Positions 1-55,539 of a stretch of DNA of 55,539 nt are shown here, piece by piece. The notes beneath the pieces were generated by a model. It saw only the letters and a program-made list of their open reading frames with translations, did no database searches and was not told the DNA's origin. Origin of the DNA: Bacteroidota bacterium (GTDB lineage Bacteria > Bacteroidota > Bacteroidia > Chitinophagales > LD1). The DNA lies in NCBI GenBank assembly GCA_026391075.1, contig JAPLES010000071.1:1-55539 (forward strand), given 5' to 3'. Position numbers and translations under genes: made by a program. How positions within the stretch are numbered: the stretch's first letter is position 1; the number at the start of each line of letters is the position of its first letter.

Positions 1-1382
1 GAAAGAAAGTTACCAAGTTGGTAGGCAATGTTGCGCTGAAACAGGATGGTGTTTTTATGTGGTGCGACAGCGCAAATCTCGATAAAGAAACCAATAACAT
101 AGATGCATGGGGACGCGTACACATTCAGCAGGACACCGTGAACGCTTACTCCTATACGTTACATCATGATGGCGATAAAAAGTTTTCGCGGCTAAGTGGC
201 AATGCGGTGCTAACCGATGGCAGTATGAAACTTTTTACTGATGAATTGTTTTACGATGTAAAAAATAAAGTGAGTTATTATTTGGTGGGTGGTCGCGTGT
301 ATAAAGATTCCACGATTATTGTAAGTAAGAAGGGTTACTACTACAGCAATCTGAAAGACGTTTACTTTAACGATAGCATAGTTATTACTGACCCTAAATA
401 CAATCTTACATCCGATACGTTGAAATATAATGTAGATACCAAGACTTCTACCTTTTTCGGAAACACCATAATTGTAAACGATAACAGCCGCATCTATTGC
501 GATAACGGTTGGTATAATAGCAACAAAGACATTTCATCGTTCGGTAAAAATACGGTAGTGGTTAACCCACCTCAACGATTATTAGCCGATAGTTTGTACT
601 ACGAGCGTTATCACGGTTTTGGAAAAGTGATAGGTCCTTTTCAGTGGATTGATTCCACTATGGACATCGAAATTTTTGGGAAATACGCAGAGTATTACGA
701 TTCGTTGCAAAATATTATGGCAACGCAACATCCGCTCATGATTTATAAAATGGACAAAGATTCGTTGTTCTTAAATGCCGATACACTGAAGTGCCGAAAT
801 AAATCGGATGAGGATACCACCAAGAATTTTTTCGCGTATCACCATGTGCGCATGTTCATGCGCGATATGCAAGGCGTGTGTGATAGTATGTTTTATTCTT
901 TTGAAGATTCTACCTTTAAAATGTTTTACAACCCCATCATGTGGACCGACAATATTCAAATGAGTGGCGATACTATTTTGCTTAAAATAAAAAATAAGAA
1001 AGCCGACAAGCTGAGTATTTACCATGCAGGTTTTATCATTTCGCCATCTGGTAAAAAATATTACGACCAAATAAAAGGCATCAACATCTTCGGTTACTTT
1101 ATAGACAATGAACTCGACCACATGGATGTGAAAGGTAATAGCGAGAGTTTGTATTTTGGTAAAGATGACCACGACAAGTACATGGGCAATAACAAAGCAT
1201 TGTCAACTGATATAACGCTTTACTTCAAGAAAAAGAAAATGGAGAAAATTGTTTTTATCCAAAAACCCGAAGCGGTTTTTACGCCTATGAAAATGCTGAC
1301 TGCCGACCAATATCAACTTAAAGATTTTAAATGGCAGATTGAACGCAAGCCGAAGAGCAGAGAGGAATTGATAAACGAGTAA
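1..1382 (+). CDS. OstA-like protein (LptA/OstA fold), 5' end missing
   Basis: The reading frame is already open at base 3 (KKVTKLVGNVAL...), so the gene starts upstream of the window; the TTG at 18 is only the first start-like codon inside it. The visible part is about 460 residues of repeating short beta strands with recurring phrases such as 'GNVALKQDGVFMWCDSA', 'LTSDTLKYN', 'IYCDNGWYN' and 'LLADSLYYE'. This matches the OstA-like proteins of Bacteroidota, which are built on the beta-jellyroll of LptA/LptD and are thought to work in lipopolysaccharide transport in the periplasm. The C-terminus ends in a charged tail (KPKSREELINE). It ends 15 bases from the convergent PKD gene. Family assignment is by pattern; the exact role is inference. 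Confidence 0.72.
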   Translation, partial: KKVTKLVGNVALKQDGVFMWCDSANLDKETNNIDAWGRVHIQQDTVNAYSYTLHHDGDKKFSRLSGNAVLTDGSMKLFTDELFYDVKNKVSYYLVGGRVYKDSTIIVSKKGYYYSNLKDVYFNDSIVITDPKYNLTSDTLKYNVDTKTSTFFGNTIIVNDNSRIYCDNGWYNSNKDISSFGKNTVVVNPPQRLLADSLYYERYHGFGKVIGPFQWIDSTMDIEIFGKYAEYYDSLQNIMATQHPLMIYKMDKDSLFLNADTLKCRNKSDEDTTKNFFAYHHVRMFMRDMQGVCDSMFYSFEDSTFKMFYNPIMWTDNIQMSGDTILLKIKNKKADKLSIYHAGFIISPSGKKYYDQIKGINIFGYFIDNELDHMDVKGNSESLYFGKDDHDKYMGNNKALSTDITLYFKKKKMEKIVFIQKPEAVFTPMKMLTADQYQLKDFKWQIERKPKSREELINE

Positions 1383-1397
1383 TAACACGGAGCGAAA

Positions 1398-3523
1398 TTA
1401 CTGAGCAATCATTTTCCCGTTCCCGATTCGTTTGCCGTGCAAACGGACTTCGTAGATATACATTCCGTTCGCTAGATTTTCTCTTTCAATTTTTGCAATA
1501 CCCGATGCATCTGTTTTGATACTGCGCACAAGATTTCCAAGTAAATCTGCAATTCTGATTTCTGCTCCTGTTGTATTTCCGCCTTCTATTTTAAGTAAGA
1601 TGTAATTACTGAAAGGATTTGGAATAACTCGAATGCTGTAAGCTTCTGTAATTTCATTCACCGATTGCGGATGAGCAATAACGATGGTTTGCGAAAAATC
1701 ATTGTAACAACCTTCTACAGTATCTGAAACGGTAAGCACCACGTTGAAAGTATCTTCAGTAGAATACAAATGAACCGGACTGAATGATGATGAATTTGTT
1801 CCATCGCCAAAATCCCATTCAGTAGTTTGAAAAACTCCTGATGATAAATTATGGAACAGAATTGTATCGCCAGATTGGGTGTAATTGAAATTTGCGATAA
1901 GCGTAAATTCAACTGATTTCAAAACTGAATCGCTGCAACCATTTGCGTTAGTCACCACTAATTTCACTATGTAAATTCCTGCAGTAGTATATTGATGACA
2001 AGGAGTTTGTCCTGTTTCAATTGTTCCATCCCCAAAATCCCATTGCCAATTTGTGATTCCACACGAAGAATCTATAGAACTATCAACCGGACAATACGGA
2101 GCAGGCGAACAAATAGTTGAAGGACCGAAATTGGCTGTGATATCACAGACACTTACCGTTCCGTAAACAGTATCAATACATCCCGATGCTGACCTGTTAC
2201 GCATAGCAATGCAATAAACTCCGGGTGCTGCGAAAGTATGTGTTATCGGACTACCACTCGGACCAATAAATCCAATTCCATTCGAGCAATCCCAATCCCA
2301 GCGTGTAAATATGGAATTCGCAGAAAATGAGGTGTTAGTGTACTGAACAACAAAAGGTGAACAACCCATTGTATCCATAGTAGTAAAACTTGCACTAGAG
2401 CAAGCGGTATTTATTATTCGTGTTTTTTGATTGTCACAACCAGTGGAACTGCTATGCGTTCGTAAACGAACTGTGCAAGTGTCGCATTCAGGTAATACCA
2501 CCCAAGGATTTTGCGCGATAGAAGTATCTCCATTACAGAAAGTCCATAAAACACTAGTTGCGCCTACTGATTTGTTGTATAGAAAAACAGTATCGCCTTT
2601 CGCACAAAAAGTAGAATCTAAAAATTTAGCGATTGGGGGATACACGGTAATTGCAAAACAAAAAGTATCAGATGGGCAGCTATCTTTATAAGCTACGCAA
2701 CAAGTATGAATTACACCCGTGTCCTGATACACGTGGCAGAAATTTGGTGTGTAAAAATTGATACTCATTCCGTCACCAAAATCACAATGACATCTATCGA
2801 ATGCGTTCGCACAACTTAATTGAAAACAAACTGAATCTGCCTCAAAACACATGGCAGTTGGGCTTGCCGTCATAGTGCAAATTGGTTTGTCGGCTATACA
2901 AACCGCATTTTGATAAGTAGTATCAGCCCAACATCCCATTGAATTGTGAACTATAACCCTTATGTCATAACACCCCGCAGGGCAATTGTATAAATGCTGA
3001 ATGGGCCCTACAGGACATGAATTCAAAAAAGTTGGAGGTCCGCAGCCCCAATCAATTACGATGGAATCAATAAAGCCGCTCCCAGCAGTGGTATTGCAAA
3101 ATGCATTTACAAGAAGCGGTGTGCAACCCGAAGTGGGCGAGAAAGTAAAATTGATAACAGGTTTATCGTACACTACTATGTTACATTTCTGGATTGAACA
3201 GGTATCGCCATTTGCGTTTCGGCTATACAAACTCAAACAATAACTTCCTGAAACCGAAATCAAATAATTAAAATTCGCAGCGTTGCTTCCCGAAGAACTG
3301 GCGAAAACTGTTGTAGCCCCAGTGGTCAGTTTCCAAATTCTTTCTACTACAGCGGCACTATCTGTTTCGTGAGCAGTAGCAGATAGGTACAAAGGGGAAC
3401 ATGCAGTTATTGGTTGATTGAAACTAAAATCGCAAATATGTGTTGCGCTTAAGTGCATTAAAAAAACACGATGGAGACAAACAGTAAATATCGCGTAATG
3501 GTAGATGTAGAAGTTTTCATCAT
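1398..3523 (-). CDS. Secreted PKD-domain protein with T9SS type A sorting domain; frameshifted signal peptide
   Basis: The body contains several PKD-like beta domains with the signature WDFGDGT ('WQWDFGDGTIETG', 'TEWDFGDGTNSSS') and many cysteines. The last 90 residues are a T9SS type A sorting domain (IRVIPNPFSNYILLK ... LANGMYIYEVRLHGKRI). The body frame extends upstream to a GTG at 3596, but that extension does not look like protein. In the neighbouring frame an ATG at 3523 begins a typical signal peptide, MMKTSTSTITRYLLF, which runs into a stop after a run of seven T (3460-3466 on the plus strand). One more T would join it to the body frame (...FFLMHLSATH). The start given assumes that junction. 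As written the gene lacks a usable export signal. It is probably exported by Sec and T9SS and anchored at the cell surface. Function beyond binding or adhesion is unknown. Confidence 0.75.
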
Positions 3524-3592
3524 AGCGAAAATTTAGAAAGAAGAAATAGAATCCTTGATTAGCTAAAAGTAATCTTTTAGAATTAGGTTCTC

Positions 3593-4837
3593 TCACACTT
3601 TCCTAAACACCACAATCCTATTCGAATTAGTACCTGCTTTGTTATTGCTCACGCCCCAAATGTTGGCAGTCTTGGTAAAATTTTGTTGATTGATAACAAG
3701 TGCATCGCAGGCAAAACCTGCTTGAATGCCCAAAGGAACAACCGCCTCTTCTAATTTTATTTTTCCGTGGCGCACCTCTCCTACTTCAAATGCTACTATG
3801 CCATTTGGTTTGGTAATACGATATAACTCGTTGAATACGCTTTGCATTTTTGTACTCCAGTCTTCGAGCGTTTTGCTCATCGTAATTTTTTTCGAAACAT
3901 CATTCATGTCTATGCCATTAAACCAGCAGCGTAACCAATTATCATCGGCATATTGCACCACATCCAAAAACGGTGGAGAGGTAACCGTAAGCGAAACGGA
4001 ATTGTTTTTGATACTGCTCGTTTTAGAAGCATCGGTATTCAAAAACTGCGCAACAGTTTTTTTGCTGCGTACATTTGAAACTTCATTCAACAAAACTTTC
4101 GATTTTTTCAGAATCAGTTTTTTTATATCGCGGTATTCGGGTTTCTGATTACGTTGAATATTTATTTTTTTCTGCCGCTCGGCACTTACAGCTTGATTAG
4201 GCGGCAGTGTATAAACCGAAAAGAAACCATTCGAATGTCCCGTCAAACGGTTGGTTGCCACCATTCGAATCCAGCGGTCAGTATTATCTTCTTTTCCTTT
4301 TTCTGCTTTTTCATTCAAATAATTTTTGAGAGAAATAATTTCGGCAAGTGTGCGCGAATGAAAAAACATAGAAAGGTCTAAGTCGTTGTTGGCGTTATTG
4401 CCAACAGTTTCCAATTCAATTTCCTCCAAACGTTTTTCAATTTCTTTCAACGAAGGAATTGTAATACGCGGACGAGTAAGAATTAAACTGAGCGGGTTTA
4501 CATCGTTGGCAATTACATTTCGGCCAAGCAAAGCAGCTTCAATAACGGTTGTTCCCCTTCCGTTAAACGGGTCGTAAACAATTTCATTTTCGGCAGTAAA
4601 TAATTCAATAAAAAACCTTGGAAGCTGCGGTTTAAAACAGGCACGGTAAGAAACTTCATGCAGCGAATTTGCCTGTCGCTGTTTTGCTGTCCAAAACTCA
4701 TTGATGAAAACGGAAAATGATTTTCCATCCAAAACCAATTCTTCTTTTTTGGTGGAAGAACTGTTTTCGTGCAGTTTAAAATTCAATAAGTAGCGCTGAA
4801 ATTCTTTTGGTGTCAAGCGAAATTGATTAGAGGTCAA
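3593..4837 (-). CDS. Solitary site-specific DNA methyltransferase (N4/N6 amino-methylase fold)
   Basis: This 414-residue protein has the two hallmarks of DNA amino-methyltransferases: motif I, which binds S-adenosylmethionine (DPFNGRGTT, near residue 90), and the catalytic motif IV (TSPPF, near residue 285). Motif I precedes motif IV with a long insert (about 190 residues) rich in Lys and Arg between them that could contact the target. SPPF/SPPY is more usual in N4-cytosine enzymes and DPPY/NPPY in N6-adenine enzymes, so cytosine-N4 is a possible product, but this cannot be settled here. The start is TTG; an in-frame stop lies just upstream and no ATG occurs before motif I. No restriction endonuclease, specificity subunit or Vsr gene is adjacent, so it looks like an orphan methylase. 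A related nucleic-acid methylase acting on RNA is a less likely alternative. Confidence 0.75.
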   Translation of the reverse strand: MTSNQFRLTPKEFQRYLLNFKLHENSSSTKKEELVLDGKSFSVFINEFWTAKQRQANSLHEVSYRACFKPQLPRFFIELFTAENEIVYDPFNGRGTTVIEAALLGRNVIANDVNPLSLILTRPRITIPSLKEIEKRLEEIELETVGNNANNDLDLSMFFHSRTLAEIISLKNYLNEKAEKGKEDNTDRWIRMVATNRLTGHSNGFFSVYTLPPNQAVSAERQKKINIQRNQKPEYRDIKKLILKKSKVLLNEVSNVRSKKTVAQFLNTDASKTSSIKNNSVSLTVTSPPFLDVVQYADDNWLRCWFNGIDMNDVSKKITMSKTLEDWSTKMQSVFNELYRITKPNGIVAFEVGEVRHGKIKLEEAVVPLGIQAGFACDALVINQQNFTKTANIWGVSNNKAGTNSNRIVVFRKV

Positions 4838-4872
4838 CTTTAAACTTTAAACTTGAAACCTGCAACCCGAAA
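4838..4872. repeat. Degenerate 7-bp tandem repeat (five units)
   Basis: Five consecutive heptamers read CTTTAAA, CTTTAAA, CTTGAAA, CCTGCAA and CCCGAAA, drifting from the first to the last. The array begins directly at the TTG start of the methylase and lies in the divergent space between it and the T9SS gene at 4985. Similar degenerate heptamer arrays occur between genes in Bacteroidota; no function is assigned. Confidence 0.6.
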
Positions 4873-4958
4873 CCAAATAGGGGAACCAAAAAGTAAATCC
4901 ATAAACTCTTGCTCGTTGCTCGTTAAAGACCCCACCGAACCCATTTAAATTACATCTT

Positions 4959-4966
4959 TATATTTG
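4959..4966 (+). promoter_or_regulatory. Putative -7 promoter box (TATATTTG)
   Basis: TATATTTG matches the Bacteroidota -7 consensus TAnnTTTG and lies 18 bases before the ATG at 4985. No clear TTTG/TTG -33 element is present at the usual spacing, so the assignment rests on the -7 box and position. Confidence 0.5.
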
Positions 4967-4984
4967 GCGGCTTAAAAAATAAAA

Positions 4985-6889
4985 ATGAAAAAGTTTATAC
5001 TCCTTTTACTCGTAGTTTCAGCATTCGGTATTCAGCAAATTCATGCGCAGTGTGCTATGTGCACTCCCGTATTCAATACCTGCCCGATCAATGGTGGATT
5101 GTGTAATCGTTTAGATACTGCTTACGCCAATCATCCTTACGACAAACAATTGAACTTTTTTATGCCCCAGTTGCTCACCGATCCAAGCGTTTTAGCTTTG
5201 TGTCAGTGTTCCTCAGTAAATCTAAGACACATTACCGTTGCTGGTGTGAGCGGTTTGCCTGGCGGTATTACTTATGTTATTTCAAATGGTAGTTATTTCA
5301 ATGTAGCTGGAGGAGATTCAATTGGCTGTGCGCATTTTTGCGGAACCGCGTTGGTGCCAGGGGTGTACGTAATTTCAGTACATCTTTATGCCGATGTAAC
5401 GGCACATGGAACACCTATTGGCGATGTAAATCAAGACAACGTAGCGCAACAATACTTTGATACTTTATGGGTTTTACCCGATACAGTTGCGGGGGTTACC
5501 TCCTTTACTTATGGAAATAATGGGTCAAGTGCTTGCGACAGTATTACAGTTGATTTACACGCTACCCGTACTGCACAATTGCCAAACTTAACCCGTTGGT
5601 ATTGGGATATTGCAGGAACTCAATACGAAGGTAAAGACCCGGGCGTTTATCATTTCACCAACACCTCAAGTGTTCCCGATACATTTGATATAATTCTGAA
5701 TACGGTGTTTTACCAATACATTGTTAAGTCAATTAGCATCTATGGAATAAATCATGGTTGGTATTCTGATTGGAACGAGGCATCTGCCATTCAAAGTCCA
5801 GAGCCCTATATGGTGGTGGGTGCGTTGGGAACAACAAACGATTGCAGTAATTCAGCTCCTTCTACCACCACTCCGTCTTGGAATAATCTTAATTATCCTG
5901 TTCCTTTTGGAACTACTTCTTTAACTATGGAACTTTGGGACGATGATCTCTGTGGAAATTCATCGACAACCATTGTTTTTTGGGGGTTAGCAGATGATGA
6001 TTTGGAAACAATGACTTGCACTGTTGGTTTAGGTCTGCAAGTATTAGCGGGCAATACAAACAATGCTAACGGCAATGTGCGTTTTGATACTATACCAGGT
6101 ATTATTCTAACAGATACACTACATGTTATCGTAAACCCAACTCCTGTTACTCCTATAATCCTAGCGGCATCTGATACTATTTGCTCAACCGATAGCACCC
6201 GCCTTAGCATTGGTGATGGTTACCCGGGCTGTAATTTCGAATGGTACCGCGATAGTATTTACATCAATGGCGTTAACGATTCTACTTTCTTTACAAACCT
6301 TGCAGGTAAGTATAAAGTAAAAGTAACTAACCAGTTAACAGGTTGTTCAGCTGAATCAAATTGGAAACAAGTGGTAAGAATACAATCGCCACCGGCAAGT
6401 ATTAATGTAGTGTTTAACGGTACCTCTGCATTCGTTTCACCTTTTCCTGCAGGTCTTGCGGTGGATTGGTTTTACGATGGTAATTTAGTGGTTGGTCAGC
6501 ATGGTAAATTCCTTGCCTATTTGGGAAATGGAGTTTATTCAGCCGAAGTTTATAGCCTTGCCTATCCTTCTTGCCGTACTGTTGCAAATCCCGATACAGT
6601 AAATGTTTCGGGTTTTGAGGAAATTGCTTTCAACTCCATTTACAATATGAGTGTTTATCCAAACCCTAACAACGGAAAATTCACCTTGAAATTTACGGCA
6701 GAAGAAGCACAGAATATTCGCTTGCATATTCAAGATATGATTGGGCAAATTGTTGTTGATAAACAAATTCAAAACTTCACGGGCGATTACAACGAAGAAT
6801 TGGATTTAACTGCCTTGAATAAAGGGGTATACTTTGTAGTTCTTGAAACCGCCAAAGGAAGATTGAACGCTAAAGTAGTTGTTCAATAA
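4985..6889 (+). CDS. Secreted T9SS type A cargo protein, 634 aa
   Basis: The protein starts with a signal peptide (MKKFILLLLVVSAFG..., cleavage after IHAQ) and ends in a type A sorting domain (MSVYPNPNNGKFTLKF ... LNKGVYFVVLETAKG). The first 200 residues carry a domain with a conserved plan: a 'GLPGGITY' phrase, a short variable loop, then 'GCAHFCGT' and 'PGVYVISVHLYADV'. The same plan recurs in the next two genes (6990 and 7941). The middle contains Ig/PKD-like beta domains and a 'CNFEWYRDSIYINGVNDSTF' segment typical of Ig-like domains in surface proteins. It is expected to be exported and surface-attached or released. No enzymatic motif was seen. It is the first of four codirectional T9SS genes. 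Confidence 0.82.
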   Translation: MKKFILLLLVVSAFGIQQIHAQCAMCTPVFNTCPINGGLCNRLDTAYANHPYDKQLNFFMPQLLTDPSVLALCQCSSVNLRHITVAGVSGLPGGITYVISNGSYFNVAGGDSIGCAHFCGTALVPGVYVISVHLYADVTAHGTPIGDVNQDNVAQQYFDTLWVLPDTVAGVTSFTYGNNGSSACDSITVDLHATRTAQLPNLTRWYWDIAGTQYEGKDPGVYHFTNTSSVPDTFDIILNTVFYQYIVKSISIYGINHGWYSDWNEASAIQSPEPYMVVGALGTTNDCSNSAPSTTTPSWNNLNYPVPFGTTSLTMELWDDDLCGNSSTTIVFWGLADDDLETMTCTVGLGLQVLAGNTNNANGNVRFDTIPGIILTDTLHVIVNPTPVTPIILAASDTICSTDSTRLSIGDGYPGCNFEWYRDSIYINGVNDSTFFTNLAGKYKVKVTNQLTGCSAESNWKQVVRIQSPPASINVVFNGTSAFVSPFPAGLAVDWFYDGNLVVGQHGKFLAYLGNGVYSAEVYSLAYPSCRTVANPDTVNVSGFEEIAFNSIYNMSVYPNPNNGKFTLKFTAEEAQNIRLHIQDMIGQIVVDKQIQNFTGDYNEELDLTALNKGVYFVVLETAKGRLNAKVVVQ

Positions 6890-6924
6890 AGTCTTCAGCG
6901 GGTTTAAATTTATTGTGAATAAAA

Positions 6925-6958
6925 TTTGTTCAGAAACCAAATTGATTCATTACATTTG
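6925..6958 (+). promoter_or_regulatory. Bacteroidota-type promoter (TTTG, 22 nt, TACATTTG)
   Basis: TTTG at 6925-6928 and TACATTTG at 6951-6958 fit the -33 and -7 boxes of the Bacteroidota primary sigma factor, with a spacer of 22 bases (slightly long). The gene at 6990 starts 32 bases downstream, so this 281-residue protein probably has its own transcript. Confidence 0.55.
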
Positions 6959-6989
6959 GGCCATTCAATAATCAAAACGAACAACGTCT

Positions 6990-7835
6990 ATGAAAAAATT
7001 AATTTTTACTCTACTCTCTGTTTACATGTTAAGTCTCGGGGCTTACGCACAATATTGTGGCGGTTCAGGATCTTCACAATGCACACCTAACGGGTCACTT
7101 ACAAAACCTGGTTTAGGACCTACTTCTGATAGCTTGCCTACAGTTATTAACGGAGTTCCTTCAACAACAATAATTCAGTTCAAAAACTACGACACTGCAA
7201 GATACCAAGGTCAATTAGTAACAGTAGTAACTTTAAAGATTGATTCTATTGGTAACCTACCTACAGGCTTGTGTTGGGCTACTAATAAGGCAAACAATAC
7301 TTATGCAAATCAAGAAGATGGCTGTATCAAAATTAACGGAACTACTTGTAGCGACCCAGGTGTTTACAAATTGTTTATCCGTGTAGCAGTTGATATTGGT
7401 TTAGGAGTTGCAATCCCTATAAATGCAGAATCAGTAGGTCTGAAATATTACGTAAGAGTCAACAATGCAGGTCTGGCTGAAGTTGCTTTAGATACTTCTC
7501 AGGCAGTACCGTTTACTAAACCATCTGGCTATGCAGCTAGTGCTGTTTGCACAAACGGATTCGAAGACTTGAACAATCCAATGAGCGAGTTAACAGTGGT
7601 TCCAAATCCATTTAACAACAGAGCAACTGTTAGATTCTTCTCCGAAAAAGCAATGACTGTTACTGAAAGAGTAACGAACATGATTGGCAGCGAAGTTTAC
7701 AGCAAAGAAGTTGATGCAAGAGCAGGTGAGAATATTTCTTCTTTAGATAGAGGAACTCTTGCCCCAGGTATTTATTTCTATACCATAGGAAGCGGTAAAA
7801 CTCTTCTTACAAAGAGAATTACTATTTCAGAATAA
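6990..7835 (+). CDS. Secreted T9SS type A cargo protein, 281 aa (paralogue of the next gene)
   Basis: The signal peptide (MKKLIFTLLSVYMLSLGAYAQ) is followed by one roughly 160-residue domain and a type A sorting domain (LTVVPNPFNNRATVRFF ... LAPGIYFYTIGSGKTL). The domain core, 'NLPTGLCWATNKANNTYA' followed by 'GCIKINGTT' and 'PGVYKLFIRVAVDI', aligns by eye with 'NLPCGLCWGTDQADNRY', 'GFLRIQGTT' and 'AGQYKFALNLRAWI' in the gene at 7941. The two are tandem paralogues that have diverged in their N-terminal parts. It has its own promoter and a strong terminator. I do not recognise a named family for this domain, and nothing suggests an enzyme. Confidence 0.82.
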   Translation: MKKLIFTLLSVYMLSLGAYAQYCGGSGSSQCTPNGSLTKPGLGPTSDSLPTVINGVPSTTIIQFKNYDTARYQGQLVTVVTLKIDSIGNLPTGLCWATNKANNTYANQEDGCIKINGTTCSDPGVYKLFIRVAVDIGLGVAIPINAESVGLKYYVRVNNAGLAEVALDTSQAVPFTKPSGYAASAVCTNGFEDLNNPMSELTVVPNPFNNRATVRFFSEKAMTVTERVTNMIGSEVYSKEVDARAGENISSLDRGTLAPGIYFYTIGSGKTLLTKRITISE

Positions 7836-7862
7836 TTTTTTCTGTTGAAAACTTTATACAAA

Positions 7863-7892
7863 AAGTCTCTCCGTATTCGGGGAGACTTTTTT
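7863..7892 (+). terminator. Rho-independent terminator after the 281-aa T9SS gene
   Basis: An 11-bp hairpin (AAGTCTCTCCG / CGGGGAGACTT, one G-T pair, loop TATT) is followed by a T run. It separates the transcripts of the two paralogues at 6990 and 7941. Confidence 0.88.
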
Positions 7893-7940
7893 GTTTTGGC
7901 CCGCGAAACATTCGCTATTAAATAACTCAAAAACTAAATC

Positions 7941-8783
7941 ATGAGAAAAGTAATTTCTACACTTTCATTTATCGCTCTTGTATTCTTAAATTTTTCTGCC
8001 CAGAGTCAGGCATGTTCTTCACCTACTACAGGTACTCCTCTTGGTGGACCCGCAAACGGGGGATTTGACGCTCCGGACGTTTCCCCTTGCGTTGTGCAGG
8101 GCACTGCTTATACGCACGATATTCAGTTCACTATGTTCTCCGCCTTTGATTTTCTTGGACATCAAAACGTAGATAGTATTCAATTTCTTGGTGTAGATAA
8201 TTTGCCTTGTGGATTGTGTTGGGGAACTGATCAAGCTGACAATAGATATACAGCAAGTGAAGATGGTTTTTTAAGAATTCAGGGAACTACTAATGATGCT
8301 GCTGGTCAATACAAGTTTGCGCTAAATTTGAGAGCTTGGATTAATGGAGGGGCAACCGGTCAGGATATTCCAGCCAATTTAGTTGACCAAACAGGAACCC
8401 GTCTTTTCATAAGAGTAAAAACTGCTGCCGGGGTTTGTGCAAATACAGATACTTCTGTAAACGCAACCAATCTTAATTCTTCAGGTGCTACATGTACTGG
8501 TTTAAATGTTGCAGAAGTTTCAGACTTGTTTTCTTCATTACAATTGGTTCCAAATCCAATGAACACGAATGCAACACTTTCGTTTGTTTCTTCTAAAAAT
8601 GCGATTTACACTATTCGTATAACCGAGGTAACAGGAAAAACAGTTTCATCGAATGAGTTCGAAGCAAAAATTGGTGTTAACGCTACTTCAGTTGAAAGAA
8701 ATAATTTACCTGCAGGTGTTTATTTTCTGTCTATTACCGATGGAAAAAATGTAACCACTCGTAGATTTTCTATTACAGAATAA
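7941..8783 (+). CDS. Secreted T9SS type A cargo protein, 280 aa (paralogue of the previous gene)
   Basis: The signal peptide (MRKVISTLSFIALVFLNFSA, cleavage near QSQA) is followed by a single domain and a type A sorting domain (LQLVPNPMNTNATLSFV ... LPAGVYFLSITDGKNV). The same 'LPxGLCW...' and 'I.GTT' core as in the gene at 6990 is present, as is near-identical length and a matching cysteine near the domain end (GATC here, SAVC there). It is flanked by terminators on both sides, so it is likely monocistronic. Its close spacing to its paralogue points to tandem duplication followed by divergence. The molecular role is unknown. Confidence 0.82.
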   Translation: MRKVISTLSFIALVFLNFSAQSQACSSPTTGTPLGGPANGGFDAPDVSPCVVQGTAYTHDIQFTMFSAFDFLGHQNVDSIQFLGVDNLPCGLCWGTDQADNRYTASEDGFLRIQGTTNDAAGQYKFALNLRAWINGGATGQDIPANLVDQTGTRLFIRVKTAAGVCANTDTSVNATNLNSSGATCTGLNVAEVSDLFSSLQLVPNPMNTNATLSFVSSKNAIYTIRITEVTGKTVSSNEFEAKIGVNATSVERNNLPAGVYFLSITDGKNVTTRRFSITE

Positions 8784-8802
8784 TCAACCAATCTAATTGG
8801 AT

Positions 8803-8838
8803 AAAAGGGTTTCAGTTTGTTGCTGAGGCCCTTTTTCT
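8803..8838 (+). terminator. Rho-independent terminator after the 280-aa T9SS gene
   Basis: A 12-bp hairpin (AAAGGGTTTCAG / CTGAGGCCCTTT with two G-T pairs, loop TTTGTTG) is followed by a T-rich stretch. Confidence 0.85.
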
Positions 8839-8921
8839 TTTATAGCAAGACCCGATGTATGCTTAAAAATTGTTTTTCTTTGTTTAGTATTGAATGTTGA
8901 ACGCATGACACAACAGCAGCA

Positions 8922-10532
8922 ATGAAACATCACATAAATTTTCTTTTTCTCTTTTCATTTTTCTGCCTCACTCCAGGTTCAGCACAATCTTGGGCATGGG
9001 CTAAGGGCGCAGGTGGAATTGGTAGCGATGCTGCTAATGCTGTAACGATTGATGAACACGGCAATATTTATGTAACCGGAAATATTGCAGGCATTGCAAA
9101 CTTTTCAGGCGTTGGTGCGCAGGGCAAAGGAATTTTTGATGTTTTTATTACAAGATACGACCCACAGGGAAATGTGGTTTGGGTAAAACTTGCTGGAGGA
9201 GATGACAATGATGCGGGTACTGGTATTAAATACAAAGGTGGGTTTCTATACGTTACTGGTTACTTCAATGACACAGCATGGTTTGAAACTACCATGCTAT
9301 TAAGTCGAGGTGATGCGGATGGTTTTATTGCTAAATATACAACAGATGGAAATTTAGTTTGGGTGCGTCAGATAGGCGGTTCAAATTCAGATGTAAGTTT
9401 GAGTGTTGATGCAGATAATGCGGGTAACGTGTACATAGGTGGTTCTTACGAATACAACATGATGCTCGACACTTTTCATCTCTCTACTACCAATCTTTAT
9501 AACGAATCGTTTCTTGCAAAGTATAGCTCAGACGGAAATGTGTTGTGGGCAAAATCGGGAAAGGGAAATAACGCTAACCAAATTACGGGAGTTGCTTTTG
9601 ACAACGACCACTCTGTTTTTGTAACCGGATATTTTGGAGGGAACTTTAAAATAGGAGCTGGCAATATCAATTCTGCAACTTCCAGTTATGATATTTTTTT
9701 AGCAAAGGTTGATGAAAATGGTAATTATGATTGGCTAAAAAGTGCAGGTAGTACGTATGAGGATGCAGCGCACGGAATATGCAGCGATGCCAATGGAAAT
9801 GCTATAGTAGTTGGATATTTTGCAGGCACTGCTTATTTTGATTCACATACTGTAACCTATAGTGATTACAATGATATTTTTGTGGCAAAGTATGATGCCT
9901 CAGGAAATAATTTATGGGTACGAGCAGGAAGAGGTCATCAGTTGGATATTGGCTGGGGAGTAACTACCGATGCCAATGGAAATATTTTTGCTACGGGAAT
10001 GTATCAGGATGTTATTGATTTTGATGGGAACATTTTGCATGCTTTTGATCGAGATATTTTTTTAGTTAGTTATTCTCCCGCGGGAACTCTTCGTTGGGCT
10101 ACTACCGCAGGTGGTGTGAATACCGACTGCGGATTTTCAGTTGCAGTTTCAAACGCAGGTATGCTGGTATTGGCTGGGTATTACAGTTACACCGGTTACT
10201 ATGGAAATATTCATATTGATAATGCCATAGTGAATGATATAGTTGTAGCAGCATACAACCCACCGACTGTTAATTCAATTGCCCAAGTCGAAGATGATTT
10301 GAAAATCTCGCTTTTTCCCAATCCTGTTTCCGCAAATGCCAATTGCCTATTACAAATATCGAAAGAAGAAAAATACCAGATAAAAATATTCAGTATTTCA
10401 GGACAATTGTTGTGGGAGGAATTGAATCCACTAAACAACAGGATTAAAACCGGTGAACTCCCTACAGGAATTTATTTAGTTGAAGTCACGTCCATTTCTA
10501 TAAATAAAATTCTGCGATTAGTAAAGCAATAA
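8922..10532 (+). CDS. Secreted beta-propeller (SBBP-type repeat) protein with T9SS type A domain, 536 aa
   Basis: After a signal peptide (MKHHINFLFLFSFFCLTPGS) the protein consists of about eight repeats of 50-55 residues with phrases such as 'GNIYVTGNIAG', 'GFLYVTGYFNDTA', 'GNVYIGGSYEYN', 'GNAIVVGYFAGTAYF' and 'GNIFATGMYQDVIDF', each followed by 'DIFLAKYDxxGNxxWxxxAGG'. These match the SBBP class of beta-propeller repeats common in Bacteroidota surface proteins. It ends in a type A sorting domain (ISLFPNPVSANANCLLQI ... LPTGIYLVEVTSISINK). No catalytic motif was found; propellers of this class usually bind proteins or glycans. It converges with the type B gene at 10554, with about 20 bases between stops. 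Confidence 0.83.
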   Translation: MKHHINFLFLFSFFCLTPGSAQSWAWAKGAGGIGSDAANAVTIDEHGNIYVTGNIAGIANFSGVGAQGKGIFDVFITRYDPQGNVVWVKLAGGDDNDAGTGIKYKGGFLYVTGYFNDTAWFETTMLLSRGDADGFIAKYTTDGNLVWVRQIGGSNSDVSLSVDADNAGNVYIGGSYEYNMMLDTFHLSTTNLYNESFLAKYSSDGNVLWAKSGKGNNANQITGVAFDNDHSVFVTGYFGGNFKIGAGNINSATSSYDIFLAKVDENGNYDWLKSAGSTYEDAAHGICSDANGNAIVVGYFAGTAYFDSHTVTYSDYNDIFVAKYDASGNNLWVRAGRGHQLDIGWGVTTDANGNIFATGMYQDVIDFDGNILHAFDRDIFLVSYSPAGTLRWATTAGGVNTDCGFSVAVSNAGMLVLAGYYSYTGYYGNIHIDNAIVNDIVVAAYNPPTVNSIAQVEDDLKISLFPNPVSANANCLLQISKEEKYQIKIFSISGQLLWEELNPLNNRIKTGELPTGIYLVEVTSISINKILRLVKQ

Positions 10533-10553
10533 ACTGTTTTGCTTAGAATGGAG

Positions 10554-11729
10554 CTATCTGTTGATGACAAGGTAATTGTTGAACCGCCTTTTATCGTTGA
10601 GTTGAAGCGTGTAAAAATAAGTGCCATCAGGAAGGGGCTTGTCGTTTTCCAAATAAGTTCCGTCCCAATCATTTTTGTAATCGGTGTTTTCGTAAACGCT
10701 GGAACCGTAACGATTAAAAATTTTCAAAGCAGCAGGAGCAAAATATTCTAAGCCGATAAAAACAAGTTTGTCGTTTTTGCCATCACCATCGGGCGAAAAA
10801 CCTTGCGGAAGAAAAACATTAATAGGACAAGTAATAGTAATGCTAATGTTACCGGTGTCGCAAAATTGATAGTCGCAAACCACATATTGAAACGTTTCAG
10901 TTCCGCAACCCAACTCGCTTCGGGTAAAAACAATATTGCCCGATTCCAAATTAATAATACCAAGATTATTTGCGCTGTCATTATCAAAAACCTGGGACAC
11001 GTGAATGGTATCGTTCTCGGGGTCGTTGTCGTTGGTTAAAGCAGTAATTACAAATGAAGAAACCGAATCTGGAAAGCTGTAACTATCATCGGTTGCATCA
11101 GGAGGATGATTAGAACCATTGACTGCTATGTAAACAATAGCGGTGTCGCATAAGTTATTGTTATCGCACAACACATAAATGATTGTATCGGTGCCGTAAT
11201 AAAAACTGTTTGGCGAATAAAATATTTGTGTGCCGTTAATTACTGTGGCTGTGCCGTGTTGAGGTGGTGAGATAATGGTTAGTGTCAGCACATCTCCATC
11301 TACATCATAATCGTTACTCGAAACAGCAAGAATGGTGTTGGTGTTTTGCTGCACCACATAATTGTCATCGTTTGCAACAGGTGGATTATTGTTTCCGGTA
11401 ACAGTGATAAAAACAATGGCTGTATCGCAGCCACTGGTAGTGTCACAAACAACGTAAGTAAATGAATCTATTCCGATATAATTTAGAGCGGGAGTATACA
11501 CTATCGAGTTCCCGGAAACTGTTGTAGTGCCATGTTGTGGTCCAACTAAAATGGTAATGGTTAGAGGGTCGCCATCTAGGTCGTAATCATTAGCAATTAC
11601 ATAAAAAGAAGTGGTCGTATTTTTGTTGATGCTGAAGGTATCGTTGAATGCAACAGGAGAATTTTGTGCAAATAAAATTTGCATCATCAAAACAAAACCA
11701 AAAAACAATCCTGTTTTTTTCATACTCAA
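10554..11729 (-). CDS. Secreted Ig/cadherin-like repeat protein with T9SS type B (gliding-associated) C-terminal domain, 391 aa
   Basis: The signal peptide (MKKTGLFFGFVLMMQILFAQ) is followed by three tandem repeats of about 90 residues. Two carry 'NDYDLDGDPLTITI' or 'NDYDVDGDVLTLTI', the third a divergent 'NDNDPENDTIHV', and each has a closing 'CDTAIVxI' or 'CDTGNISI' strand. This is the cadherin-like/Big repeat seen in calcium-binding surface proteins; the DxDGDxLT loop suggests a Ca site. The C-terminus is the gliding motility-associated type B sorting domain ('FLPQGFSPDGDGKNDKLV', 'LKIFNRYGSSVYE', 'WDGTYL', 'LPDGTYFYTLQL'). It is likely displayed on the outer surface as an adhesin. The first two residues could also be dropped (MKKTG start); the difference is trivial. 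Confidence 0.83.
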   Translation of the reverse strand: MSMKKTGLFFGFVLMMQILFAQNSPVAFNDTFSINKNTTTSFYVIANDYDLDGDPLTITILVGPQHGTTTVSGNSIVYTPALNYIGIDSFTYVVCDTTSGCDTAIVFITVTGNNNPPVANDDNYVVQQNTNTILAVSSNDYDVDGDVLTLTIISPPQHGTATVINGTQIFYSPNSFYYGTDTIIYVLCDNNNLCDTAIVYIAVNGSNHPPDATDDSYSFPDSVSSFVITALTNDNDPENDTIHVSQVFDNDSANNLGIINLESGNIVFTRSELGCGTETFQYVVCDYQFCDTGNISITITCPINVFLPQGFSPDGDGKNDKLVFIGLEYFAPAALKIFNRYGSSVYENTDYKNDWDGTYLENDKPLPDGTYFYTLQLNDKRRFNNYLVINR

Positions 11730-11825
11730 AATGCAATCTGAATTTAATATTTCCGTTTACTACTTCAACCTACTTGTTTCGTCCCGTCTGTTTTAGCAGG
11801 TGTTGCAATATCCAACTTAGTAATT

Positions 11826-12794
11826 CTAACTTCTCAAAAACTCTTCTGCTTTCTCCACCAAATTTTTTGACCCAATAAATATAGCCGTTCGTTCATGCAG
11901 TTCTGTAGGTTGAATTTCAAGGATACGGTTTTTACCATCCGTTGCTTTGCCCCCTGCCTGTTCCGTAAGAAACGACATGGGGATACATTCATACAACAAA
12001 CGCAGTTTGCCTTTCTTCTCTCCTTTGTTAGCCGGATAAATAAAAATGCCCCCTTTAATAAAAGTGCGATGTAAATCACCCACCATAGAGCCTATATAAC
12101 GAAGTGAATATGGGCGTGAGGTTTCTTTATCGACAGTAGAACAAAACGAAATAAAATTTTTAACGCCTTCATCAAATTTGCCAACGTTTCCTTGATTGAG
12201 TGAATAAATTTTCCCGTTCTCCGAAATTTTCATGGAAGGATGTGACAAATAAAATTCATTGTCTTCTGTATTTAGTGTAAACCCATTTACTCCATTTCCG
12301 GTTGATAAAACAAGAATGGTAGAACTGCCATAAATAAAGTAGCCCGCGCATTTCGTAGTAGTTCCTTGCTGAAAAAAATCCGCGTGAGTTACTTCGCCCG
12401 CAGCCGAAATTCTTTGGTTTAAATTGAAGATAGTTCCTATGGGGGCACAAATATCAATATTGGCAGAGCCATCAAGCGGATCAACTGAAATAATGTATCG
12501 GCCGTTTTGATTAAGTGTAACTGTCCCTTCGTTTTCTTCGCTTAAATAACCTGCACAGGTTTCGCTGGCCCGCAAATAATCCATCAGAATTTTATTCGAC
12601 AGGTCATCGAGCTTTTGGACTGTTTCGCCTTGCACATTTGTATCTCCGGTGGTTCCAATAATTCCAGTTAGACCAGCGTTGTTGACTAATCTTGCGATAA
12701 TTTTACAGCCTTCGGCCAGCGATACAATAACTTTTGCCAGCTCAATATTGCTATTGGTTTCTAGAAAAGAAGCGAGTTTTATGGCATTGCCCAT
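11826..12794 (-). CDS. fbp: Fructose-1,6-bisphosphatase, class I
   Basis: This enzyme hydrolyses fructose-1,6-bisphosphate to fructose-6-phosphate in gluconeogenesis, in the cytoplasm. The diagnostic metal and substrate motif 'VDPLDGSANIDICAPIGTIF' lies near residue 110, and the conserved 'YSLRYIGSMVGDLHR' and 'GGIFIYPANK' segments follow in the right order. At 322 residues it is close to the usual size. The ATG at 12794 is the natural start for the N-terminal helix. It stands alone between a surface protein gene and an intergenic stretch of about 315 bases. With the enolase at 51301 it is one of two central carbon enzymes in the window. Confidence 0.95.
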   Translation of the reverse strand: MGNAIKLASFLETNSNIELAKVIVSLAEGCKIIARLVNNAGLTGIIGTTGDTNVQGETVQKLDDLSNKILMDYLRASETCAGYLSEENEGTVTLNQNGRYIISVDPLDGSANIDICAPIGTIFNLNQRISAAGEVTHADFFQQGTTTKCAGYFIYGSSTILVLSTGNGVNGFTLNTEDNEFYLSHPSMKISENGKIYSLNQGNVGKFDEGVKNFISFCSTVDKETSRPYSLRYIGSMVGDLHRTFIKGGIFIYPANKGEKKGKLRLLYECIPMSFLTEQAGGKATDGKNRILEIQPTELHERTAIFIGSKNLVEKAEEFLRS

Positions 12795-13110
12795 GGTGCA
12801 AAAATTTGATGCGCGAATATAGAAAATGGTGCATAGCGAATAGAAGCTAACAAGAACGAGTTAAACATGGGAACGGGGTCATAGTTTTATACTCTTAAAA
12901 AACATCTGCAAAAAATTCGTTTTTTGAAATTTTGCTCTACTTTTGAACCCGACACACAAAACAACTTACCTGTTTTTCAAGGCGTTAAAAATATTTTAAA
13001 AGAAAATTGAAACTTTTTTGTCTCAGGACTTGACAAGCGAAATTACAGAACATATATTACTAGCACGAACAGCAATTCAAATTTAGTTACACACAAAAAA
13101 ACAAGCAAAC
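12795..13110. other. Intergenic region, divergent promoters
   Basis: No reading frame here looks like protein. The stretch is AT-rich and separates the divergent fbp and beta-helix genes. It contains a TAnnTTTG-like box (TACTTTTG, 12938-12945) and the TTGACA/TATATT pair reported separately. No hairpin terminator or RNA gene was seen. Confidence 0.6.
13030..13058 (+). promoter_or_regulatory. Sigma-70-like promoter, TTGACA-17-TATATT
   Basis: TTGACA at 13030-13035 and TATATT at 13053-13058 are separated by exactly 17 bases, the textbook proteobacterial layout, 52 bases before the ATG at 13111. Bacteroidota normally use TTTG/TAnnTTTG, and a TACTTTTG box sits about 100 bases further upstream, so which one is used is open. 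Confidence 0.45.
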
Positions 13111-14304
13111 ATGAACAAGCTAACAACAATCTTCGGAGCAGCGCTACTTACACTATCGCTTAACTCTTTTGCAGGTGATTGTCCTGCACTTTCTGGCGAA
13201 TTCACCATCGGGAGAGGTGAAACTGCCGATTTCGCAACTATTAATGACGCATCAAACGCACTTAAATGCGGTGGTGTAACAGGTCCGGTAACTTTTAAAT
13301 TAGAAGATGGAACGTATAACGAAAGAGTGGTTCTTTCAGCTATTCCAGGTTCTTCGGCTTTTAATACAGTGACTTTCGAATCAAAATCGGGTAACAATTC
13401 AGAAGTAGTGATCAGCTACGGAGCTGCCGATGCTACCATGGTTCTTAACGGAACAACTTTCGTAAACTTCGAGAACTTAACTATTGACCACAAGAATTCT
13501 ACCTACGGAAACACTTTGCGTGTTGACGGCAAAGCGGGAAACCTTGCATTTAAAGGAGTAGTATTTGACGGAGTTGAAGTTACTAGAACCGGAACACAAA
13601 GCGCTACCGTTCTATTTACAGCTAGTGCTTCAAAATCTGATGTAGCTTTTACTGATTGTGAAATCAATAACGGAAGCATTGGAATTTCAAAAGGTGGAAA
13701 CACTTCAGAAGCAATGGATGCAAAAACTTCTATCACAGGAACTCTTTTCTTCAATCAATACGAGGCTGGTTTGGCTCTTACTAACGAAGATGCTCCGGTA
13801 ATTACAAACAACGTAATCAGCACACTTTCAAACTTCGGTTCTTTCAAAGCAATGAATTTAGATAACGTAGCTAACAATGTAATCATCAGCAATAACATTA
13901 TAAATGCCGCTAACGGTTCTTACGGTGTAGCTATGAACAATTGCACAGCGCAGGCAACTAACTTAGGCCAAATCAATAATAACTCAATTGCAGTAGGTGG
14001 TGCAACTGAAACTTACGGAGTTTTTTTAACCGGTAGCACAGATAACCAAGTGTTGAACTTTAACCGTGTAAAATTGACTATCAACGGTAGCCAAACTACT
14101 TCACAGGCTTACTACAGAAATAATGGTTCAGGAAATAACATCAACATGATGAACAATATTTTCTACGACTTAAACACCGGTGGTTATACAATCATTGGCA
14201 ACACTTACAAAGATTTCTTTAATCAACTTCCTTCACAAAGTAATCCATCTCTATCAGTATCGGCAAACGGAATCATGATTGAGAAAGTTTCTCCAATAAA
14301 GTAA
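13111..14304 (+). CDS. Secreted right-handed beta-helix protein, 397 aa
   Basis: A signal peptide (MNKLTTIFGAALLTLSLNSF, cleavage after AG) is followed by the phrase 'DFATINDASNALKCGGV', the usual opening of pectate-lyase-like beta-helix proteins, and then by Asn-rich coils ('VITNNVISTLSNFGSF', 'VIISNNIINAANGSYGV', 'INNNSIAVGGATETYGV', 'NMMNNIFYDL'). These form the rungs of a right-handed parallel beta-helix. Unlike the surface proteins around it, it has no recognisable T9SS sorting domain and ends in 'NGIMIEKVSPIK', so it is probably periplasmic or exported by another route. Such helices bind or cleave polysaccharides, but no catalytic residues can be named. A strong terminator follows. Confidence 0.75.
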   Translation: MNKLTTIFGAALLTLSLNSFAGDCPALSGEFTIGRGETADFATINDASNALKCGGVTGPVTFKLEDGTYNERVVLSAIPGSSAFNTVTFESKSGNNSEVVISYGAADATMVLNGTTFVNFENLTIDHKNSTYGNTLRVDGKAGNLAFKGVVFDGVEVTRTGTQSATVLFTASASKSDVAFTDCEINNGSIGISKGGNTSEAMDAKTSITGTLFFNQYEAGLALTNEDAPVITNNVISTLSNFGSFKAMNLDNVANNVIISNNIINAANGSYGVAMNNCTAQATNLGQINNNSIAVGGATETYGVFLTGSTDNQVLNFNRVKLTINGSQTTSQAYYRNNGSGNNINMMNNIFYDLNTGGYTIIGNTYKDFFNQLPSQSNPSLSVSANGIMIEKVSPIK

Positions 14305-14330
14305 CTATAATAGCTTGTTCGTTACTTTCT

Positions 14331-14365
14331 AATGGCTCTGGTTAAAACCGGAGCCATTTTTTTTT
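14331..14365 (+). terminator. Rho-independent terminator after the beta-helix gene
   Basis: An 11-bp stem (AATGGCTCTGG / CCGGAGCCATT, one G-T pair, loop TTAAAA) is followed by a run of T. An ATG at 14332 lies inside the stem, which argues against that ATG being the start of the following kinase. Confidence 0.9.
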
Positions 14366-14406
14366 GGCAATACAATTACTACATTCATACTAAAGAAAAT
14401 TCAACC

Positions 14407-15840
14407 GTGCGATTGTCCCAACACATACCTCATCAGGATTTTTTTGAACACTATGCCGAAGCCGTTCTCATTACTGCTTCGGACGATACACCCCTCTTTA
14501 TTAATGCTGCATTTTCTAAGCTATCGGGATATACAACAGATGATATTAGCCTGCTTACTGGGGCAAACCTTTTTAGAGTGAGAGTGAATTATGATATGGT
14601 GGTAAATGAAAAAGCTACACACTGGGAAACAGGAATTACCAAGAAAGATAACAGTATTAGTTGGGCTAAGGTTTCGGTATCTCCTATCACCCTATCAGAT
14701 TCAAGCATTGGTAAAATTTATACCCTAGCTGATAACCCTGCCATTGATCAAATGAAAGGCTTGCTTAAGGAAAGTGAAACCCGTTTTACAACCCTAGCTG
14801 ATGCTTCTCCCGTAATGATTTGGATGACCGATCAGGATAATCTATGTTACTATTTCAATAGATCTTGGCTAGATTTTACAGGTAGAAAATTCGAAGAGGA
14901 ATTAGGCTCGGGTTGGATACGAGGTGTTCATACAGATGACATGAAATCGTTTAATGATGTCAACCCGTTGCTAATTGCCCGACAGAACTATTCGTGCGAA
15001 TACCGTTTAAGAAAATTTGATGGAACCTATAGGCACATTTTAGAAATAGGAACACCTCGTTTTTTACCCGATGAGAGTTTTGCAGGCTATATGGGAAGTT
15101 GTTTGGATATAACCGAAATGAAAATGGCGCAGAATGAACTGGCCACACAAACGCAGGAATTAAAACGATCGAATGAAGAACTGGAGCAGTTTGCCTATGT
15201 AGCCTCGCATGATATGCAGGAACCGCTGCGCATGATTTCAAGTTATATTCAGTTGGTTCAGAAAAATATAGAATCGGGAAACGGGAAAGAAGTTAATGAT
15301 TTTATGAAATATGTGTTGGAGGGTGTTGGTCGAATGCAAGCATTGATTAATGACTTACTGCATTATTCTCGGGTAAATAAAAAAGGGGCTGCGTTTGGCA
15401 AGGTAGACCTTAATGAAGTTTTGAAAATAGCTGTAACACATCTCACCAACAGAATAAGCGAAAACGAAGCCGTTCTTAGCTATGATGTAATGCCACAAAT
15501 CAATGGCGACCAATCGCAACTAATTAGGCTTTTTCAAAATTTTATTGACAACGCTATTAAATTTAAAGCTTCGGGACGAAAACCTATTATCAAAATTTCC
15601 GTAAAGGAGCAGGATAATTATTTTGAAATTGGGGTAAGTGATAACGGAATCGGTATAGACCCGAAATTTTACAATCGTATTTTTGTTATTTTTCAGCGCT
15701 TGCATACACGTAGCGAGTACGAAGGAACAGGTATTGGTTTAGCAGTTTGTAAAAAAATAGTTGAACGCCACGGTGGCAATATCCGTTTGGAATCTAAAGT
15801 TGAAGAAGGAACCACATTTTATTTTACACTTAAAAAGTAG
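14407..15840 (+). CDS. Cytoplasmic PAS-PAS histidine kinase
   Basis: Domain order, counted from the GTG at 14407: PAS (about 20-110, 'PLFINAAFSKLSGYTTDDI'), PAS/PAC (about 125-240, 'ADASPVMIWMTDQDNLCYY'), HisKA with the phosphorylated His at 268 in 'ASHDMQEPLRM', and HATPase ('FQNFIDNAIKFK', 'DNGIGIDPKF', 'GTGIGLAVCKKIVERHGG'). There is no membrane segment, so it senses something in the cytoplasm. The frame is open back to an ATG at 14332, but that ATG lies within the upstream terminator, so I prefer GTG 14407; this is an inference. Two response regulators follow with gaps of 6 bases each, forming one operon. HisKA of the 'HDMQEPLR' type is typical of PAS-rich kinases related to bacteriophytochromes. 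Confidence 0.88.
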   Translation: MRLSQHIPHQDFFEHYAEAVLITASDDTPLFINAAFSKLSGYTTDDISLLTGANLFRVRVNYDMVVNEKATHWETGITKKDNSISWAKVSVSPITLSDSSIGKIYTLADNPAIDQMKGLLKESETRFTTLADASPVMIWMTDQDNLCYYFNRSWLDFTGRKFEEELGSGWIRGVHTDDMKSFNDVNPLLIARQNYSCEYRLRKFDGTYRHILEIGTPRFLPDESFAGYMGSCLDITEMKMAQNELATQTQELKRSNEELEQFAYVASHDMQEPLRMISSYIQLVQKNIESGNGKEVNDFMKYVLEGVGRMQALINDLLHYSRVNKKGAAFGKVDLNEVLKIAVTHLTNRISENEAVLSYDVMPQINGDQSQLIRLFQNFIDNAIKFKASGRKPIIKISVKEQDNYFEIGVSDNGIGIDPKFYNRIFVIFQRLHTRSEYEGTGIGLAVCKKIVERHGGNIRLESKVEEGTTFYFTLKK

Positions 15841-15846
15841 TACGGC

Positions 15847-16296
15847 ATGGATTTTTTAAAAAACAACAAAGAAAAACCAAGAATTTTACTGGTGGAAGAT
15901 AATCCCGGTGATATTCGTTTAACACAAGAAGCGCTAAAGGAAAGTAAAATTGAAATTCACCTGGATGTAGTAACAGACGGTGAGCAAGCAATAGATTTCC
16001 TGTTTAAGCGAAACAAATTTGCTGATTCTATTCGACCGCATATTGTACTGCTTGATTTAAATCTGCCGAAGAAAAACGGCATTGAAGTGTTGAAAGAAAT
16101 AAAGGCAAACGATTCGCTGAAAAAAATTCCGGTCATCGTGTTGACTACTTCCGATGCCGACCATGATATTTCAAAAGCATATTCGCTACATGCTAACTGC
16201 TATATTTTAAAGCCAGTTGACTTTGACGATTTTGCCCGAGTAATTAAACTTGTAGAAACTTATTGGTTCAACACCGTGCAACTTGCATTTGAATAA
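15847..16296 (+). CDS. Single-domain response regulator, Rcp1 type
   Basis: The 149-residue protein is a receiver domain only. It has the acidic pair (VEDNPGD), the phosphorylated Asp70 in 'LLDLNLPKKNG', the Thr of 'VIVLTTSD' and the Lys of 'CYILKPVDFDDF'. The sequence 'VTDGEQAIDFLFKR' and the 'YWFNTVQL' tail are typical of the Rcp1 family, the usual partners of phytochrome-like kinases. It starts 6 bases after the kinase stop, so it is the most likely first phosphate acceptor. It has no output domain and probably acts by protein contact or passes phosphate on. Confidence 0.9.
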   Translation: MDFLKNNKEKPRILLVEDNPGDIRLTQEALKESKIEIHLDVVTDGEQAIDFLFKRNKFADSIRPHIVLLDLNLPKKNGIEVLKEIKANDSLKKIPVIVLTTSDADHDISKAYSLHANCYILKPVDFDDFARVIKLVETYWFNTVQLAFE

Positions 16297-16302
16297 AAAA
16301 TT

Positions 16303-17043
16303 ATGGCAGATCAGGAGTTGAAAGTTTTATTGGTGGAAGATAATCCAGGCGATGCGTTCCTGATGAAATTTTATTTGGGTGAATCCACTTCACCGGTTTT
16401 TAATGTTTCACATGCCGAAACCGTAGGCGCAGCTTTAGATTTACTGGCAGCAAATAAGTTTGACCTTATTTTGAGCGATATGAATTTGCCCGATAGTTTT
16501 GGAGTAGATACCATTAAAACTATTCTCGGAAAATTTCCCGGTAACTTAGTGATGGTGCTTACCGGATTAACCGATGAAGAAGTAGGTCTGGAAACTGTTC
16601 GGTTTGGAGCACAGGATTTTTTAGTGAAAGGAAAATTTGATGGTAAAGTTTTGATTTCATCCGTTCTCTTTGCATTTGAAAGATTTAAATTGAACAAGCA
16701 GAATGACAGTTTTACGGAACAATTAGACCAGGAAAACTCGCGCTTAGATACCATTCAGCGTTTGCTGAATGTGGGCTATGTAGAATTCGATATTAAGTCA
16801 AACACCCTGTACCGTTCAGATTTTGCGATTAATATGAGTGGTTTAAGTTTAGACCAACGCACATCAACACTCGAAGATGCAGTTGGTATTTCAGACAATC
16901 CTGAAGAACTAACGAAAGTGATTCAGGACATTATTGCCAAAGGCGGAACGGGTTCATTCAACTATAAACGCAGCGGCAAAGATTTTAAAATGCTCTATGA
17001 ATGCTTTGAAGGCAAAATAAGTGGCGTTATTCAATTGCTGTGA
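16303..17043 (+). CDS. Response regulator with a C-terminal domain of unknown type
   Basis: Residues 1-125 form a receiver domain: 'LLVEDNPGDAFLM', phosphorylated Asp59 in 'ILSDMNLPDSFG', 'VMVLTGLTDEE' and the Lys of 'QDFLVKGKFDG'. A short helical linker (residues 130-150) leads to about 95 residues ('VGYVEFDIKSNTLYRSDFA ... GKISGVIQLL') that look like a degenerate PAS domain lacking its N-terminal cap; this is a guess from pattern only. No DNA-binding or cyclase motif was found. It is the third gene of the kinase operon, 6 bases after the Rcp1-like protein. Confidence 0.82.
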   Translation: MADQELKVLLVEDNPGDAFLMKFYLGESTSPVFNVSHAETVGAALDLLAANKFDLILSDMNLPDSFGVDTIKTILGKFPGNLVMVLTGLTDEEVGLETVRFGAQDFLVKGKFDGKVLISSVLFAFERFKLNKQNDSFTEQLDQENSRLDTIQRLLNVGYVEFDIKSNTLYRSDFAINMSGLSLDQRTSTLEDAVGISDNPEELTKVIQDIIAKGGTGSFNYKRSGKDFKMLYECFEGKISGVIQLL

Positions 17044-17110
17044 ATATCTCCTGTTCAATCTTCTCCTTTTATTCTGCCAATTCCATTTTACCTGCTTGCA
17101 TTTTTGCTTC

Positions 17111-17118
17111 TATATTCG
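17111..17118 (+). promoter_or_regulatory. ftcD: Putative -7 promoter box (TATATTCG)
   Basis: TATATTCG, a one-base variant of TAnnTTTG, lies 36 bases before the ftcD start. The same octamer occurs before carA (45652). No convincing -33 box was seen. Confidence 0.4.
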
Positions 17119-17153
17119 CTCCGAATTTAGTTTGAAAGCAAACCACCATAGCC

Positions 17154-18809
17154 ATGAAAAAAATTATTGAGTGTGTTCCTAATTTTAGTGAAGGGCGCGA
17201 CCTGAATATCATCAAACAAATTACCGATGCTATTGAAACCGTAGACGGAATCAAATTACTAAACGTTGACCCAGGTAAAGGAACTAACCGAACGGTTGTA
17301 ACTTTTGTAGGCGATGAAAACGAAGTGGTGGAAGCGGCTTTTCGAGCAATTAAAAAAGCAGATGAATTGATTGATATGCGTAAGCACACAGGCGCGCATC
17401 CGCGTTTTGGCGCTACAGATGTTTGCCCTTTTATTCCCATTGCAAATGCTACAATGGAAGATTGCATTGCCTGCGCAAAAAAATTGGGAGAGCGTGTTGG
17501 AAAAGAATTGAAAATTCCTGTTTATCTCTATGAATATGCCGCGAGCGCACCTCACCGTAAAAACTTAGCCAGTGTTCGTGCAGGTGAATATGAAGGCATT
17601 GCACAAAAAATAAAAACCAAAGACTGGAAGCCTGATTTTGGTGATCCAAAAATAAATGAGCAAAGCGGAAACATTGCCATTGGTGCGCGCGATTTCTTGG
17701 TTGCATACAATGTAAACCTGAACACCACTTCAACACGTAGAGCAAACTCGGTTGCGTTTGATGTACGCGAACAAGGAAGAAAAAGTAAAAATGAAAAAGG
17801 TGAAGAGGTTGTTGAGGCAGGTGCCTGCAAAGCGGTAAAAGGAATAGGTTGGTTTATTCCTGAATACGGAGTGGCGCAGGTGAGCATGAACCTCACCAAC
17901 ATAAATATCACCGCTGTTCATATTGCATTTGATGAGTGCGTAAAGAGTGCATACAACAGAGGCATGCGTGTTACGGGTAGCGAGTTGATTGGCTTAATGC
18001 CGTTGAAAGCAATTTTAGATGCAGGAAAATACTTTCTGCTCAAACAACAACGCAGCACAGGAGTGAGCGAAGATGAACTCATCAAAATTGCGGTGAAGAG
18101 TATGGGCTTAGATGAATTGGTTCCTTTTGAGCCTCGAAAAAGAATTATCGAATACATGCTCGAAGATGAAGGCGTATATCCGCTGCTGAACATGAACCTG
18201 AAAAAATTTGCGAACGAAACCGCAAGTGAAAGTCCTGCACCGGGCGGTGGTTCTATTGCTGCTTATATGGGTGCACTTGGAATTTCATTGGGAACTATGG
18301 TAGCAAATCTTTCATCACACAAAAAAGGTTGGGATGAACGCTGGAAAGAGTTTTCAAATTATGCTGATGATGGACAGAAAATAAAAGATGAATTGTTACG
18401 GTTGGTTGATGAAGACACTAAAGCGTTCAACAAAATAATGGATGCTTTTGCTTTGCCTAAAAACACGGATGAAGAAAAAGCAAATCGCAAACAAGCCATT
18501 CAGGATGCAACGAAAAATGCCATTGAAGTTCCTTTTCGTGTAATGGAACTTTCGTTGAAAAGTTTTGATGTAATAAAAGCTATGGCAGAAACGGGAAATC
18601 CGAATTCGGTGAGTGATGCAGGCGTAGGCGCGCTTTGCGCGCGCAGTGCGGTTTACGGTGCGTGGCTCAACGTAAAAATAAATGCTGCGTCTTACACCGA
18701 TAAGAGATATACCGCCAGGAAATTGAAAAAAGGAAAAGAAATTTTGGATAAAGCGAAAGAAATGGAACGGAAGGTGTTGGCTATAGTTGAACGGAAAATA
18801 AATTCATAA
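17154..18809 (+). CDS. ftcD: Bifunctional glutamate formimidoyltransferase / formimidoyl-tetrahydrofolate cyclodeaminase
   Basis: The enzyme moves the formimino group from N-formimino-L-glutamate, made in histidine breakdown, to tetrahydrofolate, and then cyclises it to 5,10-methenyl-THF with release of ammonia. The N-terminal transferase half (about 1-325) starts with 'IIECVPNFSEGRD' and contains 'HTGAHPRFGATDVCPFIPI'. The C-terminal cyclodeaminase half (about 340-551) has 'SPAPGGGSIAAYMGALG' and the helical 'NPNSVSDAGVGALCARSA' segment. The 551 residues match the full fused enzyme known from animals and many Bacteroidota. No hut gene (hutH, hutU, hutI) is next to it in this window. The M28 peptidase follows after 9 bases, so the two may be cotranscribed. 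Confidence 0.95.
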   Translation: MKKIIECVPNFSEGRDLNIIKQITDAIETVDGIKLLNVDPGKGTNRTVVTFVGDENEVVEAAFRAIKKADELIDMRKHTGAHPRFGATDVCPFIPIANATMEDCIACAKKLGERVGKELKIPVYLYEYAASAPHRKNLASVRAGEYEGIAQKIKTKDWKPDFGDPKINEQSGNIAIGARDFLVAYNVNLNTTSTRRANSVAFDVREQGRKSKNEKGEEVVEAGACKAVKGIGWFIPEYGVAQVSMNLTNINITAVHIAFDECVKSAYNRGMRVTGSELIGLMPLKAILDAGKYFLLKQQRSTGVSEDELIKIAVKSMGLDELVPFEPRKRIIEYMLEDEGVYPLLNMNLKKFANETASESPAPGGGSIAAYMGALGISLGTMVANLSSHKKGWDERWKEFSNYADDGQKIKDELLRLVDEDTKAFNKIMDAFALPKNTDEEKANRKQAIQDATKNAIEVPFRVMELSLKSFDVIKAMAETGNPNSVSDAGVGALCARSAVYGAWLNVKINAASYTDKRYTARKLKKGKEILDKAKEMERKVLAIVERKINS

Positions 18810-18818
18810 ATCACGAAC

Positions 18819-19979
18819 ATGCTTTCATTCATTACAGAAATCATCCAAAAATTTGGACCGCGCACCGCAGGAAGTGAAGCAGAAAAAAATGCACAGCTAT
18901 TTGTTGTAGAAAAATGCAAAGCAATAACCGACAATGTTCAACTATTGGAATTTGAAGCATATCTCTATGCGCGTTTCGGAAAGCTGAAATATTACTGCGC
19001 CATTTTTTTCATAGCCCTGTTGCTCTACTTCGTTTCGCCTCTTGCAGCATTTATAGTTTCACTCGCAAACGCACTTGCTTTTGTTTTAGACTTTATGACT
19101 TACCGCGTAGTGCTTGAAAGCTTTCCAGGCACAAAAATGAAAAGCTGGAATGTAGAAGCAACACTCGAACCAGAAGGTGAAGTGAAGAGCACATTAATTT
19201 TCTCGGGACACATTGATAGTGTGTTTGAGTTTAAATGGTGGTATAAATTAGGTCAGCAAGGCGCGCACCTCACTGTTATTGCAGGAGCGCTGATGGTGCT
19301 GTTACCTATTTTTTATTTATTGGTTCTGGTATTCGGCCAAGGCAACTGGAGTTTGTATACGCTTGCTGTGTTTGTTGTTCTTTCACCTTCTACCGTTACG
19401 TATTTCAATATGCATGGCGACAATCCAGTTGATGGCGCATGCGACAACCTCAGCGGAGTTTCCATCGCCTTTCATGTTTTCAAATCTTTTGCTGCAACAA
19501 ATGCAAAAGGAAAATCTTCTTTAAAAAATACGCGTATCAAGTTTGTAAGTTTCGGCAGTGAGGAAACAGGACTTACCGGCTCTTGTAAATACGTAGAGTT
19601 AAAGGTGAACGACCTCAAACAAGAAAATGCGCACATCATCAATATTGACAGCATTCGTGTACCTGAAGAAGTTTGCATTGTAAAAAAGGAAACCATGAAC
19701 GGAACGAATTACAGTTCGCTGTTGATCGACCGTTTACAAAAAAGTTTTAGCGCAGTAAATATTCCCATCAAAACTGGCGCTACTCCTATTGGCGGAACTG
19801 ACGGAGTATTTTTTGTTAGAGCAGGTTTGCCTGCGGTTTCTATCATTGGACTTGCAATGGATAAATTAGACCCCACTTACCACACGCGCAGAGATGTGAT
19901 TGAAAATCTCAATCCTGTGGCTATGGAAAATGTGAAGAACGGTTTGGTTGAATTTGTTCGCAATTGGGACAAGGCTTAA
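18819..19979 (+). CDS. Membrane-embedded M28 family zinc aminopeptidase
   Basis: The M28 metal ligands appear in order: His in 'FSGHIDSVFEF', Asp in 'DGACDNLSGV', the Glu pair in 'GSEETGLTGS', Asp in 'IINIDSI' and His in 'YHTRRD'. These enzymes remove N-terminal residues from peptides using two zinc ions. Unusually, there are four or so hydrophobic segments: a hairpin at about residues 64-95, and a second block at about 150-195 that lies between the first His ligand and the Asp ligand. The catalytic domain would thus be tied to the membrane through an internal insertion. There is no signal peptide. The start follows ftcD by 9 bases. Which side of the membrane the active site faces is unclear. 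Confidence 0.82.
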   Translation: MLSFITEIIQKFGPRTAGSEAEKNAQLFVVEKCKAITDNVQLLEFEAYLYARFGKLKYYCAIFFIALLLYFVSPLAAFIVSLANALAFVLDFMTYRVVLESFPGTKMKSWNVEATLEPEGEVKSTLIFSGHIDSVFEFKWWYKLGQQGAHLTVIAGALMVLLPIFYLLVLVFGQGNWSLYTLAVFVVLSPSTVTYFNMHGDNPVDGACDNLSGVSIAFHVFKSFAATNAKGKSSLKNTRIKFVSFGSEETGLTGSCKYVELKVNDLKQENAHIINIDSIRVPEEVCIVKKETMNGTNYSSLLIDRLQKSFSAVNIPIKTGATPIGGTDGVFFVRAGLPAVSIIGLAMDKLDPTYHTRRDVIENLNPVAMENVKNGLVEFVRNWDKA

Positions 19980-19990
19980 ATCATTTCTAC

Positions 19991-21244
19991 TTGTCTTCTA
20001 CAACCATACAAACAGATATTCTAATTATAGGCGCTGGTCCTGCGGGGGCAAGTGCTGCGCTTTTCCTTGCTAAAAAAGGAATTGCATCCATTATCGTTGA
20101 CAAAGAAAAATTTCCTCGCGATAAAATTTGTGGCGATGCACTAAGCGGCAAAACTGTAGAGGTCTTAAACAAGCTTGACAAATCTTTCGTCACCGAAATT
20201 GCAACTGACGAAAATAAATTCCTTGGTTCTTACGGTGTAACTTTTGTGGCTCCTAATCAGCAGGCGCTTCGTGTTCCGTTTCAAACTAAAAGCGAACGAA
20301 AAAATGCACCAGGCTTTATTTCCAAACGAATTGATTTCGACAATTGGCTTATTGAAAAAGTGAAACTTCAAAAAGAAGTTCAACTGCTGGAAGAAACCGA
20401 AATCAGAAATTATCGAAGAGAAGACAACTGCATTATCGCAGAATCAACCGATGGAAAAACCATCAAAGCAAAAATTGTAATTACCTGCGATGGTGCGTAT
20501 TCATCGTTTACAAAAAATATTGCCGGCATAAAAACAGAAGCAGAGCACAATTGTTTTGGTCTTCGTGCCTACTATAAAAATGTAAGCGGCATGGATGCAG
20601 AGAATTTCATTGAGCTGCATTTTCTCAAAGAATTTCTTCCCGGCTATTTCTGGATTTTTCCTTTGCCAAATGGCTATGTGAATGTGGGTGTAGGTATGCG
20701 GGCTGATAAAATGAGTGCAAAAAAAATCAACCTCAAAAAATCATTTGAATCCATTCTTGAAAATAATGCCGTGCTGAAAGAAAGATTTGCAAACGCAGAA
20801 AAAATCGGAGACGTAAAACTTTTTGGTTTGCCGCTAGGTTCTAGAAAAAGAAATCTCTCAGGCGATAACTTTATGCTATGTGGCGATGCTGCTATGCTCA
20901 TTGACCCTTTTACAGGAGAAGGAATAGGCAATGCGATGTTCAGCGGAATGTACGCGGCTTTGCAGGCAGAAAAATGTTTGCAGCAAAATAATTTCTTTGT
21001 CAGTTTTATGAAACAATACGATGAAGTGCTTTATAAAAGATTGTGGAGCGAACTGCTTCTCTCCTATCGCATGCAGCAACTCGTCAACTTTCCCTGGCTG
21101 TTCAACTTGGTTGTTCGCAAAGCAAACTCCAACAAACTTTTAAGCGAAACTATTTCGTGCATGTTCGAAGATTTAGATATGCGCGCCCGACTGAAAAGCC
21201 CTTCGTTTTATTTCAAACTTTTATTTTCGCCTTCTCAAAAATAA
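19991..21244 (+). CDS. Geranylgeranyl reductase-family FAD-dependent oxidoreductase
   Basis: The N-terminus has the FAD-binding Rossmann motif 'ILIIGAGPAGASAALFLAKKG' (first 20 residues: ILIIGAGPAGASAALFLAKK) followed by 'PRDKICGDALSGKT', the signature of the geranylgeranyl reductase family. A second FAD motif, 'MLCGDAAMLIDPFTGEGIG', is near residue 300. Members reduce isoprenoid double bonds or hydroxylate aromatic rings; the substrate here is unknown. The frame is open from a TTG at 19964 that overlaps the peptidase stop; the TTG at 19991 gives the normal short lead before the Rossmann strand and is preferred. It probably belongs to the ftcD operon. Confidence 0.85.
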   Translation: MSSTTIQTDILIIGAGPAGASAALFLAKKGIASIIVDKEKFPRDKICGDALSGKTVEVLNKLDKSFVTEIATDENKFLGSYGVTFVAPNQQALRVPFQTKSERKNAPGFISKRIDFDNWLIEKVKLQKEVQLLEETEIRNYRREDNCIIAESTDGKTIKAKIVITCDGAYSSFTKNIAGIKTEAEHNCFGLRAYYKNVSGMDAENFIELHFLKEFLPGYFWIFPLPNGYVNVGVGMRADKMSAKKINLKKSFESILENNAVLKERFANAEKIGDVKLFGLPLGSRKRNLSGDNFMLCGDAAMLIDPFTGEGIGNAMFSGMYAALQAEKCLQQNNFFVSFMKQYDEVLYKRLWSELLLSYRMQQLVNFPWLFNLVVRKANSNKLLSETISCMFEDLDMRARLKSPSFYFKLLFSPSQK

Positions 21245-21251
21245 ACTCAAC

Positions 21252-21761
21252 ATGAAAAGAATATTTATTGTAGTAATGATGATTGGTTGCTTCGTGAATA
21301 TGGCAACTGCACAAAACGGAAAAACCTGTGACCCTTCAAAAGAAAAATCCGGTAGTGCGTGTTGCGCAAAGCCCGGCTTAGGAGTAGCTATGACAAAGGA
21401 TGGAGCATCGGATGTAAAACTTCTTTCGGAAAAAATGAAAACAGAAAAAGAATTGTTCGTGAAAATAAAAGGCGATGTAGTTGAAGCATGTAAGGTAAAG
21501 GGTTGTTGGATGACAGCCGATTTAGGAAACGGACAAACGATGCGCATACGTTTTAAGGATTATGCATTTTTTGTTCCTAAAGATTCAGGTGGCAAACAAT
21601 TTTATGCGCAGGGAATTGCTACTTGGGAAGAAACTTCAGTAGCAGAACTACAACACTATGCCGAAGATGCAGGCAAAAGCAAAGCGGAAATTGACAAAAT
21701 TAAGGAGCCGAAAAGAGAATTGACTTTTCTTGCCGAAGGAGTAATTCTTGAGTCGAAGTAA
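21252..21761 (+). CDS. DUF4920 secreted protein
   Basis: A signal peptide (MKRIFIVVMMIGCFVNMATA) is followed by a Cys-rich segment (TCDPSKEKSGSACCAKPG) and the conserved DUF4920 core: 'IKGDVVEACKVKGCWMTA', 'MRIRFKDYAFFVPKDSGG', 'AQGIATWEETSVAELQHYAEDAG' and 'LTFLAEGVILE'. The family is common in Bacteroidota and has no established function; the paired Cys and small beta barrel have suggested metal or redox roles, which is inference. It starts 7 bases after the flavoprotein and is likely the last gene of that operon. Confidence 0.85.
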   Translation: MKRIFIVVMMIGCFVNMATAQNGKTCDPSKEKSGSACCAKPGLGVAMTKDGASDVKLLSEKMKTEKELFVKIKGDVVEACKVKGCWMTADLGNGQTMRIRFKDYAFFVPKDSGGKQFYAQGIATWEETSVAELQHYAEDAGKSKAEIDKIKEPKRELTFLAEGVILESK

Positions 21762-21797
21762 TTTTCAACACGCTGTTTTATTTCTAAACTATGCGGT

Positions 21798-21805
21798 TAT
21801 ATTTG
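21798..21805 (+). promoter_or_regulatory. Putative promoter -7 box of the tRNA-Lys locus (TATATTTG)
   Basis: TATATTTG matches TAnnTTTG and lies 25 bases before the first base of the degenerate tRNA-Lys copy; the intact tRNA is 112 bases downstream. It is the only good promoter match between the DUF4920 gene and the tRNAs, so the intact tRNA may be transcribed through the broken copy. Confidence 0.5.
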
Positions 21806-21830
21806 CGCTCCGATTTTAAAAAATCAGGAT

Positions 21831-21900
21831 GATTCCGTAGCTCAGCTGGTAGAGCATCCCGCCTTTTAGCGGGAGGGTCACGGTTTCGAAAGTGAAGTTG
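21831..21900 (+). pseudogene. Degenerate tRNA-Lys copy (5' two thirds only)
   Basis: The first 26 bases (GATTCCGTAGCTCAGCTGGT and onward) are identical to those of the intact tRNA-Lys at 21918. A different anticodon stem (TCCCG / CGGGA) encloses an 8-base loop, CCTTTTAG, instead of 7. After the variable loop (GGGTC) the sequence keeps TTCGA but has no T stem, and nothing pairs with the acceptor strand GATTCCG. It cannot fold as a tRNA, although the TTT anticodon triplet survives. It is most likely a decayed second lysine tRNA or a sequence error. Confidence 0.7.
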
Positions 21901-21917
21901 TTCTTTTAAAAATTATT

Positions 21918-21990
21918 GATTCCGTAGCTCAGCTGGTAGAGCAATACACTTTTAATGTATGGGTCATGGGTTCGATTCCCATCGGGATCA
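21918..21990 (+). tRNA. tRNA-Lys (anticodon UUU)
   Basis: All four arms fold. The acceptor GATTCCG pairs with CGGGATC (one G-T), the D-arm is standard, and the anticodon stem ATACA / TGTAT holds the loop CTTTTAA with anticodon TTT at 21951-21953. The T-arm is ATGGG-TTCGATT-CCCAT. The discriminator is A and no CCA is encoded. A terminator follows at once. Confidence 0.96.
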
Positions 21991-21992
21991 CA

Positions 21993-22025
21993 AAGCGTTT
22001 CGCAATTATGCGGAACGCTTTTTTT
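21993..22025 (+). terminator. Rho-independent terminator after tRNA-Lys
   Basis: An 11-bp stem (AAGCGTTTCGC / GCGGAACGCTT, one T-G pair, loop AATTAT) is followed by seven or more T. Confidence 0.92.
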
Positions 22026-22168
22026 ATGCCTTTCCCTTTCCTCACTTCGCATTCTGAATTCTACGTTCTATAGAGTGTTTTCTTTTCTATACTTCCCACA
22101 CATTTTGTATCCACAGCGTTAAAAAACTTTTAGCATAAGCCAATACAGTTAATACATATTCGCACTTC

Positions 22169-24787
22169 ATGAAAGACGAAGAAGAAAATAAGAATCAGGA
22201 AAATAATCCAACAGGTCAAACCACCATACATGTGGATGGCATGTTCAAGAATTGGTTTCTCGACTATGCCAGCTATGTAATTTTAGAGCGCGCGGTACCT
22301 GCTATTGAAGATGGACTCAAGCCCGTTCAGCGCAGAATTTTGCACGCACTCAATGAAATGGATGACGGTCGCTTCAACAAAGTGGCTAACGTGATTGGGC
22401 AAACCATGCAGTACCACCCGCATGGAGATGCAAGTATTGGCGATGCGCTGGTGAACATCGGACAGAAAGAATTGCTTTTTGATATTCAGGGAAACTGGGG
22501 CGATGTGCGCACGGGAGATTCTGCTGCTGCTCCGCGATACATTGAGGTTCGCCTTTCAAAATTTGCGAAAGAAGTTGCCTTTAATAATGAAACAACTGAA
22601 TGGCAGCTGAGTTACGATGGAAGAAAGAAAGAACCCATCACACTGCCAATGAAATTCCCTTTGCTGCTTTCGCAGGGAGCCGATGGAATTGCTGTAGGTC
22701 TTTCAACCAAAATTCTTCCACATAATTTTATTGAACTGTGCGAAGCGAGTATCAAACATTTGGAAGGGAAAAATTTTCGTTTGCTTCCCGATTTTCCTAC
22801 AGGAGGTTTTGTTGATGTAAGCGAATACAATAAAGGTGAGCGCGGAGGCAAGGTAAAAGTGCGCGCAAAGATTGAAGCAGTAGATAAGAAGACATTGGTT
22901 ATTCGCGAAATTCCTTTTGGCACTACCACCACGAGTTTGATTGAAAGTATTCTCAAAGCGCAGGACAAGGGCAAAATCAAAATCAAAAAAGTAGTTGACA
23001 ACACAGCAAAGTTTGTAGAAATTTTCATTGAACTCGCTCCCGGCTCTGACCCTGATGTAACTATTGATGCTCTCTATGCATTCACCGATTGTCAGTATTC
23101 TATTTCTCCAAACGCTTGCGTGATTGTTGAAGACAAGCCGATGTTCTTAACGGTGAATGAAATTCTGGAACGCAGCACCGAGAGAACAAAGGAATTGCTG
23201 AAACGCGAATTGGAAATTCGCGCAGCAGTGTTGAATGAGAAATGGCATTTCAGTTCGCTCGAAAAAATATTTATTGAGAAAAGAATTTACCGCAACATTG
23301 AAGAATGCGAAACCTGGGAAGCAGTGATTGAAACAATTGATAAAGGTTTGAAACCTTATAAGAAATTATTCAGAAGAGAAATTACCAATGAAGATATTAC
23401 CAAGCTCACCGAAATAAAAATTAAACGCATTTCGAAGTTCGATGGATTTAAAGCCGATGAAGAAATAAAAGGTATCGAAGCCGAATTGAAACAAGTGGCT
23501 CATGATTTAAAACACCTAACCGAATTTACGGTGGCTTACTTCCAGAACCTGTTGAAGAAATATGGCAAAGGTCGCGAGCGCAAAACCGAAGTGAAAGGCT
23601 TTGAAGAAATTGAAATTAAACAAGTAGCCGCAACCAACGCAAAACTTTATGTAAACCGCGAAGAAGGTTTCTTTGGTACCGGTTTAAAGAAAGATGAGTT
23701 CGTTTGCGAGTGCAGCGACTTAGATGATATTATCGCTTTCACTCGCAGTGGCAAACTAATGGTAGTTCGCTTGGGCGATAAAAAATTTGTGGGCAAAGAC
23801 ATCATACACATTGCTGTTTGGAAGAAGAGCGATGAGCGCACAGCTTATAATCTTGCTTACTACGATGGTGGTAGCAAGCGCATGTTTGTAAAGCGCTTTA
23901 ACGTTACAGGTATTACGCGCGATAAAGAATATGATTTAACGCAAGGCGCTGCTGGTTCAAAAGTGCTCTACTTCACTGCCAACCAAAACAGCGAAGCAGA
24001 AAGAGTAAAAGTGCAATTGCATCCAAACAGCACTGCGCGCATTAAAGAATTCGAATACGACTTTGCCGAAATAGAAATTAAAGGTCGTGGTGCAGTAGGA
24101 AATATCCTCACCAAATTTCCTGTGCGTAAAATTGAACTGCTCGAGAAAGGCAAATCATCCATTGGCGGTTTGAAAATTTGGTTCGATGAAAAGTTTGGTC
24201 GCTTAATAAATGAGGAAAAGGAAAAGAGTACTTACCTAGGAGAGTTCAATACCGGTGATCAGATTCTCGTAGTATATAAAGACGGAAATGTAGAACTTAC
24301 CAATTTTGAAGGCACGAACAAGTATGAGATTGAAGATGTTTACACCATTGAAAAATTTGACCCTGAACGTATTTACAGTTGTGTTTACTACGATGGTGAC
24401 AACAAAGATTATTACGTGAAGCGATTTAAGATTGAAATGAAAACCGAAAGATTCAAATCGCCAATTATCACCGAACACAACAGTTCAAAACTACACGTCT
24501 TTAGTTCGCGGCCCGATGTATGGGTGAAATTTAAAGTAGAGAAAGGCAAGGGCAAAGAGAAGGTGGAAGAGGAAGCAAAAGTCAACGACCTGATTGATGT
24601 TAAGGGCTGGAAAGCTCTCGGCAACAGACTCACCACTTTCCCTGTTAGCGGAAAGATTTACGAAGATGAGGCCAAGAGTATCGCCTCTATTAAAAAAGGA
24701 ACCAAGGAAGTGCAAATGGGAACCACCATTGAACTTGATATAAATTCTAAAGCAGGCAAAAAAGGTAATCAGGGCGATTTGTTTTAA
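22169..24787 (+). CDS. parC: DNA topoisomerase IV subunit A
   Basis: ParC cuts and rejoins DNA to decatenate chromosomes, working with the ATPase subunit ParE. The 872-residue protein has the type IIA motifs 'ILERAVPAIEDGLKPVQRR', 'QYHPHGDASIGDAL' and the catalytic Tyr124 in 'AAPRYIE', a coiled-coil region (about 340-480), and a C-terminal beta-propeller. Length and the N-terminal form (HVDGMFKNWFLDYASYVILE) fit the Bacteroidota ParC type rather than GyrA: there is no clear GyrA box, and the C-terminal half has degenerate repeats ending in Lys-rich 'NSKAGKKGNQGDLF'. parE, usually next to it in this phylum, is not upstream here. A perfect 15-bp terminator follows. Confidence 0.9.
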   Translation: MKDEEENKNQENNPTGQTTIHVDGMFKNWFLDYASYVILERAVPAIEDGLKPVQRRILHALNEMDDGRFNKVANVIGQTMQYHPHGDASIGDALVNIGQKELLFDIQGNWGDVRTGDSAAAPRYIEVRLSKFAKEVAFNNETTEWQLSYDGRKKEPITLPMKFPLLLSQGADGIAVGLSTKILPHNFIELCEASIKHLEGKNFRLLPDFPTGGFVDVSEYNKGERGGKVKVRAKIEAVDKKTLVIREIPFGTTTTSLIESILKAQDKGKIKIKKVVDNTAKFVEIFIELAPGSDPDVTIDALYAFTDCQYSISPNACVIVEDKPMFLTVNEILERSTERTKELLKRELEIRAAVLNEKWHFSSLEKIFIEKRIYRNIEECETWEAVIETIDKGLKPYKKLFRREITNEDITKLTEIKIKRISKFDGFKADEEIKGIEAELKQVAHDLKHLTEFTVAYFQNLLKKYGKGRERKTEVKGFEEIEIKQVAATNAKLYVNREEGFFGTGLKKDEFVCECSDLDDIIAFTRSGKLMVVRLGDKKFVGKDIIHIAVWKKSDERTAYNLAYYDGGSKRMFVKRFNVTGITRDKEYDLTQGAAGSKVLYFTANQNSEAERVKVQLHPNSTARIKEFEYDFAEIEIKGRGAVGNILTKFPVRKIELLEKGKSSIGGLKIWFDEKFGRLINEEKEKSTYLGEFNTGDQILVVYKDGNVELTNFEGTNKYEIEDVYTIEKFDPERIYSCVYYDGDNKDYYVKRFKIEMKTERFKSPIITEHNSSKLHVFSSRPDVWVKFKVEKGKGKEKVEEEAKVNDLIDVKGWKALGNRLTTFPVSGKIYEDEAKSIASIKKGTKEVQMGTTIELDINSKAGKKGNQGDLF

Positions 24788-24814
24788 GCTGTCCTTCTAC
24801 AATTAGTCTTTACT

Positions 24815-24850
24815 AAAAATGCTCCGTGCTAAAGCACGGAGCATTTTTAT
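24815..24850. terminator. Strong Rho-independent terminator after parC
   Basis: A perfect 15-bp stem (AAAAATGCTCCGTGC / GCACGGAGCATTTTT, loop TAAA) has A on one side and T on the other, so it could act in both directions. It isolates parC from the mraZ cluster. Confidence 0.92.
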
Positions 24851-24977
24851 TTACAGCCTTCCCACCAATTCCCCTTTTTACCAAGCTCTGCTTGTTTCTT
24901 AAACAGAAAAACCTGTTGATAAAGCTTATGATTTTCCACATTTAACCATTTTATAAAAAATAAAACCACGTTTTACC

Positions 24978-25005
24978 ACCAATGAAAAATGCATTTTCCA
25001 TTGGT
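24978..25005. promoter_or_regulatory. 28-bp near-palindrome upstream of mraZ
   Basis: Outer arms ACCAATG and CATTGGT and an inner AAAATGCATTTT form a palindrome centred on TGCA at 24990-24993, with one symmetric mismatch pair. It has no T run and lies 110 bases before mraZ, so a protein-binding site is more plausible than a terminator. The rest of 24851-25114 is AT-rich and non-coding. Confidence 0.5.
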
Positions 25006-25051
25006 AATTATATTTTATGTAGTTTGTTGAAAAATATAAATGCCCTATTTT

Positions 25052-25076
25052 GTGTTACATTGTGGTTTTTTGTGGG
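25052..25076 (+). promoter_or_regulatory. Putative MraZ operator: three GTG boxes at 10-bp period
   Basis: GTGTT (25052), GTGGT (25062) and GTGGG (25072) lie exactly 10 bases apart, 39 bases before the mraZ ATG. MraZ of E. coli binds TGGGN repeats spaced by 5 bases, and MraZ of mycoplasmas binds three GTG(T/G)-centred repeats at the same period. The match in period, number and place suggests autoregulation of this cluster by MraZ. Confidence 0.65.
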
Positions 25077-25114
25077 AAAAAGATTTCATTTGCAACCGTA
25101 ATTAAAAATCAATC

Positions 25115-25570
25115 ATGAATTTTCGCGGAGAATACGAATGCACAATGGACGACAAGGGGCGCATAAAAATGCCCTCTGCCTTGCGTAAGTTATTTCCTGC
25201 CGAGGAGAAAGGCACATTCATGATTGCGAAAGACATTGAAGACTGTTTGGTTATTTACCCTATGAAAGCTTGGGAAGAAAAGGAAGCCAGTTTGCGCGCA
25301 CTCAATCAAAGCGACCCGGAACTTCGTCAGTTTGTGCGCGCAAGCATGATTGGTTTAACCGAAGTGCAGTTTGATAATGCCGACCGTTTCTTAATCAATA
25401 AAGGATTAGCAAAATACTTGGGCAATAGTAAAGATGTGGTGTTGTTGGGTGTGTTTGACCAAATACAAATTTGGGATGCTGCCAAGTTAGAGCAATACCA
25501 AAACGCAAGTATTGGCAACATAAAAGGTTTAGCGGCTAAGGCAGCACAGGAGCAGAAAGAGAAAAGATAA
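25115..25570 (+). CDS. mraZ: Transcriptional regulator MraZ
   Basis: The protein has two AbrB-like SpoVT halves: residues 5-50 ('GEYECTMDDKGRIKMPSALR') and 80-125 ('TEVQFDNADRFLINKGLAKYLG', where DxxxRxxI repeats). It binds DNA as a ring-shaped oligomer and in E. coli represses its own division and cell-wall cluster. The 151 residues are normal. rsmH starts 3 bases after its stop. A likely operator lies at 25052-25076. Confidence 0.95.
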   Translation: MNFRGEYECTMDDKGRIKMPSALRKLFPAEEKGTFMIAKDIEDCLVIYPMKAWEEKEASLRALNQSDPELRQFVRASMIGLTEVQFDNADRFLINKGLAKYLGNSKDVVLLGVFDQIQIWDAAKLEQYQNASIGNIKGLAAKAAQEQKEKR

Positions 25571-25573
25571 ACG

Positions 25574-26491
25574 ATGAAGAAAGAATCTTCGGAATCTTCT
25601 TATCACACCAGCGTTCTTTTACATGAGAGTATTGAAGGGCTCCATATTCAGCCAAACGGCATTTATGTAGATGCCACGTTTGGTGGAGGCGGACATTCAA
25701 AGGAAATTTTGAAGCAATTGAATGAAAAAGGAAAACTCTTCGGCTTCGACCAGGATGAAGATGCGAAGCAGAATGCACCGAAAGATGAACGCTTCACCTT
25801 GGTTCAGGCAAACTTCAGTGAGCTGAAAAGATTTCTGCGATTGCACAATGCAATTCCTGTGGATGGAATTCTGGCTGACCTTGGAGTTTCGAGCTGGCAG
25901 TTTGATACGGCAGAACGCGGTTTCAGTTTTCGTTTTGATGGTCCGCTGGATATGCGCATGAACAAACGAGGTGATAAAACGGCTGCTGATGTGTTGAACG
26001 AAATGAATGCAGACGATTTGCAGAAAATGTTCAGCACCAATGGCGAATTGCGAAACGCAAAAACTTTGGCAAATGCCATTGTGGAAGTTCGAAACGGAAA
26101 AGCATTTGAAACGATTGCTGATTTACTGACGGTGTGCGAAGCGAATAGAATTGGAGAGCGACATAAATATCTGGCGCAGGTTTTTCAGGCAATAAGAATT
26201 GAAGTGAACGATGAATTAGGTGCGCTGAAAAAACTGCTTGAACAAAGTGCAGAGGTTTTGAAGCCGGGAGGAAGATTAGCGGTTATCACTTTTCACTCGC
26301 TCGAAGACAGGTTGGTGAAAAATTTTATGAGGCATGGAAATTTTGACGAGGAGCCGGTAAAAGATTTCTACGGCAACATTGAAAAGAAATTCAAACTGAT
26401 AACGAAGAAGCCGATTGAGGCAAGTGACAAAGAACAAAAAGAAAACAGCAGAAGCAGAAGTGCAAAATTGAGAGTAGCAGAAAGAATCTGA
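25574..26491 (+). CDS. rsmH: 16S rRNA (cytosine-1402-N4)-methyltransferase
   Basis: RsmH (MraW) methylates N4 of C1402 in the decoding centre of 16S rRNA. The N-terminus is 'SYHTSVLLHESIEGL', the SAM site is 'YVDATFGGGGHSKEIL', the family motif is 'DGILADLGVSSWQFD' with 'AERGFSFRFDGPLDMRM', and the C-terminal part has 'LAVITFHSLEDRLVKNFM'. Length (305) is normal. It is the second gene of the dcw-type operon, with 3 bases to mraZ and 7 to ftsL. Confidence 0.96.
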   Translation: MKKESSESSYHTSVLLHESIEGLHIQPNGIYVDATFGGGGHSKEILKQLNEKGKLFGFDQDEDAKQNAPKDERFTLVQANFSELKRFLRLHNAIPVDGILADLGVSSWQFDTAERGFSFRFDGPLDMRMNKRGDKTAADVLNEMNADDLQKMFSTNGELRNAKTLANAIVEVRNGKAFETIADLLTVCEANRIGERHKYLAQVFQAIRIEVNDELGALKKLLEQSAEVLKPGGRLAVITFHSLEDRLVKNFMRHGNFDEEPVKDFYGNIEKKFKLITKKPIEASDKEQKENSRSRSAKLRVAERI

Positions 26492-26498
26492 AATTAAA

Positions 26499-26873
26499 AT
26501 GGAACAGGAAAACATAAACGAAACACAGGAAGCAAATCAGGAGAAAAAATCTCCGAAGGGTTTTGCATCGCTGCTCGGCAAAATGGATGCCGCGGGCGAA
26601 ACAGGACTCAAGAAAGTGCTGTTCAATATGCCGTTTGTGTTGTTTCTGGTTGTGCTGGCTGCCTTGCACATTGCGAACAATCACATGGCAGAAACATACG
26701 CGCGCAACATCACTAAAACAGAAAGGGAAGTGAAGCAGTTGCGCTGGCAATACATGACGACCACGAGTAGCTTAATGCAAAAAAGCAAGCAAAGCGAAGT
26801 GGCAAAATTGGTAAACACACAAGGGCTAAAGGAACTGAGAATACCCCCTTATAAAATAGAAGTTAAAGAATAA
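26499..26873 (+). CDS. ftsL: FtsL-like cell division protein
   Basis: The 124-residue protein has an acidic/basic cytoplasmic N-terminus, one membrane segment at about residues 44-61 ('VLFNMPFVLFLVVLAALHIA') and a short periplasmic coiled-coil part ('RNITKTEREVKQLRWQYMTT'). That topology and its place between rsmH and ftsI match the Bacteroidota FtsL-like family. FtsL helps assemble the FtsQLB complex that activates septal wall synthesis. The sequence itself is weakly conserved, so position carries much of the call. Confidence 0.82.
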   Translation: MEQENINETQEANQEKKSPKGFASLLGKMDAAGETGLKKVLFNMPFVLFLVVLAALHIANNHMAETYARNITKTEREVKQLRWQYMTTTSSLMQKSKQSEVAKLVNTQGLKELRIPPYKIEVKE

Positions 26874-26981
26874 ACATGCTGAATCAAGTGAAAGCTCATC
26901 TCCTGAAAATGCTCCCGACAAACGGGAACGGATGAGCAACCACCGAAATTCGGAAGTATAAAGTATTGTCTAAAACGCACT

Positions 26982-29081
26982 ATGGCAGCAAACAAAAAAC
27001 GCGAAATCTTACTGAGAGCCTATCTGGGCTTCGCGTTTATTTTCTTATTGGGATTAGCCATTATTGGTCGTGCGTTTTACATACAAACGTATCAAGGCAA
27101 ATACTATCGTTCACTTGCCGATTCGCTTACCATTTTTCCAAAAACAATTTTAGCCGAGCGAGGAAATATTTACAGCGAAGATGGTCGCTTGCTCGCTACC
27201 ACTCTTCCTACGTTCGACATTCGTATTGATTTCAAAACAACATATCTGCACAAGGAAATATTCACTGATAATGTTGACAGTGTTTCGTTGTTACTCACAA
27301 AAATGTTTCCTGAAAAGAACGCAAGACAATACAAAAGCGAATTGGTTGCCGAGCGCAAAAAGAAAAGCCGTTACTATTTATTGAAGCGCAACGTTACGTA
27401 CAATCAATTGAACGAAATGAAGTTATGGCCCATGTTTCGTGAAGGCCAATACAAAAGCGGAATGATTGCATTGCAGGAAGACAAACGTTTGAATCCTTTT
27501 GTGCAATTGGCAAAACGTTCTATAGGTTCTATCAACGATAACGGTGGCGTATTTGGAATTGAAAAACAGTTCGATTCTATTTTGAAAGGAAAAGAAGGAA
27601 CAGTGATGGTGCAGAAGATTGCAGGCGGAGTTACTATTCCACTCGACAGCAAAGAAGAAATTGCTCCTCAACCCGGCAGAGATATTTACACTACGCTTGA
27701 TGTAGAATTACAGGACGTTGCCGAAGATGCACTCATGCGTGCTTTGCAACATCACGCTGCCGACCACGGCTGTGTGGTATTGATGGAAGTAAAAACCGGG
27801 AAGATTAAAGCCATGGCAAATCTCGGTTTGGTAAAAGATTCTACCTATGGTGAAATTGCAAACTACGCTGTAGGAGAAGCTACCGAACCGGGTTCTACTT
27901 TCAAGCTAGCGTCTTACGCCAGTATGATGGAAGATGGTTTGATAACCGCCAACACAAAAGTTTTTGTAGGTGATGGACATTATACCGTTTACAACAAAAC
28001 AATTTCTGACCACGATAAACCTGAAACACCGGAGTTGACTGTTCAACGCGCGTTTGAAGAATCAAGTAATGTGGCTGTGGCAACCTTGGCTGACAAAAAT
28101 TATTCCGCACTTAAAGAAAAGTTCTATAAGCATTTGGTTGATTTTGGTTTTTCAAAACCTATCAATATCGAATTGCCGGGTGCTGCAAAACCAATTTTGC
28201 ATGACCCGAAAACCTGGAGTGGTGTTTCTGCTGCTTACATCGCACACGGTTACGAATTAGCAATTACTCCTTTGCATACGCTGATGTTTTACAATGCGGT
28301 TGCTAACAATGGCACCATGGTTCAGCCGTACATGATTGCCATAGTGAAAGAATACAACGCCACTGTTGACTCCACTACCACCACTGTTTTGAATCCAAAA
28401 ATTTGCAGCGCAAAAACGATTCAACAATTGAGAGGAATGTTGGTTGGTGTGGTGGAGAACGGAACTGCCACAAATTTGAAAACTGATTATCTGCATGTAG
28501 CAGGCAAAACCGGAACTGCAGTTATTTCACAAGGGAAGAAAGGTTATACAAGCGAAGGCAAGAAGGATTACCGCGCTTCTTTCTGCGGTTATTTCCCTGC
28601 TGAAAATCCACAGTACAGCATGATTGTGATGATTAGTTCACCAAGTGCAAATGGTTATTACGGCAATGTAGTAGCGGGTTCAATTTTCAAAGAGGTGGCT
28701 GACAAAGTTTACTCCCTCAATTTGAATATGCACAAAGCAGTGAATGAACAAGTGGCTCTTGAAAATAAAATGCCCCGCATTCAGAAAGGAAATTCTGCCG
28801 ACATAAAAAACATCTATGCTTTCCTCGGAACCAAAGTGAATAATGTAAATACTGAATGGGCAACTGCATCAACAAACGGAAACAAAGTTCTGCTGGCAGA
28901 AAATGAAATCAATAATCAAACAGTGCCCGATGTAACAGGAATGAGTTTAAAAGACGCGCTCTATCAATTGGAAAGTTTAGGACTTAAAGTATTGGTAAGC
29001 GGGAGAGGAAACGTGATTAAGCAAAGTATAGTGGGAGAAAAAATTTCGAAGGGAATGTCAATCAGTATTGAACTAAAATGA
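26982..29081 (+). CDS. ftsI: Septal penicillin-binding protein (class B transpeptidase, PBP3) with PASTA domain
   Basis: This protein cross-links septal peptidoglycan. It has an N-terminal membrane anchor (residues 12-35), a dimerisation domain, and a transpeptidase domain with the active-site Ser305 in 'EPGSTFKLAS', the SSN motif at 361-363 and the KTGT box at 509-512. A single PASTA domain closes the protein ('VPDVTGMSLKDALYQLES'), as in SpoVD/FtsI proteins of Bacteroidota. The 699 residues are typical. The ATG at 26982 lies 108 bases after ftsL; that gap holds no gene. Its stop overlaps the murD start (ATGA). Confidence 0.95.
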   Translation: MAANKKREILLRAYLGFAFIFLLGLAIIGRAFYIQTYQGKYYRSLADSLTIFPKTILAERGNIYSEDGRLLATTLPTFDIRIDFKTTYLHKEIFTDNVDSVSLLLTKMFPEKNARQYKSELVAERKKKSRYYLLKRNVTYNQLNEMKLWPMFREGQYKSGMIALQEDKRLNPFVQLAKRSIGSINDNGGVFGIEKQFDSILKGKEGTVMVQKIAGGVTIPLDSKEEIAPQPGRDIYTTLDVELQDVAEDALMRALQHHAADHGCVVLMEVKTGKIKAMANLGLVKDSTYGEIANYAVGEATEPGSTFKLASYASMMEDGLITANTKVFVGDGHYTVYNKTISDHDKPETPELTVQRAFEESSNVAVATLADKNYSALKEKFYKHLVDFGFSKPINIELPGAAKPILHDPKTWSGVSAAYIAHGYELAITPLHTLMFYNAVANNGTMVQPYMIAIVKEYNATVDSTTTTVLNPKICSAKTIQQLRGMLVGVVENGTATNLKTDYLHVAGKTGTAVISQGKKGYTSEGKKDYRASFCGYFPAENPQYSMIVMISSPSANGYYGNVVAGSIFKEVADKVYSLNLNMHKAVNEQVALENKMPRIQKGNSADIKNIYAFLGTKVNNVNTEWATASTNGNKVLLAENEINNQTVPDVTGMSLKDALYQLESLGLKVLVSGRGNVIKQSIVGEKISKGMSISIELK

Positions 29082-30392
29082 AACAACGTCTCGTAATTCT
29101 TGGTGCAGGAGAAAGCGGTTTGGGAACTGCTGTGCTTGGAGTGAAGCAAGGTTACGATGTGTTTGTGAGTGACGGAGGAAAAATAAAAGACAACTACAAG
29201 GCGCAATTGAAAGAGTGGAAGATTGAATACGAAGAAGCAAAACATACGGAAGAAAAAATTCTGAATGCCGATGTAGTGATGAAGAGTCCCGGAATTCCAG
29301 AGAAGGCTGAGATGGTGAAGAAGATTCGCAAACAAGGAATAAAGATTGTGAGTGAAATTGAATTCGGTTCATGGTTTACCAATGCACAGATAGTTGGCAT
29401 TACCGGAGCAAACGGAAAGACACATCATGAAGAGCGGAGGAATGAATGTGGGCTTAGGCGGAAACATAGGAAAGAGTTTCGCCTATCAGGTGGCGACAGA
29501 AAACTTCGACTACTACGTGTTAGAGATTTCAAGTTTTCAATTGGATGATATTGAAAAGTTTCGCCCTAATGTGGCAGTGCTCACCAACATCACACCCGAC
29601 CATTTAGATAGATACAATTACGAGCTGCAGAATTATGTGATTTCGAAATTCAACATAACGAAGAATCAAAACGAGAAAGATTTTTTCATCTACTGTGCAG
29701 ATGATGAAATCACAATGGCAAACATGGATAAGTATCCAACCAAAGCACAGAAAATTCCTTTTGCATACGATAAAGAATTTGCAGAAGGCGGATTTGTACA
29801 AAACGAAAACATCATTATAAACCATAACCAAAACCAATTCACCATGAGTATTCAGGAACTCGGATTAAGTGGACGTCACAACGTTTACAACTCATTAGCC
29901 GCTGGCATAGTAGCTAATGTTTACGGACTGCGTAAGGAGCAGATTCGTGAAAGCTTATCAGACATGAAATCGCTGGAACATCGTATGGAGAGCGTAGCCA
30001 AAGTGCGCAACATCGAGTTCATCAACGATTCAAAAGCAACCAATGTAAATTCTACCTGGTATGCTTTAGAAAGCATGAACAAACCCATCATCTGGATTGC
30101 CGGTGGTATTGACAAAGGCAACGATTATACAGTGCTTGACCCGCTAGTAAAAAAGAAAGTGCGCGGTATGATTTGTCTGGGATTAGACAATACCAAACTT
30201 CATTCTGCGTTTGGAAAAATGGTAGACATTATGGTGAACGTAACTAACATGGGCGATGCTGTTCGTATGGCATATCAATTGGGTAACCCCGGTGATTGCG
30301 TGTTGTTATCTCCATCATGTGCCTCATTCGATTTGTTCGAAAATTACGAAGACAGAGGAAAGAAGTTTAAAGAAGAAGTGATTAAACTGTAA
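29078..30392 (+). pseudogene. murD: UDP-N-acetylmuramoylalanine--D-glutamate ligase, frameshifted at the P-loop
   Basis: MurD adds D-glutamate to UDP-MurNAc-L-Ala. Residues 1-115 read as a normal MurD N-terminus up to the ATP-binding loop 'GITGANGKT' (29402-29422). The frame then goes wrong, and the next frame continues with 'HIMKSGGMNVGLGGNIGKSF', 'NITPDHLDRYN' and 'LEHRMESVAKVRNIEFINDS' to a proper stop at 30392. Compared with the family spacing, about seven residues after GKT are missing, which fits a deletion of 20 (or 23) bases. Both parts are otherwise well conserved. The start overlaps the ftsI stop (ATGA). Unless the reads show otherwise, the gene as written cannot make active MurD, an essential enzyme. 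Confidence 0.9.
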
Positions 30393-30393
30393 T

Positions 30394-30428
30394 CACCTCT
30401 CCTAAATCCTCTCCGAAGGAGAGGACTT
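30394..30428 (+). repeat. REP-like element, copy 1
   Basis: The element reads CACCTCTCCTAAATCCTCTC and continues CGAAGGAGAGGACTT; it contains a small hairpin CCTCTCC/GGAGAGG. Its inverted partner is at 30498-30532. CCT..CTAAATCC..GGACTT elements recur between genes in many Bacteroidota genomes. Confidence 0.7.
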
Positions 30429-30497
30429 AAAGACAAATGCAAAATGCAGTGGAACTATTTTGATAACCAACAACTCTTCGTAAAGAAGGTTGTATTA

Positions 30498-30532
30498 AAG
30501 TCTCCTCCTTCGGAGGAGATTTAGAGGAGGTT
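30498..30532 (-). repeat. REP-like element, copy 2, inverted
   Basis: Read on the minus strand this gives CCTCCTCTAAATCTCCTCC followed by GAAGGAGGAGACTT, the same element as copy 1 with a few changes. The two copies face each other across about 70 bases, a REPIN-like arrangement. On the plus strand its end supplies AGAGGAGG just before the mraY ATG. Confidence 0.7.
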
Positions 30533-30536
30533 GCTT

Positions 30537-31790
30537 ATGTTGTATTATCTCTTTAAATTTTTAGATACTCATTACAACTTCCCGGGAGCGGGGCTGTTCA
30601 ACTTCATCTCGTTTAGGGCTGCGGCTGCGGTGTTGCTATCATTGGTTATTTCTATGTTGTATGGCGGAAATCTAATTGCTCTGCTTCGCAGAAAACAAAT
30701 AGGAGAAACAATAAGAGAGTTAGGTTTGGCGGGAGAAAATGCAAAGAAGGGAACGCCCACCATGGGAGGTTTAATCATTCTCGGTTCTATCTTAATTCCA
30801 ACACTGCTTTTTGCGAGACTTGAAAATGTTTACATCATCCTTATGCTTATAGCTACGGTGTGGCTCGGTTTAATTGGTTTTGCCGATGACTACATTAAAG
30901 TGTTTAAGAAAGACAAAAAAGGATTAGCTGGAACGTTTAAGATTATAGGTCAAGTTGGTTTGGGAATTATTGTAGGCACTACGCTTTACTTCAACAAAAA
31001 TGTGGTAACGAAAGAGGAAATACCACAAGGAGAAGTTTACAAATACGATAGCGAGAAAATTTCGAAGATTACCGATGACAACCTGAAAGTTCATTACATG
31101 GTAACCGAGAAAGCGCCTACTACTACTATTCCGTTTTTAAAAAGTCATGAGATTGATTACTCCGTGGTGCTTTGCGCCATCAACAAAGACTGGTGCAAAT
31201 ATGCCTGGCTCATTTTTATTCCCGTGGTCATTTTTATTATCACCGCAGTCAGCAACGGAGCCAACCTTACCGATGGCATTGATGGATTAGCCACAGGCAC
31301 GTCTGCTATTATAGGAGTCACACTTTTAGTTTTTGCTTACGTTTCGGGTAATATCATTTTTGCCGATTACCTCGACATTATGTACATACCCAACGTGGGA
31401 GAACTCGTAATTTTTATTGCTGCTTTTGTGGGTGCCTGCATTGGCTTTTTATGGTATAATGCTTACCCTGCCGAAGTATTTATGGGTGACACTGGCTCAC
31501 TGGCACTAGGTGGAATCATTGCCACACTTGCCATTATTGTTCGTAAAGAGTTACTCATCCCTGTCATGTGCGGTATCTTTTTAATGGAGAACCTGAGCGT
31601 GGTAATGCAGGTAAGCTATTTCAAATACACCAAGAAAAAATTTGGTGAAGGCAAACGAATCTTCCTGATGTCGCCTCTTCATCACCATTATCAAAAACTA
31701 GGCATGAACGAAAGTAAAATCGTTTCGCGCTTCTGGATTGTAGGAATTCTGCTCGCTATTCTTACAGTTGTTACGCTCAAGATTAGATAG
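30537..31790 (+). CDS. mraY: Phospho-N-acetylmuramoyl-pentapeptide-transferase
   Basis: MraY joins UDP-MurNAc-pentapeptide to undecaprenyl phosphate, giving lipid I. The signatures are '[13 protein letters not shown]', the catalytic '[16 protein letters not shown]', '[13 protein letters not shown]', '[12 protein letters not shown]' and '[12 protein letters not shown]'. About ten membrane segments are visible. The 418 residues exceed the E. coli protein because of an insert of about 80 residues after 'GTTLYFNK', which is usual in Bacteroidota. I prefer the ATG at 30537 over the TTG two codons upstream; AGAGGAGG ends 6 bases before it. It is the last cell-wall gene here: murE and the usual tail of the cluster are absent. 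Confidence 0.94.
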
Positions 31791-31806
31791 CCCTCCATCT
31801 GTTTTT

Positions 31807-32085
31807 ATGATTAAGCATTACAACATTACGGTTCAAGGTAAAGTGCAGGGAGTTTCTTACAGAGCTTCTGCAAAACAAATGGCTGTCCTTCTTTCTGTAA
31901 ATGGATTTGTATGCAATTTGGCAAACGGAGATGTTTATGTGGAAATAGAAGGTGACGAAGATTTATTGACAAAATTTATTCAGTGGTGTCACCATGGACC
32001 CGGTAACTCCTGTGTAAAATACGTTTCAGTTCAGGAAGGTGTTGTTCAAGGGTTCAAAGGTTTCGAAATTCAGGAAAACAAATAG
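31807..32085 (+). CDS. acyP: Acylphosphatase
   Basis: This small enzyme hydrolyses acyl phosphates. The N-terminal phosphate-binding loop is 'VQGKVQGVSYRASAKQ' with catalytic Arg19, and the second catalytic residue is Asn37 in 'GFVCNLANGDVYVEIEG'. The 18-residue spacing equals that of characterised enzymes (Arg23/Asn41). The 92 residues from the ATG at 31807 are standard; the open frame extends back to 31768 into mraY, but that extension has no counterpart in the family. It lies 16 bases after mraY and may be cotranscribed. Confidence 0.9.
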   Translation: MIKHYNITVQGKVQGVSYRASAKQMAVLLSVNGFVCNLANGDVYVEIEGDEDLLTKFIQWCHHGPGNSCVKYVSVQEGVVQGFKGFEIQENK

Positions 32086-32201
32086 CATTTGCTTTCCTCC
32101 CTGCCATTTTGCCGCCTCTCCTTCTGAGTTTAAATTCAATTCCTTCGGCTTTTGGCAGACCGAATCTTCAAAATGTCACATTCTCTTCCTGTTTTTGCTG
32201 C

Positions 32202-32215
32202 GGCACAGCTATTGC
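32202..32215 (+). promoter_or_regulatory. Sigma-54-like promoter of dnaK (GGCAC-N5-TTGC)
   Basis: GGCAC at 32202-32206 and TTGC at 32212-32215 have the invariant GG and GC of -24/-12 promoters, separated by exactly 10 bases. The predicted start point near 32227 lies about 20 bases before the dnaK ATG. There is no CIRCE inverted repeat upstream of dnaK. Confidence 0.55.
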
Positions 32216-32246
32216 CTTAAACGCGCCAAACAAAAACTAAAGACTT

Positions 32247-34163
32247 ATGGGAAAGATAATTGGAATTGACTTAGGAACCACCAACTCGTGTGTTTCGGTA
32301 ATGGAGGGTAACGACCCGGTAGTTATTCAAAATGATGAAGGAAGAAGAACTACGCCAAGTATTGTGGCGTTTCTGCCTAATGGCGAGCGCAAAGTGGGTG
32401 ACCCTGCAAAACGTCAGGCGATTACTAATCCAACCAAAACCATTTCATCTATCAAGCGTTTTATGGGTATTCGTTTTGGCGAAGCCGGAAAAGAAATTCC
32501 GCGTGTGCCTTACAAAGTAGTAAAGGGCGATAATGACAGTGTGCGTGTAGATATTGACGGTCGTCTTTATACGGCTCAGGAACTTTCTGCGGTTATTCTT
32601 CAAAAAATGAAGAAGACTGCCGAAGATTATTTGGGGCAAACAGTTACCGAAGCGGTTATTACCGTGCCGGCTTACTTCAACGATGCACAACGCCAGGCAA
32701 CTAAAGAAGCCGGGGAAATTGCGGGCTTGACGGTGAGAAGAATTTTGAACGAACCAACCGCAGCAGCTCTTGCTTACGGTTTAGATAAACAACACCGCGA
32801 TATTCACGTGGCGGTTTTCGATTTAGGTGGAGGAACGTTTGACGTTTCGGTTTTAGAAATGGGTGATGGTGTGTTTGAAGTAAAATCAACCAATGGCGAT
32901 ACACACCTGGGTGGCGATGATTTCGACCATGAAATTATTCAGTGGTTGGCGAACGAATTTCAAACCGAAGAGCGCGTTGATTTGCGCAAAGACCCTATGG
33001 CTTTGCAGCGTTTAAAAGAAGCGGCTGAAAAAGCAAAGATTGAACTTTCATCTTCGCAGGAAACTGAAATTAATTTGCCTTACATAACTGCAGTTGACGG
33101 TGTGCCTAAACACTTAGTGCGCAAATTGAGCCGCGCAAAATTCGAACAGCTTTGCGATGTGTTGGTAGAAAGAACTTTAGAGCCATGCCGCCAGGCATTG
33201 AAAGATGCCGGATTGGATGCTTCTAAAATTGATGAAGTAATTCTGGTAGGTGGTTCTACGCGTATCCCGAAAATTCAGGAAGTGGTAGAAAAATTCTTCG
33301 GCAAAAAACCTTCGAAGGGTGTTAACCCCGATGAAGTGGTAGCTGTAGGTGCAGCTATACAAGGCGGAATTTTAAGTGGTGAAGTGAAGGATGATATCGT
33401 GTTGGTAGATGTAACTCCGCTTTCACTTGGTTTGGAAACTATGGGCGGTGTAATGACTAAATTGATTGAGTCGAACGCTACTATTCCTACAAAAAAATCG
33501 CAGGTGTTTACTACGGCACAAGATAATCAGCCATCGGTTGAAATACATGTGTTGCAGGGCGAAAGAGCGATGGCCAAAGACAACCGCACACTCGGAAGAT
33601 TTCACTTAGATGGCATTCCGCCAGCTATGAGAGGCACACCGCAAGTGGAAGTTACTTTCGATATTGATGCCAACGGAATTGTGCACGTGCATGCTAAAGA
33701 CAAAGGTACGGGCAAAGAGCAATCTATACGCATCGAAGCTTCTTCAGGTATTTCGAAAGAAGAAATTGAGAAGATGAAGAACGAGGCAAAAGCCAATGAA
33801 GATGCCGATAAGAAAGCGCGCGAAGAAGCCGAGAAAGCCAATATGATTGACTCGCTCATTTTCCAAACCGAAAAGCAAATGAAGGAAGTAGGCGATAAAA
33901 TACCGGCTGATAAGAAAACCGCTATTGAAACAGCTTTGACCGAACTGAAAGCAGCCAAGGAAAACAAGGATGTAGCCGCTATGGATAAAGCAGCCGAAAC
34001 GTTAAATAACGCATGGCAAGCTGCTTCGCAGGATATTTACAACGCTACTCAAAGTGCCGCACAACCAGGTGATGCTCAGCCAACTGCTGACGAAAACCCG
34101 GAAGCTAACGCAGAGAATGTGCAAGACGTTCAGTATGAGGAAGTAAAAGACGATAAAAAATAG
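32247..34163 (+). CDS. dnaK: Molecular chaperone DnaK (Hsp70)
   Basis: The 638-residue Hsp70 has an N-terminal ATPase domain ('[19 protein letters not shown]', '[20 protein letters not shown]', '[15 protein letters not shown]', '[14 protein letters not shown]'), a substrate-binding domain after '[20 protein letters not shown]', and a helical lid ending in the acidic '[11 protein letters not shown]' tail. It folds and protects cytoplasmic proteins with DnaJ and GrpE. Neither dnaJ nor grpE is adjacent. It appears monocistronic, with its own promoter and terminator. Confidence 0.98.
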
Positions 34164-34283
34164 TTGGAGACTGATGGTGAAAAGTTGAAAGGTTTAGCCG
34201 TAATTTGCCACCCCGTTCAACTATAACCCGAGCTAATTATAAAAATGTTGGATGTTGCCATGGTTTTCACTATAGGTGACAGT

Positions 34284-34311
34284 CCCGCCCCAAAAGGGCG
34301 GGATTTTTTTT
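34284..34311 (+). terminator. Rho-independent terminator after dnaK
   Basis: A 7-bp GC stem (CCCGCCC / GGGCGGG, loop CAAAA) is followed by A and a run of T. It abuts the opposite-facing terminator at 34313. Confidence 0.88.
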
Positions 34312-34312
34312 G

Positions 34313-34345
34313 CAAAAAAATCCCTTCTGCATTTGCAGAAGGGAC
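34313..34345 (-). terminator. Rho-independent terminator for the 108-aa secreted protein gene
   Basis: A 9-bp stem (CCCTTCTGC / GCAGAAGGG, loop ATTT) has a run of seven A on its left, which is the T run on the minus strand. Confidence 0.88.
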
Positions 34346-34369
34346 CACCCTATTTAACCCACGCTTTTA

Positions 34370-34696
34370 TTATCTGTGTTGCATATCGTGTTTCTCTACA
34401 AAGATATTTCTGCTTGCTCTTTCCTGTTCGATTCTCAGTATGGCGCGCTCCTGCGGAGTTACTACACCATCTGCTTTTGCGCAGCGTTTGTCATGTTGAA
34501 TTTTTGCCTGTTGCATTTCTAAGCGCATTGTTTCCTTGCGTGTGAGTTCTCCGGTGGCAACTCCGGCTCTTATTCTGCATTGTTCCTTAAATTGTTGGTG
34601 GCGTATTCCCGGAGTTCTTTCGCCTTGCGCATTTATTTTTTGTGAAGCCGTAGTTCCCATTGCGAAAAGAATTATTCCTATGATTAGTCGTTTCAT
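34370..34696 (-). CDS. Small secreted protein of unknown function, 108 aa
   Basis: A signal peptide (MKRLIIGIILFAMGTTAS, cleavage near NAQ) is followed by an all-helical, strongly charged domain with 'QFKEQCRIRAGVATGELTR', 'MQQAKIQHDKRCAKADGVV' and 'TPQERAILRIEQERASRNIF'. Two short segments, 'GVATGELTRKE' and 'ADGVVTPQERA', repeat the same helix-loop-helix shape at an interval of about 32 residues, like an EF-hand or TerB-like pair but without a full metal loop. It has its own terminator and faces away from fabG. I do not recognise a named family; a periplasmic location is likely. Confidence 0.7.
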   Translation of the reverse strand: MKRLIIGIILFAMGTTASQKINAQGERTPGIRHQQFKEQCRIRAGVATGELTRKETMRLEMQQAKIQHDKRCAKADGVVTPQERAILRIEQERASRNIFVEKHDMQHR

Positions 34697-34826
34697 GATT
34701 TCTGTTTTTAAAATGGTTTAAAAAATATTTACCGCGGTTATGTTTCTGTGACGCAACAAATGTTTTTCGGTTTAATGGTGCGCTTATTTTTTTTTTCTTT
34801 GTTGCTCATTCATTTAAAAAACAAAG

Positions 34827-35570
34827 ATGCTACTACAAGGTAAAACAGCGTTGATTACAGGTGGAACTAGAGGTATTGGCCACGCCATTGCCAAACGATT
34901 TGCAGCCGAAGGATGCAACGTGGCTTTTACGTTTGTGAATAGCGAAGACAAAGCAAAGGAGTTAGAAAATGAGTTGAATGCAGTTGGAGTAAAAGCAAAA
35001 GCATATAAGAGTAACGCAGGTATTTATAGCGAGGCCGAAAAATTAGTGGAGGATGTAGCGAAAGATTTTGGAGCAATTGATGTGTTGGTGAACAATGCAG
35101 GAATTACCAAAGACAATTTGATTTTAAGAATGACCGAAGAGCAATGGGATGAAGTGATGGCGGCAAACTTGAAATCTGTTTTCAATCTTACTAAACATGT
35201 TTCTAAAATTATGTTGCGGCAGAAACATGGTTCTATCATCAATCTCAGTTCTATAGTTGGAGAAAAAGGGCAAGCAGGTCAATCGAATTATGCGGCATCA
35301 AAAGCGGGCATTATAGGTTTTACAAAATCTATTGCCGATGAATTCGGTTCGCGCAGTATTCGTTGTAATGCTATAGCACCAGGCTTTATTGAAACCGATA
35401 TGACGAATGTATTGGGCGAAGAGTTGAAAAAAAGTATTCTCGAAAAAATTCCGATGGGCAGAATGGGCAAGGCTGATGAGGTGGCAAACGCTGCTGTTTT
35501 TCTTGCCAGCGATTTAAGTACGTATTTGAGTGGACAGGTACTGAGCGTGTGCGGAGGCATGAATAGGTAA
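34827..35570 (+). CDS. fabG: 3-oxoacyl-[acyl-carrier-protein] reductase
   Basis: This short-chain dehydrogenase reduces 3-oxoacyl-ACP with NADPH in fatty acid synthesis. It has the cofactor motif 'TGGTRGIGHAIAKRFAAEG', the 'VLVNNAGITKDNLILRM' segment typical of FabG, the Ser-Tyr-Lys triad ('NLSSIVGEKGQAGQSNYAASKAG', split here as Ser in 'NLSS' and Tyr/Lys in 'NYAASKAG'), and the C-terminal 'YLSGQVLSVCGGMNR'. At 247 residues it has standard length. It stands alone, away from other fab genes, so another SDR role cannot be fully excluded, but the match to FabG is strong. Confidence 0.92.
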   Translation: MLLQGKTALITGGTRGIGHAIAKRFAAEGCNVAFTFVNSEDKAKELENELNAVGVKAKAYKSNAGIYSEAEKLVEDVAKDFGAIDVLVNNAGITKDNLILRMTEEQWDEVMAANLKSVFNLTKHVSKIMLRQKHGSIINLSSIVGEKGQAGQSNYAASKAGIIGFTKSIADEFGSRSIRCNAIAPGFIETDMTNVLGEELKKSILEKIPMGRMGKADEVANAAVFLASDLSTYLSGQVLSVCGGMNR

Positions 35571-35655
35571 TTATATTGCGGCAGCTAAATGCAAACTGAT
35601 AATGAGTTGTGGTTTTTGTTTCAACAAAAACTATTAACCAACTAAACTGTAAATT

Positions 35656-37767
35656 TTGAATCCAACTTTCTCTTTTCAATATCCTTCGTGGTTTATTATT
35701 TTTTGTTTGGCGCTTGGTGCGGCTTATGCGGCTTTCCTCTATTACCGCGATGTAACTTTTGATGATAAAGATTCGGTTTCTAAATACTGGAAGTTTGCTA
35801 TGGCCGGCTTCCGTTTTCTTACCGTTACTATTCTTGCCATTCTTCTTCTCTCGCCATTTATAAGAACACGAAACACGAAAACTTTTAAACCGATTATTGC
35901 TGTTATTAATGACAACAGTGAGTCCGTACTAAGTGGATTGCAAAAAGATTCTTCCGAATTTGAAAAAAAACTTAGAACGTTAATTGATAAACTGAGCGAT
36001 AAATATGAAGTGGCAGAGTTTAATGCCGGTGATGATTTGAAGCGAGGAATTGATTTTTCTTATCGTGATAAGTCAACCGATTTAAGTGCGGCCATTGAAC
36101 AAGTAAACGATTTGTATTACAACCAAAATCTGGGTGCTGTAGTTTTAGCAAGTGATGGTATTTACAACAAAGGAATTAATCCGGTTTATTCCGCTGCAAA
36201 ATCCTCTTACTCTGTTTACACCATTGCATTGGGCGATACTACTATTCAAAAAGACCAAAAACTTTCCAACGCTTACTATAACAAAATTGCTTACCTCAAT
36301 AATCAATTCAGTTTGAAGGTTGATGTAGAGGAAAATAATTTAAAGGGAAAGAATGTAAAACTTACTGTTGTACAATTGGAAACAGGCAAAGAACCTAAGT
36401 TACTTCAAACAAAAGAGATTGCTTACACTTCCGATAATTTTTTCCAGAGTTACGATTTTATTCTTTCGGCTAACGAAGTAGGTATTTCACATTATCGTAT
36501 TTCACTTTCTAGTTTAGAAGATGAAGTTACCTACAGGAACAATGTGCGCGATGTGTTTGTTGAAGTGCTGGATGGAAGACAGAAAATTTTGTTGGTGGCT
36601 AATTCACCGCATCCTGATGTGGCAGCTTTGAAAGCGGCTATTGAAAGCAATAAAAATTATCAGCTAGATGTAGAGTTTGCCGAAACTTTTTCAAAGAAGT
36701 TGAACGACTACAATCTGGTTATTCTTCATCAACTACCTTCGGCTACTCAGAAAATTCAAAATATTTTAAAAGAAGCGCAAGAACAGAAAAAACCTTTGCT
36801 CTTTATTATTGGTTCACAAACTTCTTTGCCCGATTTTCAAAAAGCACAAAATGGAATTATAGTAAAAGGAAACACGGATAAATTCAATGATGTAACTGCA
36901 AGTGTGGCGAAAGATTTTTCGCTGTTTACGCTATCGGATAAAACTTTGCAAGCCGTTCCAAAGCTACCGCCTTTCACCTGTTTGTTTGGTGAATTCAATC
37001 CTAATCCGTCTTCAAAAATTTTGCTGCACCAAAAAATAAATTCGGTTGAAACCGATTTTCCTCTATGGTTATTCAATGAAAGCGGGGATGAAAAATTCGG
37101 GGTGATATGCGGAGAAGGAATATGGAGATGGAGATTGTATGACTATATGCTCAACAAAAATCAGGATGCTACTAACGAGCTAATCAATAAGACCGTGCAG
37201 TATCTATCGGTAAAAAGCGACAAACGTCCGTTCCGTGTTTCATTGCCAAAAAATATTTTTGAAGATAACGAAGCCATCAGTTTTGAAGCGCAACTTTACA
37301 ACGCTAATTACGAGCTCATCAATTCTGCCGATGTAGAAATGAAAATTAAGAGCGATGCCGGCAATACTTACGATTATCAATTCAACAAAACAGAAACAGC
37401 TTACAATTTGAACGCAGGTTTTTTACCAGTTGGTAATTACGCTTACAACGCTTCGGTAAAATTCGGCAACTCTACTTACACGGCTAACGGAAAGTTTTCG
37501 GTAAGTCCGTTGCATTTAGAAGAAATGAGAACCCGTGCCGACCATCAGGTTTTGTATCAGTTAGCTTCGCAACACAATGGGGCTATGCATTACATCAATG
37601 ATTTAGAAAACATTGCCGATGAAATTGATTCGAAGAATAAATTGAAACCGATTTTATACGACACCTTTTTTACTGATAGTGCCATCAACATGAAATTGAT
37701 TTTCTTTTTGCTGTTGATTTTGATATCAGCAGAATGGGTAACCAGAAAATATTTGGGCGGATACTAA
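35656..37767 (+). CDS. Large BatA-like membrane protein with von Willebrand-type region, 703 aa
   Basis: Two N-terminal membrane segments (about residues 10-28 and 50-68) and one near the C-terminus ('MKLIFFLLLILISAEWVTRK') enclose a large periplasmic part. Following the second segment, 'KPIIAVINDNSESVLSG' and 'GAVVLASDGIYNKGIN' fit the first strand and a later strand of a VWA fold, although the MIDAS motif DxSxS is degenerate (NDNSES). The rest is Ig-like. This layout matches the BatA/VWA-like membrane proteins of Bacteroidota whose function is not settled. The start is TTG; no ATG precedes the first membrane segment. It converges with the LptF/G gene with 5 bases between stops. Confidence 0.72.
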   Translation: MNPTFSFQYPSWFIIFCLALGAAYAAFLYYRDVTFDDKDSVSKYWKFAMAGFRFLTVTILAILLLSPFIRTRNTKTFKPIIAVINDNSESVLSGLQKDSSEFEKKLRTLIDKLSDKYEVAEFNAGDDLKRGIDFSYRDKSTDLSAAIEQVNDLYYNQNLGAVVLASDGIYNKGINPVYSAAKSSYSVYTIALGDTTIQKDQKLSNAYYNKIAYLNNQFSLKVDVEENNLKGKNVKLTVVQLETGKEPKLLQTKEIAYTSDNFFQSYDFILSANEVGISHYRISLSSLEDEVTYRNNVRDVFVEVLDGRQKILLVANSPHPDVAALKAAIESNKNYQLDVEFAETFSKKLNDYNLVILHQLPSATQKIQNILKEAQEQKKPLLFIIGSQTSLPDFQKAQNGIIVKGNTDKFNDVTASVAKDFSLFTLSDKTLQAVPKLPPFTCLFGEFNPNPSSKILLHQKINSVETDFPLWLFNESGDEKFGVICGEGIWRWRLYDYMLNKNQDATNELINKTVQYLSVKSDKRPFRVSLPKNIFEDNEAISFEAQLYNANYELINSADVEMKIKSDAGNTYDYQFNKTETAYNLNAGFLPVGNYAYNASVKFGNSTYTANGKFSVSPLHLEEMRTRADHQVLYQLASQHNGAMHYINDLENIADEIDSKNKLKPILYDTFFTDSAINMKLIFFLLLILISAEWVTRKYLGGY

Positions 37768-37772
37768 TCCCT

Positions 37773-38849
37773 TTACTTCGGAGCCTTCTTCATTAAATAC
37801 AAAGCAAGCCCGGCATACAAAATATTCGGAATCCAAACACCAAGTACCGGTGGAAGAGAAGCATTGGTTGAAAATGTAACGGAGAATTTCATAATCATTT
37901 CGTATGCCGCGCTTAAGCCTATTCCTAATACAATATGCCAACCCAAACCACCGCGCATTTTGCGCGATGCTACACTTACACCTATCAAGGTCATAATGTA
38001 GATACTGAAGGCAGATGAAGTTCTTCGCCATCTTTCAACTTCATAAAATTCGGTGTAAGCTTGACCGCCTTTGTGCATAAAATCTATGTAACTAATTAAC
38101 TCGGGCGTGGTCATGGTTTCTTTTTCATGTTCGGTAAATGAAAAATCATCAGGCGTGAAAACATAGCTGGAACTCATCAGTTCTCCGTTTGTAATTTTGT
38201 CTTTGTCATCGCCCAACTCACGAATATAATAGTTGAAAATGCGCCACTTTTTGGCTGTGCTATCCCAGTTTATTTTTTCAGATCGAAGTTTGTAAACGAG
38301 CTCGCCATTTTTGAATTTGTCTAATGAAAACTTGTATCCTTCTTTATCTACAGGTTTGTAATTTTCAAAATAGACAATCGTGGTGCTGTCAATTCTTCGG
38401 TGAAAGTTATACCGCATTCCTTCATAAGGCTTGTATATGAATTTTCGTTCAAACTCAATGCGTTTGCTGTTAGAATACGGAACGTAATAATGATTACCCA
38501 TGTAAAACACCGCGGCAATAATGCTTGCTCCCATAAAATAAGGAAACAACATGCGATAGAAACTTGTTCCGCTGTTGAGAATGGCAACAATTTCTGAACG
38601 TTCGGCTAACTGCGAAGTGAAAAAAATTACCGCTACTAAAACGAAGAACGGACCAATAAGTGAAGTGATGTAAGGAATGAAATACACATAAAAACCGAAA
38701 ATTACCCCGCTGAACGTAGCGTGATATTCCATAAAGCTGTCAATTTTTTCGCTTAGGTCAACTACAATGGTAACTCCTAGCAGCAACGCCATGATAAACA
38801 CGAACGTGCCGAGAAAATTTTTGAGAATGTACCAATCCAGTTTCTTCAT
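37773..38849 (-). CDS. LptF/LptG family permease (lipopolysaccharide export)
   Basis: The YjgP/YjgQ family forms the membrane part of the LptB2FG transporter, which extracts LPS from the inner membrane. The protein has the N-terminal signature 'LDWYILKNFLGTFVFIMALL', two membrane segments before a periplasmic domain, 'AERSEIVAILNSGTSFYRML' (the conserved coupling helix), and three C-terminal membrane segments. ATG 38849 overlaps the tgt stop as ATGA, which supports this start over the one 13 codons upstream. The family usually has two members; only one is here, and whether it is F or G is unclear. It is in a two-gene operon with tgt. Confidence 0.88.
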   Translation of the reverse strand: MKKLDWYILKNFLGTFVFIMALLLGVTIVVDLSEKIDSFMEYHATFSGVIFGFYVYFIPYITSLIGPFFVLVAVIFFTSQLAERSEIVAILNSGTSFYRMLFPYFMGASIIAAVFYMGNHYYVPYSNSKRIEFERKFIYKPYEGMRYNFHRRIDSTTIVYFENYKPVDKEGYKFSLDKFKNGELVYKLRSEKINWDSTAKKWRIFNYYIRELGDDKDKITNGELMSSSYVFTPDDFSFTEHEKETMTTPELISYIDFMHKGGQAYTEFYEVERWRRTSSAFSIYIMTLIGVSVASRKMRGGLGWHIVLGIGLSAAYEMIMKFSVTFSTNASLPPVLGVWIPNILYAGLALYLMKKAPK

Positions 38850-39976
38850 AACCGCTGCATTAGTTTTACGATGGCTTCTTTTTTCCAAACAGCAAATGTT
38901 CCTTCTATAATTTTCTTACGCGCCTCAGTAAGCAACCATAAATACAAACTTAAATTATTGATGCTCGAAATTTGCGCGCCCAACATTTCACCAGTATGAA
39001 CTAAGTGCCGAAGAAACGCTTTGGTATGTGTGCGCATCAATTCACAATCGCTTTCCTCATCAATAGGAGAGAAATCATCTTTCCATTTTTCGTTCTTGAT
39101 ATTCAGAATTCCCTGCTTGGTAAAAATCATTCCGTTACGTGCGTTTCGTGTTGGCATTACACAGTCAAACATATCAATGCCCAATGAAATTCCTTCGAGA
39201 ATATTGGCAGGTGTTCCCACTCCCATCAAATAGCGCGGCTTATCTTTTGGAAGAATATCACAAACCAATTCTGTCATTTCATACATGTCTTCATTAGGTT
39301 CGCCCACACTCAAACCACCAATAGCATTTCCTTCTGCATTCATAGATGTAATAAACTCGGCACTTTCTTTTCGCAGTTCTTTGTAAACGCTTCCCTGCAC
39401 AATTGGAAATAAACTTTGCTCATAACCATAAGCACCCTCGGTTTCATTGCAACGCGTGATGCACCTTTGCAACCAACGATGCGTTAAGTGCATGGAATTT
39501 TTTGCATAGGTAAATTCGCAGGGGTAAGGGGTGCATTCATCAAACGCCATTATAATATCAGCTCCTATTTTGCGCTGAATATCTATTACACCTTCGGGCG
39601 AAAAAAAATGTTTCGAGCCATCTATATGGCTTCTGAACTCCACACCTTCTTCTTTTATTTTTCGAATAGATGCGAGCGAGTGAACTTGAAATCCGCCACT
39701 GTCGGTCAGCATTGGTCTATCCCAACTATTGAATTTATGTAGGCCGCCTGCTCTCTCAATTATGGAAGTGCCCGGGCGCAGGTACAAGTGATAAGTATTA
39801 CCGAGAATTATTTGCGCGTTGATGAAATTCTTGAGCTCGTGCATGTGTACCGCTTTCACCGCGCCCAAAGTGCCTACGGGCATAAAGATGGGTGTTTCAA
39901 TTTTGCCGTGTGCGGTAAAAATTTCTCCTGCGCGGGCTTTGGTGTTTTTGTCTTGGGCAACTAAGTTGAATTGCAT
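38846..39976 (-). CDS. tgt: tRNA-guanine transglycosylase
   Basis: The enzyme exchanges guanine-34 for preQ1 in tRNAs with GUN anticodons, the first step of queuosine insertion. The active-site segment 'RPMLTDSGGFQVHSLASIRK' and the nucleophile region 'GIDMFDCVMPTRNARNG' are intact, as is 'AFDECTPYPCE'. The four zinc ligands usual near the C-terminus are not seen in full ('DFSPIDEESDCELMRTHTKA' keeps only one Cys; the other Cys positions have changed). The ATG at 39976 is preferred to the open frame start at 40024, because the family starts at 'MQFNLVAQD'. It is followed by the LptF/G gene with an ATGA overlap. Confidence 0.94.
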   Translation of the reverse strand: MQFNLVAQDKNTKARAGEIFTAHGKIETPIFMPVGTLGAVKAVHMHELKNFINAQIILGNTYHLYLRPGTSIIERAGGLHKFNSWDRPMLTDSGGFQVHSLASIRKIKEEGVEFRSHIDGSKHFFSPEGVIDIQRKIGADIIMAFDECTPYPCEFTYAKNSMHLTHRWLQRCITRCNETEGAYGYEQSLFPIVQGSVYKELRKESAEFITSMNAEGNAIGGLSVGEPNEDMYEMTELVCDILPKDKPRYLMGVGTPANILEGISLGIDMFDCVMPTRNARNGMIFTKQGILNIKNEKWKDDFSPIDEESDCELMRTHTKAFLRHLVHTGEMLGAQISSINNLSLYLWLLTEARKKIIEGTFAVWKKEAIVKLMQRL

Positions 39977-40062
39977 GGCGGGGCGAAAATAGAAGAAACG
40001 CGGTATTGGAATTATGAAATACAAACTACGAAATCAGAAATTCTATCTTTCGCTTTTAAACA

Positions 40063-40094
40063 AACCTTATAGGTTTTAAAAACCTATAAGGTTT
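40063..40094. repeat. Perfect 32-bp palindrome
   Basis: AAACCTTATAGGTTTT at 40063-40078 is followed directly by its exact reverse complement at 40079-40094. It lies between the divergent tgt and T9SS propeller genes, 22 bases before the latter's ATG. Repeats with the core AACCTTATAGGTTT occur between genes in many Bacteroidota. It could be an operator or a cruciform/REP element. Confidence 0.8.
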
Positions 40095-40116
40095 CAAGAA
40101 CAGCAAACAAATTTTT

Positions 40117-42069
40117 ATGAAAACAATTTTTACAACTCTTCTTCTTTTCGTCTCCTTGTTTTTATCTGCACAAACATACAACAGCCCCGAGAGTGCAGAG
40201 TATGATGTCAATCACCAGCGTTACATCGCTTCCAATACTTCAGCCAACAATATTCAGCAACAAATTCCGGGCAGTGCGCCAACGCTTTTTAAAACGGGTG
40301 TAACAAGTCCTTACGGAATTGTAATTGTGGGCGATACCGTTTTTGTGTGCGCGCAAAGCGGTTATATCAAATCGTATAATTTAACTACCACTGTACTTAC
40401 AAGCAATGTAAATCTCGGTGCTTCTTTCCTCAATGGTATTTGTGCCGATGATGCCGGAAATATTTTTGCTTCTGATTTTAGTGCCAAGAAAATTTACCGC
40501 TACAATATTGCTACACAACAATTCAATATTTTTTGCAGTACCGGAACTAAAACCCCTAACGGAATTTTGTTTGATGCAGCGCAACATCGTTTGGTTATGG
40601 TTACCTGGGGCGCAAGTGCATCGTTGCAGGCAATCAGTTTAGCTGATTCAACTGTTACTAATCTTAAAACTTCTACCCTTAGTAATTTCGATGGCGTGGC
40701 TATGGATGAAGACGGTAACTATTATACTTCCTGCTGGGGCAATAACAGCATTATGTTTTTCGACTCTGCTTTGTTGAATGCTCCTTTGCAGGTAGTTACC
40801 GGATTGCACAGCCCTGCCGATATTTTTTACAATACGCTTTCCGACACTTTAGCCGTTCCGAATTCTGCTTCGCCATATTCTGTAGGTTACTACGGCTTTC
40901 CTCGCCCTAAACCAACTAATGATTTTGCAAACGCAACAGTTGCTGTGCAGCAAAGCATTTGCGTTTTGCAAAATGATTTAATAAGCGGAAATATTCCGCT
41001 GGTGTTGCAAAGTTTTTCTACGCCTCAATTAGGTATTGCTGTTACTAATGGCAATTGCATTGACTACACAGCAAGCACAGTTGGAAACGATACAATCACT
41101 TATGTTGTTTGCTCGGTGGACACACCATCATTTTGTAGAAAAGGAATTTTAGTAGTAACCAATAGTCTTGGCGCAGGCAATCATGCACCAGTTGCAAATA
41201 ATGATACAGCAAGCACTACACAACCGAATTCAATTAGCGTAAACGTAGTTGCAAATGATTTAGATGCCGACTTAGCCGACACACTCTGTGTTACTTCTGT
41301 CTATGGCTCTAATTACTTTTCGCTTGATGCTTCTAATTGTGGCAATGTGATTTTTACTCCCGATTCTTCTTTTGTAGGCAACGATACCTGCTGGTATGTG
41401 CTATGCGATAATGGAAATCCTGTTTTGTGTGATACGGGGATGTTTGTGGTGATGGTGAGTGCTTGTGCAGTGCCTGATTTTAGTTTGAGTTATTTATGTT
41501 ACGGTGGTTCACCTGCCCCTCAATGGGGATGTTACGTTTCTGGTTCGGTGATTGCTACAGGTAATTTACAGAATTCAATTTCATGGGAAATTAAAAACCC
41601 TTCTCAAGGATTTGATTCAATATTAATAAATGATGATACCCTTATTATAGGTTCTAATCCTGACTTTGGACTTCCTCCAGGAGAAATTCAACTAAGTTGG
41701 GGACCTGTATGGATAATTTGTGCGACCGCCCAAAATTCTTGTGGCTCAACCACTGTTTGCGATACTATTACAATTTTATGGGGAGGCATCTCCGAAATTT
41801 CCCTCTCCAATATTTCTCTCTTCCCTAACCCTGCCAATAATCTTTTAACCATTGATATGCAAAACAACAATGAAGAAATAGTGCGTAGTTATTCTTCTAT
41901 TGAAATTGTAAATGCATTGGGTGAAAAACAAAAATCAATTGCACGAAAAGGAACGAACAAAATTGTTTCGTTGGATGTAGCCGATTTGCCAAACGGAATT
42001 TATCTGGCAACAATAATTTCAGATAAAAAGGAAAGAAGAATGCTCGGGAAGTTTACGATAAATAGATAG
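40117..42069 (+). CDS. Secreted beta-propeller and Ig-repeat protein with T9SS type A domain, 650 aa
   Basis: A signal peptide (MKTIFTTLLLFVSLFLSAQ) is followed by an SMP-30/NHL-like propeller (about 50-275; 'TSPYGIVIVGDTVFVCAQSG', 'LNGICADDAGNIFASDFSAK', 'FDGVAMDEDGNYYTSCWGN'), two cadherin/Big-like domains ('NHAPVANNDTASTTQP', 'VVANDLDADLADTLCVTSV') and a type A sorting domain ('ISLFPNPANNLLTIDM', 'LPNGIYLATIISD'). It is a surface-displayed or released protein; the propeller may bind a ligand. The 32-bp palindrome lies just upstream. A small gene follows 3 bases after the stop. Confidence 0.82.
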   Translation: MKTIFTTLLLFVSLFLSAQTYNSPESAEYDVNHQRYIASNTSANNIQQQIPGSAPTLFKTGVTSPYGIVIVGDTVFVCAQSGYIKSYNLTTTVLTSNVNLGASFLNGICADDAGNIFASDFSAKKIYRYNIATQQFNIFCSTGTKTPNGILFDAAQHRLVMVTWGASASLQAISLADSTVTNLKTSTLSNFDGVAMDEDGNYYTSCWGNNSIMFFDSALLNAPLQVVTGLHSPADIFYNTLSDTLAVPNSASPYSVGYYGFPRPKPTNDFANATVAVQQSICVLQNDLISGNIPLVLQSFSTPQLGIAVTNGNCIDYTASTVGNDTITYVVCSVDTPSFCRKGILVVTNSLGAGNHAPVANNDTASTTQPNSISVNVVANDLDADLADTLCVTSVYGSNYFSLDASNCGNVIFTPDSSFVGNDTCWYVLCDNGNPVLCDTGMFVVMVSACAVPDFSLSYLCYGGSPAPQWGCYVSGSVIATGNLQNSISWEIKNPSQGFDSILINDDTLIIGSNPDFGLPPGEIQLSWGPVWIICATAQNSCGSTTVCDTITILWGGISEISLSNISLFPNPANNLLTIDMQNNNEEIVRSYSSIEIVNALGEKQKSIARKGTNKIVSLDVADLPNGIYLATIISDKKERRMLGKFTINR

Positions 42070-42072
42070 ACT

Positions 42073-42261
42073 ATGAAAAGGGAAAGTGAGAAGGAGAAAA
42101 ATGCAAGACTTGATTTGCTCATGGATAAAATCAAAATTGGTGTTCAAAAATCTTTCGAAGAATTTCTCGAAGAATCAATTCGCAATAATGATGAACTCGT
42201 CATTATGCGCAACAACAAAGTAGTACTCGTTCCTGCAAGCGAAATAAAATTGAAGAAATAA
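42073..42261 (+). CDS. Small protein of unknown function, 62 aa
   Basis: The protein is strongly charged and predicted helical for its first 45 residues ('KEKNARLDLLMDKIKIGVQK', 'SFEEFLEESIRNNDELVI'), ending in a short beta-type segment ('MRNNKVVLVPASEIKL'). The ending resembles the 'NNELVxxRNGKVVxVxASE' tail of small proteins found in Bacteroidota, sometimes in the size class of antitoxins, but no toxin partner lies next to it. It starts 3 bases after the T9SS gene and is followed by a terminator, so it shares that transcript. No function is claimed. Confidence 0.65.
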   Translation: MKRESEKEKNARLDLLMDKIKIGVQKSFEEFLEESIRNNDELVIMRNNKVVLVPASEIKLKK

Positions 42262-42280
42262 ACTACACCGTTTATAAATT

Positions 42281-42318
42281 AAAAAGCCCTGTCACAAAAA
42301 TTGCGACAGGGCTTTTTT
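42281..42318. terminator. Bidirectional Rho-independent terminator
   Basis: A 13-bp stem (AAAAAGCCCTGTC / GACAGGGCTTTTT, 11-base loop) lies between the convergent 62-aa gene and katG and has A and T runs on its two sides, so it can stop both transcripts. Confidence 0.9.
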
Positions 42319-42331
42319 GTTGTACGAATAA

Positions 42332-44542
<2,211 letters not shown>

Positions 44543-44628
44543 TTACAGTTGATTTATTGTTTGTGATTTGTTTCATTCCGTCTTTCGAAACGGGAATAAA
44601 TTTAGGTTGAACTCTATTTCTTTTCGCG

Positions 44629-44658
44629 CAAATATAAATGCCGCGCCATATTCAACAA
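44629..44658 (-). promoter_or_regulatory. katG promoter (TTG-19-TATATTTG on minus strand)
   Basis: On the minus strand TTG (44658-44656) is followed after 19 bases by TATATTTG (44636-44629), the standard spacing for Bacteroidota promoters. The katG ATG is about 90 bases further on, giving a leader of about 80 bases. Confidence 0.6.
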
Positions 44659-44676
44659 CTGATAAGGAAAATTAGT

Positions 44677-45159
44677 TCAAACGATTTCTTTCAGGCGTTC
44701 TAAAACATAAAACACCGCAGGGCAAGTGGTGCTGTTTTGAAAAGTAATGTTTGGTCGTTCGAAAAATTCCCCGCTATCGGTATAAGGATAATTAGCACAA
44801 TCGCGCGGGCGCGCTTCGTAAATGCCGCAAAAATTATCGCTGCCCAAAAACGGACAAGGCGATTTTTTTACCACATAATCTCCGTCTTCATCTAAGCGTA
44901 AATATGTTTCAATCATATCGCCTTGCTTCATGCCAAGATATTTGGAAATGCGCTCGATGTCAGGCTTTTTAAATCGTGGCGAAATAGTTTTGCAGCAGTT
45001 GCCGCACTTGAGGCAATCTATTTTCGAAAACGCTTCGTCATGCAAATCGGGCAAATGCTTTTCAATGCCGCGCATGCGTTTGGCTCTGTCTAAAAACTGT
45101 TTGTTTTCTTTTTTCTTTTTCTCGGCTTCCGTGCGCCAATTGTCTAAACTATGATTCAT
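44677..45159 (-). CDS. YkgJ family cysteine-cluster protein
   Basis: The protein has a Cys cluster in two parts: 'CLKCGNCCKTISPRF' near residue 50 and 'CPFLGSDNFCGIYEARPRDC' followed by 'ANYPY' near residue 105. This is the pattern of the YkgJ (zinc- or iron-chelating) family. The N-terminus is helical and highly charged (TEAEKKKKENKQFLDRAKRM). The family has no settled function. At 160 residues it has usual length. It lies 15 bases downstream of the GxxExxY gene on the same strand and may be cotranscribed. Confidence 0.85.
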   Translation of the reverse strand: MNHSLDNWRTEAEKKKKENKQFLDRAKRMRGIEKHLPDLHDEAFSKIDCLKCGNCCKTISPRFKKPDIERISKYLGMKQGDMIETYLRLDEDGDYVVKKSPCPFLGSDNFCGIYEARPRDCANYPYTDSGEFFERPNITFQNSTTCPAVFYVLERLKEIV

Positions 45160-45174
45160 GTGATTGTTTGAATA

Positions 45175-45585
45175 CTATGATTGCTTTTTCTTCACTGGCT
45201 TTTGTACACGCTTTATTTCACAACTCTTGGCTCCAAAATTTATAAGTAAACCAACTTCCTTATTGAATGCCTCTAAATAATTTATTGCCTGAGCAAGATG
45301 AACATCTTCTAATTTGATGACAGCTTTTAACTCGACAAGAATTTTTTCTGCTACAAAAAAATCAACTCGTCTTGTTCCAATATCAAAACCCTTGTAGAAA
45401 ATCTCCATTTCCACTTCTCTTCCAAAATTCAACTTCTCCAAATTCATTTCAATTTGTATAGCTCTTTGGTAAATTACTTCTTGAAAGCCATTACCCAAAA
45501 TTCCATGAACCGCATAGGCGCATTTGATAATTCGAGCGGTTAATTCAGAGTGTAGGTATTCGTCTTTGATGATTTGCTCAGCCAT
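45175..45585 (-). CDS. GxxExxY family protein
   Basis: The family signature is visible as 'GNGFQEVIYQRA', with the preceding 'YAVHGILG'. The second half has 'FDIGTRRVDFFVAEKILVEL' then 'KAVIKLEDVHLAQAINYLEA', which resembles a PD-(D/E)xK nuclease core (Asp ... Glu-x-Lys in 'VDFFV...ELKA'). It ends in a basic tail (KRVQKPVKKKQS). These proteins are widespread in environmental bacteria and have been suggested to be nuclease-like, but no function is established. It precedes the YkgJ gene and runs opposite to carA. Confidence 0.87.
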   Translation of the reverse strand: MAEQIIKDEYLHSELTARIIKCAYAVHGILGNGFQEVIYQRAIQIEMNLEKLNFGREVEMEIFYKGFDIGTRRVDFFVAEKILVELKAVIKLEDVHLAQAINYLEAFNKEVGLLINFGAKSCEIKRVQKPVKKKQS

Positions 45586-45651
45586 AAAAAAATCTTTTCC
45601 ACAAAGTAATCATAGTTTTCAGTAAATCATTTCAATCATAGTTCTGGCTGT

Positions 45652-45659
45652 TATATTCG
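45652..45659 (+). promoter_or_regulatory. Putative -7 promoter box of carA (TATATTCG)
   Basis: TATATTCG ends 9 bases before the carA ATG. If it is a -7 box, the transcript has almost no leader. The same octamer occurs before ftcD. Confidence 0.4.
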
Positions 45660-45668
45660 CACCTCAAT

Positions 45669-46775
45669 ATGACAAAGCAATTCTCCTCTGTTCCCGCTGT
45701 TTTATTGTTGGCTGATGGAACTGTTTTCCACGGCAAATCGCTCGGCAAAATCGGAATTAGTTCCGGTGAAATTTGTTTCAACACTTCCATGACCGGCTAT
45801 CAGGAAATTTTTACCGACCCCAGTTATTATGGGCAAATGATAATTATGACCAGCGACCACATCGGTAACTATGGAGTAAAAGCCGATGAAGCAGAATCGA
45901 AGACGGTAAAAATTGCCGGAGCAATTTTCAAAAAGTATTCAGCACAAAATTACTCGCGCATTAGTGGCGAAAGTTCATTGCAGGATTGGTTCGAGAAGAA
46001 TAACACCGTTGGAATTTCGGAAGTAGATACTCGTGCACTCACTATTCACGTTCGCAAGAACGGAGCGATGAATTGCATCATCAGCTCTGAAACTACGGAT
46101 GTGGAAATTTTGAAAAAGAAATTGAGTGAAGTACCAAGCATGGATGGTTTGGACTTAGCATTGAAAGTAACTACGACTGAACCGTATTTTTATGGCGATG
46201 AAAAAGCTAAACTGCGTGTTGCAGTTCTTGATTTCGGTATAAAAGAAAATATTTTGAAGTGCATGACCGACCGTGGCATTTACGCCAAAGTGTTCAACGC
46301 AAAAACTTCTTTCAAAGAAATGGAAACGTTTAAACCGAACGGCTATTTTGTTTCTAACGGTCCCGGTGACCCTGCTCCCATGGATTATGCTATTAAGACC
46401 GTAAAAGAAATTCAAGAAGCCAATAAGCCATTGTTCGGAATTTGTTTGGGTCATCAATTGCTGGCTTTGGCAAACGATATTCCTACACATAAAATGCATC
46501 ACGGTCACCGGGGAGCAAATCATCCGGTGAAAAATTTAATCAGCGGGTTGAGTGAAATTACTTCACAGAATCACGGCTTCGAAGTTTCGAGAGAAGCGAT
46601 TGAAAAGTCGAAGACCGTTGAAGTAACGCATGTGAACCTTAATGATAATACCATTGAAGGAATCCGCATTAAAGGAAAGAAAGCATTCAGTGTACAATAC
46701 CATCCCGAGAGTTCTCCCGGTCCGCATGATTCAAGATATTTGTTCGACCAGTTCATCGAAACAATGAATCAGTAA
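45669..46775 (+). CDS. carA: Carbamoyl phosphate synthase small subunit
   Basis: CarA releases ammonia from glutamine for carbamoyl phosphate synthesis (arginine and pyrimidine routes). The N-terminal domain has 'LLLADGTVFHGKSLGKIG', 'GEICFNTSMTGYQEIFTDPS'-type phrases ('FNTSMTGYQEIFTDPSYYGQ') and 'GISEVDTRALTIHVR'. The class I glutaminase domain has the nucleophile Cys in 'FGICLGHQLLALA' and the His-Glu pair in 'SVQYHPESSPGP'. The 368 residues are normal. carB is not in the window: the next gene is an unrelated lipoprotein. Confidence 0.96.
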   Translation: MTKQFSSVPAVLLLADGTVFHGKSLGKIGISSGEICFNTSMTGYQEIFTDPSYYGQMIIMTSDHIGNYGVKADEAESKTVKIAGAIFKKYSAQNYSRISGESSLQDWFEKNNTVGISEVDTRALTIHVRKNGAMNCIISSETTDVEILKKKLSEVPSMDGLDLALKVTTTEPYFYGDEKAKLRVAVLDFGIKENILKCMTDRGIYAKVFNAKTSFKEMETFKPNGYFVSNGPGDPAPMDYAIKTVKEIQEANKPLFGICLGHQLLALANDIPTHKMHHGHRGANHPVKNLISGLSEITSQNHGFEVSREAIEKSKTVEVTHVNLNDNTIEGIRIKGKKAFSVQYHPESSPGPHDSRYLFDQFIETMNQ

Positions 46776-46783
46776 GTTTGAAA

Positions 46784-47200
46784 ATGAAAACCTGCCTTTT
46801 TCTATTGTCTATCGTCTATTGCCTATCGTCTTGCAACCAGCATTCAAATCAAATTCCTGTTGTTGGCGATTTAGATTCCTCGGCAATTGCCATTGATACT
46901 ATGATGCAAAAAGGTTTTGAAAGTTCTTATGAGTTTCATAAAACATTAACCGTTCACGAAAAATTAGTTTACGATGTGGTGGGTTACGGTGGTTCTTCTT
47001 CAAATGGTGAGTACGCTATTCTAAGAAGAGGAGCTGATAACAAAGCAGACACAGTAATGAAAGGAAGGCGCGAGGGAATTATTGCTGACGCTTTTGTTGC
47101 CGATTCGAATAAAAATATGAGAGAGGAAATTTATGTAGTGATTCAAAATCCTGCGCAAATGTTTTTGAAGAAAACGCTGCGATATGAAGCAGCAAACTGA
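46784..47200 (+). CDS. Putative lipoprotein, unknown function
   Basis: The N-terminus is a lipoprotein signal (MKTCLFLLSIVYCLSSC) with the lipobox 'CLSSC' at residues 13-17, so the mature protein is probably bound to a membrane. The rest ('YDVVGYGGSSSNGEYAIL', 'DTVMKGRREGIIADAFVADS', 'EEIYVVIQNPAQ') is a small beta-rich domain I do not recognise. A TTG two codons upstream (46778) also fits the frame. It follows carA by 8 bases. It converges with the SprB-repeat gene. Confidence 0.75.
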   Translation: MKTCLFLLSIVYCLSSCNQHSNQIPVVGDLDSSAIAIDTMMQKGFESSYEFHKTLTVHEKLVYDVVGYGGSSSNGEYAILRRGADNKADTVMKGRREGIIADAFVADSNKNMREEIYVVIQNPAQMFLKKTLRYEAAN

Positions 47201-47211
47201 TAGATAAATTT

Positions 47212-50200
47212 CTATCTCAAAAGAGTAATTGAACCTTTTCTCAGTTCATCTCTCTCTCCGTTCATGTAAGTAAGTTTTAACTGGTAGGAATAAATTCCTT
47301 GTGGTGCGTTTTCGCCTTGGTAAGTTCCGTCCCAACTAAAATGATGGTCGCTTGATTCAAAAACCTTTTCTCCCCAACGATTGAAAATCTGCATTTCCAT
47401 AAATGCAATTTGGTCAAACGTTCCAAAAATCTGGAAAAAATCATTGTTGCCATCATTGTTCGGACTGAAAACATTGGGAACAAAAACAACATGCGGATTG
47501 GTTACAATCACTTGAACGGTTGCGTTGGCAGTACAGTTGTTTGCATTGGTAACTACAACTGTATAGCTGGTAGTTGCAGCAGGTGATGCAAGTGTAGAAG
47601 CGCAAGTAGCGCAATTGAGACCTATGGAAGGCGACCATTGATAATTTGTTACAACTGCTGAAGCAGTTACAATTAATGTAGTTGAACCTCCACTGAATAT
47701 TTCAACAAACGGAGTTGGGTCAATGCTCACAGTAAGCAATGGCGGCTCTGCGATATTCATGTTTTCGGTTGCTGTGCAGTTGTTTGCATCAGAAACAGTA
47801 ACGGTATAATTTCCACCCGAAAGTCCGCTAATTGTTGGCGCATTTTGTGAAGGAATTGTGTTCCATAAATATTGGTAAGCAGGAGTTCCTCCTGATGTAA
47901 TTACTGATACTACTCCATCAGCGGAGCCAAAACAATTTGGAGGGATAAGAGTTCCTGCAATAACGGTAAGAAGCGGTGGTTCAGTAATCGTAACTGAAGC
48001 AGATATACTGCAACTGTTTGCATCAGTAACGGTAATTGAGTAAAGACCTGCTATTAGATTAATGGCACTGAAAGTATTTTGTGCATCGCTCCAAGCGTAA
48101 GTGTAAACGGGTGTTCCTCCGGAAACATTGATTGTTGCCGAACCTGTATTGTCGCCATTGCAAATTACATTCACAGTAGCGTTCATGTTAATTGACAAAG
48201 CAGAAGGTTCGTTAATAGTAACAGATGCGGAAGCACTGCAAGTATTTGCATCGGTAACTGTAACCGAGTAAGTACCAGCAACAAGACTTATTGCGCTTAC
48301 GGTAGTTTGTCCATCGTTCCAACTGTAAAGGTATGCGGGAGTTCCTCCCGATACATTGATAGATGCAGAACCTATATTGCCTCCGTTACAATTCACATTC
48401 ACCGGAGAGTTCATGGTTACGACAAGCAAAGAAGGTTCAGAAATAATAACCGATGCAGAAGCACTGCAAGCATTTGCATCAGTCAAAGTAACATCGTAAT
48501 TGCCTGCGGAGAGATTTGTTATTGTAGAAGTAGTTTGTCCGCTACTCCATAAATAATTGTAGACTGTGGTTCCTCCTGTTGCAAGAGCATCAGCACTGCC
48601 ATCGTTTGCACCATTGCAGCTTACGTTAGCTAAAGAGTTGATTGAAACCGCAAGCAACGCAGGTTCTGAAATGCTTACAGATGCAGATGCGCTGCAAGTA
48701 TTTGCATCGGTTACTGTGATAATGTAGTTCCCCGAAATAAGATTTGTTATGGATGCAGAAGTTTGTGCGCTGCTCCACAAATAATTGTAAGCAACAGCTC
48801 CTCCGTTTGCAAGAGCATCTACACTTCCGTTATTTCCTCCATTGCAACTAACATCAGTAAATAAAGTTATAGAGATGGTAAGTGGATTTGGTTCTGATAT
48901 TGTTACAGATGTAGAAGCACTGCAAGTATTTGCATCTGTTACTGTAACATTATAATTACCTGCTGTAAGGTTTGTTGCTGTGGCAACAATTTGTCCATCG
49001 CTCCATAAATAATTGTAGGCAACAGTCCCTCCTGTTGTAAGCACATTTGCGCTACCATTATTTCCTCCACCACAACTTACATCGGTAAAAGAATTGATTG
49101 TGGCAGTAAGCAAGTTCGGTTGCGAAACTGTTACCGATGCAGATGCTGTACAATTATTTACATCAGTTACGGTAACGTCATAATTACCTGCTGTAAGGTT
49201 TATTGCTGTTGCAGTAGTTTGCCCATCGTTCCACAAATAATTGTAGGCAACAGTTCCTCCAGCTGCAAGCACTGTTGCACTGCCATCATTTCCTCCGTTA
49301 CAATTCACATCGGTAAATGAATTTATTGTAGCTGTAAGCAAACTTGGTTCTGAAATAATTACCGAACCCGATGCAGTGCATCCATTTATATCAGTAGCGG
49401 TTACTGAATAATTTCCTGGCGAAAGATTACCGGCTGTGTCGGTTGTTTGAATAGGAGATGAATTCCACGAATAAGTAAAAGGAGAATTTCCTGTGGCGTT
49501 TGTTGCGGCTATTGCATCGTTGTTTCCAAGGCAAGTAACGTTGGTTGATGTAGGATTTACAACAGGAATATTATTAACCACGACCTGAATAATTGTTGAA
49601 TCGGAAAGCCCGTTCAAATCAGTAGCAACAACTTTGTAACTGGTTGTTGTAGCCGGACAAACAGAAAAAGGACCTGCACCGCTTCCAATGTTTGGTGTCC
49701 ATACATAGGTATAAGGTGTAACTCCACCACTGGCAATTGCCGATACATTTCCACAGTCACCTGCACAAATCGTGTCTCCCGTTCCGGTGATTGTTACTCC
49801 ACACGAGTTTACGTTTACAATAAGTATTCCTGTGTCGGAATAGCAATTAAAGTTGAGTGCGAGTTTTATAGTGTAAGTTCCAGCTGAAGAAAATATATGG
49901 ACAGGACTTGCTGTTGTGGAAATATTATTTGCTCCGCTGGCGACATCACCAAAATTCCATTGAACCGATTGAACAATTCCTGCACCCATACAACTTGGTG
50001 GAGGAATGGTATAACTGAAATTTCCGTTCAAACAATTGATTGTTGAAGATAAAAGCGGATGATAATAGCTAATGTAAGTCGGGAAAAAATTCGGCAGCCC
50101 GAAATTACTTTGCATGCTGCCGAGCGAAAGACCATTGTCAACATAATTGCATCCCGCTCCCAATGTAGTTGAACTATTAATTACACCGAGAAAGCTTGAT

Positions 50201-51186
50201 TGATACCGCGCCACATAAATTTTTTTATCGGGACCCAGTTGCATTGCTCCCATCCATGCAGAAGTTGAGGTACCTACCTGCAACTGTGAAGCGGAAATTT
50301 GTGCACTACTCCCGGCACATAAATTATACTGGTAAATTTTACTTGGATTGGTAGTGTTAGTATAGAGCAAAGCACCATCCGATGAAAATTCAACTCCGCA
50401 TCCATAGGCATATCCTCCGCCTAAATTTACCGCGTTTGAAACAGCACCGGTTGTGTTGTCAAAATCGTATAACTCGACAATACTTGCATTGCTTCCGCCC
50501 GCTGTGTAGCGCATAACCATTGAAAGTTTATTTCCCGCAGGCGATGCTTTTAAATAACCAATAGACATTCCCGAACCGCCTGTATTAACTGTGCCGATAG
50601 AACTTGAAACAGGTGCTGCATTTAGTCCAGTTGCAGTAAGCAAATAACTGCGAAATTCATTTGTTCCCCAAAAGTGTGAAACAATCCAAATGTCGGTATT
50701 GTTGCAATGGCGCACAGCACAAATTCTTTCAGTCGTAGGTTGATATACTGCTATATTTTTTTGTGCAGTAACACCACCAAGCCCTGCGTTCAAGGTTATG
50801 TCTACTACTGAGTAACGAAAACCATTTGTGCTGGTAGCTAATGCCGCTGTAAAAATGTAATAGAGTTTGTTGTTGCCGGGCATCTGAACAATAATTGCCG
50901 ATTGCGTTGAAGATGGGTCACCCATTAACCCTGTTCCATTCGCCATTACAGTATGCGTCTTGGTATAAACAGTAGTGCCATCGGTATAAAAAAGCAAATT
51001 GCCCGCTGCATCTGAAATAGATGCTACTCCTTCAATCGTATTTAACTGTCCGCCTGTTACCGGAGTTGGATTAGGATTGAAATGAAGTCCCGCATTGGCA
51101 CCAAAATACCACCAGTTAGCCTCGCCTTGCGAAAAGGCAACTGATAGGCTAAAGCAAAAGGTTATTGCTAGTAGAAATTTGTTCAC
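47212..51186 (-). CDS. Giant SprB-repeat surface adhesin with T9SS type B C-terminal domain, 1324 aa
   Basis: Layout: a signal peptide (MNKFLLAITFCFSLSVAFSQ); a propeller-like N-domain (about 20-370; 'EANWWYFGANAGLHFNPNP', 'LGPDKKIYVARYQSSFLG'); a PKD domain ('VQWNFGDVASGA'); an Ig-like linker; eight SprB-type repeats of about 76 residues (about 545-1145, each with 'SCNGGNNGSA', 'YNYLWSSGQT', 'LTAGNYDVTVTDANxCSAS' and 'ISEP'); a further Ig-like domain; and the gliding-associated type B sorting domain ('FVPNVFSPNNDGNNDFFQIF', 'MQIFNRWGEKVFES', 'WDGTYQGENAPQGIYSYQL'). SprB of Flavobacterium johnsoniae is a mobile gliding adhesin; here no gliding genes are nearby, so adhesion is the safer inference. 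It converges with the lipoprotein gene. Confidence 0.87.
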   Translation of the reverse strand: MNKFLLAITFCFSLSVAFSQGEANWWYFGANAGLHFNPNPTPVTGGQLNTIEGVASISDAAGNLLFYTDGTTVYTKTHTVMANGTGLMGDPSSTQSAIIVQMPGNNKLYYIFTAALATSTNGFRYSVVDITLNAGLGGVTAQKNIAVYQPTTERICAVRHCNNTDIWIVSHFWGTNEFRSYLLTATGLNAAPVSSSIGTVNTGGSGMSIGYLKASPAGNKLSMVMRYTAGGSNASIVELYDFDNTTGAVSNAVNLGGGYAYGCGVEFSSDGALLYTNTTNPSKIYQYNLCAGSSAQISASQLQVGTSTSAWMGAMQLGPDKKIYVARYQSSFLGVINSSTTLGAGCNYVDNGLSLGSMQSNFGLPNFFPTYISYYHPLLSSTINCLNGNFSYTIPPPSCMGAGIVQSVQWNFGDVASGANNISTTASPVHIFSSAGTYTIKLALNFNCYSDTGILIVNVNSCGVTITGTGDTICAGDCGNVSAIASGGVTPYTYVWTPNIGSGAGPFSVCPATTTSYKVVATDLNGLSDSTIIQVVVNNIPVVNPTSTNVTCLGNNDAIAATNATGNSPFTYSWNSSPIQTTDTAGNLSPGNYSVTATDINGCTASGSVIISEPSLLTATINSFTDVNCNGGNDGSATVLAAGGTVAYNYLWNDGQTTATAINLTAGNYDVTVTDVNNCTASASVTVSQPNLLTATINSFTDVSCGGGNNGSANVLTTGGTVAYNYLWSDGQIVATATNLTAGNYNVTVTDANTCSASTSVTISEPNPLTISITLFTDVSCNGGNNGSVDALANGGAVAYNYLWSSAQTSASITNLISGNYIITVTDANTCSASASVSISEPALLAVSINSLANVSCNGANDGSADALATGGTTVYNYLWSSGQTTSTITNLSAGNYDVTLTDANACSASASVIISEPSLLVVTMNSPVNVNCNGGNIGSASINVSGGTPAYLYSWNDGQTTVSAISLVAGTYSVTVTDANTCSASASVTINEPSALSINMNATVNVICNGDNTGSATINVSGGTPVYTYAWSDAQNTFSAINLIAGLYSITVTDANSCSISASVTITEPPLLTVIAGTLIPPNCFGSADGVVSVITSGGTPAYQYLWNTIPSQNAPTISGLSGGNYTVTVSDANNCTATENMNIAEPPLLTVSIDPTPFVEIFSGGSTTLIVTASAVVTNYQWSPSIGLNCATCASTLASPAATTSYTVVVTNANNCTANATVQVIVTNPHVVFVPNVFSPNNDGNNDFFQIFGTFDQIAFMEMQIFNRWGEKVFESSDHHFSWDGTYQGENAPQGIYSYQLKLTYMNGERDELRKGSITLLR
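47750..49560 (-). repeat. Eight tandem 228-bp SprB repeats within the adhesin gene
   Basis: The phrase GATGCAGA(A/T)GC at 48452 and at 48680 is one repeat apart (228 bases, 76 codons), and the segment AAATAATTGTA recurs near 48550, 48780, 49005 and 49235. The central four or five units are most alike at the DNA level, which suggests recent exchange between units; the outer ones are more diverged. Confidence 0.85.
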
Positions 51187-51216
51187 GCCATGAAAATAAT
51201 ACTATAATGATTTTAG

Positions 51217-52590
<1,374 letters not shown>

Positions 52591-52752
52591 TTTTTAGTAG
52601 CAAATTTTCTCTTTTACAGCTTTGTAACCTGTTCTCTTGTTTTGATATTGTTCAATGCTATTCTATTTTGTTGAGAAACTGTTCATAACAGAACTCCACC
52701 TTCCCGCGTTTGGTAAAACCTTTTCCTGGTTCATCCGTAAGCCTGTATTATA

Positions 52753-52758
52753 AGGAGG
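52753..52758 (+). promoter_or_regulatory. Shine-Dalgarno sequence (AGGAGG), unusual here
   Basis: AGGAGG lies 9 bases before the ATG at 52768 and only 3 before the ATG at 52762, which favours the second as the start of the choice-of-anchor L gene. Most genes in this window have no such sequence. Confidence 0.6.
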
Positions 52759-52767
52759 AACATGACC

Positions 52768-55539
52768 ATGAAGCAGCTTGACCCAAACAGAAATTACTCT
52801 CAAAAAATAAAAATCTTACAAGGATTTTCTTGTGAGTTACGGAAGGCAGTTTTGCTTCTGTTTATTTCAGCGTTTTCAGTCCTTTCTATTCAAGCGCAAG
52901 TAGCGGTTGTTCAAAACGCTAACTCGCAAACACTTGCACAATTACTTGCAGGACCTGGAGTAACTATTACTAACTATACACTTACTTGCAGTGCAAACGG
53001 TACAGGAACTTTTAATAACGTAAGCTCGAATATCGGAATGCCGGGTGGCGTGGTAATGGCATCGGGCAGAGTAACCAACGTGCCACAAGTGGCTACTAAT
53101 TTTGCATCATCATCATTCACCGCAACGGGAGATGCGCAATTATCTACACTCACCACAGGAACTATTTACGACCCCTGCGTTTTAGAATTTGATATTGTTC
53201 CGCAAGGACCGTTGTTGAAATTCGATTACGTTTTTGCTTAAGAAGAATATCCTGAATTTGTTTGCTCACCTTACAACGATGTGTTTGGATTTTTTATCTC
53301 GGGTCCAAACCCGGGAGGAGGAAATTATGCAAGCAAAAATTTAGCGACTATTCCGGGTGGAACCTTGCCAGTTGCCATTAATACGGTGAACGGAGGAACT
53401 TCTGGAACCTACGGTGGCACTACATGGAACTCATCGAATTGTCAATCGCTTACCAATACAACTTACTATCGCAATAATCTTTCACCCGTTAATACAAATA
53501 TTTTTTACGATGGAATGACAACCGTTTTGACGGCAACTGCTTCGGTGGTTCCGTGTCAGGTTTATCATCTTAAAATTGCAATTGCCGATGTAGCGGATAG
53601 AATTTACGACTCAGGAGTTTTTCTTTCTGCTTACTCGTTTACCTCTAATCCAGTTTCTGTTTCAGCCATTTCTGCATTAGACTACGCAGGATTTTCTTCG
53701 GCTTATGAAGGTTGCGTTGGCGGAACTTTCACATTGACACTCTCGCAAATTCAAACGGTAGATGTTTATGTAAATCTTTCGATTACCGGCACAGCTACTA
53801 ATGGAAGTGATTACACCGCCATTCCTTTAGTAGTTATGATTCCCGCTGGGCAATCATCTGTTGCCATTGATTTAAATCCACTAGTAGATGGAATTATGGA
53901 GCCTGCTGAAACAGTAACACTAGCCACGCTCGATCCTTGTACAGGTGCAGTTTCATCGAGCGCAACAATTACAATTCGCGATGATGTGCCGGCAACCATT
54001 ACTGCCAGCGATACTACTTTGTGTTTAGGTCAATCAACACAATTAATTGCAAGCGGAGGAGTAACTTATTCGTGGAGCCCAGCTATAGGATTAAGTAATG
54101 CGAACGTTAAAAATCCGATTGCTACTCCTGCTGTAACTACAACTTACACTTGCTCTATGACCTTTGGTGCTTGTGTAAAAACAGTTTCGCAAACTATTTA
54201 TGTGAGTCACCCAACGCTTGCTACTACTGTTTCTCCTGCTGCATCTATTTGCAACGGAGGAACAATTTTAATTTCTGCTTCACCATCAAACGGAGTTTTG
54301 CCTTATAGTTATTTATGGAGCAATGGTGCGGTTACGCCAAGTATCTCTGCAGTAGCAGGTGGAACTTATTCGTTGACTTCTACAGATGCTTACGGTTGCA
54401 CAGCCAACGCTTCGCAAACAATTTCTATCGCTAATTTGAATGTAACGGGAACAAGCACAAATGTGTCGTGCATTGGCGGAACCAATGGAGGAATTGATAT
54501 TTCGGTTACTGGAACTAACGCGCCCTTCACTTATAACTGGGGCGGTGGAATTGTTTCGCAAGACAGAACGAATATTGTTGCGGGAACTTACACGGTAACA
54601 GTAAGCAATACAGTTGGATGTTCGGTAACTGCTTCTTACACCATCACCCAACCAAATTCTAATCTTACTTCAACTGCAACAAACGTTTCTGTTTCATGCA
54701 ATGCAGGAAATAACGGAAGTATAAATCTTACTCCAAACGGTGGAGTTTCGCCTTATACTTTTGCATGGAGTAATGCAGCAACTACAGAAGACATCAGTAG
54801 TTTAACTGCAAATACTTATTCGGTAACCATTACAGATTTCAACGGATGCAGCACTACACGAAGTGTAGTGATAACACAACCAACGGTTATTACAACTTCG
54901 GAAATTCATGTGAACGGAAATTGTTTTGGAGCTAGTAATGGTTCAATTGATTTGACAGTTAGTGGCGGCACAGGAGCTTATACTTATAACTGGAACAACA
55001 GCGCAAGCACGCAGGATATTTCTTCACTTCCTTCAGGAAATTATACAGTGACGGTTGCCGATGCAAACAGCTGCACCGTTTCAAGAACAATAAATATTTC
55101 TCAGCCAACTGCTATTACTGTTACACCAGCCTCAACTAGTCCTTCATGCTTTGGAAGTGCGAATGGTTCAATATCATTAGTTGTAAGCGGAGGAAGTTCT
55201 CCCTATACTTTTGCATGGAGCAATAGTGCTACAACACAAAACATTTCTTCGCTTGCCATAGGAACATTTACGGTAACTGTTTCTGATTTGAATCTTTGCA
55301 CAGCCACAGCAAGTGCCACACTTACACAACCAACTGTGTTAAGCGCATCAACTACACAAACAAATGTTTCATGTAATGCAGGAAACAACGGAACAATTAA
55401 TTTAACTGCAACAGGCGGCACCACTCCATACACTTACAACTGGGGCGGTGGAATTGTAACACAAAACAGAACATCACTTACAGCAGGAACTTACAACGTA
55501 ACTGTAACAGATAATAAAAGTTGCACTGCAATTGCTTCT
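52768..55539 (+). pseudogene. Giant choice-of-anchor L / SprB-repeat surface protein, interrupted by a stop codon and cut by the window end
   Basis: After a signal peptide (KAVLLLFISAFSVLSIQAQ) the protein shows the choice-of-anchor L domain ('LAQLLAGPGVTITNYTLTCS', 'GMPGGVVMASGRVTNVP', 'LKFDYVFA'). TAA at 53239-53241 stops the frame there. The same frame continues directly with 'EEYPEFVCSPYNDVFGFF', so the family motif YVFASEEYPEF has lost its Ser (TCA to TAA). The frame then stays open to base 55539: the rest of the anchor L domain, a Calx-beta-like domain ('VNLSITGTATNGSDYTAIPL'), an Ig-like domain and at least five SprB repeats. The 3' end, probably with a sorting domain, lies outside. 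As written only 158 residues would be made. Confidence 0.82.
54430..55539 (+). repeat. SprB repeat array at the window end
   Basis: At least four to five units of about 76 residues ('SCNAGNNGSINLTPNGG', 'YTFAWSNAATTEDISSL', 'SVTITDFNGCSTT', 'VVITQP') continue past the window end. Units beginning near 54670 and 55360 share 'NVSVSCNAGNNG' and 'NVSCNAGNNG'. The array is related to the one at 47750-49560 but on the opposite strand. Confidence 0.78.

What the first reader, a model, noticed from the sequence alone, without database searches (positions are those of the whole stretch)
29402..29430. murD has lost about 20 bases exactly at its ATP-binding loop
The first frame reads up to 'GITGANGKT' and then breaks; the second frame resumes with 'HIMKSGGMNVGLGGNIG'. 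By comparison with the spacing in E. coli MurD about seven residues after GKT are missing, and the frame change requires a loss of 3n+2 bases, so 20 or 23 fit. The rest of both halves is well conserved, so the lesion is recent or artificial. MurD is essential, so either the strain has a second copy, or the consensus is wrong. The lost stretch would encode a run of Thr codons (ACA repeats), a plausible place for a collapsed repeat in assembly.
Basis: partly seen in the sequence, partly recalled or inferred. Interest (0 to 1): 0.62.

Follow-up and report, generated by a model that had tools for sequence, protein, structure and literature searches.

The report
Broken murD copy, probably consensus error
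The only copy found of an essential cell-wall gene lacks 23 bases at its ATP-binding loop in this assembly; close relatives have them, so this is most likely a wrong or minority consensus and not a bacterium living without the enzyme.

Summary
murD (29078-30392) lacks exactly 23 bases relative to its nearest relatives, between 29420 and 29423: seven codons plus two bases just after GANGKT, breaking the frame. Of 17 other same-genus genomes searched, 16 have a full-length one-frame murD; the 17th (G012) is split between contigs with its loop intact. The own genome (98% complete) shows no second murD and keeps murC, murE, murF, murG, mraY and murI. Both halves show purifying selection. Even a bridged reading would lack P-loop residues. 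Likeliest: a wrong or minority-strain consensus; rival: a very recent real null allele. Reads would decide and were not available. The clean surroundings count somewhat against an assembly error. The collapsed-repeat idea is not supported: no repeat of four or more bases at 23-base spacing in seven relatives. Side lead: 11 near-complete genomes of one family in the same order have no recognisable murC or murD, and 9 of the 11 no murI match.

The parts
29078..30392 (+). murD (UDP-N-acetylmuramoyl-L-alanine--D-glutamate ligase), the only copy found in the genome, frame broken by a 23-base loss
   Evidence: TIGR01087 matches in both halves; single match in own genome by DNA; only locus over the family cut-off
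29078..29422 (+). first part in frame, ending GITGANGKT; the frame then runs out of register for 41 codons to a stop ending at 29548
   Evidence: profile 2-116 of 441
29420..29423 (+). deletion junction: 23 bases present in relatives are absent; placement ambiguous by 2 bases
29421..30392 (+). second part, in another frame, starting HIMKSGG and running to the stop
   Evidence: profile 124-439 of 441, 306.5 bits
26982..29081 (+). ftsI-type transpeptidase gene, whose stop overlaps the murD start; one open frame
30546..31790 (+). mraY, downstream; one open frame

Best explanation
This is an ordinary single-copy murD whose assembled consensus lacks 23 bases at the P-loop. The living population most probably carries an intact murD; the shortened form would be an assembly or consensus error, or a minority or chimeric haplotype picked by the assembler. 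If the shortened form were the real allele it would give no working MurD: the frame breaks, and even a ribosome that bridged the frames would lack residues after GKT that belong to the ATP- and magnesium-binding loop and its helix (motif knowledge recalled). Shown: size and place of the loss, no second copy found in the assembly, pathway genes present, purifying selection in both halves. Inferred: that the population is intact.
For: A single 23-base gap against the closest relatives; 12 distinct relatives compared all have the bases. 16 of 17 other same-genus genomes searched have full-length one-frame murD; the 17th, G012, is split between contigs with its loop intact. No second murD in a 98.1% complete genome (the weaker profile matches were typed as other ligases). 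murC, murE, murF, a murF-racemase fusion, an Mpl-like ligase and murG, mraY and murI are present, so the pathway still needs a D-Glu ligase. Codon comparison with G004: first part 20 synonymous and 0 residue-changing base differences in 114 codons, second part 48 and 7 in 322 codons; NG86 dN/dS 0/0.35 and 0.0096/0.30.
Against: The rest of the window is clean: no other uncompensated frame break in a conserved gene was seen over about 45 kb aligned to G015, so the assembly does not look error-prone. There is no tandem repeat to explain a collapse and there are no Ns in the window. A 23-base loss with 2 shared end bases looks just like a natural small deletion. No reads and no second genome of the same species were at hand; the tool says records of the same or a very near genome may be left out, so their absence says nothing. 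Two viral-contig scans for the local sequence found nothing.
Confidence: 0.82

Rival explanations
1. A genuine, very recent null allele of murD, fixed or frequent in the sampled strain, tolerated for a time (for example through peptide supply, another ligase, or a murD in the unassembled part of the genome).
For: The sequence as assembled says so and its surroundings are clean. The genome is 98.1% complete, so a little could be hidden. Some lineages of the same order have no recognisable murD at all.
Against: Those lineages also have no match over the murC cut-off and mostly no murI, while this genome keeps both. Purifying selection in both halves. No second match by DNA or family search.
Confidence: 0.14
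2. A functional split or recoded MurD: two fragments, or a programmed frameshift, still make an active enzyme.
For: Both parts are conserved and an in-frame ATG at 29427 could start the second part.
Against: Seven residues of the P-loop region are gone whatever the frame. None of the 17 same-genus genomes searched shows a split at this point. The first frame continues with 41 unrelated codons.
Confidence: 0.01
3. A collapsed tandem repeat in assembly.
For: The lost stretch begins with consecutive Thr codons in most relatives.
Against: 0 of 7 relatives tested has a repeat of four or more bases at 23-base spacing across the site; only 2 bases are shared at the ends.
Confidence: 0.03

Closest known systems
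MurD, NCBIfam TIGR01087
   Same: Both halves match the family profile (2-116 and 124-439 of 441 positions); neighbours are an ftsI-type gene and mraY
   Different: 23 bases missing at the P-loop, frame broken
murD of the closest relatives G004 (L120/L039) and G015 (L121/L044)
   Same: 92.7% and 92.1% DNA identity, same local gene order
   Different: Their reading frame is whole
MurD2/MurL alternative pathway of Xanthomonas (PMC8788868, passages seen)
   Same: A known case in which canonical MurD is replaced
   Different: No second MurD-type ligase was found here: of the ten murD-profile matches two are this gene, and the other eight are MurC, MurE (two pieces), an Mpl-like ligase, MurF, MurF-Alr, cyanophycin synthetase and FolC; murI is present. 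MurL itself was not searched for.

Membership tests
MurD (TIGR01087) | profile match over the curated cut-off | tested here: met
   306.5 bits for the second part alone, cut-off 211.95
MurD (TIGR01087) | continuous reading frame through the whole protein | tested here: not met
   two frames, break at 29420-29423
MurD (TIGR01087) | complete P-loop and following helix | tested here: not met
   seven residues absent relative to relatives
Established pseudogene | relaxed selection or several lesions | tested here: not met
   one lesion only; dN/dS 0 in the first part and about 0.03 in the second against G004
Established pseudogene | intact functional copy elsewhere in the genome | tested here: not met
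   no second copy found
Assembly or consensus error | reads disagree with the consensus at the junction | not testable with these tools
   no reads available
Assembly error by repeat collapse | tandem repeat of the lost length at the site | tested here: not met
   0 of 7 relatives tested
MurD2/MurL pathway | a MurD-like ligase together with MurL and no D-Glu supply | tested here: not met
   no further MurD-like ligase and murI present; MurL not searched

The most novel reading that the evidence does not exclude
The lesion is real and the strain has just lost MurD while keeping the rest of the pathway, as a first step towards the state of 11 near-complete genomes of another family in its order, which have no recognisable murC or murD (9 of the 11 no murI match) but an Mpl-like ligase, and which keep murE, mraY and murG in the seven clusters examined. 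Scavenged peptide, or ligation of a ready-made dipeptide by the Mpl-like enzyme, would then replace MurC and MurD.
Probability: 0.03. Interest if true: 0.75.

Novelty: not a real feature. Interest (0 to 1): 0.1.

Why it matters
As an annotation note it matters little: this genome should not be read as lacking MurD, although an automatic pathway reconstruction could call D-Glu ligation missing. If the loss were real, it would mean an essential step can go while its neighbours stay. The side lead matters more: a group of genomes in the same order seems to make a cell-wall precursor without recognisable MurC and MurD.

Tried and rejected
Second murD copy in the own genome: family search and DNA search found none. 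The ten profile matches are this gene's two parts, MurC, MurE in two pieces, an Mpl-like ligase, MurF, MurF-Alr, cyanophycin synthetase and FolC.

Collapsed repeat: tested at 23-base spacing in seven relatives, not found.

Error-prone assembly: tested against G015 over about 45 kb and G004 over about 10 kb. Apart from murD, gaps seen in ORFs of 120 aa or more are paired, multiples of three or at gene ends; one group near 38850 where two ORFs overlap was not resolved, and an unpaired one-base gap at 14405 lies in a leader-like stretch at the start of an ORF. About 10 kb of the window had no long alignment to G015 and was not judged.

Apparently longer murD matches (about 1440 bases in L072, L073, L076, L082, L089, L092, L093, L101, L109): their open frames are of normal length (450-479 aa), so no insertion in the gene.

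Truncated murD in G369: its locus holds 100 Ns, probably a scaffold gap. Viral contig scans for the local sequence: nothing. Paper searches (listings only): one search listed 10 of 12 papers, none seen to be on the point; searches found none; one search listed 5, none seen to be on the point.

In one search a motif pattern was too narrow (it demanded S or T before NGK) and missed the GANGK relatives; searches replaced it. In one search row L046 was cut off-frame and shows 39 stops for that reason; one search shows its loop intact. Row L130 is a partial match. The 20 rows beside the window's own (L119) are 12 distinct genomes, judged by matching contig lengths.

Full report
What is there. The window is a whole contig (C79, 55539 bases) of a genome of 3.6 Mb in 91 contigs, estimated 98.1% complete. 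The nearest named records are metagenome-assembled Bacteroidota, one labelled Chitinophagales and one Chitinophaga pinensis. murD lies between an ftsI-type gene, whose stop overlaps the murD start, and mraY.

The lesion. The closest relatives align to the whole gene with a single gap, 23 bases long (G004 92.7%, G015 92.1% identity). All 12 distinct genomes in that comparison have bases there. The relatives read GANGKTTTTALTYHIMKSGG; the window reads GANGKT in one frame and HIMKSGG in another. The point of loss is between 29420 and 29423. By general knowledge of Mur ligases (recalled) the lost residues belong to the phosphate- and magnesium-binding loop and the helix after it. A protein bridged across the two frames would still lack them.

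Is there another murD? The family search gave ten matches in the own genome. Only the second part of this gene passes the cut-off; another row is its first part. The other eight are MurC, MurE (two pieces of one frame), an Mpl-like ligase, MurF, MurF-Alr and cyanophycin synthetase, and FolC. 'Mpl-like' is my label: NCBIfam gave only murC, below its cut-off, at the threshold used. A DNA search found one match, the gene itself. murI is present.

Has it decayed? Between the window and G004 the first part has 20 synonymous and 0 residue-changing base differences in 114 codons, the second part 48 and 7 in 322 codons. Counting only codons in which G004 and G015 agree and the window differs, there are 28 synonymous and 1 non-synonymous changes; in residues, the window differs from both relatives at two positions. 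So the gene was under normal constraint until very recently, or still is.

Is the assembly poor here? Over about 45 kb aligned to G015, other gaps in ORFs of 120 aa or more are multiples of three, paired, or at gene ends. An unpaired one-base gap at 14405 lies in a leader-like stretch at the start of an ORF. Gaps near 38850, where two ORFs overlap, were not resolved. The window has no Ns. This cleanness counts somewhat against an assembly error.

How common is a broken murD? Of 40 genomes including this one, 35 have a match over the cut-off, this one by its second part alone. The five below are G012 (split between contigs), G029, G031 and G032 (split frames) and G037 (57% complete). The three split genes break at or beside runs of 10, 10 and 9 A near residues 240-260, not at the P-loop. 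So broken murD frames occur elsewhere in assemblies of this order; no other at this site was seen in these 40.

Verdict. Most likely a wrong or minority-strain consensus in an otherwise normal essential gene (0.82); a very recent real null allele is the main rival (0.14). Reads would decide.

Side lead. Of 396 genomes of the order, 376 have a murD match at E 1e-40 or better; of the 350 that are at least 90% complete and at most 5% contaminated, 339 do. The 11 without are all of one family (f17 in the output), in six genera; other f17 genomes, such as G178, have it. A search of these 11 and two others with all candidates scored found 0 of 13 over the murD cut-off. None of the 11 has a match over the murC cut-off; each has one weaker match that resembles this genome's Mpl-like protein best. 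Nine of the 11 have no murI match at E 1e-10; G337 has one over the cut-off and G269 a weak one. Against a tight link, G369, which has murC, also shows no murI. The three controls with murC, G171, G178 and G205, have murI. In the seven of the 11 whose cell-wall cluster was fetched, mraZ, rsmH, ftsI, murE, mraY, ftsW and murG are in place and no ORF of 120 aa or more there has murD or murC as its best match. Enolase-superfamily proteins, the superfamily of dipeptide epimerases (recalled), occur in all 11 but also in this genome and in three of the four other genomes searched, so this does not discriminate. No neighbour of the Mpl-like gene is shared by all six genera. MurD2/MurL in Xanthomonas is a known alternative but acts on UDP-MurNAc-L-Ala, the MurC product (PMC8788868, passages seen). 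Searches (listings, an open-access library) showed no paper on this clade. The murC and murD absences rest on profile searches of draft genomes; a very divergent enzyme is not excluded.

Noticed in passing
G077, G183, G225, G235, G351, G395, G130, G307, G120, G269, G337; loci L170-L176: Eleven near-complete genomes of one family of the same order have no match over the cut-off for murD or murC, and 9 of 11 no murI match, but each has an Mpl-like ligase; in the seven clusters fetched murE, mraY, ftsW and murG are in place. [quoted passage not shown]
   Followed up: partly
L140 (G031), L141 (G032), L142 (G029): murD frame breaks in three other families of the order, each at or beside a run of nine or ten A near residues 240-260: homopolymer errors, or possibly sites of polymerase slippage.
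   Followed up: partly
window 30394-30535: The 142-base murD-mraY gap holds two palindromic arms (at 30409 and 30505); in G004 the gap is 26 bases. A search with 137 of these bases gives 38 matches in the own genome, itself included, so it is a dispersed repeat.
   Followed up: partly
window 25115-31790; G000:C24: The cell-wall gene cluster is split: murD and mraY follow ftsI here, while murE, ftsW, murG and murC are on contig C24.
   Followed up: no
L003, murE (G000:C24): The murE frame holds a run of 13 unknown residues, a masked stretch or assembly gap; left alone.
   Followed up: no
L144 (G369): murD second part missing in a locus with 100 Ns, probably a scaffold gap.
   Followed up: partly
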